64,000 nucleotides of DNA from Galdieria sulphuraria. Lineage: Eukaryota > Rhodophyta > Bangiophyceae > Galdieriales > Galdieriaceae. The stretch's first letter is position 1. Every line of letters begins with the position of its first letter. The position numbers and the translations under genes are program-made. Location of the stretch: positions 62,001 to 126,000 of the forward strand of contig NW_005178467.1 in assembly GCF_000341285.1 (NCBI RefSeq). The letters are read 5' to 3'. The notes beneath the pieces are model-generated. The model had not been told where the DNA came from. It did not search any database and worked only from the letters and a program-made list of their open reading frames with translations. Below, piece after piece: positions 1-64,000 of the stretch.

Positions 1-2913
1 CTCAATCCGGATAGAAAGGAGGCAGTTATGAACCTGCTGCTTGATGTGGAGAAGAATCTTCGAACTACGGGAATTCTTCCTCCGAAGAAGGTATTCTTTT
101 CGAGAAGTGTGGCTCCAAGTCTTGTGCCGAAACTCAAATCTATTGTTCAACGGCACGGTGGCCTAGTTGTTTCTTCAGCAACCAGTGCTACTCATATAAT
201 TGAACCAGACGTGGATATTCCAACGGACTCAGAAGTAAGTTTTCCTTGTGTAACTAAATTTTTTTTTCTGAAGAGATATTTGTTTCAGGATGTTTCGTCG
301 GAAGAGTATTGTAGAGTTTTGAAAAGAGAGGGCGATAAGGTTTTTGTCCACTGGTGGTATTATCCCGATAGCTACGACTCGTGGATACCTGCTAGTGAAG
401 TTGATGGCTCAGAAATAGATGAACAATCTCCTCCAAAGGGTCCTTGGCACGTTCAAGCAAGGTTTATTATAGACTTGGAAAAGTTCAATGAGTGGCCGAA
501 TGAATTGGATTATGAAGTGCCAGATGATATGATTACCAGGACTATTGCAGATGGTAAAGGTAAATCTGTGGAAAGTGAACATGGTTCGCAAGAGAATCGA
601 ATTGATTCAAATCATGATCTTCACGAAGATAATATTCCAGACAGTAGAAGGAAGAGGAAACTGAATGAGGCTTCTTTAAATGTCAAGGATGAACCACAGG
701 ACTTGGAAAACTCTGACCCATCATTAGAGGAGAACTCTCACATCTTGGAGAAAGGAAGAGATGAAAATGTCAACAAGAACAGGAAAATAACACACGATGT
801 AGAGATAGCTGACACTTCTCAACTTCAATCCAAGTTGAATTCGGAACAATTAGTGGTAAGTAGGAACGATATTTTTTACAAGTTCTTTATTCATATTGTA
901 TTTTATATGGAATAGGAACGCAACAAAGAAAATACTGACACACACGGCAGTGGAATTCAAGATTCACTAATGAAGACAAACGAACTTTTAAAACAGGAAG
1001 TGGAAAATGTTACCCAAACACTAGAGAAAGGAATGGAACAGAATAACTCAACCTCCATTGAACATCAAAAAGAAACAACACCTACAACTCTGAATCTTGA
1101 CCCATCGAATATTGAAACTAATCATAATGAATTGGCTAGTTTTAATGATATTGGTGAGCTTACGGCTACTCTTCCTGAGGAACCTATTTTTATACCATCA
1201 TATTCGAGATGGTTCAGAATGGATGCCATACATGATATAGAGAAGCGAGCACTCTCTGAATTTTTTACGGGTCAATATCCCTCGAAGACACCCGAGGTTT
1301 ATATGCAGTATAGAAATTTCACTGTTCAGTCTTGGAGAGCAGATCCTAAGCATTACTTGACAGTAACTGCATTGAGAAGACACTTAGCTGGTGATGCATG
1401 TGCTATTATGAGAATTCATGCATTCCTTGAACACTGGGGCCTCATCAATTATAATATCGATGCAAGTAATCGACCATCTCCAACATCTTTTGGATCACCT
1501 CCTGTGATACCGTTGGCCTCACATGGTTCTGTGACAAGTGGAATTCCTCGTTTATTATTTTTTGATGATGGTTCTCATCCGGATATGTTGGATAGAAGTG
1601 TAGACTATAGATTACCAGAAGCACAAATGACACGTCGGGAACTTTATGCGACAGCTGCAGCAGCGACATATTATTGTGAGATTTGTGGAAAGGACTGTTC
1701 AGAGTTTCGTTATCATTGTATAAGCCAAGCTGATATGGATATTTGTCCTAGTTGTTTTTCACAAGGAAAGTTTCCGTCAGAATTTACGAATGATCAATTT
1801 GTTCCGATGAAAGCAGTATCGGAAGCTAGTGTTGGTGAAGAAACCTGGTCGGAGAATGAAACTTTACTTTTATTAGAAGGATTGGAAAAGTATGGAGAAA
1901 ACTGGGACTCTGTAGCTGAACATGTGGGTACAAAGAGCAAGGAATCATGTGTTTTGCATTTTATTCGTCTTCCTATCGAAGACTCATTTCTGGAAGAACA
2001 GTTAGGAAAAGATTTCAGCTACATTTCGAGAGAGCAAAATAAGAAGGAAGATAATGATGTATTGAACTCGTTTGTAAGTGAACCATTTCCTTTTGCGGAT
2101 ACAGCCAATCCAATCATGGCACAAGTTGCTTTCCTTGCTTCTATGGTTTCTCCACAAGTAGCTTCAGCCGCGGCTAGAGCAGCTTTAGATGCGCTTACCA
2201 AGACTAGTTGTGACTCAGAGAATGAGAAAGTCAGTCAAGTACATTCCATGCAATCCACTTTGGAGTCACAAGTTGGTAGGCAAGCTACAGAAGTCATGTC
2301 TGAACAGCTTGTGAGTGGAGTGAATAATGAAGCAAATCAAGAGAATAAGAGTAATTTGGAAAGTGAAGAAGCTAAGATGGATAGTGTATCTGTACAGGCA
2401 GCAGCGGCAGTAGCTTTGTCAGCTGCTGGTGCTCGAGGAAGAATTCTTGCAGAAGAGGAATCAAGAGAAATAGAGAGACTGTTTGCAGTTGCATTAGAGT
2501 CCAAATTGAAAATGCTGCATATGAAAATGGACTATTTTGAACAGATGGAAACGATCACTCGTCGTGAGAGAGAAAAGCTCGAACGATATCGATTGCAAGT
2601 TGTTGCTGATCGACTATCTTTTGCATATTCACGAGTATCTGGCAAGCTATCAGAGTCTAATACTATATTTAAAGTTGCAGATGGACAAGTTACCAAAGAG
2701 CCATTAGAGAAGGAAGAGTTAATCCTATCCATAGATTCACCGACCGAAGCTATACCTTCACAATCCTTTAAAAAAGGACCACAGCCAATGATAGATCCAT
2801 CCCAGTTTTACCCTAATGAAGATGTCTCTATGATGGAATACGTAGAACAACCCAACTCTACCAATTCATATCTTATGGAAGACCATCTTTTGAAATGGAA
2901 TGATTTGCAATGA
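1..2913 (+). CDS. SWI3/SMARCC-type SWI/SNF chromatin-remodelling subunit (5' partial)
   Basis: Core scaffold subunit of SWI/SNF nucleosome remodellers in the nucleus. Exons read as 1-234, 289-855 and 916-2913. The first part carries the SMARCC-specific BRCT/chromo-like region (YYPDSYDSWIPASEV, then FNEWPNELDYEV). It is followed by a SWIRM domain beginning near IPSYSRWF, a ZZ-like zinc finger (YYCEICGKDCSEF ... CPSCF), a SANT domain (ETWSENETLLLLEGLEKYGE) and a C-terminal coiled coil rich in E, R and K. An ATG lies at 28, but the frame is open to the window edge and animal relatives have about 150 residues before this point, so the gene very likely begins upstream. The two introns are 54 and 60 nt; the first is stop-free and in frame. 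Family assignment is firm; the true start is unknown. Confidence 0.93.
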
Positions 2914-3149
2914 GTCGAACACTATAGGTAGTTATTCTGTTGATGTTTATAATCAATTTGGGTTTTGGACACAATGGACGTTTGGTAGAAAATAGAAAAT
3001 ATTCAAAAGAATTGATTATGCGAAGAATGCCAGAAACGAGTTCTTGTGATTCCTATTCAGAATGCCAAGATGATGGCACTCATGCCCTTGGAGACTAGTA
3101 ACTTGATGATGACTTGTACAATCTATTAAAACGGAAAATGAAGAAAGTT

Positions 3150-3968
3150 TTATTTAGTAGATTGTTGCGAGAGGAATTCCAGCCTTCGTTTTATCGAAAG
3201 TTCTATTTGATGAAATGGCTTATCGAATGAAGTGTGTGCCTTCATAGTCCAAGGTCCATCAGCTGTTTTGTTGGTCCATTCAAAGGTATACTTTCTTGAA
3301 CCCCAATCCGCAATCATATTCAAGTTATTGGCTGTATTTATTACACGCTTCCAGCCAATAGAACCACTTTGTCTATATTTTGAAAGATAGCTATATTCAC
3401 CTTCTATGACGTTTTTCATATCCAACTTGTGAGAAATCTTGGCTTTGGTTGCTTTCATCTGCACATCATACTGTATGCGAATGGAATTATTCGAAGCCAA
3501 TCGACTGAACAACTCAAGTCTATCAGAGTTTCTCTCCCAACTCTTTTTAGATACTTGCCGAAAACCAAAATAGCCTGTCAATTGGTTTCTTTTGTCTATA
3601 TTCAAACTATACTTCAAGTTACACATATCTCGTTGAGGTAACCAACTGAAATCTAACAACTGTCTCTTTCCGAAAGAAGTAAAACTATGCTCTATACCGA
3701 AGTGTTTCACATGCGAGTGTTCCGCACTATACGAAGCATACGCTCTTGTCGCTCGATTAGGACCATATGTAAACTCCAAGTCAAGAGCAGGTTTGTGAGG
3801 CTCAAAGTGAACGGTAACTGCTGCCTTTCCTCTTCCCGTTGTGTGATCGGTAGCATAATGGGCATAAGCCAAAATATTTCTTCTCTATATTATGACCATT
3901 GACAAGTTTAGTATTCGCATTATGGAAACCCATAAAATGGAAAGTTGTCTTACATGAAGAGACGACAT
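3150..3968 (-). CDS. Beta-strand-rich protein, possible OEP24-like plastid outer-envelope pore
   Basis: Two exons: a five-codon first exon (3954-3968, MSSLH) and 3150-3884, joined over a 69-nt intron (GTAAGA...ATATAG). The ATG at 3968 is the only in-frame start before an upstream stop. The product is 249 residues with no signal peptide or hydrophobic helix. It is built almost entirely from short alternating polar/apolar strands such as AAVTVHFEP, ALDLEFTYGP and KYTFEWTNK, the look of a beta barrel. The beginning (YATDHTTGRGKAAV) and the WGSRKYTFEW segment resemble plant OEP24 in order and spacing, but this was judged by eye. It is divergent from the carbamoyl-phosphate synthase gene, with 106 bp between start codons. 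Other mitochondrial or plastid barrel families are possible. Confidence 0.6.
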
Positions 3969-4074
3969 CGGCGATGAGTATACAAAAAATGGAGTAAACT
4001 GTTTAATGGATGATGGATCGTCGGTTGTAACGGAATTACTGAAGATTATTGGAGATCTTACTAGTTCCTGTTGA

Positions 4075-7000
4075 ATGAAGACCAAAGTTGAAAGTTTTCC
4101 AGTCTCTTCTTGTCTTGCATTCCACACTGTTGAATTATCCTTATGGAGTCGTTATGGGAAAGGAACACTTTGTCGTTCACCTTTTGGAATGCCTTGCAAT
4201 ATTGAAAAGACTACCTGGCTCGATAGAAAGTGCTTTGGGGGAAAGAGAACCAATCATACAAGAATACTAAGATGTCTCAAGAAGTACAATCCAACTTGCT
4301 GTAGCAATAGTGAGCATACAGATTCGCAGTCAACGCCAATTGTTTTATCCTCATCTCACGAAGATGGTGTTGTATTGAAAACTTTTTGGGACTCGAATGA
4401 AGAAGAATGGGTTGAAGTGAATCCTTTTCCTTTTTTAGGAGACAAAGCTCCGAAAGAGAGATATCGTCGAATTAGGAAAAGAGCAGATTTGAAGAAGATA
4501 TTAGTTATTGGGGCAGGACCTATTGTGATTGGTCAGGCTTGTGAGTTTGATTACTCAGGAACGCAAGCTTGTAAGGCTTTGAGAGCAGAAGGATATCAAG
4601 TAGTATTAGTCAACTCCAATCCTGCTACTATTATGACTGATCCTGAGACAGCTGATAGAATATACATTGAACCTTTAGTACCCGAAGTTTTGACCAAAAT
4701 AATTGAAAAGGAAAGGCCTCAGGCTTTACTTCCTACAATGGGAGGACAAACGGCATTGAATTTGGCATTCATTTTGTCCAAAACGGGAGTTTTAGATCGT
4801 TTTCAAGTAGAATTGATTGGAGCCCGTTTAGATGCCATCGAAAAAGGAGAAGACCGGCGTCTATTTAAGGAAGCTATGGAAAGAATTGGACTCAAAACAT
4901 GTCCTTCAGGTATTGCTAATAATTTAGAAGAGGCTAAACAAGTTTCCGAGAAGATTGGAAAATTTCCGTTGATTATTCGTCCTGCTTATACTTTGGGAGG
5001 CACTGGAGGAGGCATTGCTTATAATCAAGAAGAATATGAAGAGATGGCTAAAGCTGGTTTGGATGCTTCCCCAACCCATCAAATACTTGTCGATCTTTCA
5101 CTTCTTGGTTGGAAAGAATACGAGTTGGAAGTTATGCGTGATGGAGTGGATAATGTAGTGATAGTATGTGGTATTGAGAATGTCGATCCTATGGGAGTTC
5201 ATACTGGAGATTCTATTACTGTCGCTCCTTGTCAAACACTAACTGATAGAGAATATCAAAGACTTCGTGACTATGCCATTGCCGTAATTCGAGAAATTGG
5301 AGTTGATACAGGCGGTAGTAATATTCAATTTGCAGTTAATCCAGAAAATGGAGAAGTAGTTATTGTCGAAATGAATCCTCGAGTATCTCGTTCTTCCGCT
5401 TTAGCTTCCAAAGCCACTGGATTTCCAATTGCTAAAATAGCAGCCAAGTTGGCCATTGGATTATCCCTTCCAGAGATTCCGAATGATATCACTAGGAAAA
5501 CTCCAGCATCATTTGAACCTTCATTGGATTATGTCGTTACAAAGATTCCTCGATTCGCCTTTGAAAAGTTTCCAGGCGCTTCCAATATCTTGACAACTCA
5601 AATGCGTTCTGTTGGAGAAGCAATGGCTTTGGGAAGAAGTTTTTGTGAAAGTTTTCAGAAAGCCATTCGAAGTTTAGAAGTTAGTGGACGATGGGGATTT
5701 GGTTGTGATGGAAAAGATGAACAGATTCTCAGTCGAATAGAGTTAGAATCTGCTCTTCGAACACCCACACCTGAACGTATCTTTGCAGTGAGACAAGCAC
5801 TGATGGCTGGAATGAGTATAGATGAGATTTATCAATTATCCCGTTATGATCGCTGGTTTTTATATCAACTTTACGAAATCTATCAAACGGAACTTTCCAT
5901 AAGGAATCGCTCTTTAGAAAGTATTTCTGCAGAAGAATTATTTGCTATCAAAGCAAAAGGATTTTCTGATTATCAGATTGCCTTTGCCACGAATACAACG
6001 GAAGAGAAAGTACGCTTATATCGGAAAAGTTTGTATATGAAACCGGTTTATAAAACGGTGGATACTTGTGCTGTAGAATTTGAGTCTTATACGCCGTATT
6101 TGTATTCAACTTATGAGAGTCGAGTTGTTTGGGGTACAGCGGAAGAAATAGCTGCTGGAATGGAGTCTGAAGTTCCTATTTCAAGTGGAAAGAAGAAAAT
6201 ACTTATTTTAGGAGGTGGACCTAATCGAATTGGTCAAGGAATAGAGTTTGATTATTGTTGTGTTCATGCATGCTTTGCTTTACGTGAAGCCAAGTTTGAA
6301 ACTATTATGATGAATAGTAATCCTGAAACTGTATCTACTGATTATGATACTTCAGATCGACTTTATTTTGAACCTTTGACATTGGAAGATGTTATTCATG
6401 TGATTGAAGCAGAAAGAGTGGATGGAATTGTTATTCAATTTGGAGGTCAAACTCCATTGAAGTTAGCCATGTCTTTGCAAAAATATCTGACCTCGAAAGA
6501 AGCCAAGGATAGTGGAGTTGAGGCCATTATTTTAGGCACGAGTCCAGAATCCATTGATATTGCAGAAGATAGAGATCGATTTGTTCGCATATTAAATGAG
6601 TTGAAGATTCGACAACCATCCAATGGAATTGCTAGAAGTTTAGAAGAAGCTCAACGAGTGGCATCGGAAATTGGTTATCCAGTAGTAGTTAGGCCAAGTT
6701 ATGTATTGGGTGGTAGAGGGATGGAAATAGTATACAATCAACAGCAATTGGCCAAATATATGACTGCTTCTGTAGTTGTTGAAAGTGAACATCCTGTGCT
6801 CATCGATCACTTTTTAGAGAATGCAGTAGAAGTTGATGTGGATGCGCTTGCAGATAAGACAGGAAAGGTAGTCATTGGTGGGATTATGGAACATATTGAA
6901 CAAGCAGGAATTCATTCGGGTGACTCGGCATGCATACTTCCAACTCAAACCATTCCTTATTCTGCACTAGTCACTATAAGACAATGGACAATAGCATTGG

Positions 7001-7812
7001 CCAAGCGGTTACAAGTTGTTGGTTTGATGAATGTTCAATGGGCAGTACAGGGCGATAAAGTTTTCATATTGGAAGCCAATCCTAGAGCTTCCAGAACTGT
7101 TCCATTTATTTCGAAAGCCATTGGAATTCCATTGGCAAAGATTGCATCTCTCTTAATGATTGGAAAGACTTTGCAAGAACTTGGATTCACTACGGAAGTA
7201 ATTCCTAAACATGCTGCTGTAAAAGAAGCAGTTTTACCTTTTAACAAATTTCCATTGAGTGACATGTTACTTTCTCCAGAAATGCGTTCCACTGGAGAAG
7301 TTATGGGAATTGATTTTTCTTATCCGGCAGCTTTTGTAAAAGCACAAATGGCAGCTGGAACTCCACTTCCATTGGAAGGGACGATATTGTTATCTTTGGC
7401 TGAAGAAGATAAAAAACAAGGAGTTGCTTTGGCACATGACTTTATAGACTTGGGGTTTCATATTCTAGCTACTCGAGGAACCTATGTGCATCTTATAGCA
7501 GAAGGATTGAATCCTTCTCAAGTAGAAATGGCATTCCAAATAGGAGAAGGACGTCCGAATATTGTTGATCGCATAAAGAATCGAGAAATTCAACTATTTA
7601 TTATGACACCGGGAATAGATAAGGACACAGAAAGTGAGAAACAAGTACGAAGGACTAGTGTTCAATTTAAGTTGCCTATGATTACTACATTGGCTGCAGC
7701 AAAGGTAGCTGCTCAAGGAATAAGAATATTAAAGTCTCAAGAACCGAGTGTGATTTGTATGCAAGATTATCACGCAGAACGTTTGGTATCCAAAGGTGCG
7801 ATGGTTTCTTAG
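4075..7812 (+). CDS. carB: Carbamoyl-phosphate synthase large subunit, plastid-targeted
   Basis: Makes carbamoyl phosphate from bicarbonate, ammonia (from the glutaminase subunit) and two ATP, for arginine and pyrimidine synthesis. Single exon of 1245 residues against about 1070 in bacteria; the extra length is mostly an N-terminal region of about 130 residues that looks like a transit peptide. The two homologous ATP-grasp halves are clear. The first starts at [20 protein letters not shown], with the carboxyphosphate loop [13 protein letters not shown]; the second starts at [20 protein letters not shown], with [17 protein letters not shown]-terminal MGS-like allosteric domain follows ([14 protein letters not shown]). 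Many red algal plastid genomes keep the small subunit carA, so this nuclear product probably pairs with a plastid-encoded partner; that is inference. Only 59 bp separate its stop from the NEDD8 start. Confidence 0.96.
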
Positions 7813-7871
7813 AAAAATAGTCCATTTTTTCATAAAAATAGAATCGATCTTTGTCCATTCTCACTTTCGTC

Positions 7872-8114
7872 ATGTTGGTAAAAGTAAAAACTTTAACTGG
7901 AAAAGAAATAGAAATAGATATCGAACCAGGAGATAAGATTGAAAGAATCAAAGAACGAGTTGAAGAAAAGGAAGGCATTCCTCCAGCACAACAAAGACTT
8001 ATATTTGGAGGTAAACAGTTGGCTGATGAAAAGTCAGCAAGAGACTATCATATTGAAGGTGGTTCAGTATTGCACTTGGTACTCGCTTTGAGAGGTGGAA
8101 ATAGAGTAAGTTGA
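7872..8114 (+). CDS. NEDD8/RUB1 ubiquitin-like modifier
   Basis: Ubiquitin-like protein conjugated to cullins to activate cullin-RING ligases. The 80-residue precursor starts at the ATG at 7872 ([20 protein letters not shown]) and is nearly colinear with human NEDD8, including [15 protein letters not shown] and the LALRGG end. Ala at position 72, just before RGG, distinguishes NEDD8 from ubiquitin, which has Arg. After the mature GG the precursor has a short tail (NRVS) to be trimmed by a NEDD8 protease. The last codons, AGA GTAAGT, also read as a perfect splice donor, with a TTTCTATAG acceptor 72 nt on. Splicing there would change only the removable tail. Confidence 0.96.
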
Positions 8115-8245
8115 TGGTCTATTTGGAGTTTGATCGATATAGATTGTGAAGCTGTTCTACTTTGGTTGGTTTCTATAGAATACACGATGTTTTATTTTTG
8201 GGTTCCTAGCGAATCAACATAAAAGACTCCAAAACCTTTTCCCAA

Positions 8246-9212
8246 TCATTCACTATGGAGTATTTTATTATGTGTTTTGGAAGCATAATCAACTGCTTCT
8301 TCAATAGCACTAGCCCATCCTTCCATACCTGGTTCCTTTGCTGAGAATATCAACTTGAATCCAAACTTATGACAAGCATCTGCAGTAGTTTTACCAATAC
8401 AAGCACTTATAGTTTTATAAGCAACTCGTTCACTCCAAATACCAACTGCAGAAGGTGAACCCAAAGCCACAATAGAACAGGACTCTGCAAGTTTCTGCTG
8501 TTCCCAAGTCCATTCACAAGGAACTGTAGTATAAATATTCCATCTTACTACTCGGCAACCTCGTTCTCTCAATATCTGTTCCATCGATGGAGAAGCCAAA
8601 GCAGAAGTAGGATAATACACTTTGGTATTCTGTTTCAATATGGGCAACTGCTCAGCAAGTGACTTTCCTGTTGCTATAGTTGGAATAAATAGATCGTTGT
8701 TATTCTCAACCAAATGATATAAACGATGAGCAGTACTCTTTCCTACAGCAGCTAACAATGGTAAGGTTGGTTTTCCACTCAGTCTTATTCGAAACTAAAG
8801 ATTGATGAAATACTAAAAATAAGAAACTCAACATACTTCCAGGCTTCTATCAACATATCTGCTGCTTCAGGTGATGTTATAACCAACCAATTGTGATGGT
8901 TGTCTTTCAATTTGGCAATAGACTGAACCAGATGGTCAAACTCCTCAGTCTTTTCCTGTTTGACACAAGGAATAGATACAAAACTTTTCTCCAAACGATG
9001 GCATCAATACACAAGGCATACAATGACAGTCACACTCACTTGATATTTTTACTTTTCAAAAGATTAGCAAGCTTTTCATCCTTTCTAGGTTCTCTAGTAA
9101 GTACTACCAAAGGTCGTTTTGGAATATTTACTGAAAATAATGATAACCTTTTACAAGTTCTTCTATGAAAGAATAACTTTTTCTTTCCTATAGCAAAAGC
9201 AACAAATGCCAT
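8246..9212 (-). CDS. hemD: Uroporphyrinogen-III synthase
   Basis: Cyclises hydroxymethylbilane with D-ring inversion to uroporphyrinogen III, the precursor of heme, chlorophyll and bilins. Three exons are needed: 9040-9212, 8837-8983 and 8246-8783, with introns of 56 and 53 nt, both ending in AAG. The spliced protein has a basic N-terminus suitable for organelle import, the first-domain start RPLVVLTREPRKDEKLANLL, the conserved VITSPEAADML strand-loop, then LLAAVGKSTAH and VALGSPSAVGIW of the second half. The acceptor of the second intron is the less certain one; AATAAG is the choice that keeps frame. The ATG lies only 6 nt after the stop of the panB gene upstream on the same strand. Confidence 0.9.
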
Positions 9213-9218
9213 CTTCTT

Positions 9219-10362
9219 CTATTTGGAATGGCCATATAAATGTTCGGTGGAATGAATTTCTTGTGATTTGTGATTCCTTTCGATGAGATGTAACGACTGA
9301 ATTTCTTCTAAAAACTGTTCATATTCTTCTTTTGGCATATGATATGGACTATATGTTTCACTTGGAAATTCTCCGTTACGTACTTCATCACGATAGTTTT
9401 CCAACGCCTCTTGAATAGCTTCTCCTACTTGAGCATATTTCTTACAAAACTTGGGAGTTACTTTAGCATGATGTGGATGTTGTAACATTCCACACATATC
9501 GTGATATACTAAAACTTGTCCAGAAGTGTATTTTCCGGCTCCAATGCCAATCGTTGGAATATTTAAAAGCTCCGTAATATGTTTAGCAACCACTTCAGGT
9601 ACACACTCTAATACAATAGCAAAAGCACCTGCTTCTTCTAAAGCAATGGCATCTTTCAATATATCTTTTGCTTCTTTACTATTCCTTCCAAAGGAACGAA
9701 AACCACCAATAGCACTCACACTTGCCGGAGTCAATCCAACATGTCCCATCACAGCAATTCCTCCTTGAACAATACGATGCACAGTTTCTGCTACTTTCTT
9801 ACCTCCTTCCAACTTCACAGCATCTACAGATCCTTCCTTGACCAATCTATAAGCACTCGACATGGCTTGGTCTGAAGAAATTTCATAACTTCCAAAAGGC
9901 AAATCTCCAACGATAAGTGGACGCTTACAACCATTAACGACAGCACGACAATGATGAATCATATCGGTCAAAGTCACCTAAAGCTGTATTTGTTAAATAT
10001 TTGGAATCATTGAGACTCCTATGCTCTACCTTTTGTGTCGTATCGTGACCCAGAACTACCATCGCAACCGAATCACCAACCAACACTACATCTATTTCTG
10101 CAAGATCTGCATGTACAGCTGAAGGATAATCATATGCAGTTATCATAACAATCTTTCTCCCTTCCTTCTTCCATTTCCTCAAGTCTTGAAGGTTCACTCT
10201 TCGAGGTGGTTCTGGAGCTTTTGGTACCACCTTGAAGTTCCTTTGAGTACCCATTCCTATTGTGTTATAGTTGACAAGTCCAGATAAAGCTGGCCAAAGT
10301 CTTTGTAGGCTTGATAAGTCACTAAAAGCTGATCTTCTTTGGAATAGACCAATAAAAGCCAT
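9219..10362 (-). CDS. panB: 3-methyl-2-oxobutanoate hydroxymethyltransferase (ketopantoate synthase)
   Basis: Transfers a hydroxymethyl group from methylene-tetrahydrofolate to alpha-ketoisovalerate, the first step of pantothenate and CoA synthesis. Exons 10030-10362 and 9219-9977, 52-nt intron (GTAGAG...CTTTAG). The start is the ATG at 10362, giving [10 protein letters not shown] and about 60 residues rich in R, S and L that look like a mitochondrial presequence. Signature motifs: [29 protein letters not shown] (metal-binding loop), [36 protein letters not shown] and [20 protein letters not shown]. It sits between MINDY (84-nt gap) and hemD (6-nt gap) in a minus-strand tandem. Confidence 0.95.
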
Positions 10363-10446
10363 TTTATTCCCAAACAAATAATAATAATACTAATGATCCA
10401 TAGAGGAATCTTATCACCCTTTGGTAGTACAATATTCTCCTCCATA

Positions 10447-11942
10447 CTACTGAATACTACAACTAGACTTTTTATCACCACCAGAAGATGACTTGGGTGA
10501 ACGACTACCCTTTGCTTTAGGTGAAGTACGATGAATATTTCGAGATGGACTTGTCCTATTCGTTGTAGCATGAGATTGTTGTTTTCTTTGCTCTTCTTCT
10601 TGAAGTTTCTTGGCTAGCTGATAATCAGTATCTTCAACATGTGGAGATGATACATGCAAAGAAGATGGCTGTTTTTCTTGAGCTTGTAATTGTGCAGCTA
10701 ATTGTTCATCTAAACTTGCAGTTCCAGCTGTTGTAGGTAAAGAACCTGAAGTTTTAGCTTCATGTTGGATGGACTGAAAATCTGCAGTTACAAATTCTGA
10801 ATCTCCATAGATAGAACAAACCTTCTCCCAAATAACATCCTTCTCTTCTGCAAAACCGATATCCGATATGAGCAAATATAGATTGCCCATATGCTTAGTC
10901 ACCGTAGAGAAATGATTATTTCTGAAAAATACACACAACTCATTCTCCTCAACCAATTTGTGCAACTCTTCTAAACCATAAATGGTGAGTTGATTGCTGG
11001 TTTCTGTAAGGAATTCTCTTATTATGGTTGCTTTGGTTCTTGGACTAGGTTGTGTTATCGACAAGTTTGTAAGTTCGCTTTCCATTTGTTCTTGTGAAGT
11101 GACTTCCTTATTAGAGATATTCTCCATTTCAGATGACTGTTCTCGTTCCTCAGAATTCTCCTTGTTGGTATCTTCTATTTCCATATGAACAGATAAGTTT
11201 CCTTGTTCTGTTGAATCATCTACATGTGTTTGAGTTACTTGCTCTGTACCCATAGGATTCTCTCTTTCTATACTTTCTAACAAAGATTCATTGAGAGGCT
11301 CTTTCAAAGTGTCTTGAGTTTTTTCTTGTTGTTGTTGAACACTTGAATGTACTTGTGTGAGTGATTCTCCATCTGAATGGGTTTCCAAAGAAGATTCTCT
11401 AGTTGAAGGTTTCAGTTCATCACTTGCGACCAGAAAATCAACCAATTGATTATAAGACAAGTTATCTATGGTGGAGACCAACACGTCGTTCTTTGGGTCA
11501 ATTATCCAACCATGTAATAAACGCACTCGAAAGGCATCAAAAGCGGATAACTCGACAGTATATTCAAAAGACTCACAACTATGAAATCGTACATTGACGT
11601 CTATTCCTGTTCTCAACCTTGGGATGACGCCTACCACGTCCAATACTATTTGTTCCAAGTTTGCATCTTGTCCAACGTTAGTTTGAAAAAGATAGTCTGT
11701 CAACAATTCTGCCAACTGTTGATATGCTATATAAGAAATATCGGCGTGGATGTCTATACTACCTCTCAACAACAAACAATTGACTGAGACAAGTTTTAGT
11801 TTCAAACCCTTCAAGAACAACGACTATTACCTATTGCTAACAAGGGACAAGGACCGTTTTGGTTTTGTAAACAAATAGCCGTATTTCTATCTTTATATTT
11901 GACTCTCTTCACACGATAAAAGTCTTCCACTTGTGTCGACAT
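10447..11942 (-). CDS. MINDY-family (FAM63) deubiquitinase
   Basis: Cysteine protease that trims K48-linked polyubiquitin. Exons 11831-11942 and 10447-11783 with a 47-nt intron. Splicing restores the active-site block QNQNGPCPLLAI + VNCLLLRG, where the Cys of GPCP is the nucleophile. Downstream, the catalytic-domain features ELCVFFRNNHFSTVTKH (catalytic His) and DIGF are present. The C-terminal part has two MIU-like ubiquitin-binding helices (SLDEQLAAQLQAQEKQ and TDYQLAKKLQEEEQ). The protein ends in CSIQ, a CaaX-type prenylation box. About 481 residues. The ATG at 11942 lies 22 nt after the stop of the mitochondrial carrier on the same strand. Confidence 0.92.
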
Positions 11943-11964
11943 CCTCTTCCAAAAATGACAATCC

Positions 11965-13039
11965 TTATTTGTAATTGCGATAAAGTGTCGAACGCAAAAA
12001 CTCAAAAGATACAAAAAACAAGGCCGAAGAACATATCTTGTAAGAAACACGTGGTCCAGCACCTCGCCATAAACTCCTCCATCCTTCTTCTCTTAATAGA
12101 CTATGAACAGTGCCTAACCAAAAACGATAGGAAGATATACCAACATCACCAGAGTGCGTCATAATTCGAGTTTTCATAACATCCAACGGAGTTGTTAGAA
12201 ACGATGCAACACCTCCAGCCAATGCCCCGCGAAAGAAGTTGTCACGCACTCTCATTTGTCTTTTTTCTGAAAATAAAAGTTTTGCATTTTCATAAGTTAA
12301 GAATAAAAGAATGGCATAGGGAACATCGCGACTGACTTGAGCAAGATATCCACGATAGAAACCTTTCAAACCCTATATTATCATTAACTTTTGAATAATC
12401 CAAATGTCATACAACATACTTGAGTTTGATAGATACGTCTTATTGCTTTGCCGGTTGAAAGATCTAATCCTGTTTGTAGTCTTTGTTTTATAGTTTCAGG
12501 AGGTACTCTTATGAAACCTGCAACCAAATCACCTATAGCAGCAGATAACGCAATTCCCACGTTTTTTGGTAACAAGTGTGTCTTTTCTAAGAATAAATAT
12601 TTGCAACTCTCATAAGTACTTATATAAAGTGACTAAGCAATCAGTTCAAAACCCAAAAAAAAAGACTAAGCAAGCATATATATATATATATATAAAGAGT
12701 ATTACCTGAGCAGGTATGGAGCCTAACCAAGCAGCGGGTAAACCACGAAACAGTGCAATTGGCTTTTCTTTCTTCAAAGCGTCCACTAAAATATCCACAA
12801 AGCGAACTTTAAATCCTAAATTTCTTGAGCTTTGAGCTCTCGTTTTGCAAGTATCGACAGGTTGTAGAATGGCTTTTGTGATCATGGTTGCCAAAGCAGA
12901 AGACAGAAAATTCTCCGAAACTATGACAATATATTGAGTAACTATGCATCACGTATAAGTGTTTGGTTTTTGTACCTTTGAAAAATGGCATAGTGGTATT
13001 TGGTTTGCTGGTTTGAGTTGCTTTCGATAGAGTTGCCAT
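11965..13039 (-). CDS. Mitochondrial carrier family transporter, S-adenosylmethionine-carrier-like
   Basis: Six-helix solute carrier of the mitochondrial or plastid inner membrane. Four exons: 12976-13039, 12706-12920, 12420-12632 and 11965-12372, with introns of 55, 73 and 47 nt. The spliced length is 299 residues, exactly typical. The three repeats show the Px(D/E)xxK(T/Q)R signatures PVDTCKTRAQ, VPPETIKQRLQTG and PLDVMKTRIM. The second matches the S-adenosylmethionine carriers (VPTEVVKQRMQTG), as does the segment from GFYRGYLAQVSRDVP. The residues SLYISTYESCKYLFLEK, expected after the first repeat, appear only if the second intron ends at GCTTAG (12633). That intron contains an AT microsatellite. 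Substrate is inferred. Confidence 0.92.
12676..12694. repeat. (AT)n microsatellite inside a carrier intron
   Basis: About 19 nt of alternating A and T within the second intron of the carrier gene. It probably explains why this is the longest intron of that gene (73 nt) and may vary in length between strains. Confidence 0.9.
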
Positions 13040-13287
13040 GTGAGGGTCGACTGCATTGACAGTTTTCAAATGGATCGATATCCAAAATGAAAGAAGGTAT
13101 AGACTTGAGAATCCATCTGCTCTATTAACAGGAGACTTATCATAATATTATGGCTATGTTAGGATGCTTTTGAATGATATTGTTCCTGGTCCTTGTAAAC
13201 TGAATTGTGATTGTTGAGTGACTATCTATTTATTTACCAATAATGATTCTCCGTCGTCTTATTTGATTGCCAAGAAAAGAGAGAGAG

Positions 13288-13930
13288 ATGGGCAAAATGA
13301 AGCGCAAGTTTGCTCAAGTTCGACGTAAACTCAACCCAAAAGACCAAAGACTGAAAATCAAACTATGGAGTAAGCAAGATGCTGCTCCCATCGTTCATCA
13401 AACAAAAGACGAAGAAAAACTTCGAAATCTGCCTGTTCCTACAAACCTGTTTTTCTCATACAACCTTTCACTCGGTCCACCTTTTCATATTTTGATGGAC
13501 ACCAACTTTATCAACTTTAGTGTTGTCAACAAACTGGATATATTAAAGGCTATGATGGATTGTTTGTATGCGCCTTGTGTGGCTTGTATAACCGACTGCG
13601 TGATGGCCGAACTTGAAAAACTGGGTACCAAATATCGACTTGCTTTAAAAGTAGCAAGAGACAAAAGGTTTCTTCGTTTGAAATGTACACACAAGGTTTG
13701 TCAGTTTTTGAGAACCATCCTTTGAGTTGAATAGAATTCCTTAGGGAACGTACGCTGATGACTGTTTGATAGAGAGAGTACAACAGAACCGAGTGTATAT
13801 TGTGGGAACTTGTGATAAAGACTTGAAAAGAAGAATTAGAAAAGTACCGGGTGTGCCTATCATGTATATTAAGCAACATCGTTATACGATTGAAAGGCTA
13901 CCTGATGCCATTTTGGCACCCAAAGTGTAA
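13288..13930 (+). CDS. FCF1: FCF1 rRNA-processing PIN-domain protein
   Basis: SSU-processome component with a PIN nuclease fold, needed for early pre-18S cleavages in the nucleolus. Exons 13288-13695 and 13745-13930, 49-nt intron. Start [14 protein letters not shown] at the ATG at 13288; 197 residues as in yeast and human. Conserved blocks: [36 protein letters not shown] joined across the intron to GTYADDCL, then [19 protein letters not shown] and [11 protein letters not shown]. The acidic PIN residues (D of MDTNF, E of MAELEK, DD of YADD, D of DKDL) are all present. Confidence 0.97.
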
Positions 13931-14063
13931 ACTCTTCATACTACTAGAAAAATATTTTTGATAAGTGGAAAAATACAAAAGTGCATTCCAGTTCTGATAG
14001 AAAATTCTCACTACTTTTTATATTCCTAGTCTCGATACATCTCAAGTTTTGTACAAACAGCCT

Positions 14064-17000
14064 TTAGTCAAAAAAGAAAGGCGCATCCAGAACACTTTGA
14101 ATATCTAAAGTTCCTCTTTCTGGAGGTGGACGAAAGTCTACTTGAGGATAACGACTTCGAAAGTATTCATAAAGCTGCCATAATAAATTATTCGAGTGAA
14201 GCCCAACAAAAGTTTCTCGTAGAATCCGATTCATACGATCGACATCAGCAGCACTTGTCCAAAAGGAATCATGAACAGCTGCAAAATACATTCCTTCCTT
14301 CACACAAGCTGAAGCAGTCATCAACATATGACTGGAATCTAACGAATGAATATAATTGGGAGGAAAAGCCGTCATTTGTTTCCTCTTTTCTATAGGAAGA
14401 CTTTCATCGTATAATTGCATAGAAACTATTTGCATGGCTGTCTTCACATCTAATCTGACTTTGCTCCTATAAGGTTGATAAATGGGAAGTCCTAGAGGAG
14501 TAATCCAACTAACAGCTTGTTTGGTATGAGCTATCTTTTGTGCACATTCTGAAAGCCATTCCATGGTCCTATCAGCAACTTCAAACAAGTTTCCAATACT
14601 TTCCAAAGTACGACTTGCAAGATAAGAACTAACTTTGAATATCCATTCCTTCTCTATCAACTTTGCTTCTCTAAGACGGTTCTCAATTTGCAAGCGAGCT
14701 CCTATAAGAGTTACTCCATATACGGAAGTCATCACTGTTTGCTTCACAACTTTTCTTGATAAGCATTTTAATGCCAATTTAGCTTCTTCCAATCCTCTTT
14801 CTGCATCCTTCTCTACCATCACACGTACGCGATCACATACAGCAGAATACACATCTTGTGGCTTATCACAAGGTAATAGATTTACCTTGAATGCACCTTC
14901 ACAATCTCTTGCCAATGCAGCATAATGTTGCAATCCATTACAAGAACCGTCCATTTGAATAGGAACTGAGGAACAGTAATGGGACATCGAATTGCCTTGA
15001 CTTGCTGCATTTGCAAATTCTACACAAGCAGCCAGAAATTGAAATGGATCTTCTCGAGTACTCCACCATTCCAAGTTGTTCGGATCAAGTGGGTCTTGGG
15101 CAACTTGAATGATTTCAAGAGAATGATTCTCCGTCCAACGTACTCTATCTTCAAAAGTTGCCTTGTCTTGTCCAGCCAAATTGGCTATGTGAACCTTTAA
15201 CCAATATACACCTCTTTCCCCTAAAGGCTTTCCAGGTGATGCAAACATAAGCAAACCACGATGTAAATCGGAAGACATATGATGCAAAGTAGAAGGAATG
15301 GGATAGGCACGACCTCGAAAATCCATATTATGTGGTAAATAAAAAACATCGTATTTAGCAAACTAAAGGGTTGAATCAATATCAAATCAACTGAAAAAGA
15401 ATATTTTATAATAACTTACCTCTCTTGCTTCCTGAAGAATGATTTCCGTTTGACATGTCAACGCGTGTCTCTCAGCCACCGCCTTCTTCGCTTCTCTTAT
15501 TTCACCACGTATTTGTGTCATTTCGTTCCGAGGAAGCAAACGAAAGTCATTAAAGTTGATCTTTGGAACATCAATTCTCTCTCTATTCACTAAACCGGCT
15601 ATACCACCTCCTCTTCTCCAAAGTTCTTCTGCAACTTCAAGTATCTTAGTATTCACTTTCCAAGGAGTTGCTCCCAAAGCATTGAGTCCTTCATACACTT
15701 TCGATAAATTGGCTGTTCTCAAAGCATTCCATTGACTTCTATGCGAATGCTCACATCGCATCAAATCAGAACGAATTCTTAAATAACCACCTGTTTTGGG
15801 ACCCGTCCATGGTTTAGGAACTACTACCATAGGCCTCAATCTTGGTAGAGGATTCAAAAAAGGGTTGGAAAGATCTCGAGAAAGTATATCATAAACAATA
15901 TCTCTGCATCCAACCAAACCTTGTAGCTTATTTCCATTACCTCTTACAGTCTTGTGCCAAAATGCAGAAACAAACTGAGAATCTGAGGAAGCCTTTGTAC
16001 GAACCAAAACTTGTTGGGTGGGAGCATTCTTCAATAACATGTCAACTAAATAACTACCTACTCGAAGAGTAGTTAACTTATCCCAAAATGCCGCATTTCC
16101 AGTCAATCGATACGCAAATAAATTGATATAAGGACGATGACCATTCTTATCATTCTCATTTCTTTTCAATAACTTTTTCAGTTGATGCAATCGAATTCTA
16201 AAAGAGTTGGAACTTTCCTTTGATTCTGAAGACTCTGTCAACGTCGTATTCGTATTATCGACTTGTTTGTTTTCCATAGTTTCTTGATGCACTTGTTCAT
16301 ATTGTAACTTCTTTCTTAGTCTTTCTAGTTCTTCTGCGTTACATTGAGTTTGAACTGCCTTTCCTACTTCAAGACACAGACTTAAATACGGGTAACCCTC
16401 TTTTCTAGGAACAGTCAAACGAAGTGTTTCTTGGATCGTTATAAGGGCAAGTTTGGCAGGTTCCAATCTCAGTAAGTGAGATTCATCTTTGGTCAATGAT
16501 ATTTTGACCTTCAAACGTTGTTGTTCTCTCTTGATGGCAAAAGCTAAAGGACTTAACCAACTCAAAATAAGTCTCTGAGCTGGGCTTAACCAACCAATAT
16601 CTCCACGTTTCACAGCTGTTTCTAACAAATTTCTAAATCGATCTAATGACTCTTGAAGGCAAGCAAATTCCAATCTTAATTCTTCTGCATACTTTGGATC
16701 CTCTACTTGCCTCTTTCTAACACGAACGACTGCTCCAGAAGGTCTCGTTCGAACAGAAAAAGATGACGAATCATTCAGTTGGTATTCACGAAACAACGAA
16801 AGTTGAAATAAATCCGAAAGTGCAGCTTCCGGTTGGTTCCCACTTTCAACAGTATGATTCCACTGTTCTTCGAATATCTCATACGGATTCTCCAAGGCCT
16901 CATTAACTATGGTAGCGTTTGCCAAGTAGTTTTCAGTCGAATAGTACTTTGATTGCAAATAAGGGAGTTCTAAGTCTGCATCTGGACCATATAAATGGTC

Positions 17001-17498
17001 TTCCTCTTCTTCCTCTTCTTCTTCAAACATATCGTCGTGAAGAACTTCCCGAAGACTACTTTGTTCTGACACTGTTCCTACGTGAAACTTTTGTAAAACC
17101 GGCTTTCCGGTAGAATAATTACGAGAGTTATATATTCCATCGTTTGAAGAAGAAATTGAGAAAATCAGAAATCGCCCAGTGGCGCTCTTTTCTTTCAAGT
17201 GCGGTGCCTTTTGCCTTTTAGTTAATTGAGTCCCGTTCTTTCTAGAAGGGAAGGCCAACGACGAAGCGTTGACGGATGACCAACTGTCTTCCACATCTCT
17301 GACAAGTTTAGAGTCTTCACCTACTTTAAGCTCAGTTGGTTCTCCTATCACTTCCTTCTCTGACAGAGTTGTAACCCATGAGTGTGAGGTGGCTACACGC
17401 GTTTGCTGAAAACAACGACTTATAATACTACTACTAGTAGCCTTAATATTATCTATTTTATAAAAGCTACAAGTTTCCTTCCATAAGCATACTCGCAT
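14064..17498 (-). CDS. Organellar single-subunit (T7-like) RNA polymerase
   Basis: Transcribes the mitochondrial genome. Exons 15420-17498 and 14064-15362 with a 57-nt intron (GTAAGT...CTTTAG); 1125 residues. The junction rebuilds AKYDVFYLPHNMDFRGRAYP, a hallmark of the family. Catalytic motif A is QMDGSCNGLQHYAALARD, the O-helix region is RKVVKQTVMTSVYGVT, and motif C is FAAVHDSFWTSA, with an HDSF core. The C-terminus ends ...APFFFD, like the aromatic end of T7-type enzymes. The roughly 200 N-terminal residues, including a run of Glu, are poorly conserved and begin with a basic presequence. Mitochondrial rather than plastid use is expected because red algal plastids keep their own bacterial-type polymerase. 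Confidence 0.96.
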
Positions 17499-17600
17499 TG
17501 GATATTCTTATTAAACCAACGACGACATACTTACATCGTTCCTCATTGGAAACAACGTCGAATCCTTTATGGAGATCCATGTGAGTTTGCTTTTTTATTT

Positions 17601-18514
17601 TCAAGCAAGTAAACTCAAACGTTCCTCAAAACTTTCCAATTCCTTCAACCACTTGCAATCAGGACTAACTCTTTTCAGTTGTCTTCTATATGCGTCCATT
17701 TGTTCTTTAGTTTTACTCAAGTGACAACTGGTTACTAGGCAGTTTACAAGTGCAGGTGGATAGTTGGGATTCTTAGCTACCAACTCTTGCAAAATATTAT
17801 CTGCCTCTTGATATTTACCTTCACCTATATATGCTGTGGCTAATCCGTTCAATAACATATCAGAAGAGCCATGACGTTCAGAGAGTTCTGCAAATATATA
17901 TTCTGCCTCACGATAAGAACCTTCTGCTAGATAGACCCAAGCAGTTGTGAGATGAGTTAACACTGCGTCACCTTCAAGTTGATTGAGTCGTTCTGTTAAT
18001 ATTTTGGCCAAATCTAGTCGGTTCATTCTCAATAAAATCTCCACTTCCAACGCCGCAGTTTCTAAAGTGGGTTGACGCTGCAACAACTCAAGTGCTTGTT
18101 CATAGCGACCTTCGTGAACAAGAATATTTGCAGTTACTATCTGATTTCCTCCACTAAGGTTACTTTCTATCAAGTCGTTTACTTGTTCCAAGATGTTGGG
18201 ACGTTCCGAGGCATCTTTCAAGTATATAGCGTACCACTTTAATACCTTTGAATCGTCTTTGTTGTCTTCTTCCAAACTTTGAATAGCCTATGAGCCATCT
18301 TATTATAACGCTGCCAAAACAAATATACCAAAAACAACGTTACCTCATCATAGTTTCCTTGTGCTATTTCAATTCTTGCCAACAAAGCTTGCTTCTCTTG
18401 AGCTAGTTCAGGACCGGGTTGGACTTGAAGAGCTTCTTCTTTTGCTCTCTCAAAGTTGTGTAAGTAGAAAAACGTGCGCGTCTCAAATAAGTCGTCTATC
18501 TTTTCTCCTATCAT
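17601..18514 (-). CDS. Coatomer epsilon subunit (epsilon-COP)
   Basis: TPR-like alpha-solenoid subunit of the COPI coat on Golgi-to-ER vesicles. Exons 18344-18514 and 17601-18287, 56-nt intron with phase 0 (GGNYDE + AIQSLEE). 285 residues against about 300 in animals. The start MIGEKIDDLFETRTFFYLHN matches the family start (DELFDVKNAFYIG), and the centre shows HLTTAWVYLAEG, YREAEYIFAEL and LLNGLATAYIGEGKYQEAD. The end has NPNYPPALVNCLV, close to the animal sequence. The initiating ATG overlaps the stop codon of the TFIIH p52 gene (ATGA), so its 5' UTR must lie inside that coding region. Confidence 0.95.
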
Positions 18515-19950
18515 TTCCGTTGAAGAGATTGAATAAAACTTTCCAATTCTTGTTGTGCCGTCTCATCGACAACCAAAATGCCTTTCTGAGAATCACTCCA
18601 TAAATGTACTCCAAGTTCCTTTGCAAAGTTACAAGTTTTCTCAAAGCATGTCATATTATCAAAGTGGTCCAATAGTAAAGCATGTTTGGTCGTAACTCGA
18701 AAGCGTTGAGCTTCCCATAACCGTATCTGATCTATAATGGTTATAGGAAGTTTTCCTTTCATATTCGGATGCATATGATTCTGTAAATAAGATATCATTT
18801 GTTGTGCAGTTATTCCATTATTAAGTGCTGTTCGAATGCTATCTCTGGTAATAACACCAACTGCCATATTGGGTAAGCGGTATAGGAATTGAATGAATAA
18901 GGAAAGCAACGAAATCTGAAAAGTACAATTGGTATATACATAAACACGAAAATTGGTCTGCACAATCATTCGACAGTCGTTGTCCACATTTGACCAGTCT
19001 TCCAATAAAAGGTAGTTGTTTTTGTCTCCCAACCAACATATCGAACGAGTCAATGTAACTCCAAGTGGAGTGACATAAAAGTAAGAGTCTTTCTCTAATG
19101 ACGATGAAATATGTAAATAGATCAACCCTAAATCAGCCAAATAAGGAATATAAATTTGTTGCGTTTTAGATAACGTTTTCCAATGATAAGCAACTCCTGA
19201 AGCACAGAAACTCAATTCAAATAGAAACTCAACCATTTCTTCGTTCATAACTCTTTTTTGTAACTTTGTTCCTATCTTTAGATTCGTTTCATTGGAGAAT
19301 AAAATATTCTCAAGAATAAACCAGACTTGCTCCCTTGTATCCTTTAATAGAAACTGAAATCCGACCGTAGTTATTCGAAAACCATCTTCAACTTGTTCTA
19401 TCAAACCACTTTCCACTAAGGCTTCTATGATTCTCACGGAAGGTTCACTTTCCAAGGGTTCCAAACCCACAAGAAACTGCAGTATTTTGTTCCAACAGTG
19501 TCGTGAATACTGACTCAGAAAAGTCACATCATATGACAATTGCTGCTGACTTGTAGTATTATGATCCCCAATATCTGTTTCTTCTTTCCTAACAAAGGGA
19601 GAAACTACGTTACGTAATATCAAATCTTGTAAACTCTTTTGAAACTTGGGATTCATCTGAAACTGAACAGAGTTGGAGCCTTGCTTTCTATAAAGTATTC
19701 TTAAGTCTACCAAGTGATTCACAATAGTTTGAATTTGTGACTGTGACTGTTTTTGGAACCACTTCAATAGAGTACTGGCGTCAATTTCTTGTATAAATAA
19801 TAAGCGTGTTAAAATGGCCTTTTGCAACGAGGAAAGTATTTCAAATATACAACTCGTAGCATAAGGACTTTTATAAAGTGTCTCTACTTCATCAGCCCAC
19901 TCAGAGTCCATAAGATATTCTAATAAGCTTCCTCTGTTGGTTGCTTTCAT
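18511..19950 (-). CDS. TFB2: TFIIH subunit p52/TFB2 (GTF2H4)
   Basis: Subunit of general transcription and repair factor TFIIH that anchors and stimulates the XPB helicase. Single exon, 479 residues from the ATG at 19950. Recognised from LLEYLMDSEWADEVETLY-like N-terminal winged-helix segments, the central FELSFCASGVAYHWKTLSKT block, FYVTPLGVTLTRSI, NFRVYVYTNCTFQISLLSLF, and especially the C-terminal MAVGVITRDSIRTALNNGIT, AQQMISYLQNHMHP and DQIRLWEAQRFRVT. The last block is a DNA-binding clamp region conserved from yeast to human. Its stop overlaps the epsilon-COP start on the same strand. Confidence 0.95.
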   Translation of the reverse strand: MKATNRGSLLEYLMDSEWADEVETLYKSPYATSCIFEILSSLQKAILTRLLFIQEIDASTLLKWFQKQSQSQIQTIVNHLVDLRILYRKQGSNSVQFQMNPKFQKSLQDLILRNVVSPFVRKEETDIGDHNTTSQQQLSYDVTFLSQYSRHCWNKILQFLVGLEPLESEPSVRIIEALVESGLIEQVEDGFRITTVGFQFLLKDTREQVWFILENILFSNETNLKIGTKLQKRVMNEEMVEFLFELSFCASGVAYHWKTLSKTQQIYIPYLADLGLIYLHISSSLEKDSYFYVTPLGVTLTRSICWLGDKNNYLLLEDWSNVDNDCRMIVQTNFRVYVYTNCTFQISLLSLFIQFLYRLPNMAVGVITRDSIRTALNNGITAQQMISYLQNHMHPNMKGKLPITIIDQIRLWEAQRFRVTTKHALLLDHFDNMTCFEKTCNFAKELGVHLWSDSQKGILVVDETAQQELESFIQSLQRK

Positions 19951-20024
19951 CACAACAAGAATGCCCAGCGATTCTTCTGTTTCTTTTCAATGTTCTTTGA
20001 AAATTGTGTGATTGTGTTATTCTT

Positions 20025-21593
20025 TTATGAATGTCGGAAAAATTCTCCATGCAATGCTCTCACTGCTGCATCCGCATGAGTATCTTCCACAATAAAAGAA
20101 ATATTAAATTTAGATGCTCCTTGAGATATCATTTCCACATCAATATTCTCTTTCCACAAAACTTGCATAGCACGTGCCAAAATCTCAGTAGAACGAGAAA
20201 CATTCGAAACCAATGAAATGATTGCCTTTTCTCCTGAAAACTGAACCGAAGCAATTTTACTCAACTCTACTTCCAACTCCTCCTTATCTCTTGTATCGAA
20301 AGCTTTGGGATCCAAAGTTAAAGAAACCGAAACCTCGGATGTCGCAATCACATCGATGGAAACACGCCGTTCTCCAAACACCTTAAATAGTTCAGCCAAA
20401 AAACCATGTGCACCTAACATTCTGGTGGACTCAATGTCTACTAGATGACATTTTCGTTTCAAAGATATTGCAGTTACTGGATTCTCTGAAGGATGTTCTC
20501 TTCTACTCTTAATAACAGTTCCTGGATGCTCAGGATTGTAAGAATTCTTTACTCGAATCGGAATGTTGTGTCTCATAGCTGGTTGCATAGCAATAGGATG
20601 AAGCACCTTGGCTCCAAAATAGGCCATTTCAAAAGCTTCTTGAAATGTCACAAATGGCACAGGAATGGCATCCGACACAATTCGAGGATCAGTAGAAAGA
20701 ATACCATCCACATCTTTCCACACTTGAACTTCACTACAACCTAAAGCTGCTCCTAAAGCTGCTGCAGTCAAATCACTACCACCTCGTCCCAAAGTGGTGA
20801 TATTCCCTTGTTTGTCTTTAGCAATGAAACCAGTCACTACAGCTAACGTATGTTGTTGTACCAAGCGCTCAAAACAGTCTCTGATTCGTGAAAAACTCTC
20901 TTCTAAAAGGTCCGCATTCGTAAAATGGGAATTAGTAACAAAGCCTAGATCGAATGCATCAAAAGGCTCCGTTGGAAGTCCTTCAGATTGTCTCAAATAT
21001 GCAGCAAATATGCGAACAGAAAGACGTTCACCAAAAGAAACCAAATAATCTTTAGTTCTAGGCGATAACTCTTTGATAAATTTGATACCTAATAGGAGTT
21101 GATCAAGTGTAGTCAACAAAGGATCCACTAGGTCTTCCTTCGATAAATGCAACTCTTCACAAGCCTGATAAGCTCTTTTTCGAATAGAAGATATATCTAC
21201 AATTCCTTCCTTCAACGCTAATTCTCCAGCTTGAAGCAGCTCGTTAGTAGTCGTGCCCATGGCTGATAAGACAACTACGGGATACCTTTGAGTTTTCTCC
21301 AGTTGCATTCGAACAAGTTTGCCCACTTCCTTTAATCTTCCTGCATCAGCTAATGAACTTCCACCAAACTTGCACACAACTCGATCCAATTTCTGATAAG
21401 AAGGTTGCTTTGGTTCTGAAGAGAAGACTTCTCGAAGAGGAGATTGAGTATTCGATTTAGGTGTTACCGAACAAGCCCAGCGTCGGAAATGAGTTTTGGG
21501 AACTTGAAGAAAAGATTGTTTTGGAACCATCTTTAACTTGTGTGTTTTGACCTCAAATGGATGATGAGTTGTTAAGAAACCATATGTTGACAT
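20025..21593 (-). CDS. Aspartate kinase, plastid-targeted, lysine-sensitive type
   Basis: Phosphorylates aspartate, the first step toward Lys, Thr, Met and Ile. Single exon, 522 residues, with about 65 residues of plastid-type leader before the kinase motif VVCKFGGSSLADAGR. Other catalytic segments are VVLSAMGTTTNELL, LVSFGERLSVR, FIAKDKQGNITTLGRGGSDL (nucleotide and aspartate site) and EVQVWKDVDGILSTDPR. Two ACT domains follow: one around RMLGAHGFLAELFKVFGERR, and one around ILARAMQVLWKENIDVEMIS, ending in SKFNISFIVE. Monofunctional: no homoserine dehydrogenase domain is fused. The feedback class is inferred. Confidence 0.96.
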   Translation of the reverse strand: MSTYGFLTTHHPFEVKTHKLKMVPKQSFLQVPKTHFRRWACSVTPKSNTQSPLREVFSSEPKQPSYQKLDRVVCKFGGSSLADAGRLKEVGKLVRMQLEKTQRYPVVVLSAMGTTTNELLQAGELALKEGIVDISSIRKRAYQACEELHLSKEDLVDPLLTTLDQLLLGIKFIKELSPRTKDYLVSFGERLSVRIFAAYLRQSEGLPTEPFDAFDLGFVTNSHFTNADLLEESFSRIRDCFERLVQQHTLAVVTGFIAKDKQGNITTLGRGGSDLTAAALGAALGCSEVQVWKDVDGILSTDPRIVSDAIPVPFVTFQEAFEMAYFGAKVLHPIAMQPAMRHNIPIRVKNSYNPEHPGTVIKSRREHPSENPVTAISLKRKCHLVDIESTRMLGAHGFLAELFKVFGERRVSIDVIATSEVSVSLTLDPKAFDTRDKEELEVELSKIASVQFSGEKAIISLVSNVSRSTEILARAMQVLWKENIDVEMISQGASKFNISFIVEDTHADAAVRALHGEFFRHS

Positions 21594-21695
21594 CTTCTGG
21601 CGGCCAACAATCTATCTATCTATCTTACTCCCAACAACAATCGTATAATGAGTTGACTTCTCTATCTCAACAAAAAACAAATATAGATAACATAC

Positions 21696-21713
21696 ATATA
21701 TATATATATATAT
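21696..21713. repeat. (AT)n microsatellite between RPS14 and aspartate kinase
   Basis: About 18 nt of alternating A and T in the 165-bp spacer between the two minus-strand genes, about 100 nt upstream of the aspartate kinase start and just downstream of the RPS14 stop. Confidence 0.9.
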
Positions 21714-21758
21714 TTTTATATGAAAATCAACTTTATTGTGATCCAAAAATATCCACTT

Positions 21759-22262
21759 CTATAGTCTTCTACCACGTTTACCACCCTTTCTTCTGGTTCC
21801 ATCGGTTGGAATGGGTGTCACATCTTCAATACGGCCAATCTTCAAACCAGAACGAGCCAAAGCTCTCATCGCAGACTGAGCACCAGGTCCTGGTGTTTTA
21901 CTCAACTTGCCTCCGGTTGCTCGTACTTTAATGTGAAGTGCAGTAATACCTACTTCTTTGCATCTTTCCGCGACCTTTTGTGCAGCAGTCATCGCAGCAT
22001 ATGGGGAAGACTCATCTCGATCTGCTTTTACTTCCATTCCTCCCGTTCTACGTACAATGGTCTCACGACCAGAAAGATCTGTTACGTGAATGAACGTATC
22101 GTTGAAAGAAGCATAAATGTGAGCAACACCAAATAGGTGCTCACCTTCGCGAAGTGCCGGACCAAGTTTCACTTCTTCTGCAGCTTCTTGTGTACGCTTT
22201 TTAGGTGCCTAACAACATTTTCGTTCGATTACTAGGAAACAAATATCAACTTTACTAACCAT
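21759..22262 (-). CDS. RPS14: Cytosolic ribosomal protein S14 (uS11)
   Basis: Small-subunit protein of the 80S ribosome near the mRNA exit. The first coding exon is only the ATG (22260-22262), then a 51-nt intron (GTTAGT...TTGTTAG), then 21759-22208. This gives [20 protein letters not shown], which fits the family start MAPRKGK. Very high conservation follows: [59 protein letters not shown] and the end [20 protein letters not shown] plus KRGRRL. 150 residues, as expected. Without the intron the protein would lack a start codon. Confidence 0.97.
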
Positions 22263-22583
22263 TTTCGTTCAATACGACGTCGAGCAAAAACAATGCTGCG
22301 TTCGATCCACACCCCCAAACAACGATGTTCAATGTACAAGGAAAATCTTGCATGACGATGTCTTCATAAGAGCCTTGTTCTCCTGAAACACTTTCACGGG
22401 AACATTAAACAGAAAAATCAAGAAAACTCTCTTATCTGAACTTTTTCAGAGAAGAATAATATGCATGGTATTTTAAAAGGGCAATGAAACAAATGAACTA
22501 GAGACGATGTCATTAAAAAGTCAATTCGTAAATATTTATAAAATCATTGCATAAAGTTGCAAAAATTTTTCTCTTAATGACAT
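22263..22583. other. Upstream region of RPS14 and 5' flank of tRNA-Thr
   Basis: About 320 bp with no supported gene. It should hold the RPS14 promoter and 5' UTR at its left end and the 5' flank of the tRNA gene at its right end. No convincing TATA box or conserved element was identified. Confidence 0.5.
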
Positions 22584-22656
22584 GCCGCCGTAGCTTAGTT
22601 GGTAGAGCGTCGCACTAGTAATGCGGAGGTCATGAGTTCGAGTCTCATCGGTGGCT
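22584..22656 (+). tRNA. tRNA-Thr (AGT)
   Basis: 73 nt folding as a standard cloverleaf. Acceptor GCCGCCG pairs with CGGTGGC (one G-T wobble). The D-arm is GCTTAGTTGGTAGAGC, the anticodon stem TCGCA/TGCGG with loop CTAGTAA (anticodon AGT, threonine), the T-arm ATGAG-TTCGAGT-CTCAT, and the discriminator T. No intron. A run of six T begins 6 nt downstream. Confidence 0.95.
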
Positions 22657-22661
22657 GATAC

Positions 22662-22667
22662 TTTTTT
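22662..22667 (+). terminator. Pol III terminator of tRNA-Thr
   Basis: Six consecutive T on the coding strand shortly after the tRNA 3' end, the usual RNA polymerase III stop signal. Confidence 0.75.
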
Positions 22668-22736
22668 GAAACAATTGCTTGTGAAGAAAAAAATAGGGAT
22701 GGCGGTTTTCAAAGTTTTGTGGTATAGCAAAAGGCT

Positions 22737-23999
22737 ATGAGTTTGAGTTGGTTGCGCTCTATTTTTGTTTCACCTTTACTTGAAAGTTTGAACTATTTTG
22801 CTACTCAAGAGCATTTTACTTTTGCTGGTGACACATCCATACTACTTCTGAAACAAACCCAGTCTCGCAAACATGCGTTTGTAGTAGAAGTAGATTTGAA
22901 AGCGCATACACTATGGATATCAGACGGGTCTTTTACTGTTAGCTCGGTCATAACGGAGGAGGCTGCACGACACTTGGAACAGGATTCGGAGTATGTCAGT
23001 GTGGCACAACTTCGTTTGGGTGAGATTATTTTACGCAAGTTTGACTTGGTGCTTGAGCATTTAAAGAACAACTGGAAACCTAAAATAGTTATTCATCAGT
23101 TTTATTACAAAGGGGAAATATTTGCTCCATTGGAAAATAGTTTGGACTTGGAACGCGATCCTACAGTTGGTCATCTGATAGAAACGTTTTCCAAAGTCAT
23201 GTTAGAAGTGGGTAACTACAAAAGAGAAGCAGTGTTTCTTTTGTCTGGTTTATGGAAACAGGCATTCGAGTCGTCTAGAAGATGGAGACGGTTTGCTACT
23301 TGCAATGATATTTTAAAACTGGGCAAATTCGTGGAGGAAACGGCCTTTCACCAAGTTGAAAACGGAGTGGAAAACAGTATACCGTCATTCTCACCATGTT
23401 ATGATGGAAAACCAGTTTCGTCCACAACGATAAAACAAGAATGCTATGAACTGAACAAGGATGATGATGAATGGGTGACAATGATGGCAACAGCTCAACC
23501 CAATTCTCAGTCATTCTTTTCTCCAGAGTCTCCACCACCATCATCCTTTGAAATTCAAGAAACCAATGAAAATGACGACACTCAAAGAGTTCAATCTGCA
23601 AACGAATCATGGACCCACGATGGTATCGACCAATTAGAGGAATATGAACATCTCGCAAACATTTCGACCAACTTGAGCCATTTTCCCGATGGTAAAGAAT
23701 ATCTTACACAACGTTTACAAGAACGTCAACTTTCACAACCATTTTCTGCTTTTCGTTCAGAGGTAGATATCTCACCTGTGGACGATATCTTGTCGAAACA
23801 ACATCATTCTCAAAACCTAGAGATAGTAAAGGTATTTTCTATGCATATCCATGACTCGACTGATCCAAACCAAAGCGAGTTCAAAGAACAGAAAAAGATT
23901 TCTTCGATAGAAGAGTTGCTTGAAGAAAGGGAAAAGTGGCTTCGTTGTTCTTCTATCTACTCATTATTGAATCCTAAAAAGAGAAAAACCATTGCATAG
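22737..23999 (+). CDS. Unassigned protein with a candidate TPP1-like OB fold
   Basis: Single exon, 420 residues, not firmly recognised. Roughly residues 1-125 look like a small beta-barrel: MSLSWLRSIF, ILLLKQTQ, HTLWISDGSFTVSSVITEEA, LRLGEIILRKFDLVLEHL, PKIVIHQFYYKGE. The order Trp-helix, strand, (L/V)SDG..(S/T)V..(V/I)T.EA, then a Gly-led strand and a final V-containing strand, matches the OB fold of telomere protein TPP1/ACD. The segment from about 135 to 200 is mostly helical; the rest is acidic, Ser/Pro-rich and low in complexity. No membrane segment or signal peptide. It starts 80 bp after the tRNA-Thr. Other OB-fold families remain possible. Confidence 0.6.
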   Translation: MSLSWLRSIFVSPLLESLNYFATQEHFTFAGDTSILLLKQTQSRKHAFVVEVDLKAHTLWISDGSFTVSSVITEEAARHLEQDSEYVSVAQLRLGEIILRKFDLVLEHLKNNWKPKIVIHQFYYKGEIFAPLENSLDLERDPTVGHLIETFSKVMLEVGNYKREAVFLLSGLWKQAFESSRRWRRFATCNDILKLGKFVEETAFHQVENGVENSIPSFSPCYDGKPVSSTTIKQECYELNKDDDEWVTMMATAQPNSQSFFSPESPPPSSFEIQETNENDDTQRVQSANESWTHDGIDQLEEYEHLANISTNLSHFPDGKEYLTQRLQERQLSQPFSAFRSEVDISPVDDILSKQHHSQNLEIVKVFSMHIHDSTDPNQSEFKEQKKISSIEELLEEREKWLRCSSIYSLLNPKKRKTIA

Positions 24000-24032
24000 T
24001 TCATAGTCTTCTATGAGTTTTATTCACATATA

Positions 24033-25661
24033 TCATTTGAAATGGATATTATCTTTCATAAATGCTTCTAAACTGGCAATACATTCTTGACTCCAACCAG
24101 CGACTGGATTTCTCAGTAACTGTTGGAAATACTCGGGGAACGTAGCAATCAGTTTGTACAATGATAACTCAAGAGTATCCTTTATAGCGGAAGCACTTTT
24201 GTATTCTTCAGAAGACCAACGTCGGACCAGGCTAACTCTTAAATAAGAAGATAATGCCATGTGACATTGCAACATACTAGAAATAAGAACTGGTAATGAA
24301 ACTTGTGCTTGGCCATACTTGTCGTGATCTCGACTTTCCGCTGTTATAAAGGCTATGGCTTGAATAGCCCATCTAATCTTTCGTTGTGCACCAAAGAGAG
24401 GCAACTCTAGCGAAGATTTTTTCGTATCCTTCTTGGCAACTTTGCTATCTTGACTTGTTTGGTATGTTGATATGGGCACTTTCTTAACTTCATTTACGCG
24501 CTTCCTTACCACAGAGCCCATACCAAAACTGCGAAGTTCTTCCAATTTCTGACGATCCGAAGTTGCTTCATTTACCTGTTTCCCACTATCGGGAATATCT
24601 GTTTTCAAAACATCATTCAATTCTTTCGTTAAACTATCCATACATTCTATGCAACTCATACAAACGATTTTCCATGTTTCCCCAGTAACATCCAAAAACA
24701 AGGCATGACAACGTTTCGAAAACCGAAGAGCTACTTGATACAAATCCAAAAATGCCAACCAGTTCACAATGGGTTGCCTTTTGCTAATTAATCCTTGGAT
24801 TAGCCATTCATTGGTGCCTACAATATGACGAAGATGTTGAGGAGGCTCAAAGTCGATTCTTTGGGATGCAAATACTTTGAACATTTCTAATCCTATGAAA
24901 CAATGGAAAAATAGTATCGATACAAGAATAACGATAGCAACCAAACTTGTTCCATCCGAAATGAAAACCAAATTCTTACACATGAACTGTCGATAGAAAG
25001 CATACACTAAAAGGATAAAGACAAAATAACCAACGGACTTGAAAGTTGTAGACAGAGCTGGATAAAAACGTTCTTTACAACGACGCACCCAAGGCAATAG
25101 ACAATGAGGAAAATATATAAGAAATCTTTCATATTGAACTTGGAAGCTGTAGATCAGTCCAAAGAGTATTCCTATAAACCCTAAACGCAAAAGATTGTCT
25201 CCTACAATGATTTGACCTTTTTTAGAAAATACAACAGTGCTGAAAGCAGGAACGAGAAGAAATCCTGCAAAGGAACATGCGATAGCATGAATCCAACAAG
25301 CAGAACATTTTATGCCTCGGAAAAATCTTAAACGCAAGTTTCCACGTGCCGTAACTGGAGATAATACCAAGCAATCTGAATAAGACAACGCCAAAAATCC
25401 TGCAAGGCAAACAAGACAACCAAGTCCTTGCGTAGTATAAACTGTACTCGAGGCAAAAGGCTCTCCATCTTGAAGGGTTGAAAGTGGCAAGCCCAACACC
25501 GACGGCAACCACAGTTGAGTAAGGAAACAGTACAATCCAAACGATAGTAACTCCAAAGAGACTGCCCTTACGAGTGCTCTTCCATAAACCAATTCTTCTG
25601 TAATTGGACTTATATGAGCTGCAAGTGTTGCCTCAACTTGACTGGTTTCAGCTACCGACAT
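24033..25661 (-). CDS. NDC1: NDC1-like transmembrane nucleoporin
   Basis: Membrane anchor of the nuclear pore complex, also used for spindle-pole insertion in fungi. Single exon, 542 residues. The N-terminal half has about six hydrophobic segments (for example GFLLVPAFSTVVF, GFIGILFGLIYSF, FVFILLVYAFY, LVAIVILVSILFF) and contains VQYERFLIYFP, a typical NDC1 segment. The soluble half has INWLAFLDLYQVA-like and GETWKIVCMSCIECMDSL segments. The C-terminal ESRDHDKYGQAQVSLPVLIS corresponds to the family block ED.YG.VQ..LP.II. Divergent from MCM6, with 228 bp between starts. Assignment is by motif order, with low overall identity expected. Confidence 0.8.
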   Translation of the reverse strand: MSVAETSQVEATLAAHISPITEELVYGRALVRAVSLELLSFGLYCFLTQLWLPSVLGLPLSTLQDGEPFASSTVYTTQGLGCLVCLAGFLALSYSDCLVLSPVTARGNLRLRFFRGIKCSACWIHAIACSFAGFLLVPAFSTVVFSKKGQIIVGDNLLRLGFIGILFGLIYSFQVQYERFLIYFPHCLLPWVRRCKERFYPALSTTFKSVGYFVFILLVYAFYRQFMCKNLVFISDGTSLVAIVILVSILFFHCFIGLEMFKVFASQRIDFEPPQHLRHIVGTNEWLIQGLISKRQPIVNWLAFLDLYQVALRFSKRCHALFLDVTGETWKIVCMSCIECMDSLTKELNDVLKTDIPDSGKQVNEATSDRQKLEELRSFGMGSVVRKRVNEVKKVPISTYQTSQDSKVAKKDTKKSSLELPLFGAQRKIRWAIQAIAFITAESRDHDKYGQAQVSLPVLISSMLQCHMALSSYLRVSLVRRWSSEEYKSASAIKDTLELSLYKLIATFPEYFQQLLRNPVAGWSQECIASLEAFMKDNIHFK

Positions 25662-25889
25662 GCATCAACCAAACAACGAACCACTAAAATTTGTCATCAA
25701 CTTGGTTTACTGAATTGGAATGCTTTTGCTTTATTATTCTTACAAAATACTTTTAAGATTCGAACTAATAGAAATGAATACTTTTTCTATTTTGAAACCG
25801 AATGTCATCGAATTTCTAAGGAAATATTTTTGGCGGGAACTTTCTGCATTGATATTGGAGTTATTCGTCATTATCTCTCTTCGTGGATA

Positions 25890-28499
<2,610 letters not shown>

Positions 28500-28534
28500 A
28501 TGTCTACCAACAACTCATGTTTCTAACAGATATA

Positions 28535-29895
28535 TTACAAGTTGGTTGAATCTTCAAAGAAGCCAACGACTGCAGTCCAATCACCGGAACAAAATACTTT
28601 TTCCACATGAAAGTGATCTAAGCCTTTTACCAACCGAGGAATGGCGCTGGGTTGTAGAGTACCAATACCTAATTGACCAGCAAAATTGGCACCCAAACTA
28701 TATAATTTTCCATCGGTTGTCACTAAACAAGAATGATTAGAGCCTGCAGCAATATCTCGAATTCTTCCATTTCTAAGACCATCTAACCAACTTATACGAG
28801 ACAAGTACGAAAGCTGAGCATAATTATGATGTCCCAATTGTCCCCATCGTCCAAAGCCACAAGAATAAACTGTTCCATCTTTAATAAGAATAAGTGTATG
28901 ATGAGCACCACAAGCAATATCTGTTGCAACTCGTTGTCCAATTCCTTGCACTCTTTGAGGAGTTGGACGATAATCATTTCCATCCTTCCAAGGTTCCTCT
29001 TTATTTCCCAATTGTAGCCACTGATTACTACCACAAGTCCAAACACTGCCATCTTCCATTAAGAATGCTGAATGTGCATCACCACAACAAACCTTTTGTA
29101 CTCGAATGTCTTTGGGTACAACAACAACTCCTGGAGTTTCACAATTATCTTCAGATGTAACTTGACCTCTTCCTAGTTGTCCAAAGGAATCCGATAATCC
29201 CCATGAAAGTACAACACCCTGTTTGGTCAAAGCCAAACTATATCTAATTAGTCAAAACATAAGCTCTCATTCTCCATTACAACTTACCAATGACTCTTTC
29301 CACAATGAATATGATCTACTTTATGTTCTCCAATCCAATTTCGAGATACCTTATTCAACACAGCAGACTCTGAAAACTCAGCTCCAAACAATTCACCTTG
29401 TTGGCTCCAAGCCAAAAGTTTCTGACCTATTGGTGATAAAGCTATACCTCTAAAAGCAACATTTCCTGATTCCAATTGGTGAGGTTCGCTATCTCCAAAA
29501 GCATCATCGACATGAAATAAAGATACAACTCCTTTCTTTGAAAGAAAAGCGAAGGACGACTTCCAATACAAGACACTTTGAATATCCGGACATTTTACTT
29601 GTGCAATACGTGGCAAAGTGGATTTCCTACTAACTGATGTCTTAGAAATATGGGTGGAAGCAACTTCTTCATCTAGATGCTTTGTTGTTGACGATGGATC
29701 GTTTAGACTTCCCCAGAATAACAGTCGAGTAGCTTTCACCGCTTCGTTTTCATCTTTCGACTGAAAGGAAAACCAGGAAAATAGGTTCCAAGGTTCTTTC
29801 TTTTTAACTTCATCAACAACTGTTTCTGCATAAGAAACTTTGTAAGAACACGAGATAGCTATTGTAGCGGCTACAAGTTTTATTTTCCAAGACAT
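28535..29895 (-). CDS. RCC1-repeat protein, probably mitochondrial (FMP25/RCC1L-like)
   Basis: Seven-bladed RCC1 propeller. Exons 29288-29895 and 28535-29237, 50-nt intron. The frame requires the acceptor GATATAG, giving CGKSHCLALTKQG, a clean RCC1 repeat. Repeats visible: LSWGLSDSFGQLGRG, VCCGDAHSAFLMEDGSVWTCG, ACGAHHTLILIKDGTVYSCG, FGRWGQLGHHN, AAGSNHSCLVTTDGKLYSLG and FAGQLGIG. 436 residues. The start MSWKIKLVAATIAISCSYKVS is basic then hydrophobic, consistent with a mitochondrial or membrane-anchored protein and unlike nuclear RCC1. Location is inferred. Its ATG is 39 nt from the divergent GT22 gene. Confidence 0.85.
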
Positions 29896-29934
29896 TGTGG
29901 ATTGCAGTTTGGATCATTCATTTTGTTGGGTCTC

Positions 29935-31905
29935 ATGAAGAGAATGGCTGTTCCCAGCGACTCTAAAAGTCTTCAAAAACTTCACGAATCACCCAAAGAT
30001 GAAGAAACTTTAAAAACCTTTACAGAATCAGCTAGTAATACTGGTGCTTCACTTGGAGACAAAAAGTGTTGGAATTGGAGACAAGTTTTCTTTTCAAAGG
30101 CTTATTGGGGACTCGTGTTGCTTCGGTTGATTTTGTTATGGTCTCCAGGTTATATTTCCAGCGATGAGTATTATGTAAGTAATATGATGTATCTTTCAAA
30201 ATCTCAACTAAACAACTTATAGTATACGGACTGGGCTAGTAGAGATGTATTGGGTTTGCCCGTTGTTGTTCCTGAGGAAATGGATCTCAGTCCTCCTTGT
30301 CATTCAGCACTGGCAATGTTTCTCATATCAGGTTACCCTTTGTATCTATTCAAGTTACTTAAACAGTCTCTCAAAATAGAACACTATTTGGTTAGTCTCT
30401 GTGGAAGCAACTTTGCGAATATTATCTTTCGATCGGGTTTAGCAATATTTTTGCTTCCCCGTATTGTTTCATTTCTTCTATCCCTGTTTCAAGATATTTT
30501 AATCCTAAAGCTTTGTGAGAGGAAAAAGTCTTTTGCAAGGAATGCATTGTTTGCCTTTGGTCTTTCTTGGCCAGCATTGTGTCTATTTCCAAGACCGACC
30601 ACTGCAATATGGCAGTCGATCTGTCTCTTAATGATACTCTTATCTCTTTTACGTGTAGAGAAGATAAGAAATGTTTTTTCTCTTTATGCTTTTGCCACAG
30701 CTTTGGGAATATCCATCGACCCAACTTTTATTATATATGCTGCAGGTCTATTACCTCTTCTTCTATTCGGCTCCAATGCTTCCCTTAAGAAGTATATGAT
30801 CGCTGTTTTCATCGGCTTGGTTACATTTCTATTCACGTGTTTCATCTTTATTCTATTTGACTCTTTCTACTTTGGTACTTTGTACATTTCCCTAGCAGGA
30901 AAGGTTATCCACGATCCACTGGAATTGTGGAACCAATCAACAGATTTTCTTTCTCATCATCATTCATCTTTGAAAGAGTTGTTGTTTGCTATTTCTCTAC
31001 GAGGCAAATTATTGGTAACTAGTTTCAATTATTATGCGACAGTGGTTCCTTGGAAGTCTTGGTTACGTTTTCAGTTTCAAACTGATTTTACGCATATTTT
31101 GTATCATTTACCGGTGTTGATGGGTCCCTGTTTGTTTCTTTTATTCGGATATATGGCAAGCAATTCAACCAGCATGTACAAAGAGTTGATGGACGAATAC
31201 AAAAAGATGACCGCCACAGAGTCCAAAAAAAAGAAAAGGAAAAGGGCATCCAAGTCGTCTCAATCCAAGAAACAACAAGAAGAAGCCTTTTTTGAACCCA
31301 TCGAGTTGGCCATCATGTTGGCATTCTTTGCCTTGTCGTTTTCGCATCCACAAGAAATCACTCAACTAGCACCCATCATGATATGTTTATCCATGATGAC
31401 TGCAAATGACGTGTTCGGTGCGAAGAAGAAAAGTTGGATGCAGCATTTGTTTATCGCTTACAGCGTTACCGGTATCGTGGTTTTTGGAATATTGCATCAA
31501 AGTGGAGTGGTGTCTTGGTTATTACGTGAAAGTATTCAACCCACAGTGAATGCTTCCCATTTGGTATACTATCGAACGTTTCGCCCACCTCCAAGTTTAC
31601 TCGGTGAAAAACTTGGACAGTTTCAGTTGTATCATTTTGGAGAAAATGTGACGTCGGAACAACTCTTATCCTTTTTGTCCGACCTAGAAACGATGAGTAA
31701 CGACCAGCCCATCTTTGTGGGTACATCAGCTTCTGTGCCTTTACATTATGACGAATTGCAAGCGCAGAAAACATTACCATTTCATTTAACTGTCACAGAC
31801 TTGCCTTCAACTTCTTATGGTCTATTGACTGAAAGCAAATTTGTGATATATCGCTATTGGTCAAGAATATCAGCAGCAGTACATGATACTACAGTACATG
31901 AATAA
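29935..31905 (+). CDS. GT22-family mannosyltransferase, GPI-mannosyltransferase (PIG-Z/SMP3)-like
   Basis: Polytopic ER enzyme that probably adds mannose from dolichol-phosphate-mannose to a GPI anchor or related glycan. Exons 29935-30174 and 30223-31905, 48-nt intron; 640 residues with about nine to ten hydrophobic helices. Evidence for GT22: the luminal first-loop motif PGYISSDEYY (family: ..HPDE.FQS), which carries the catalytic acidic residue, plus FPRPTTAIWQS and IFILFDSFYFGTLY (family DR.YYG). A Lys/Arg-rich cytosolic loop (ESKKKKRKRASKSSQSKKQQ) is unusual. PIG-Z is the closest guess; PIG-B or ALG-type members are possible. Confidence 0.72.
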
Positions 31906-31995
31906 AGCATTTAAAAACACAAATATGACAAGGCTGTATTGGAATAATAAACCTTCTCATAACAACAAAGAGTTGAACAATATCAATTTCAACTC

Positions 31996-32000
31996 AAAAA
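31996..32000 (-). terminator. Pol III terminator of tRNA-Gln
   Basis: Five consecutive T on the minus strand, beginning 10 nt after the 3' end of the tRNA-Gln gene. Confidence 0.7.
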
Positions 32001-32009
32001 GAAATTTTT

Positions 32010-32097
32010 AGGTCCCACCGAGAATTGAACTCGGATCTACAGATTCAAAGTCTGTCGTGTGGGTCAACAACGTTTCTAACCATTACACCATGGGACC
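32010..32097 (-). tRNA. tRNA-Gln (TTG) with a 16-nt insertion (ectopic intron) in the D-loop
   Basis: Acceptor GGTCCCA/TGGGACC is perfect, the anticodon stem-loop is ACAGA-CTTTGAA-TCTGT (anticodon TTG), and the T-arm is CCGAG-TTCAATT-CTCGG. Between the D-loop GGTTAG and the D-stem 3' strand CAC lie 16 extra nt (32060-32075, AAACGTTGTTGACCCA on the coding strand). Removing them restores the eukaryotic consensus GTG-TAATGGTTAG-CAC and a 72-nt tRNA. No intron sits at the canonical 37/38 site. D-arm introns of this sort are known in nuclear tRNA genes of Cyanidioschyzon. Possible helices: GGTTA with TGACC, or GTTGT with ACGAC. A clear bulge-helix-bulge was not established. Confidence 0.9.
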
Positions 32098-32145
32098 AAA
32101 CAATAAAAAAGAAGAGTTTTGAATTTCTTTGAAGAAAACGACGTG

Positions 32146-33752
32146 TTAACCCTTTATCCAATCAATAGCTTGTTGCACAATGCAAGTCATATTAGAGTCA
32201 GGACCATAAACTTCAATAGGTATATCTAATTCATCTCCAAGTTCTTCCATTAAGCGTAGTCCCGTTTCGTAATTGGGGCCACCACGTCGAACAAAAACTT
32301 TCAGCTTTGCCACTTGAAGTTTTCCATGAAAGTCCTTGAGAGCTTGAATAATGCCAGCAAACGTTGCAGCAATATCTGTAAAGTTCGCAACGCCACCTCC
32401 AACCAATAACGCACGCTTCTTTCCATCGGGATATCTGGTTGCTAAATCAAGAATGGTTCTAGCAAACAAATAGGTCTGCACAGGTAATAAGTTAACCAAA
32501 TTGAAAGGATACAATATCAATAAACTCTTCATCTTACCTCTTCTTCTTTTGGATTACCACTGTATTCTGCATAATTTGCCAATTCATCTCCCATACCTAA
32601 ATCAACTACAGTATCAGCGTAAATCACACTCGCCCCACCACCAGCGACCATGGTCCAAATATGGCCTTTTGGATGAATCAGAGTGAGTTTCAAAGATGCA
32701 CCAGACTTTTCGTCCAAAGAACGAATAAACTGCTCTTCATCTGTAAACTGGGAACCCCAAGACTATCAATAGGAAATGAAAAAATGTCAACAAAGACCAA
32801 CTCATACTATAGATAAAAGCTACCTCTGGAAATTCAATCTTCAACCATTTCTTTTGATTTTTAAACACTGCATAGGTATCCAACTCACATCTCATATCTA
32901 AAGGTATCACATGATTTCTATCATTCAGCGTCAATGGATTCATTTCCAGGAAAGTCATGTCTAAATCCTCAAAGACCAAATAACAGCCTTTTATAAACTG
33001 CTCCAATTGCTCACGAATTTGGCGGCTTATGTCTTGGTTGGCCAATAAGGTATCCAAAACTATAGGCGATTCACCTGCTGGAATGACGACCTTGAGTTCA
33101 TGTCGTCGTTAATAATGCTAAACTAACGTATAGAGATAAATTCATTGCAAATACCTGTTTGACTTTATCCCAGTGTTTTTCAATATCGATACCTCCACAA
33201 CAACCAAAAGACACCAGATTACCCTCTCGACAAGACTGGATAGAAAAATAATACTCAGCGTCATGCTCGACAAAGGGTTCTACGATAAAGTGAGTTATCC
33301 GACCTCTTATTCCTTCGACCTAAAGCAAGTCAGTGATAGCTGCTCACTCAAAAAAAGCAACGCCAAACCTCCAAACTAGAACCAATTAAGTTTTCGATAG
33401 CTTTGGAAGCCTCTTCCAAACTTAGATTCAACTTTACAAGATTACTCTTTCCGCGCTTGCCAAATAACATATCTGGTTTCACCACCAGTTTATTTTCCAA
33501 CAGCCAACTCTTGTCCTTGCTCCAGACGTCCAAGTGCTGATCGCCAAAACCATTTTCTTGCAAGGTAGTTTCACCGTCAACTTGAGTCTGGTTGTTTTCA
33601 AAGTCAGAAGACATATCCGCCAACTCTGTCAGAGAAGGACCTCCATATGTTACTTGAATAACTTGAACAGGAATATGAATCCCTTGCAAACGTTTCAAGT
33701 GCCATGTGAGCAAGCGCTTTGCGTCGTATTCTCTTATCTTCTTTCTTGCCAT
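32146..33752 (-). CDS. ACLA: ATP-citrate lyase subunit A (ATP-grasp/CoA-ligase half)
   Basis: With subunit B it cleaves citrate, ATP and CoA to acetyl-CoA and oxaloacetate in the cytosol. Five exons: 33369-33752, 33155-33319, 32824-33090, 32538-32762 and 32146-32475, with introns of 49, 64, 61 and 62 nt. 456 residues from [15 protein letters not shown]. Matches to plant [125 protein letters not shown] and [12 protein letters not shown]. Residues of the ATP-grasp metal site are kept. About 45 extra residues ([17 protein letters not shown] region) are inserted near the N-terminus. Confidence 0.95.
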
Positions 33753-34099
33753 ATCCCAATTCACCACGAAAGAAAAATGTATAAAATTGGCGCCATCTTT
33801 AAGATTTCAATCAGTCGAGAAATCTAATCAGGAAATCCACATATGTGATATATTTATATATATGTGTGTTTGTGTGTTTGGGTGTAATGATTACTTTTAG
33901 ATTTCCTTTCTTTTTGTTACAGGATTGAAATGCTCTTGAAAAAACACACTTCCAACAGCTCCATTTTGACATCCTAGGAAATTTGGTACAACATGTCACT
34001 TTTATGACTAAGATGGGACTTCCATAATAATGAGGCCGTATTCAAATTTTGGCGTTCAGGATTGAGAGACCGATATATTTATTATTTATTTCCAAAACG
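33753..34099. promoter_or_regulatory. Shared divergent promoter region of the two ATP-citrate lyase genes
   Basis: 347 bp between the start codons of ACLA (minus) and ACLB (plus), with no other gene. It contains an alternating AT then TG-rich stretch at about 33851-33885. The position suggests a bidirectional promoter giving balanced subunit output; no specific factor site was recognised. Confidence 0.6.
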
Positions 34100-36008
34100 A
34101 TGAACGTTCCTTCCAAATCCCCTGTACAACTTTTTTCGAAAGAGACTCAAGCTATATTCTTTAACTATAAGCCGCAACCCATACAACGTATGCTAGACTT
34201 TGACTATGTCTGTAAACGGAAGAATCCTTCTGTTGCTGCAATCGTAAACCCTCAAAGTGCAAGTGGCGGTTTTCAAAAGGCGTTTTTTGGACGATGCGAA
34301 ATAGCCATTCCAGTATATGACTCGATAGAAGAAGCCTCCTCGAAACATCCGAAAGCAGCCGTGTTTATCAACTACGCTTCCTTCCGTTCCGCGTTTGAAT
34401 CTTCTTTGACAGCCTTGCAGCAGCCAACGATACAAACTGTGGTTATCATAGCAGAAGGAGTTCCCGAACGAAATACCAAAGTGTTGATTGCTCGAGCGAA
34501 ACAATATAACAAGATTGTCATAGGACCCGCCACAGTTGGTGGAATTCAAGCTGGATCATTTAAAATAGGAGATACTGCTGGTACGATAGAGAATATATAT
34601 CGTTGTAAACTGTATCGTCCAGGTTCTGTTGGTTTCGTATCCAAGTCAGGTGGACTATCAAATGAAATGTATAATGTGCTTGCACGAACGACAGATGGAA
34701 TATTTGAAGGTATTGCTATTGGAGGAGACACGTATCCAGGTTCCACATTAGCTGATCATGTTTGGAGGTTTGAGCAGATACCTAATATAAAGATGATTGT
34801 TGTTCTAGGTGAATTGGGTGGCAGAGATGAATATCAAGTTGCGGAAATGGTAAAGAAGGGACTCATAAAAAAGCCCATTGTTGCTTGGGTTTCAGGTACA
34901 TGTGCCAGTTGTTTTCATGCTTCTGAGGTTCAGTTTGGACATGCTGGTGCTAAATCTGGTGAAAGTGATACTAGTGCCTTATCTAAGAATGCTGCTCTAA
35001 AAAGTGCAGGCGTACATGTTCCTGATTCTTTTGAAGCATTTGCGGAACACATTCAACTTGTATATGAACGTCTGGTAAAAGATGGAGTTATCATTCCTGC
35101 TGTTGAGATTGCACCAGAAATTCTTCCAAAGGACTTGCATACTGCTTTAAAAGAAGGTCACATTCGAAAAGCAACTCATATTGTTAGTACGATAAGTGAT
35201 GATAGAGGAGAGGAGCCACTTTATTTAGGGATACCTATTTCGGAAGTGATTCAACAACAAATGGGTATAGGAGATGTTATTTCTCTGCTTTGGTTTAAGA
35301 AAAAGTTGCCAAGATGGGCATCGAAATTCATTGAAATGTGCTTGATAGTTGCAGCAGATCACGGACCTTGTGTTTCTGGCGCTCATAATACTATTGTTAC
35401 AGCCAGAGCAGGCAAGGTATGAGGACTTACATGATTCAACTGTACTATTCTAACTTTATTGTTGATGATAGGATTTGATCTCTTGTTTGTGTTCAGGGTT
35501 ATTAACTATTGGACCTCGTTTTGGTGGTGCTATTGATGATGCAGCAATCAACTTTAAGAAAGCCTTGGACAATAGTGTACCACCAGATGTATTTGTAGAA
35601 GATTTGAAGCGTCAAGGCCGCCGTGTGGAAGGAATTGGTCATCGTATAAAGACAGCAGAAAATCAAGATAAACGAGTTGAGTTACTTTGCCAATATGCAA
35701 AACAGCATTTTCCAGCCATGAAGTATTTCAATTACGCTCGAGCCGTAGAGTCTTATACTTTACAAAAGGCTAACAATTTAGTATTGAACATTGATGGCTG
35801 TATTGGCTCACTTTTAGTTGATTTACTTTCTTCTTGTGGTTGTTTTCATGAACAAGAAGTGAAAGAAATATTAGAATTGGGTGCCTTGAATGGTCTTTTT
35901 GTATTAAGTCGTTCCATGGGTCTTATTGGACATGCTTTAGATCAAAAGAGAATGAAACAGCCTTTATATAGACATCCTACAGACGATGTTTTATATGCTA
36001 CCGAATGA
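34100..36008 (+). CDS. ACLB: ATP-citrate lyase subunit B (citryl-CoA synthetase/lyase half)
   Basis: Catalytic partner of ACLA. Exons 34100-35416 and 35472-36008, 55-nt intron; 617 residues, close to the usual 608. Start MNVPSKSPVQLFSKETQAIF matches plant ACLB. The succinyl-CoA-synthetase-like part has IIAEGVPERNT, IGPATVGGIQAGSFKIGDTAG, SVGFVSKSGGLSNE and the phosphohistidine loop VQFGHAGAKSG. The citrate-synthase-like end has AADHGPCVSGAHNTIVTARAGK joined over the intron to DLISCLCSGLLTIGPRFGGA, then RVEGIGHRIKT and IGLIGHALDQ-type residues (SMGLIGHALDQKR). Head to head with ACLA. Confidence 0.97.
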
Positions 36009-36088
36009 AGAAGTAATGACATTTTCCTCGTCTTCTCTTTTTTTTTTGGAAAATAAAAGTTGGGTGGAAAATTTTTTTCGTATATGGA

Positions 36089-38796
36089 ATGGAAGAACAT
36101 AATGCTTCCAGTTCTATGCCTCGTTTAAAGTATTCAGGGTCTGAAATATCAACCAGTTCTTTGGGTAATCTTTCTAGGACTTCCAGTGAGCAGGATGTGA
36201 TACAAATAGACTCTCTTCAATGGAAAGAAGATTGGCAACACTTGGAGAACTTGTGTCGTTCTTATCAAGAACGTATTGCTTCCTTGGAAGATGAGATTCA
36301 AGCACTAGTCACAGCTGAAACTTCACAGTCTTCTATTTTGAGTCAATATAAAGCAAGAAATGCGGATTGGAAGGGGCGCGGTTGTATGCAACGTGAACAC
36401 AAACTCCCTCGCCTATTGGAAGAAAGACTTTTCACTATAGCCATTCATCTATTTGAAGGTGAGGTCCTAAGACTACGGCAAGAACTTGAAAGGACTGTGC
36501 ACCATTTGGAACAATTGCCTCAGACTGTGGAAGCAGCTGATCGTTTGATTACTCAAGAGTTGCAAAGGATACGCTTATTGGATACAGTTATGCCCACTTT
36601 TCAGTTTCCGGGAAATGCAGTAGCCTTTGAAGCCATTATCAAAGGATATTCCACTGTTGAGGATGTCGAATATGTCAAAGAGTTGTGTCTTATTCTACAA
36701 ACCGGAAACTGGGAACAACTGTTTACAAAGTTTTTTCGTGCAGTTGTTCTTTTTCGGGATCATCAGTCCATCGAGTTGCAGAGAAGAGATAGAGAGTTGG
36801 ATCCCAGTTGGTATAAAGAACCTTGGTATTATACTTATGTTCAATATTTTGGTACAAAAGACAACAATCGAAGTACCTTTGATGATCTTATCGAAATGTT
36901 ACCGTATTTGGAAAGTTTAGGGTTTCGTAATTTATATTTGTTACCACATTATGAGTCACCTCTTGCAGATGGAGGTTACGATGTGAGGTATAGTTGTCTT
37001 TTGAATTCAAAGCACGAGTATATAAAAGTATTGTGGATATAGTTCTTATCGAGCTAGAAAGAATCTGGGTGGTCAGGAAGCTTATTTAAGGTTTATGAAA
37101 GTGGCAATTTTGAAAGGTTTTCGAGTAGCTACGGATGCAATATTGAATCATACTTCAGTTGAGCACAGTTGGTTTCGACGAGCTAGAAGAGGAGATAAGA
37201 GATATCTTGATTATTACTTGATAAGGAATGGTAGAAAGAAGATTGGAGAAGTGGAACGAAATGGCGATATTATTTGTCGTTATGAGGATCCTGATAAGAC
37301 CATTAGTGAGAGAGTTTGTATATTTCCGGATGTGGATCGCACACATGGCCTTTTAGTAACCCAAAACAAAGACACAGTTGTACAATTTTATCGAAGTTTT
37401 TATCCTTTTCAAGTAGATTTAGATCTCCGAAATGTTTCTGTGTTGGATGAAATATTTCATATTTTAGGTGAAGAAGTCAATCAAGGCATATTAGGAAAGA
37501 GAATGGATGCCATACCTTATTGGATAAAGAAACCAGGAACAAGTGGGGATTCTTTAAAGGAGACTCATGTTTTACATTCTCTTTTGAAGACTTATTTAAA
37601 GCATCTTTCATCTCGAGTTGTTATTATTCCAGAAGTAGTGAAAAGTGCTTCATCTGCTGCATCGTTTATTGGAAAAGAAATGCAACTTTTGGGACAACCA
37701 TGTAGTTCAGAAGGTGACTTGTTATTGGCTTTTGAAATGCAGGTAAGAAATAGAACAAGTTGAGATAAGGAATCCATTGTATGAAATGTTTCTTATTAGG
37801 CCCAATTGCGAGAAATGAATTACTTACAAACTGTTGTTCCATTTTGGAAACTATTTTTTCAGTTGCCTCGATTACCTTCCAATGCAGAATGGCTCAATTT
37901 GTTAGAACATCATGATGAAACCTATCTTAGTTTCTTCTCAGATCAAGTAGGAAACTCTTTTTAGAATGAAAATGGCTTACTTATTGTTATAGGTGAGACC
38001 TTTCATAGCTTCCTATATTGAAGAACATGGAGGTGTAGTTTATAAGAATCAAACGAGTGCTGGTTGCAGATATGCCGATTGTTTGAATCATCATGTTGAG
38101 AGATTAGCAACAGCTATTTTTACTCTTTATATGTGTCCAGGAGTTCCCTTAATCTACTATGGCTTAGAGATTGGATGGGGAAACAATCCTTCACATGCAA
38201 CTTTTGCACAGCATTGGCAACAAGAAATATTCAAGAAATTTGAGTTGCATATGTCAGAAGAGAAATGTTTTGATCCGCGAGAGTTGCAAAGAGGTCCTAT
38301 TCCAAAGACTAAGTTTGAGGAAGCTATGAATGAGAAGATCCCAACCATTGAGTTGATACGCCGATTGAATTATTTGAGAAGGCAAAGGAATAGCCTTTCA
38401 GCAACTGCTCAGGTAAGTGAAAAGGCTATTTTTTGTATTTATTACTCATCTTGATAAGATACATCCTGTTGATTCCGGTCATATTTGTTTGTTCAGCATG
38501 ATTCGAGTTGCCATCGATGATGAGCCGTTGTTATGTGTTGCCAATCTTTCCAACAATCAGATGTGTTTGACTATTCCTAATTGGCAACTTAAGCAATATC
38601 TTTCAGTAAGTGAGAAACAAAATGAATAGGGATACAATTGATTCTCTTTGTATAGATTGACGAAATGACGCATATTGCTATGACTGATTTACTAACCGAA
38701 CAAAACGTTGTCTTAATCAAACAGAAGGAAGACCCTCATTATTTATTAGACTTGCCTCCCTTTTCAAGAGCCATTCTAAACAAGTACATCAGATGA
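36089..38796 (+). CDS. GH13 glycoside hydrolase/transglycosylase, amylosucrase or trehalose-synthase-like
   Basis: Alpha-glucan-active enzyme of family GH13. Six exons: 36089-36987, 37043-37742, 37800-37946, 37993-38412, 38459-38605 and 38656-38796, with introns of 46-57 nt. 817 residues. About 270 N-terminal residues are Ser-rich then helical, as in amylosucrases but longer. The barrel then shows YESPLADGGYDVSSYR, region I VATDAILNHTSVEHSWF, region II GKRMDAIPYW (nucleophile Asp), region III VVIIPEVVKS (acid/base Glu) and region IV LLEHHDET, followed by PGVPLIYYGLEIGW. A short beta-sandwich ends the protein. All three catalytic carboxylates are present. Exact specificity cannot be set by eye. 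The fourth intron uses a GATAAG acceptor. Confidence 0.82.
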
Positions 38797-39125
38797 AGCT
38801 GCAAGCCTAGAGGGAATGAAAAGCTTATTCTTCGAAGATGAACAGCACAAGAAGAGTTCAAAACATGGTTGGAAGTCTAATTGATTGTCAAAAGTATATA
38901 AGATAGCTGTCATTATACTTTAAATGATATTTGGAGAATGGCATTACTACTTGAATATGTCTTGCTTTTGTTTGATAACCTAGACACTAGTGAAAACCTG
39001 CACAAATACCACAGTATATATGAAGTTGGACTGAGCTTTGTAAGTCTTCTCTGTTTCGTAAACTATCTTCGACACCCAAAACATGATTTGCAAATTTCAT
39101 TGATAAAATGTCTTCCATAGCTTAG
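38797..39125. other. Intergenic spacer between GH13 and methyltransferase genes
   Basis: About 330 bp, AT-rich. A 60-codon open frame (38938-39120) has no recognisable content. It probably holds the GH13 3' UTR and the promoter of the next gene. Confidence 0.5.
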
Positions 39126-39919
39126 ATGCTTTCTCAGGCTGTAGGAATAGTTTTAGGTGTGCACGCATGCTTCTTACCTTTTCTTTGGTATTTACTGTTG
39201 CCGAGCATTTCTTTCGATTTCACTAAACTTGCATAGGTGCTTTAAGAGCGCACCTTTTTGTCCTTCTACCAGCACCACAGTTTCTACTTTCATAAAAATC
39301 TGCAATGATTTCGTTGCAAGTCAAAGAATTTCACCTGATCGAGTGAAAGTTGTTGACCTTGGAAGTGGAAGTGGAACTGTTCTATTTGCAGCAGCCAAGC
39401 AGGTATACTGAGTTATTTGAGTGTCTAACTGATGGTAACACTGAAAGTAAGGGGTTTTGTTCTGTTGGTTACGAAAGAAATCCTTGGCTTGTTGCTTGGA
39501 CCAGGGCAAAAATAAAAACTCAAGGTAAGACTTTGTTGACTTTTGTGTCCATCCGATTACTTGTCTCACACTTCGTTCTCATTCATGAAGGACTATCTTC
39601 CCTTGTGAGGATCTATCGACAATCTTTGTTTTCCGCTGACCTATCTGACGTGAACATTGTTTATTTCTTTGCAGTACCTTCCATGCTTTCTGATTTAGTT
39701 AGTATCTTTATTATATTGAGTTGCTTTATAGACATTCTTTAGGAAAGAAAGTTAGATGATGATTTGCCTATCAATCGTCCTGTTCTTGTAGTGTCCAATG
39801 GCTTCTCATTGCCAAATTGGAAATATCAACAACTGAAGAAAGGTTTATATATTTATTTGCGCGAACCGAAAACAACAAAAGTGGAATCAGAAAAGAATAT
39901 GAAAGATATATTTCAATAA
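39126..39919 (+). CDS. FAM173/ATPSCKMT-like protein-lysine methyltransferase
   Basis: Small SAM-dependent methyltransferase; animal relatives modify ATP-synthase subunit c or the ADP/ATP carrier in mitochondria. Five exons: 39126-39187, 39237-39402, 39452-39524, 39591-39697 and 39743-39919, with introns of 45-66 nt. The first intron has a clear ACTAAAC branch site. The spliced 194-residue protein has an N-terminal hydrophobic helix (AVGIVLGVHACFLPFLW), APFCPSTSTTVSTF, motif I VVDLGSGSGTVLFAAAKQ, motif II GYERNPWLVAWTRAK, then NIVYFFAVPSMLSDLERKL and GFSLPNWKY. These are the FAM173 signatures in order. No single open frame covers more than two exons. Convergent with the AGC kinase; 52 bp separate the stops. 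Confidence 0.88.
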
Positions 39920-39971
39920 TCTTTGGACGAATACAGTTTATAGAACATGGACATCATTCTCGCAAATATCG

Positions 39972-41695
<1,724 letters not shown>

Positions 41696-42560
41696 GCAAA
41701 TAACTTCTTTGGCCACTTCTTACAAAATACGAGCGGGAGTTCCCTAGAAGGAGTAAATAGGTTGAACACATACAAGGCATCTACAACTCATGCCACGAAC
41801 TCCAATTTTTCAAAGAAAATGACATAAGAGCGGAAATGAGTGCTTCCAGCAACAACAGGGAATGCTAAGAGTCATGATCTTTGACTTGCAAAGAAAACAG
41901 TTGTTGTATAATATTGCAAATGTCTTTCCATCATTTTGCACCAACGAAAAATACTTGAAATGAGTTTGAGGGCTAACAGATTCCAAGGTCTAACTAAAAG
42001 CCAAAATTGATAACTTTGTATTCTGTAAAAGAATAGTACAAATAACTCATTTCAAAACTTTAGAAATATGATAATTTTAGATAGATACTTTAAGGACCTT
42101 TGTAAATGGCCATTCCATTTGTCTCTACAAGTGAATGTCACCTTATTACAATTTTGCCATTTTATATCTTAAACACAGATATTTGATATTCCGGGAAGCC
42201 CTAGAAATAAAACTACCTATTCACAGCTTTATCATGATTCTAAAGAAACTCTGAGAATGAACATGGACAATACCAATGCCAGGAGCAACTAAACTATCCT
42301 GTATTACAAGTTCCCTTTCAACTCTCAGTCCATGATTTTTTGAAGAAGTCTCTTCTAAAAAAGGCAGTAAAGTGTCCAAGACCATTGCTATAAGATACGG
42401 AAGATAACCATCGCAGAATACTGCATAGAAGATTATTCAAGCTGTAGAGACAAAAAGAAATGTAAAAGAAAGTACTTTTTTGACATACGTATTATACGGA
42501 GTGTCTCCGAAATCGATTGACTGAAAATTTTTGTCGAGCAAGGTCTACAGAGACAGAAGA
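41696..42560. other. 865-bp spacer between kinase and thioredoxin starts
   Basis: Divergent intergenic region with no supported gene, tRNA or repeat. Unusually long for this window; it should contain both promoters. Confidence 0.5.
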
Positions 42561-42934
42561 ATGGTAGTGAAGGAACTGACGTCGAAAACAGACTTTGATC
42601 ACGCTATCCAAGCAGATAAGTTGGTACGAGAAGGAAACTTTCTTTTTAAAGTCATTAAAAATTTATCTAGGTCGTCATAGACTTCTATGCAACTTGGTGT
42701 GGACCTTGTAGAATGATTTCTCCCTACCTCGAAGAACTTTCTTCGGACGCTACTTTGAACGAAAAGGGTGTCCTTTTCTACAAAGTCGACGTTGACAAGT
42801 TAGCCGATGTTGCACAAGAAGTTGGTATCACGGCGATGCCCACTTTTATTTGTTATAGGAAAGGGAAGAAGGTGGAAGAGCTGGTTGGGGCCTCAAAGGA
42901 CCGACTAAAGCATATGATAGAAAAAAACGCCTAG
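42561..42934 (+). CDS. Cytosolic thioredoxin (h-type)
   Basis: Disulfide reductase of 108 residues. Exons 42561-42623 and 42671-42934, 47-nt intron joining ADKL to VVIDFYATWCGPCRM. The active site WCGPC is intact, with the buried Asp and the cis-Pro in the conserved positions (VDVDKLADVAQEVGITAMPT) and the usual end ELVGASKDRL. No targeting sequence is visible, hence cytosolic. Confidence 0.96.
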
Positions 42935-43676
42935 TTCGTTTTTACTTTTGAAGTATTCAAATCGTTTAGTATTTGTTTCTTTTTGAAATATGTGGTACTT
43001 TTGTTGTTATTTTGTTTTGGCGTGAATATGGGTTGATAAAGGTAACATTTCAACCACTCAATATGCGTTACAGCACTCGTCAGTATTTACCAAAAAGTTC
43101 CTGTGGTGGTCTCCTAATACTTTGAAAATTACCTAGAAAACTACTTTCCTGTCTCGAAGTCAGGATTTATCTCCCAAGTGGTAAAATGTGTGATATGTCT
43201 AAAACGAAAACAAGTATTCATATGTATTCCTGATCACAACAACGACTCAACAATATCTGTTGAAGCTCCTTATGTCGAAGGTAGTGGAGAATAATGTGAC
43301 AAGTCTATCTTTACCAACTCACTTGTAAGCATTGTCTCAAGAAACAGAAACCGAAGAAATGTAAATGTTCTCCTTTCGGAAAGATTGAAAGTTTCATAGA
43401 ATGTCATACGAAACGGCCCAAGTAAAGAGAAGAGAACCTCAACTTTACAACATGAATGTAAATTCTCTGTATAATATTTTAAACTTGACTGAGTGTAACT
43501 CTGCTTCGATACAAAGAAAATTGAAAGACTGCATAATTATTTGGAGCTCCGGGTCCATATTTTAAAAAGAATTCTTAGATTGTTTCATCACATCTCAGTG
43601 TGGTGTCTACTCAAACAGCTGTTTATTAACTCACTCTCTTCTGACTCCAGTTTTATATCTTTCTGAGACTATTATT
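42935..43676. other. 740-bp spacer after thioredoxin
   Basis: No supported gene. One stretch, about 43138-43293, is open and Cys-containing (KCVICLKRK...), but no start or sensible splice sites connect to it. The region ends at the 3' end of the convergent MBL-fold gene. Confidence 0.4.
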
Positions 43677-44737
43677 TTACAACAATACATATGCTTCTCC
43701 TATGACTGGGTTGATGACTTTGGTTCTCAGTCCAGAAACTTGAATCGACTGTGCGAAAGCTTCCAAACTGCCCTTTGAGAATATTGCTCTGGAAAGCAAT
43801 CCAAAAGTATTCAAGTCATTATTCATCAAAGGCACAAGCTGATATGGTTGTAGATGTCTTACGATGTTCAAAACACTTCCTGGATCGTTTATTAGGTCGA
43901 ATTTAAAGCCCATCCATTTGACTGCAGCATTTACTACCGGAACAACCAAAGTATCTAATGATTTCATTCGCAACTCATTTAAGACCTTTTCAGGAACATT
44001 TCCGTGAGGTTCATAAAACAAACGGAAATTCTGAAAAGTCTCAAAGAGATATCCATTTTCTGGTACTTCATATGGAGGTCCTACTCTTGAACCCTATTCA
44101 GTATTTAATAACAATCGACTCTAAAAGTGCAGCTCATTTCCAAAAAACAAACCTCGTAAGCTGTAATTTGAACTAAATTACGAAAGCAGAATTGGTCACC
44201 ATGCCTTAAAAGCTGTACATTCTTGAAACCGAGTTTTTTGCATATTTCAGCTGCCTTCCTGGAAGCTGCCACTGGAATAGTCTTGTCTATTTGCTCCAAA
44301 GTTGGCACATGAGTATGATCAGGAAGACCTTGCGAAAGAACAATCAGGTCGATTCTTCCAAAATCTTCCAACTTCTTGTCCTTGAGAGACTTTTTAGCTC
44401 CTGAAAACAGAAATTGGGGACCAAAATGCAAGTTGCCAACGAGCCAAGGGTCTACGAAGACTCTCAAACTGCCAACCTATCCTAAATAAGAACTTTGTGT
44501 ATTCTATATAATAATACGTACTTGTAGACACCAACTGTTGCCTTCAAAGTGAGTGTAAGAGACACGTGTGTTACAAGACACATAACGACAACCAAGTAAG
44601 GTACCTTTGAAACGACGTCTTTTTAGTCTGTTCACAAAATCATAGTATTCTGAAAAATTCTGTCTATTTTCTTGAGGTAAACATAGAGTAGTTACAAATG
44701 AGCTTCGATCACTGCAAGTAGTCGAGTAGAATCTCAT
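43677..44737 (-). CDS. MBL-fold (metallo-beta-lactamase-like) protein, plastid or mitochondrial
   Basis: Three exons: 44522-44737, 44153-44476 and 43677-44093, with introns of 45 and 59 nt; 318 residues. The N-terminus MRFYSTTCSDRSSF looks like an organelle leader. The fold begins with VSYTHFEGNSWCLQVGSLRVFVDPWLVG, typical of plant and cyanobacterial UPF0173-like MBL proteins. The zinc motif HxHxDH is replaced by SQGLPDH: only the DH pair remains, as in a plant/cyanobacterial subgroup recalled from memory. Function unknown. Its start codon is only 19 nt from the divergent FolD start. Confidence 0.82.
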
Positions 44738-44756
44738 TCTTTCTTTCTTGAAGGAG

Positions 44757-45886
44757 ATGGCAAAGCTGATTGATGGCAAAGCTATTGCTGCAACTATTCG
44801 AGAAGAAATAAGGGTATTTGTTTCCGTTATTGCTTTGCTAGTCTAGTTTTCAAGGATGACTCCAGGTAGAAGTTAGAAAGATAGAAGCGTCCGTTGGTAA
44901 AGTCCCGGGACTTGCCACGGTACTAGTAGGGAATAGAACAGACTCTACCACTTATGTTCGAATGAAACGAAAGGCTTGTGAAGAAGTCGGTATTGAATCG
45001 TTTCACGTAGAACTTCCAGAATCCGTCTCCGAAGTAAGACTGCATAGAGTAACTAGTATCCAACTCACTTATTTTTCATAAAGGAAGAGCTTTTGAACTG
45101 TGTCGAGAGGTTCAACGCAGATCCAGCTGTTCACGGAATATTGGTTCAACTTCCACTTCCGAAGCATATCGACGAGGAGAGAGTATGTTTTGCAAAATGA
45201 GTCACTTTTGGATTTCTTATTTTTTCAAGATTCTTTCAGCCATATCTGTTGAAAAGGATGTGGATGGTTTCCACCCGTTGAATATTGGAAGACTGGCCAT
45301 GAAGTCAAGAACTCCCCGGTTTGTGCCTTGCACTCCGAGAGGTTGCATTGAGTTATTGGTTCGAAGTAACGTCAACATCGAAGGGAAGTGTGCCGTTGTG
45401 TTGGGAAGAAGTAACATAGTAGGGTTGCCGGTCTCCTTGTTACTTTTGCACCGTAACGCTACAGTCATTATTTGTCATTCCAAGACCCAGGAATTGCCAT
45501 CTGTCTGCCGTCAAGGCGATATTCTGATTGCTGCAGTAGGACGTGCCAATATGGTGAAGAGAGACTGGATAAAGCCCGGTGCCGTAGTTATCGATGTCGG
45601 TATTAACTCGATTCCCGATGCTTCCAAGAAAAGTGGGTATCGACTGGTAAGCCCAAGGAGGTTGTTTGTGTATTGACAACTAATTAGAGTCTATATAGGT
45701 TGGTGATGTTGATTTTGATGATTGTAAGGATGTTTGTGGCATGATAACACCGGTAAACAACTTACTTGACCATATCGTCTCCAAAATAAACTTTATTAGG
45801 TTCCTGGTGGGACTGGTCCAATGACTATTGCCATGTTGTTGAGAAATTGTTGTGATAGTGCCAAAGAGGCATTCGGTCTCTCGTAA
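44757..45886 (+). CDS. Methylenetetrahydrofolate dehydrogenase/cyclohydrolase (FolD/MTHFD-type)
   Basis: Bifunctional one-carbon enzyme converting methylene-THF to formyl-THF. Six exons: 44757-44813, 44866-45033, 45084-45182, 45230-45646, 45699-45752 and 45800-45886, with introns of 47-52 nt. 293 residues, the normal monofunctional FolD length. Motifs: [35 protein letters not shown] (catalytic Lys), [61 protein letters not shown], then GDVDF and [16 protein letters not shown]. No formyl-THF synthetase domain. No leader, so probably cytosolic. Confidence 0.96.
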
Positions 45887-45966
45887 ATGAAATGAGACTT
45901 CACCCTTGTCTCGGAAACTTGATTGCGATGCATTATATACGAAATGCAATAAAACAATCTTATTTG

Positions 45967-47706
45967 TTAGAAAGGAAGTTGCTGCCATACCGAAATCCAT
46001 TGTTGACTATGAAGTATTAGATAAGCTGCCACACCAGCACTATACCCTATAAAAGAATTTCAATCTCACTTTTCAGTCATTTTTTTGTACTGATTATTAC
46101 CTGCAAAGGCTCCTAATGTTGCCTTCTTCAGATACCAAAAGAAGTCCACTTTTTCAAGACCCATCAATGCAACTCCTGCAGCTGAGCCTATAATGAATAT
46201 ACTTCCTCCCGTTCCAGCACAAAAAGCGATAAGTTGCCATAAAGTACTGTCTTGTGGAAATGTGACAGAATCGTACATTCCCATACATGCAGCCACTATT
46301 GGGACATTATCAATGATTGAACTAGCCAGTCCTATAATAAATGCAACGAGTTCTAGCGAAGGAACTTTTTCACTAATATAACCTGCCCAGTCTTTCAAAA
46401 TTCCTGCACTATCTAAACAAGCGACACATAACAATATTCCAAGAAAAAATAAAATACTGGCCACATCTATTCTATTCAAGGCCGAAGTAGTCTTGAGATG
46501 CTCTCTAGTAACTGAAAGATTGGAGTCTTCTGTAGATTGTCCTACATGTAAGACATCTGTAAGAAGCCACATTGTTCCTAATCCAGCCAACATGCCTAAA
46601 TATGGAGGAAGACCTGTTATTGCTTTAAAAACTGGGACAAATAAGAGACTTGCAACACCTGTTCCCAAGACAAGGCGTCCTCGCTTGTGATCAACTGGAG
46701 AAGAAGAATGTTCAGGTTGAATGAAATGCACTTTCTCCTTGTCTTCTATTTGCCTCGTATATATTGCCAATGAGATAAGCAAAGCTGTCAATGAAGGTAT
46801 AAATAGACTATCCATGACACCAAAAGTTGATATATGCCCCTGAATCCATAACATTGTAGTAGTAACGTCGCCTATTGGAGTCCAGGCTCCTCCAGCATTG
46901 GCAGCAACAACAATTGCTGCACCAAAAAGACGCCTTTCTTCATCTGAAAGATTTGCTTTGCGCAACAATGAAACCATGACAATAGTACTAGTAAGGTTAT
47001 CCAAAACAGATGAGAGTATAAATGATATCGTTCCAGTAATCCAAAGTAACACGGACTTTTTGGAAGTCTTTATCCAATCAGTCACCAGTTGAAAGCCACG
47101 ATGTGCATCAACAACTTCTACTATAGTCATTGCTCCAATAAGAAAGAAAATAACTTCCGCAATCGAAGACAAATGGGAAGATAGCGAGTTCTGAATGGCG
47201 TCCAACTCGTACCCTTCTTTCGTCGTACTATAAGTAGACCATAATATCACCGCTGCTAACAGCGATATAGCAGTCTTGTTTAAAAGTAATATTTCCTCAA
47301 AAATAATACCACAATATGCAACAAAAAATGTAATAGAAAGTGCAAGACTTTGATGCTCTGCCAACCACGAATGCTGCAGTAAAAAGGCACCTGTGGTCAG
47401 TAGAAATAACAATGCAAGAGTTCTAGGAACATCTTGTTTTGTCTGATCCTCGGTTGAAACCTTTTCACCTTCGTTCTTTACAGGTTTTCTCCATTGCTCA
47501 CTATGTTGGTTCTCTTGCAATATAGATATGTTACTGTCTTCCACTTCTTTATCATCTGAGTAGTTTCCAACTTTCTTGCAACAAATCTGTATCAAAGATA
47601 CCCTCGCAAGTGAAAGTTTTTTTGGTTTACGAAAAATATCAACAAAAGTCCTATTACAGACAGAAGTTCGGAAATATCGTGCTTGCTGGCAACATTGAAT
47701 GAACAT
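45967..47706 (-). CDS. NhaD-type Na+/H+ antiporter, organelle-targeted
   Basis: Membrane antiporter exchanging Na+ (or Li+) for H+. Exons 46101-47706 and 45967-46046, 54-nt intron. The short last exon adds GYSAGVAAYLILHSQQ, restoring the usual end. 561 residues, about 12 hydrophobic helices. Motifs: ISFILSSVLDNLTSTIVMVSLL and AANAGGAWTPIGDVTTTMLW, then FIIGLASSIIDNVPIVAA and AGTGGSIFIIGSAAGVA, the two half-repeats with conserved Asp/Asn. The first about 95 residues are basic and Ser/Thr-rich, suggesting a plastid envelope location as in plant NHD1. Its stop lies 80 bp from the convergent FolD stop. Confidence 0.93.
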
Positions 47707-47838
47707 CGGTGATAGTATTGCCAATAGCCAATTTTGTTTCTACTCGCAAGCTTTTTCACAGTACAACTCAACAAGTGCTTTATTCACAAAAAAACATAAC
47801 ACAACAACAAGTTTCCAACTTGAAAGTTGGGGTTGTTC

Positions 47839-48435
47839 TTACTCTGCGTGTATTTCTATCGTCTTTGCGTCTTGTTTTTCTACATGTCTCTTAGGCATAG
47901 TCACAGTAAGTACACCGTCTTTACACACCGCTTTGATTTTGTCCTTCTCTACTTGCGGTGGAATGCGCAAAGACCTCTGAAAGCTTCCGTATGAACGCTC
48001 CATCCTATGATACACGACTCCATTCTTTTCACTTTCCGACTTGGCTTCGTCCTTCTTTTCTCCAGAGATAGTAATAACTTCCCCTCGGACTTCAACTTTC
48101 ACGTTTTCTCGGCTAAGTCCTGGAAGTTCAACATATGCATAGAAGCCATCTTCCTTTTCTACCAAATCAACCCGAGGCATCCACTGGTCTACTGCCATAT
48201 TTCTCGGTGTCATACTCCACGGTGAGCGAAACATGGCCCAAGGATCCTGAGCAAAAGCTAAAAGTTCATCAAAAGCCGAGTCCAAAGTACGCATAGGGCG
48301 CGAAAGCTCTCTTCTTTCAGGATCACCTGCCCTCATTCTCGTCGAACTCGATAATAGTCTTGCGGGTCTTCTATAGTTGAACACTTTCACCATTCTGGAG
48401 CAATCATCTCTTAAGATTTCTTGAACGACAAACAT
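47839..48435 (-). CDS. Small heat-shock protein (HSP20/alpha-crystallin)
   Basis: ATP-independent chaperone. Single exon; 198 residues from the first ATG (48435) or 184 from the second (48393). The latter gives MVKVFNYRRPARLLSSSTRM, a good mitochondrial presequence, so both starts deserve consideration. The alpha-crystallin domain runs from WMPRVDLVEKEDGFYAYVEL, through PGLSRENVKVEVRGEVITISG, to SFQRSLRIPPQVEKDKIKAV and DGVLTVTMPK. A perfect heat-shock element was not found just upstream. Confidence 0.94.
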   Translation of the reverse strand: MFVVQEILRDDCSRMVKVFNYRRPARLLSSSTRMRAGDPERRELSRPMRTLDSAFDELLAFAQDPWAMFRSPWSMTPRNMAVDQWMPRVDLVEKEDGFYAYVELPGLSRENVKVEVRGEVITISGEKKDEAKSESEKNGVVYHRMERSYGSFQRSLRIPPQVEKDKIKAVCKDGVLTVTMPKRHVEKQDAKTIEIHAE

Positions 48436-48563
48436 TAGAAAAGTTACGAGCCAAGGCTTGTAAGTTTCTCGCAGGTACACAGTGATACACAAACATTATT
48501 GCAGAAGCTAGTTCTTGCCACAGATGAGGCAAGAATGAAGCAACTTACATACTTAAAAATCTG

Positions 48564-48819
48564 ATGAGGAAGAATCCAGAAGAGTCATGTGAGATTTGGA
48601 ATCTTCCAGAACACAGCAAACATTTAGACAAAGATCTTGTATATCGAAACAAATTTCTTGCAAAGATTTTTTCAGTTTCTGTCTGGACGCTGGAAAACTT
48701 GCAATTTTTTGTGAGTATAGTTATGAATTGTCTATTCTTCCAAGGAGCTTTGAAAAATTGGTTAGTTACTCAGGGGACAGAATCATGACAAAGTATCAAC
48801 GCGTGTTGAAACTACTTGA
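48564..48819 (+). CDS. Possible small hypothetical gene upstream of the heme-oxygenase-like gene
   Basis: An ATG at 48564 opens a frame (MRKNPEESCEIWNLPEHSKH...) that meets a good donor, GTGAGT, at 48711. With the acceptor GGTTAG (intron 48711-48765, 55 nt) it would end at 48819 as a 66-residue protein. No family is recognised. Another frame across the same DNA (to 48868) is also open and lysine-rich. It could equally be noncoding 5' sequence of the next gene. Confidence 0.25.
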
Positions 48820-48925
48820 AGAGAGGAAACAAACGAGAGAAGTTATTTACAAAAAAATTGCTCGCTGAGGTTACTTTTACAACGTGAAGTATTGGAAGAT
48901 AATCGAATTATGGAATAGAATAAAA

Positions 48926-49806
48926 ATGGACGATTTCTGGATTCGCTTGCGAAGGGAAACAAGAAGAGAACATAATGTGAGCAATACCCTGGTAAACCTA
49001 ACCCTACCTTTTGCACTATCAGACCGTCGCGTATACGTTAAGGTAGAAAATCTGCACCTTAATTGGAAATATTTTTAAAGTTATTAAGGCGTTAGAGTCC
49101 TTTTATTATGTCTACTCCACCGTTGAAGAGGAGTTTGACCGCCAGAGAAGAAATTTTCCTAAAATAGGGGCTCTTTACTTTGAAGAGTTGAGAAGGAAAA
49201 AGGTACCTTTGTCAACATAATATGCAGTGGTTTTATTTTACTGAGTCTAGTTTGTTGCAGTCTTTTGAAAGGGACCTTCAGTTTTTCCTAGGAGACAACT
49301 GGCGCCAATTGTTACAGGAACCCAGTCCGACAGTGACGCGATATATTGATCATATTAGGCAGGTTTCTTCCGCAAAACCTTGGCTTATACTGTCTTATGT
49401 GATAACTTTGTAAGTGCTTCGTTCTAAAACCTCTCTGTTCTTATTTTGCAACAGGTATATGGCGCTTTTCAGGGGAGGTTCTGTTCTCCGTAAAATTTTG
49501 GTAGTTTCCATGGCTCTCGATAAAAATTCTGGAGAGGGCCTCGCAATTTATGACTTTTCAAATGTTAGTGATACAGATGCTTTCTTTAAGAAGTATGTTG
49601 AAACAGTTAATGCTCTAACTCTGTCGGAAGAACAAAAAGATGAAGTTATTGAAGAGAAAAGAGCTATTTTCTTGTGGAACGATGAGATATTCAATGAAGT
49701 GAGGAATGGTCCATATTATAAGGCTATTTTATGGAGGTTCTTTTGGTCCGTGGTTTTCGTTGTTGTTGTTGTTATCTTCTTTTTGAAGAAAAGAAACTAC
49801 TGGTAG
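48926..49806 (+). CDS. Tail-anchored heme-oxygenase-like protein with altered distal site
   Basis: Animal-type heme oxygenase fold. Four exons: 48926-49042, 49089-49202, 49261-49409 and 49455-49806, with introns of 45-58 nt. 243 residues. Alignment by eye to HMOX1: LRRETRREHN (proximal His kept), KALESFYYVYSTVEEEFDRQ, ALYFEELRRK, FERDLQFFLGDNWRQLL, AKPWLILSYVITLYMALFRG, GSVLRKI, NSGEGLAIYDF and VIEEKRAIFLWNDEIFNEV. It ends in a hydrophobic helix plus KKRNYW, an ER tail anchor. The distal GDLSGG is ALFRGG here: Gly139 and the catalytically important Asp140 are replaced by Ala and Leu. Bilin-forming activity is therefore doubtful. It is unlike the soluble plastid enzyme used for phycobilins. 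Confidence 0.85.
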
Positions 49807-50379
49807 CCTATAAAATGAAAAGAGGACTATGTGGAACAAGAAGAGTGTTTGTAGAATTCATTGCAGGACGTAGTCTTCAACGTTCACCGCTTTTCAGAAA
49901 GGAGGCATTCCAGTACATGTTTGGTTGTTTCAAGCAGAACATTAAAGAATTATGTTTCGTATAACTATTAACTTGCAAAACGTTGTTTCGTGGTATATCT
50001 GTGGTCACACTATATTATTATGAAGATGATGATGATTCTGATCCCTCTTAGTCACCCCAATGGAAGCGGCAAGCAAAGAGGGAGTGGACGACATAGGAAA
50101 AGAGTCTTTCTGTTGCTTTCTATCAGGAACAACTTCAAACATTTATACAGATTCAGAGAAGAACATTTTCGTCTTGATTGGTTATCGTAGAATTTTATTG
50201 TTCAGTCATTCTCCGCATTTCGACAATACTCTTGACGAAATAATTAGGCTCCAATAGTCTTATTTCACTCATTCATTGTTATTGAAACACGTTCATTTCA
50301 CTGTTTACAAAATTTCATTAATGTTGGTTCTAATTGACTGTTGCAAAAGTTATTCGTGGTACAAAGGAGGCCATACTTC
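49807..50379. other. Spacer after the heme-oxygenase-like gene, with a weak 65-codon frame
   Basis: About 570 bp with no supported gene. An ATG frame at 50060-50257 (MEAASKEGVDDIGKESFCCF...) has fairly protein-like composition but no recognised family and no clear upstream exon. It may be a small gene or chance. Confidence 0.3.
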
Positions 50380-51657
50380 CTATTGAGTTCTCCTTGATGC
50401 TCTTTCTGATTGGCAATAGGGGCACGACGATCTCAGGAACCACCGATGTCTTCCAAGTTCATTGCGGTGTGCACACTTTTTTTTATGCTCGACAGCTCGA
50501 GATATGTACCAGTAAAGAGCAAGCATAGACATGGACAGGGGTATCAGTAACTTCACTTGTTGTATATATTTCCATACAAAACGAAAAATAGCTATCTTAG
50601 TTCTATTTCCTTTGCTTATACTTTTTGTTGACTGCAGCTCTTCTTCAACAGACACAGAGTTGGTATCAAGGACACCTCCTTCCTTAGATTCGTAGTTCCT
50701 TGTTGTTCCCTGTTCTATCAGGTTTGCAACAGAAGGGAAAGTTTGAGTTTCCTTGGATATGAGAGTTTCCACCGAAAACAAAGTTTCGTCTTCAGGAATT
50801 AAAACGACGGCTCTACTCGATTCTTTGAAAGGTCTCAACAACATGTAGAAGGCAATAATACAGAAGCAAGAAATAAAAAACATAAAAAAGTTGCTTGTGC
50901 AGAGTCTTTGAATCTTCGTCTTGATTCTTGAAAGTCTGCCTGGTACTGGAAGTCTCCGTAGCTGAACGTTTAGTAATGATATTTCTAATTGTTGTTCTTC
51001 CTGTGCTCTCGTACTAAGGCCTGTAGTTTCACGAGAGTGCTCGAGGTATTGCAGAGACTCTAACAAAAGACGACTCTTCATTAGTCGTAGGAAGTCTTTT
51101 GGATAAGTCATGAGGAGATGAAACAAATATTGAGTTCTCTGCTTGTATGTAGAACTTTCAAACATCTGTTTTGCTATCAAACATTCCATTTCATGCTCTG
51201 ATGATGTTTCTTGTCTAAATGGAACCATTTCTCTTTGACGCAAATGACCGATTTCATAGTAGTTTGGCCTTCTAAGCTGTATAATATGTGCATGTAGTTC
51301 TTCAAACTGATCTGGAGGAAATAATTCATATAGACAGGATTCAGATCGAGCTTCGTCGATCAGGAACAACAAAAAAAGTTTCCAATGATGCGAATTGGTT
51401 TCTTTAGATGAAATGAAATCGACTATTTTCTTGCAAAGGTCGAGAAAAGATTGTGAGGCCGTAACATTTTGCTTGCGAAACATGCGAATAGAAGAGATGA
51501 TCCTTCGAATGAGCTGCTTTTGCTCAACTTGTATTTCATTTAGTTGATGTATTCTCGGATCTATCAAATAGAGACCAGTTTGAAAGTCCACTGGGGTCTG
51601 AACCAAAGAGAGCTGTGAGAATATAGTATTTCTAAAACCTGCTCTTAAGTCTCCCAT
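50380..51657 (-). CDS. Unrecognised protein with two transmembrane segments
   Basis: Single exon, 425 residues from the ATG at 51657. Family not recognised. Residues 1-245 are soluble and mostly helical, rich in Gln, Arg and Leu (LIRRIISSIRMFRKQ, YLFHLLMTYPKDFLRLMKSR). A hydrophobic segment follows (NFFMFFISCFCIIAFYMLL), then about 100 polar, Ser/Thr/Glu-rich residues, a second hydrophobic segment (LLIPLSMSMLALYWYIS) and a basic tail containing SSCPYCQSE. This suggests a membrane protein with both ends on one side and a loop on the other. No enzymatic motif seen. Length, lack of stops and a good ATG support a real gene. Confidence 0.7.
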   Translation of the reverse strand: MGDLRAGFRNTIFSQLSLVQTPVDFQTGLYLIDPRIHQLNEIQVEQKQLIRRIISSIRMFRKQNVTASQSFLDLCKKIVDFISSKETNSHHWKLFLLFLIDEARSESCLYELFPPDQFEELHAHIIQLRRPNYYEIGHLRQREMVPFRQETSSEHEMECLIAKQMFESSTYKQRTQYLFHLLMTYPKDFLRLMKSRLLLESLQYLEHSRETTGLSTRAQEEQQLEISLLNVQLRRLPVPGRLSRIKTKIQRLCTSNFFMFFISCFCIIAFYMLLRPFKESSRAVVLIPEDETLFSVETLISKETQTFPSVANLIEQGTTRNYESKEGGVLDTNSVSVEEELQSTKSISKGNRTKIAIFRFVWKYIQQVKLLIPLSMSMLALYWYISRAVEHKKKCAHRNELGRHRWFLRSSCPYCQSERASRRTQ

Positions 51658-52949
51658 AGTTGCTCTTCAAATCAAGAGAATTTAAAATGGACATTCTCTG
51701 GAGAGCGGGCTGCCGCCAAATGGGAACTCCTCGATTTCAAAATTTTTGAGCTCTGCACCATTATCTTTGGAGAAGTTCACAATGGTAAAACTAAGGTTAA
51801 TGTTTTTGCACATTTTGAATGTTACATTTGGCAAGTTCTCCGGGAACAAAGTAATATGAACATGTTTCATATGAGATAGTGTCGCTTTCTGATATTAGAG
51901 AACAAATGTTTAGATGTTCCCTAGTTTCGAAGTTTGTCAAACTATAAAGTTTCATTCTGAAAATATAAGACGCTATCTCAGTGATGCTCACAAATCAGTA
52001 AATTTGCAACTTTAGAGATGTACACCTCAATTTAGCTGTATTATGATTCGTCAGTATCGTCGTCAAAAGTCCATATCAGAAATCCATAAATCTTCATTCA
52101 ATATGATTGCTTAGGCTAACCCGTCTTTATTTTTTCAAACTTTAGCCTCTGAGTGAATCCTGCACACCTCCAAAACTATTAACCCAAAGATTCCCAATTC
52201 GTTTGTCGAACATAGAAGAATGGATAGATTCATATGAATAGAGAAAAGATTTACGAGTTCATAAAACTATTAGAGTTGTGCCATCTTTGATCCAACTTTT
52301 CTTTCCGAAGCATTATTCGGGAATGTTTCTCCTCACAAGTCCATTTTTCAAGCATTTGTTGAATTATTTATTGTAGCCACGAGTTACCGACTTCGTCTCT
52401 AAACTCATAAGACCATTGTTCAACTTGACATGGAGAAGAATACAGAGAGCATATTAAACTAACGCAAAGCTAAAGTTGAAAAGAGTAGTACATTTAGTAG
52501 TCTACAAAAGAATGGAGAAGGTTTATCCTTGATGAGCCAAATTAACTTGATTCGAGGCAAAGGGCAAAAAAAAAGGGACTTAGCGGGCGGTTGACTAAAG
52601 GATTCACGACAATGACAAGCGTCTACTTCCTTTTTAAACGAAGTAACTGCTGATAAAATCGCTTCTTTGATGTAGTGTAGTGGCTTCATAAAAGTCCGAC
52701 CATTGGTGCACCAGTAAATCGAGTAAGTGGTTATCTTCCCAACTATGAAAAGCTGGATGCTATCAATGAAGCAGTTATGAAAGAACCTGAACCAACGACG
52801 TCATCTCTTTTTGATAATAAACGGTTTCTGTGTTATGTATCACTGTTGTAGATGCCAAACGAGAGGAGGGCAAATGAGATGTACGAAGCCCGCGAAACAA
52901 AATTTAAAAATTCAAAGGCGCCAAGACGTTGCGGGAACTTGTTTGTTTG
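51658..52949. other. 1.3-kb region without a supported gene
   Basis: Longest gene-free stretch in the window, between a minus-strand and a plus-strand start, so it carries both promoters. Short frames exist (for example 76 codons on the minus strand at 52459-52689), but none is recognisable. No tRNA, repeat array or transposon was seen. Confidence 0.45.
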
Positions 52950-54098
52950 ATGAGTGTCAAGATTCGTAAGAGACTGGTGATTTCTTCTGAGAGTGAAAGC
53001 TCTCCTTTGAAAGATATCCAAAATAGTGACAGCTCTGAACAAGAATGTGAACTTCCCTCCCTTTTAGAACGCTTACATAGGAGACAGAATTTTAAGTCGT
53101 CAACTCCGGTACTTCCCAAAAAACTATCCCCGTTCAACGGCAAGGTTGTGAATTCTGCTGGAAAAGAAAACACACCCTCCTGCTCTATTTGCTTTACTTC
53201 GCCTGCTGAAACTCCTTCTTATCCGGACTGTTGCAATCACACTTTTTGTTATGAGTGTTTGATTAAGTGGAGTGATATGCTCAATATTTGTCCTCTTTGC
53301 AAAAGAAAGTTTCATTTTATATGCGACTTATTCGAAGCAGGAAAGAAGATTAAAATAACGGACAGAAACCAGCCCAAGTATTTAGAGGACGAAACTTACT
53401 TCAACCAAATGGAAGAGGCCGTTTATTGTGCCTTCTGTGGGAGTGACACGAACGAACAAGTGTTGCTCCTTTGTGACGGTTGCAATGTTGGGATGCATAC
53501 ATACTGTCTAACTCCACCTCTCGACGAAGTTCCTCCAGGAGAATGGTTTTGTCCAGAGTGTCAGGAATCACGACAGGCAGAACAAATCTCCAATATATCT
53601 CGGTCAAGAGTGGCACTCAGAAACAGGAGAACACGTAGAAGAACGACCCGTGTGAGTGGTTCCACACGTTCTCGACGACAAAGGGGTCGAGGATCTCGAG
53701 GAAGGCAACAAAATCAGCTTTCCGTGTCCGCAACAAGGACGGTGAGGAACTCGGAACGCGCACTATCTCAAGTTGCTGCTGTTAACAACATTAGTATTCC
53801 CTATCCACATATCATAAGTGACGAATCTGATGAACGTTCATCTGGATATGCTTCAGACGACAGTTTCCTACAAGGACTTTGGATTCATCCAGAATCGAAT
53901 TGTGAACATTCCTCTTTCAACAGAGAATATTCTGAAACTCAATATACTTTTCTCACGAATCGATTGAATTCTAATTGTTTACCCCGTGACATCATGTACA
54001 GATATGGCATTGGTGGTGCCAGGGCCACTGGTTGCAGACAAATTCTTGGTGACATTAGCCCAAACTTTGTTCCAGAAACACCTGAAAATAAAACCTGA
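52950..54098 (+). CDS. RING and PHD finger protein (PHRF1-like)
   Basis: Probable chromatin-associated E3 ubiquitin ligase. Single exon, 382 residues, starting MSVKIRKRLVISSESESS. The RING finger is CSICFTSPAETPSYPDCCNH, TFCYECLIKW, CPLCKRKF. The PHD finger is CAFCGSDTNEQVLLLCDGCN, VGMHTYCLTPPLDEVPPGEW, FCPEC, with the Trp and acidic residues of H3K4-type readers. An Arg/Ser/Gly-rich stretch (RRTRRRTTRVSGSTRSRRQR) follows, as in PHRF1, then a low-complexity tail. Much shorter than animal PHRF1, lacking the Pol II C-terminal-domain-binding end. Name is by domain order. Confidence 0.88.
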   Translation: MSVKIRKRLVISSESESSPLKDIQNSDSSEQECELPSLLERLHRRQNFKSSTPVLPKKLSPFNGKVVNSAGKENTPSCSICFTSPAETPSYPDCCNHTFCYECLIKWSDMLNICPLCKRKFHFICDLFEAGKKIKITDRNQPKYLEDETYFNQMEEAVYCAFCGSDTNEQVLLLCDGCNVGMHTYCLTPPLDEVPPGEWFCPECQESRQAEQISNISRSRVALRNRRTRRRTTRVSGSTRSRRQRGRGSRGRQQNQLSVSATRTVRNSERALSQVAAVNNISIPYPHIISDESDERSSGYASDDSFLQGLWIHPESNCEHSSFNREYSETQYTFLTNRLNSNCLPRDIMYRYGIGGARATGCRQILGDISPNFVPETPENKT

Positions 54099-54371
54099 GA
54101 ATTTTAAGACTTCACTAGCTGAAAATTGAAATATTTTTACGTAGTCTAATGCTATATTGTGAAAAGCGAGATTTCACTTTTCGATGTTGTAAAGCATTCC
54201 TGGAATTTCTTGTTCTTCCTATTTCATAATTGCACTGTATGAAGCATAAAATTGGCAAAAGAATTAAATCTAAAAGAAAAATACTATATACACAACTTTG
54301 ACAAAATGTAGGAATAGCAATGTTATTGCGTAAGTAGAACGAGAACTGAACTTCAAGAAGCTGCTAGCAAA

Positions 54372-57300
54372 CTAACCAATCGTATGTAGCTGAGTATTGG
54401 CGACGACATTTTCATCATTGACAATATCGTCAGCAAAATCAAACATTGCTCCTTTCCAAGGTGAATTGTCTTTCATATTTGTATGAAGTGAACCTTCTAG
54501 ATTTGAGTTTGAACGAAATGAACTGGCAACGAGAGGACCACTGTCATCCGATACGGTCAAATTTTTTCTCTTATTTGTTTCAGTAGTCGCTGTCATTCTG
54601 TACATTGATGCAGGAAGAATGAGCATTCCTGTGTACTCCGAAAGATCCCATTTCTTTCCTTCCTACGAGAAAACTTTGAATAGACAGGAAAGATATCATG
54701 AAGGCACTTACTTGTTTTTTCTTCATTATTGTCAATGCAACTTGAGCAACTTCTCTTATTGCCTCAGTTCCTGAAGAGACAGACGACTCTGTGGCATCTT
54801 CCGACAACAAAATAGCTCGAAGAATTTGCTGCAAAAACATGGCATGATCCTGACGAGTCTCCAGTATACGTTCAAAAAAGAAATCAAGACATTTCGAAGT
54901 ATCTGCAAAGTTATCCTGAACTTTGTCTGTTTGGAAATCAGGGTGATGTGCCAAGATCCATACTAAATGCATCAGATTGCATTCAGGCAGTAACGAGAAA
55001 AATGAATGGCCAAAGTCATTTTCATTAGAAACTTGTTGATTCTTCACCTGGTTGACATAGAGGTGCCGTATTTGCACGACCTTGGATGCTAACCGTACAG
55101 CAGAAGTATAATTTGTTTTGTCCGGATCAACCGCCGTAAGTGCGAAAAAAGAAAACCATTTAAAACTCAATCGATGATGCAAAAGTTCTTTACAGAGACG
55201 CTGCATAAATTTCAGGCGAACTTCTGGAATAGGATCTTGAATAGTTAATCCTACTTCTAAAAATTCAAAAGGACCAAAGAATTCTTTTATAAAGGATTTC
55301 CTCTGCATTTTGAGTAATACCTTCGCGCATGAGAGGCGAACGTCTCCAAAAGAATCAGTCGCTTCTTGTTGATTTGAGTTGTTTAATGTACCTTTCACGT
55401 TGCCTCTTCTTCTTAATATGTCAAAAAGAATATCCAATATTAACTTTGGAGAGAATGGTATTGTAGATAAATCTTCACTATTAATAACTAAGTTCCCTAT
55501 CAGTTTAATAGCGAGAACGTAAATTTGGTGAGACTTGAAAGTCTTTCCAGCCGGATTCAAGATTTCCTCAAGAGAGAAACAAACAATTTCTTCCAATGAC
55601 TCGACACTCTTCACGGGGCCATGCTTTACAAGCTGCGAAAATATACACAGTATTCGCGAAATTCTATCTTCGTCCAAGTTCAATTTCCAATTTGGCTGAC
55701 TTAAGACTCGTTCAATGAATTTTCTCCAAGAAATGTCGCTATATGAATGCCCAAACATCTGAGCCAGTGAGCCAATAGCGTATTTAACTCCTTCCTGTGG
55801 CAAAGTATCTTTTAAGGAAATTTCTGAAAGCAACTGCCATAGATTAGACTCTGCAGTTGATTGTAGATCCTTTGCAACATAAAAGAGAAGCTCAAGTACT
55901 CTTAAAAGGTAAGCCAAGTCGTATCCTTCCTTCTCACAGGCAGCTCTAGCTGTTTTGTTTCTTTTTGAACGTCTCTTTGTCTTTCCTTCGTTGGAGAATG
56001 TTCTTAGCAGCTCTTCTATACATCTTATTTGATCATCGAAAAATTCTGGGAAATGCCTGGCGAAAATTAAACTGAAGTCAAACTGCAATTTCGTTTTTCC
56101 GAGGCAAGAACTTGTTTTCGAGCTATTTGAACGGATAGAATCTAAAAGTCTTGCTGCAAGTTTAGAAATTGAGATATTAAGGAACGGAAATGACTTACTC
56201 TACGGCGGAGACCTTATTGAATAGCAAGCAGCTGCAGCGACAAAGAAAGCAGCTTTCTATAAAGCTCCACAACTCCGTTCTTGTGTGAAAAACTCTGCGA
56301 AGCGATTCAATACTGGCCAGCTTATCGCTAGTAGATGAATAGAGACTACAAATGGAACGCAAATGTTTCACTATAGATCGATTCTTTGTTCGAAACACTG
56401 AATGAAGAAGTTCCTCAGCTCTTTTGTGTTCAAGAGCTTTTGCAAGAACTTGAATGGCTTCATTAAAAGAGACGTCAGCTGCATTTCCTTCATTGCTGTC
56501 TGCAGCATTAGCTTTGACCGCTTCATTATTTTTGTCAATGATGGAGAGCAAGTAAGATAGACATTTGTTTGCTTTGCGATGCTTTGCTATGAGAGATTCG
56601 AAAACTTTTTTCCCGTTTTTCAGAGTCCAAAAGACGTTCTCAACGTAGAACATCAAATTGGCTTGTCCCTCAAAAGTTTTCGCTTCTTCAAAGAAGATGA
56701 ACCTTTCTATCATAAAACAAGATTCATCATCATTCTCACGGTGGAGCCGCTCATAAGCAATCAAAAGTTCTTCAGGTACCCAACTCAGCTTTCTAGACAG
56801 TTCCTTTCGTTGTTCTTTGTTTTTGTTCCAATTTTTTTCCACCATTGCTAACTCTTGAAGAAACGCTTTCGTTATTTGCTGAATTGTTTCCTTCCGAATT
56901 CTCGCTTTCTTATCATAAAGTCTACTGACTACTGACTTGAGAGTTTCTACAGAAAATGCATTCCAATTGGAACAAATTTTTTGAATAGCGGTTTCTCGGA
57001 CCTTCTCATCGGTATCCAAAACTCTTTCCTGAAGATACTTTTGAATTTTCGTGGAAACATTTGGATGAACTCTTAGTATTGACTCAGCCAATATACATAA
57101 TTCAACTCTAATGGAAGGCTCAACGTCGTAAAAACGCCCGAGGAGCTCATCAAACAAAGTTGCATACTTCTCAAACAGATTGGAATCAGAAGAAGAAAAA
57201 AGTTTCCCAAGTAGGCGAATGCTTTTAGTGCGAACATTGACATCTTCAACTTTCAATTCTGCTTCTAACCCAGGGAAAACATAGAGAAGCAGATCAGGGG

Positions 57301-58444
57301 CTACGTAGAATAATTGTTGAACGAGATCATGAACTCTGTCTCGCAGATCACTATCGACAGTCCTTTTATCTACAAAAACTGCATTTAGAAACGAGGAGAC
57401 CGGCAATTGTAAGCTATCTTTGCATCTCAATACAAGCATCTTTGCAAGTTTGTATGACTCAGGAGACTGCTGCGAAAAAGGAGGAATGAGCCTCATAAGG
57501 GCAGCATCAAGAACAGATTGAGAAATTTGATCTGCTTCCTCGACGACATTTGCCATCAACTCGGTCAGATATAGATGTACTTTATAAGAATGATTCTCAG
57601 ATATTATTGTGAAGCATTTCTCCAGAAGGTCAACGCTTATTTCTTCGTCGTTTGCAACGAGAGCAAATGCTTTTGTGGTTGCCAATCTTTCCAAAAGATA
57701 GAAATACCATGGAAACAAGGAACCTTCAAAATTTTCAAGACCACTTAGTTGCCTAATAAAAAATGGAAATATTCTCTGTGAAAAGAATTTTAGCTATTTT
57801 CGTTCCAGAACTTCCTGTAATGTATATCTATATTCTTACCTTCAGTTCGTCTTTACTAAAAGGAGTTTCGGGGGCAAACAGCCTAAGAATATCTGCAAGG
57901 CAGCAAGCAGATAATATTCGTATATTCTGATTTTTGCTTTCAAGGAAACAAGATGCACAGAGAGATTTTGCTGCAATAGCTAAGTTTTCTGATTCTTCCG
58001 TTGACAAAGATTCTTGAGGAACTGCCATAAGTTGTTCACAGAGTATCTGAGACAAAAGTCAAAGCTTCTAGGAATAAGATGATCTTTCTATCTTACTCGT
58101 ATTTGTTTCGTTAGTGCTTCGGGTCCAAGATCACGCCAAGAATCAAGACTTGATAGATACTTGTTTAACTCAGAACTGTTCCTTTCAACCGTTGGAAAGT
58201 TGTTTTCAAGAGTTTGGTTGGTATTGTTGGGCTCGTTTTCTTTCTTTGAAATAAGAGGTTCGGCACTACTTGATTGCGACACTTCGATATTCGAAATATA
58301 GGAGTCTATTGCGTTGTTTCGTGGACCAGATACTTGGAACATTTGGGAGATTGGCCTTGAGTCAGAACTCATCTTCCTTTTGCGAACATTTTTTGTATGT
58401 AAACTCTTTTTCGGATGACTTTTCTTGGTTTTACTTCGCTTCAT
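54372..58444 (-). CDS. PDS5: Cohesin-associated protein PDS5
   Basis: HEAT-repeat regulator of cohesin in sister-chromatid cohesion. Five exons: 58097-58444, 57840-58046, 56199-57775, 54712-56149 and 54372-54662, with introns of 50, 64, 49 and 49 nt. 1286 residues. The signature is IRILSACCLADILRLFAPE, then FSKDELKRIFPFFIRQLSGL and YFYLLERLATTKAFALV, exactly the PDS5 order. HEAT repeats follow (RTKSIRLLGKLF, SIRVELCILAESIL, DEKVRETAIQKICSNW, KARIRKETIQQI). The start MKRSKTKKSHPKKSLHTKNV is basic, a likely nuclear signal. The third intron must use GCAAG, 4 nt beyond a CAG, to keep frame. The long N-terminal tail before HEAT 1 is lineage-specific. Confidence 0.93.
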
Positions 58445-58950
58445 TGAAATAGGCAATCGGTTTGGCGCCAAAAATTTTGGGCTGCATTTGAAATGATTTA
58501 ATCCTTGTGAAGAAATCGCTTGAAAGCTTCATTATTTTGGAACAAAGTATTTCCACAATACTTTCAAATATTGTGTGTATTACTTTGCAAGGCAGATATT
58601 CTTACCAGTAAACTGAAATATTTCTCATTTTAATAGGATATTCTTTGAAGCCACGCTCTGGAATAACAAAGAAATTTTTCTCAAACCATCTTCTTATCTA
58701 TTCAAAGATGTTCAACAAGTGGAAGACTATCTGTCCCAATCGGCATAAAAAGTACTGGATTCTAGAAACTAAGGGTAGTTTAGAAACTGTAGTGCATTGA
58801 AGAAGTTCTCAAGTTAGAAAAAAATCTATCATGGCTGTTGTAACAATTATTCTTCGAAATTGATCATTTGTTTTACCGAATTTCTTAACATTTGGAAGCA
58901 ATTTCTTCCAAATAGGAAACTTGGAAGGTTTTCACATTCTTTGTACCCAT
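58445..58950. other. Divergent spacer between PDS5 and RPAP1-like genes
   Basis: 506 bp containing both promoters; no gene or repeat recognised. Confidence 0.5.
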
Positions 58951-61900
58951 ATGACAAGTGAACAGCTGTTGTCGATTTCAGTCAAAGAGAGGCATCCTCC
59001 TTCCAGGAGAAACAAACCCTTTGTAAGCTTATTGGGACAAGAAGAGGAAAGTTCTAGGTCCCGGTCAGAATCCAACAGTGAACTGCTGGCACGCGCGAGT
59101 CTATCTTCTGAAGTTGGAGATTCACCTGAAGGAATTGAAGCCTCTACAGAACAAGCTCAACGTTTTGCTTATTTTACTGAGAACTATTCTGCTTCAGTGA
59201 ATCAGCGTTTCCAATCCAGTGGCGAGAATAACGCAACTTTTAGTGCAGAAAAGCCCTTGAACACAGAAGATTCGCAACCTGTTGAAACTGACGAACTTTG
59301 TGTTTTGTTTGACGTCTCAGGTTCTTTGATTAGAGAACCTACCGTGGACAAGCCTTTTCGAATTGAAGACGTAGACTCAATTCAAGGAATCGAAAAATAT
59401 ACCTTTTCTTTATGTGACCTACTAACTCTTACAAGAAGCTCCCTGCCCCAGCAAAGAATTGCTGCGTTAAAAGCAATATGCAATGTTTTTCGTTCTACTA
59501 CAGATGGAACTCTTACTGACGACGAAGCTTGTTCCGTTTTAGAACAGTTTCAGCGCTGCAATGGTCCTTCAACGCTGATTGACTTACTTGAAATTCCCAA
59601 CTATATGGTGTTTTACTACCTTCTTAGCATCGTTTCTTCTTTGATATTGGAAGTCGAAGGATACCTAAATCACTTCGAGGAAAGATGGAACACTGTGGGT
59701 TTGCTAGAGGAAGATTTGCAGAAGTTAAAATGGTCAAGTAATGGAACTGTTTCCGAAAACTCTGATAGTTTAAAGAATGTTCGCAGCTGGAAAAAACCGC
59801 TTATCGCAGCTCGTCTTGTAGAATGTTTTTTTCTGTCAAAGTTCTTGGACAAGTTACAGAGATTCGAGAATCTAAGTGCTTTGAGAAACAGAGCTTACTA
59901 TATTCTTGCACTGCTCTTCGTGAGTTATATTGTGTATTATTGGCTTCAACAAGAAGGATTGCGTTGCAAGGTTGCCTTTGAAATTGGAAAGGTGCTTGTC
60001 AAGAACAGAAAAAGCTATGATGACAATTTTCTAGCCAAGATGATGACCTGGTGTTTGATAGTCTTGCCGACTTCGGGAGAATGCCTGAGCGTAGTCCTAA
60101 AACTAGAGTCGGAGAAGACTTTGTATTACAGAATTCAAAGTTTACGTATAGTGATGCATTTAACTGACGGGAATTTGGTGCAGTTTGATGTCTGGTGTTA
60201 TTTAAAGACCATGATTGAGAATTGGAAAAGCACAGATTATTTGATAGAAGCATTGCCAACGAGAGAATGCTTATTACTTTGTATTGAATACTGCAAGCTT
60301 GCAAAGATACAAAACATTTTACTCGATGATGACGCAAGTAATATATGTCCTGAAATTTTTTCTTTATTGAATTTCTTGATGGATTATTTGAATGGAAACG
60401 ATGATGAAGCAATAAGATTTTATATTTTACTTGTTGCTGAGCTCTTCGTGAGATTGTTCTTGGGTTCAACTCCTTCGATCCGGTGTAGCCTGGAGAAGAG
60501 GATGGAGTCTTTGTATAGTTACCTAGTTTCTATGCTGAACCATCTTCAGAGTTCTTGTTACGCTGGAATGGAAAGTGTCGAGTTTGTATATTCACAAGAT
60601 ACTGAGAAACGAGCTTTCATTTTTATGGCTTTGAGGATTCTTTGCTTACTTGACAGGAATATTCATCTGTATTTTCCAGATATCGAAAAACTTATCAATC
60701 ATGCTTGGACGACAATTGCGAAGTATAAAGACACAAATAAGGACATTTTTGCAGTCTCGTTGGGCATTGAATCTTCAAAGCATGTATATTACATGGTGAT
60801 GTTCCTTGCCGATTTTCACTTGAAATGTTTTATTGATAGACATGCCGTATCTGAATTGGAAAGTTGTTTACGACTCGTTTCCATCGTTCAGTCGCTAGGA
60901 TTATTCAACATTTGCAAGAATTATTATTCTTATGTTTTTGCCCCCGACTCGTTGTCTATTGCCTTCAGTAGCTTGGATGAAGTCAACATTTTATCGTCGT
61001 TTTTGGAAGCACAAATTGGGAATATCTTAGAAAAATATCGAGAGTTTTGGTGGTGGAGTGTTCTTTCTTATTTTGTTCATTTAGAAACCTTTAATTACGA
61101 TGATAGACGACGATTGGTTTTGGTGCTAAGATATTTTCTTTTTCTAGTGAAGCAAACAGATGTGTTTGAACCCATGTACCCGATTTTATTTTACAAGATT
61201 ATGAGACAAATTTTGAATGGCACTGAAAGTTGGCATCTTTTGGTTGAGCAAGAACTTGAGGAACTTATTTTTTATCTATTAAGTTATGACAGTTATCATT
61301 CATGTGTCCTATATCTTGAAACTGCAGATCTTGGAAGCGGTTTGGTTGATTCTTTGGTAGATATGGCCTACCGTCATCTTTTCTCCAATGACATAATGGC
61401 TTCGAAAATGACGGAAGTATTTCAGACGACTATCTTCCATTTTCTTTTGAATTCATCATATAAAGAAGAGTTTCGTCTTGGTTTATGGAGGAAGTGCGTG
61501 AAATGCAATTTTCAACTGTGCGACCCTCTATGGATAACTGGGCCACTATGCCAGTATATGAAATCTTGCACTTACGATCTCTGTTTTATAATGGAAGCGC
61601 TAGGAGATATCTGCCAAGGTTTAGTAAACAGAGAAGTTTGCTATTTTACCTACAAATCCTTATGCATAAGAGTGGCTAAAACTGTGTTTCAGAAACCTCA
61701 TTATTGGCATTTACTCAATACAGTGTTGTCTTATTCTTCTTTATATGATATCACAGATATAACAACAGAAGTTTTCATAAGCGACATTAACCTGAATGAA
61801 AAGGAATATAACCAAAAACCAGGTGTGCATTCACAAATGGAAGTTTTCCAACTGTTTCAAAATGCAAACGTGTCGGAAGAAAAACTCAAACAAAGATTAA

Positions 61901-61992
61901 AACTAGCGGCACAATACTTAGGGTCGTTCGACCAGCTACTACAAAATTGTCCATTTCTTCATTCTTTGTATGCTTCTATTGCTAATTCATGA
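58951..61992 (+). CDS. RPAP1-like RNA polymerase II-associated protein
   Basis: Large helical protein that helps RNA polymerase II assembly and nuclear import. Single intronless exon, 1013 residues from the ATG at 58951. The diagnostic RPAP1 C-terminal-type domain is LCVLFDVSGSLI, then GIEKYTFSLCDLLTLTRSSL, PQQRIAALKAICNVF (family: RFDF.G.L ... GYTL.EL..L.RS....QR..AL..L). The first 110 residues are Ser/Glu-rich, with PFVSLLGQEEE. The remainder is armadillo-like helical solenoid without further motifs. Similarity outside the domain is low, so the name rests on one region. The stop codon overlaps the convergent CLC gene. Confidence 0.75.
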   Translation: MTSEQLLSISVKERHPPSRRNKPFVSLLGQEEESSRSRSESNSELLARASLSSEVGDSPEGIEASTEQAQRFAYFTENYSASVNQRFQSSGENNATFSAEKPLNTEDSQPVETDELCVLFDVSGSLIREPTVDKPFRIEDVDSIQGIEKYTFSLCDLLTLTRSSLPQQRIAALKAICNVFRSTTDGTLTDDEACSVLEQFQRCNGPSTLIDLLEIPNYMVFYYLLSIVSSLILEVEGYLNHFEERWNTVGLLEEDLQKLKWSSNGTVSENSDSLKNVRSWKKPLIAARLVECFFLSKFLDKLQRFENLSALRNRAYYILALLFVSYIVYYWLQQEGLRCKVAFEIGKVLVKNRKSYDDNFLAKMMTWCLIVLPTSGECLSVVLKLESEKTLYYRIQSLRIVMHLTDGNLVQFDVWCYLKTMIENWKSTDYLIEALPTRECLLLCIEYCKLAKIQNILLDDDASNICPEIFSLLNFLMDYLNGNDDEAIRFYILLVAELFVRLFLGSTPSIRCSLEKRMESLYSYLVSMLNHLQSSCYAGMESVEFVYSQDTEKRAFIFMALRILCLLDRNIHLYFPDIEKLINHAWTTIAKYKDTNKDIFAVSLGIESSKHVYYMVMFLADFHLKCFIDRHAVSELESCLRLVSIVQSLGLFNICKNYYSYVFAPDSLSIAFSSLDEVNILSSFLEAQIGNILEKYREFWWWSVLSYFVHLETFNYDDRRRLVLVLRYFLFLVKQTDVFEPMYPILFYKIMRQILNGTESWHLLVEQELEELIFYLLSYDSYHSCVLYLETADLGSGLVDSLVDMAYRHLFSNDIMASKMTEVFQTTIFHFLLNSSYKEEFRLGLWRKCVKCNFQLCDPLWITGPLCQYMKSCTYDLCFIMEALGDICQGLVNREVCYFTYKSLCIRVAKTVFQKPHYWHLLNTVLSYSSLYDITDITTEVFISDINLNEKEYNQKPGVHSQMEVFQLFQNANVSEEKLKQRLKLAAQYLGSFDQLLQNCPFLHSLYASIANS

Positions 61993-64000
61993 AGTGATCA
62001 TCATATCCATAAATTGAATGATATCCTTTTTCGATATGACACCCGAAATCTTTCCGCCGTTGAATAACCAACCTACACGAGCTCCTGTATTTTGGAATAT
62101 CTCTATAACCTATTTGACAGGTGCTCAACCATAAAATACAATTTCTCAGAATGATTGGTACCTTTACTACTGGTGTGTTATCGGGAATGGTTAACGTGAA
62201 GAAGTCCATAATGGATCCCAACTCCAGTACAAGCTCTTCTGAGGAAGAAGAGTTATCATTCAATACAGTAAAAGCTTCATGCAGATTCGAAAGATGACTC
62301 GGTGGAGAGAAATGAACTCTTGGATCTCTTGGAGCAAGATTTTCTTTATGACAGAGTCCTAGAACGAATGCAATCGCCTCCCTAGAAACCGAACCAATGA
62401 TAGCATTTTCTTCGGAAGACGTAATGATAGGGAAATTCCAGTATTTGTATTCTGTAAGCAGTCGCTCCAAATCTGAAAGATGAAATGAAGTTGATGTTAT
62501 GCAAACTACCGGAGTATGCATGATGTTGCGGACACTGAACCATTCAGTACGTGAGTTTTCATTCGGGGGATTGCTTCGAAGATATGGATATCTTTTGATT
62601 TTGATGTAAAGCTCATAGATGCTATCCACGTGCAAGACGTCACCAACCCATTTGGAGACAAGGACAGCAATCATAACTGGAAGTAGATAGTGTAAACCAT
62701 TTGTCAATTCTATCATAATCACAACCAGTGAAACAGACACTCTAGTAACTCCACCTAACATCTAGATACCCATTAGATGGTCGGCATTCTACCAAGTCGA
62801 ATTCTACTCACTGCAGCGGCACCGGTAACGGCATAGATGGCTGGACTTACACAAGATGTTGATAAAAGGCATTCGCGGAACAAGGGGAACTTCGGATATT
62901 TGGTCACAGAACCTTTCACTAAAACTCCAATCAATCTTCCACACAAACCTCCAACAGTCAATGAAGGAATAAAAATCCCTGTTGGAAGTTTAATACCAAA
63001 TGTTATAACCGCAGTAAACAACTTTAGAAAGGTTCCTACAAGTAATGCTAGAGCAACTTGTTTTGAGTTTTTAACGGAGCAAAGGTACGCTTCGTTTTTC
63101 TTTGCTATATCATCCAATTCCTGACTGTCATCTGAACATTCATTGAAGAGACTACCCAAGTGACAATTTGAACAGTTCCATAAGAACAAAAGAATACTAA
63201 CCTGGTAAGAATTTCAGAATTGCTGCCACTTAAGAAATCACTGAAATAAAATAGAAAGCAAGTCATCAACGTTACCAATAGTATTTCTCTCATGGGATGC
63301 CGTTTAAAGTAGCCGTGTTTTTCTTTCAGTTTCATCCACAGCAGATTGGTTTTGATAAAAACAGTTCCTAATATTCCCCCTACTGCTCCCGTCAATGCGA
63401 AGAAAACGATTTCGAACCAATTCCAAGGAAGATTGGAAGGAATTTCAAAAATGACTGTTTTCCCATTATAATAAGGATTCATAACTTTTAGCGTCATTGC
63501 GGCCACAAATGCACAATAAAAGGCATGCCATAAAACCTGACTCGAAAAGTATGTGGAAACTTCCTCCAAACTGAATAGAACACCTCCGACAGGTGCACCA
63601 AAAGCGACTGCAACACCTGCTGCTGAGGCACAAGCTAATAATTCTCTATATAATCTGCCATCATGTCGAATGAGAGGGAAAAGTGAACAAAGCAATGCAC
63701 ATAGACAACATCCCAAATGCACATAGGGTCCTTCCTTACCAGCAGATAAGCCAGCAGCAACTGCTAAAGAAACACCCAACATTTTGACTATAAAAGTAAG
63801 ACTCGATAGAAACCCCTTCATAACGACGCCATTGAGAATAGCCTTTACTTCTGGAATACCGCTTCCTGCTGCATATGGAGCCAGCGTAATCACTAAAATA
63901 GCTCCCATACAAGTATAAAGTAAAAGAAATACTACAATATGATAAAAAATCGATGGATGAAGACCAACTAGAGAAAACGTTTGGCAGTTGAAGAACAGTG
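61987..64000 (-). CDS. CLC-family chloride channel/exchanger with CBS domains (5' partial)
   Basis: Exons 63202-64000 (runs off the window), 62812-63151, 62162-62761 and 61987-62109, with introns of 50, 50 and 52 nt. The selectivity filter GSGIPE and GKEGP are present (AAGSGIPEVKA, GLSAGKEGPYVHLGC), with PVGGVLFSLEEV and GIFIPSLTVGG. The Glu of GKEGP (gating) and the Glu in WNWFEIVFFALTG (proton pathway) are both retained, so an exchanger of endomembranes is more likely than a plasma-membrane channel. Two CBS domains follow (SVRNIMHTPVVCITS...; the second ends WLFNGGKISGVISKKDIIQF). The last exon ends MMITS, with the stop on the palindrome TCATGA. The N-terminus is missing. Confidence 0.94.

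Follow-up and report, generated by a model that had tools for sequence, protein, structure and literature searches.

Introns in the D-loop that carry bulge-helix-bulge (BHB) motifs are described for Cyanidioschyzon merolae of the class Cyanidiophyceae (PMC3978253 and PMC4090602; original work Soma et al. 2007, 2013, as cited in PMC3978253). Such a motif consists of a 4-bp helix between two 3-nt bulges that carry the splice sites, and in canonical introns it is the anticodon bases of exon 1 with which the intron pairs (PMC4090602). The nucleomorph of Guillardia theta has tRNA inserts of 3-24 nt, the excision of which was confirmed by RT-PCR (Kawach et al. 2005, via PMC4090602). For yeast, recognition is described as a ruler mechanism that measures from the mature domain of the tRNA (PMC3978253). 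Galdieria is the earliest-diverging lineage of the Cyanidiophyceae and its split within the class is estimated at about a billion years ago (PMC13353863). For Galdieria sulphuraria tRNAscan-SE gave 82 tRNA genes, and ectopic introns are not mentioned in the part of that paper covered (PMC10496412); a search of the literature on Galdieria, made largely among papers outside subscription, likewise found no report of them.

The gene described here lies in a 64,000-nt stretch of G. sulphuraria contig NW_005178467.1, hereafter the window. It is very probably the nuclear tRNA-Gln(UUG) gene of this species, interrupted in the D-arm by a BHB intron that Sen2/Sen34 removes before the exons are ligated, and it is probably the only such gene in the nucleus.

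The interrupted tRNA-Gln(TTG) gene of the window

The gene is located on the minus strand and matches the RF00005 model at more than twice its gathering score of 29. Its parts are as follows.

32010..32097, minus strand: tRNA-Gln(TTG) gene, precursor of 88 nt (Rfam RF00005, 62.2 bits, full-length model match)
32076..32097, minus strand: exon 1 (22 nt), tRNA positions 1-22 (sequence; cloverleaf with the insert deleted)
32060..32075, minus strand: intron AAACGTTGTTGACCCA, 16 nt, at 22/23 (sequence, BHB listing and folds; the tRNA-Gln(CTG) gene L063 is cut at the same site)
32010..32059, minus strand: exon 2 (50 nt), tRNA positions 23-73 (sequence; cloverleaf with the insert deleted)
32046..32048, minus strand: anticodon TTG (loop CTTTGAA in the spliced fold)
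32080..32090, minus strand: A-box-like TGGTGTAATGG, wholly within exon 1 and uninterrupted (by eye)
32022..32030, minus strand: B-box-like GTTCAATTC in the T-arm, uninterrupted (by eye)
31996..32000, minus strand: T5 run, a likely Pol III terminator, 9 nt past the gene end (sequence)

With the insert deleted, the sequence adopts a complete cloverleaf at minimum energy (ViennaRNA), its stems measuring 7/4/5/5 bp, and a single junction yields this mature sequence (slide count 1). The anticodon loop reads CTTTGAA, which makes the anticodon TTG. The initial annotation had placed an interrupted tRNA-Gln(TTG) gene and its 16-nt insert at exactly these positions, stated that deletion of the insert restores the consensus D-arm of eukaryotic tRNA-Gln and found no insert at 37/38, and all of this is borne out by the model match, the spliced fold and the intact anticodon loop. 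Its assignment of the insert to the D-loop needs correction, as by standard tRNA numbering the insert separates position 22 from position 23, on the 3' strand of the D-stem. Compared by eye with the A-box and B-box consensus, the gene has the signals expected for Pol III, namely stretches resembling the two boxes and a T-run.

The unspliced 88-nt precursor folds at minimum energy into a cloverleaf with a lengthened D-arm (-30.5 kcal/mol) and is more stable than most shuffled versions of itself (z -2.54; 2 of 200 shuffles equally stable). Programs that search for tRNA genes may misname interrupted genes, as ARAGORN does here: it locates the gene and calls it tRNA-Trp. Elsewhere in the window, a 420-aa ORF (22737-23999, plus strand) adjoins a tRNA-Thr gene and gives a weak match to the beta subunit of telomere-binding protein (21.0 bits, below the cut-off of 26.6).

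A DNA search of the host assembly (12.05 Mb, 102 contigs) with the spliced window sequence found just two tRNA-Gln genes, one with anticodon TTG and one with CTG, and both are interrupted. The initial annotation had stated that a second, uninterrupted tRNA-Gln(TTG) gene, together with a lack of mature RNA from this locus, would make the locus a pseudogene; no such second gene is among the matches of this search. The tRNA-Gln(CTG) gene (L063) carries an 18-nt insert, AACAAGAATTGCAACCCA, at the same 22/23 site; the two inserts have common edges (AA...ACCCA) and different interiors. This locus scores 60.5 bits when RF00005 is run on the locus itself, and was missed in the genome-wide RF00005 search, in which 63 of 593 candidates were scored. 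Recurrence at the same site in both tRNA-Gln genes is stronger evidence of something beyond chance than the fold of the precursor. Viral contigs were also searched for the interrupted Gln pattern and contained none.

Interrupted tRNA genes across the assembly

At least 49 non-plastid tRNA genes were seen in the assembly, 35 of them intact and at least 14 interrupted, by 16 introns in total, so that the window gene is not the single oddity for which it had been taken. The 49 comprise 44 of the 64 matches from the RF00005 genome search together with five further loci (L063, L084, L087, L091 and L107); the 20 matches on contig C36 (158 kb), which was taken by inference to be plastid DNA, are left out. 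The census is incomplete: that search scored 63 of 593 candidates, and for one T-arm pattern 100 of its 169 places were listed, of which 20 lying outside known genes were examined. Some of the anticodon and identity assignments were made by eye.

Introns are found at 14/15, 15/16, 20/21, 22/23, 37/38, 55/56 and 59/60, and D-arm introns occur in 11 and T-arm introns in three of the 49 genes. The 22/23 site is used in the Gln(TTG), Gln(CTG), both elongator Met and the Arg(TCT) genes, the Val(TAC) intron lies between 20a and 21 (20/21) and the Gly(GCC) intron at 15/16, while two Glu(TTC) genes (L053 and L099; G000:C7, 242 and 266 kb) have 18-nt introns at 14/15. Two genes contain more than one intron. 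The tRNA-Tyr(GTA) gene (L087; G000:C11, minus strand, 108465-108875) has introns of 30 nt at 15/16, in the D-arm, and of 41 nt at 37/38, and the tRNA-Pro(AGG) gene (L107; G000:C41, ~99.6-99.7 kb) has a 26-nt intron at 14/15 and a 15-nt T-loop intron at 55/56; all four carry a strict BHB in sequence. Two Lys(TTT) genes (L052, G000:C9:152738, and L100, G000:C45:104903) carry differing T-loop inserts of 18 and 12 nt, respectively, at 59/60, and Arg(TCG) is interrupted at 37/38. Outside the anticodon arm the inserts range from 12 to 30 nt over six sites.

No intact copy of any of the 11 interrupted isoacceptors was seen among the 49 genes, and Gln, Tyr and elongator Met occur among them in interrupted form only, so translation would hardly be possible unless the inserts were removed. 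Since the affected isoacceptors are seen in no other form, it is very likely, judging from the gene sequences, that the interrupted tRNA genes are functionally spliced.

Further features of individual genes may be mentioned. The 14/15 introns of the Glu genes split the A-box region, as do those of Pro at 14/15 and of Gly and Tyr at 15/16, and a continuous A box may be unnecessary for transcription. The Arg(TCT) gene (L045; G000:C13:30859-30945) has one acceptor-stem mismatch (6/7 pairs) in addition to its D-arm intron. The two elongator Met genes (L050 and L051) share an identical exon 2 and 3' flank over the ~100 nt compared and have unrelated 5' flanks, as if a recombination or conversion event had stopped within the tRNA gene. 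Very similar 18S rRNA stretches lie at most ~11 kb from the ends of three contigs (L085, L088 and L090 on C4, C13 and C19), which looks as if rDNA were situated near chromosome ends or were breaking the assembly there.

The incomplete census contains no gene for initiator Met, Ser(TGA), Ser(GCT), Leu(CAA), Leu(CAG) or Pro(TGG). For initiator Met, all 17 of the 17 places matching a T-loop pattern were checked and none is a convincing tRNA (model R1), and a plant sequence used as query returned no match, an empty answer that proves nothing; for Ser(TGA), a Ser(AGA) query yielded no Ser gene beyond the four identified before. A covariance model of permuted genes (37/38-type), run on 42 loci, gave six matches with E up to 1, all at genes that are read as linear, and no permuted tRNA gene was found in these loci.

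Bulge-helix-bulge motifs and the predicted splicing pathway

Cleavage of a BHB falls after the second base of each bulge. In the window gene the motif is made up of four elements, in which a slash marks the splice site.

32078..32081, minus strand: exon side of the central helix, GGUU (G18 G19 U20 U20a), pairs 0.99 each (BHB listing)
32062..32065, minus strand: intron side of the central helix, GACC (AACC in Gln(CTG)) (BHB listing; ViennaRNA)
32075..32077, minus strand: 5' splice-site bulge AG/A (BHB listing)
32059..32061, minus strand: 3' splice-site bulge CA/C (BHB listing)

The helix GGUU:GACC, in which exon 1 pairs with the 3' end of the intron, consists of three Watson-Crick pairs and one G-U pair, all four with a pair probability of 0.99 in ViennaRNA, and exactly one junction in the gene gives a strict BHB, which is the junction picked in the initial annotation. 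In the minimum-energy fold the helix grows to GGUUAG:UUGACC and the last intron base joins the D-stem, and therefore the bulges, although rightly placed in the sequence, are partly closed in this fold and not strictly 3 + 3. Taken in the window gene alone the motif is not significant (p ~0.10 with the junction fixed; 0.59 in a loose dinucleotide test). ViennaRNA folding supports the predicted window helix, and the general BHB claim rests elsewhere.

Two exon-intron pairings had been proposed earlier, along with a doubt as to whether a standard BHB serves for recognition. The pairing of GGTTA with TGACC includes the central helix and stands, while that of GTTGT with ACGAC is absent from the predicted fold, on which ground a non-BHB recognition structure was rejected. 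The doubt itself is met in the sequence by the strict motif, present in 15 of the 16 introns, this one included, and retains some force in the partly closed bulges of the predicted window fold.

For each intron all junctions that give a valid mature arm were enumerated and then checked for strict BHB geometry. The exception among the 16 is the Lys(TTT) intron of L052, which may use a relaxed BHB. With dinucleotide-shuffled introns and the junction left free, 3.6 strict motifs would be expected (P = 3e-11). All ten introns whose junction was judged to be fixed without recourse to the BHB carry the motif, compared with 0.61 expected when the mature sequence is held fixed (P = 2.5e-13), a figure to be read in the knowledge that the 'independent' label was assigned to these ten after the motif had been seen and that the same introns first suggested it, the geometry being prior knowledge. 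Counting one gene per tRNA family, 8 of 8 have a strict BHB (fixed junctions, P = 3.5e-11).

The junctions of Val, both Glu genes, the Tyr D-arm and both Lys genes were picked with the BHB in view. Two strict solutions exist for elongator Met L051, Gly, the Tyr D-arm and the Pro D-arm, and the one kept is that whose mature arm lies nearer to the usual tRNA. A Glu(TTC) junction at 6/7-8/9 was rejected in favour of 14/15, which restores the usual D-arm and gives a BHB, and a Tyr D-arm junction closer to G18G19, set by eye, gave way to 15/16 on the same grounds.

Between paralogues the helix varies in a manner that keeps its pairing. The elongator Met copies differ by a compensatory pair (CGGU:GCCG versus UGGU:GCCA), and the helices of the two Gln genes differ by U-G versus U-A. 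In ViennaRNA folds each of the four helix pairs reaches a probability of 0.5 or more in only 9 of the 16 introns, and the lowest values are those of Lys L052 (0), the Pro T-arm (0.03-0.04) and Tyr 37/38 (0.05-0.08). Several of the spliced sequences, for example Glu, Arg(TCT) and Val, though not Gln, form no cloverleaf at minimum energy, which makes minimum-energy folds a poor guide here.

The genome encodes two proteins with a tRNA-intron endonuclease domain, Sen34 (63 bits to PDB Sen34) and Sen2 (50 bits to PDB Sen2). A 236-residue reading frame of the Sen34 gene is 100% identical to G. sulphuraria Sen34 and 72% identical to that of Galdieria partita. A Sen54 N-domain candidate narrowly exceeds the threshold (24.2 bits, cut-off 24) in a stretch with two stop codons, which may mark an intron, and RtcB is encoded as well (549 bits). 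Sen2, Sen34, the Sen54 candidate and RtcB would be expected to process the window tRNA. The earlier suggestion of a Cyanidioschyzon-like ectopic intron served by the same splicing machinery thus looks right, the expected enzyme class (Sen2, Sen34, RtcB) being encoded.

It is proposed that Pol III transcribes the 88-nt precursor by way of the intact A and B boxes and terminates at the T5 run. In the precursor, exon bases 18-20a (GGUU) would pair with the intron sequence GACC to form a D-arm BHB with the bulges AG/A and CA/C. Sen2/Sen34 would then make a single cut in either bulge, so freeing the 16-nt intron, a ligase, for which the encoded RtcB is a candidate, would join exons 1-22 and 23-73, and the spliced tRNA-Gln(UUG) would be used by the cell.

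Three other accounts of the locus can be weighed against this pathway. If the insert had disabled the gene, leaving a pseudogene, an intact tRNA-Gln(TTG) elsewhere would have to serve translation. At 12.05 Mb in 102 contigs the assembly may indeed be incomplete (17.8 Mb is given for the genome of G. partita), and the RF00005 genome search, with its 63 of 593 candidates scored, did miss a tRNA-Gln(CTG) gene to which the model gives 60.5 bits at the locus. The DNA search with the spliced sequence, however, is the one best suited to intact copies and gave only the two interrupted genes; moreover, the stems are intact once the insert is deleted, nothing seen by eye disrupts the A box, the B box or the T-run, and with 11 isoacceptors interrupted in like manner it is hardly possible that all are pseudogenes. 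A pseudogene is therefore very unlikely. Rather than being removed, the insert could be retained in a tRNA that functions with an enlarged D-arm hairpin, which would agree with the stable fold of the precursor, a cloverleaf in which the D-arm is lengthened (-30.5 kcal/mol). Yet the inserts outside the anticodon arm, at six sites and 12 to 30 nt long, vary between near-identical copies, retention at the T-loop sites 55/56 and 59/60 would wreck the T-loop, and the recurrence of the BHB would be left unexplained, so that retention appears extremely improbable.

Removal could also take place independently of any BHB, as perhaps happens with the very short G. theta nucleomorph introns, many of which have no defined BHB (PMC3978253) and are nevertheless excised according to RT-PCR (PMC4090602). 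The weak statistics of the window BHB when considered alone and the lack of a strict motif in Lys(TTT) L052 would fit such a mechanism. Against it stand the other 15 introns of the same genome, which carry a BHB, and the paralogue pairs that preserve the helix by compensatory change, and the prospect that it operates here is exceedingly slim.

Comparison with known disrupted tRNA systems

Canonical introns at 37/38 are expected to be handled by the same class of enzyme and also exist in Galdieria, in Arg(TCG) and Tyr; a yeast-type ruler would not be expected to cut at the 22/23 site of the window gene. In archaea, mainly Crenarchaeota, non-canonical intron sites include 22/23 and 59/60 and the motif has the same 4-bp helix and two 3-nt bulges (PMC4090602), but the Galdieria gene is a eukaryotic nuclear one with a Sen2/Sen34-type enzyme. 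The nucleomorph of G. theta, an enslaved algal nucleus that is red-algal in origin, shares the D- and T-arm inserts (PMC3978253, PMC4090602) and differs in that many of its introns lack a defined BHB (PMC3978253), whereas in Galdieria 15 of 16 possess one.

A more far-reaching interpretation of these data, which in our judgement stands at even chances, is that BHB-dependent disruption of nuclear tRNA genes is an ancestral and essential trait of the whole class Cyanidiophyceae and not a quirk of Cyanidioschyzon. It holds that Galdieria needs D-arm splicing for its tRNA-Gln, tRNA-Tyr and elongator tRNA-Met, that Sen2/Sen34 reads a BHB anywhere in the cloverleaf, and that some of the isoacceptors missing from the census (initiator Met, Ser(TGA), Ser(GCT), Leu(CAA), Leu(CAG), Pro(TGG)) reside in further disrupted or permuted genes. 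Given a divergence of about a billion years, the presence of ectopic introns in Galdieria implies that such disruption either goes back to the ancestor of the class or has arisen repeatedly. Galdieria offers a second lineage for studying how the Sen enzyme of a eukaryote came to read the BHB at many places in a tRNA, and one for which genetic tools exist, as transformation of G. partita is reported.

The closest resemblance is to C. merolae, and is drawn from published descriptions rather than from gene-by-gene sequences. Both have cyanidiophycean nuclear tRNA genes with short ectopic introns in the D-, anticodon and T-arms that form BHB motifs (PMC3978253), and in both a gene may contain several introns (PMC9602550). 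The C. merolae intron sites 14/15, 37/38 and 55/56 also occur in Galdieria, and the permutation junctions 20/21 and 59/60 of C. merolae are intron sites in Galdieria (PMC3978253, Table 1). The tRNA-Gln(CTG) gene is permuted in C. merolae (PMC3978253), whereas that of Galdieria is linear with an intron at 22/23. Overall, it looks as though Galdieria possesses a disrupted tRNA system of the Cyanidioschyzon type in a second genus of the class.
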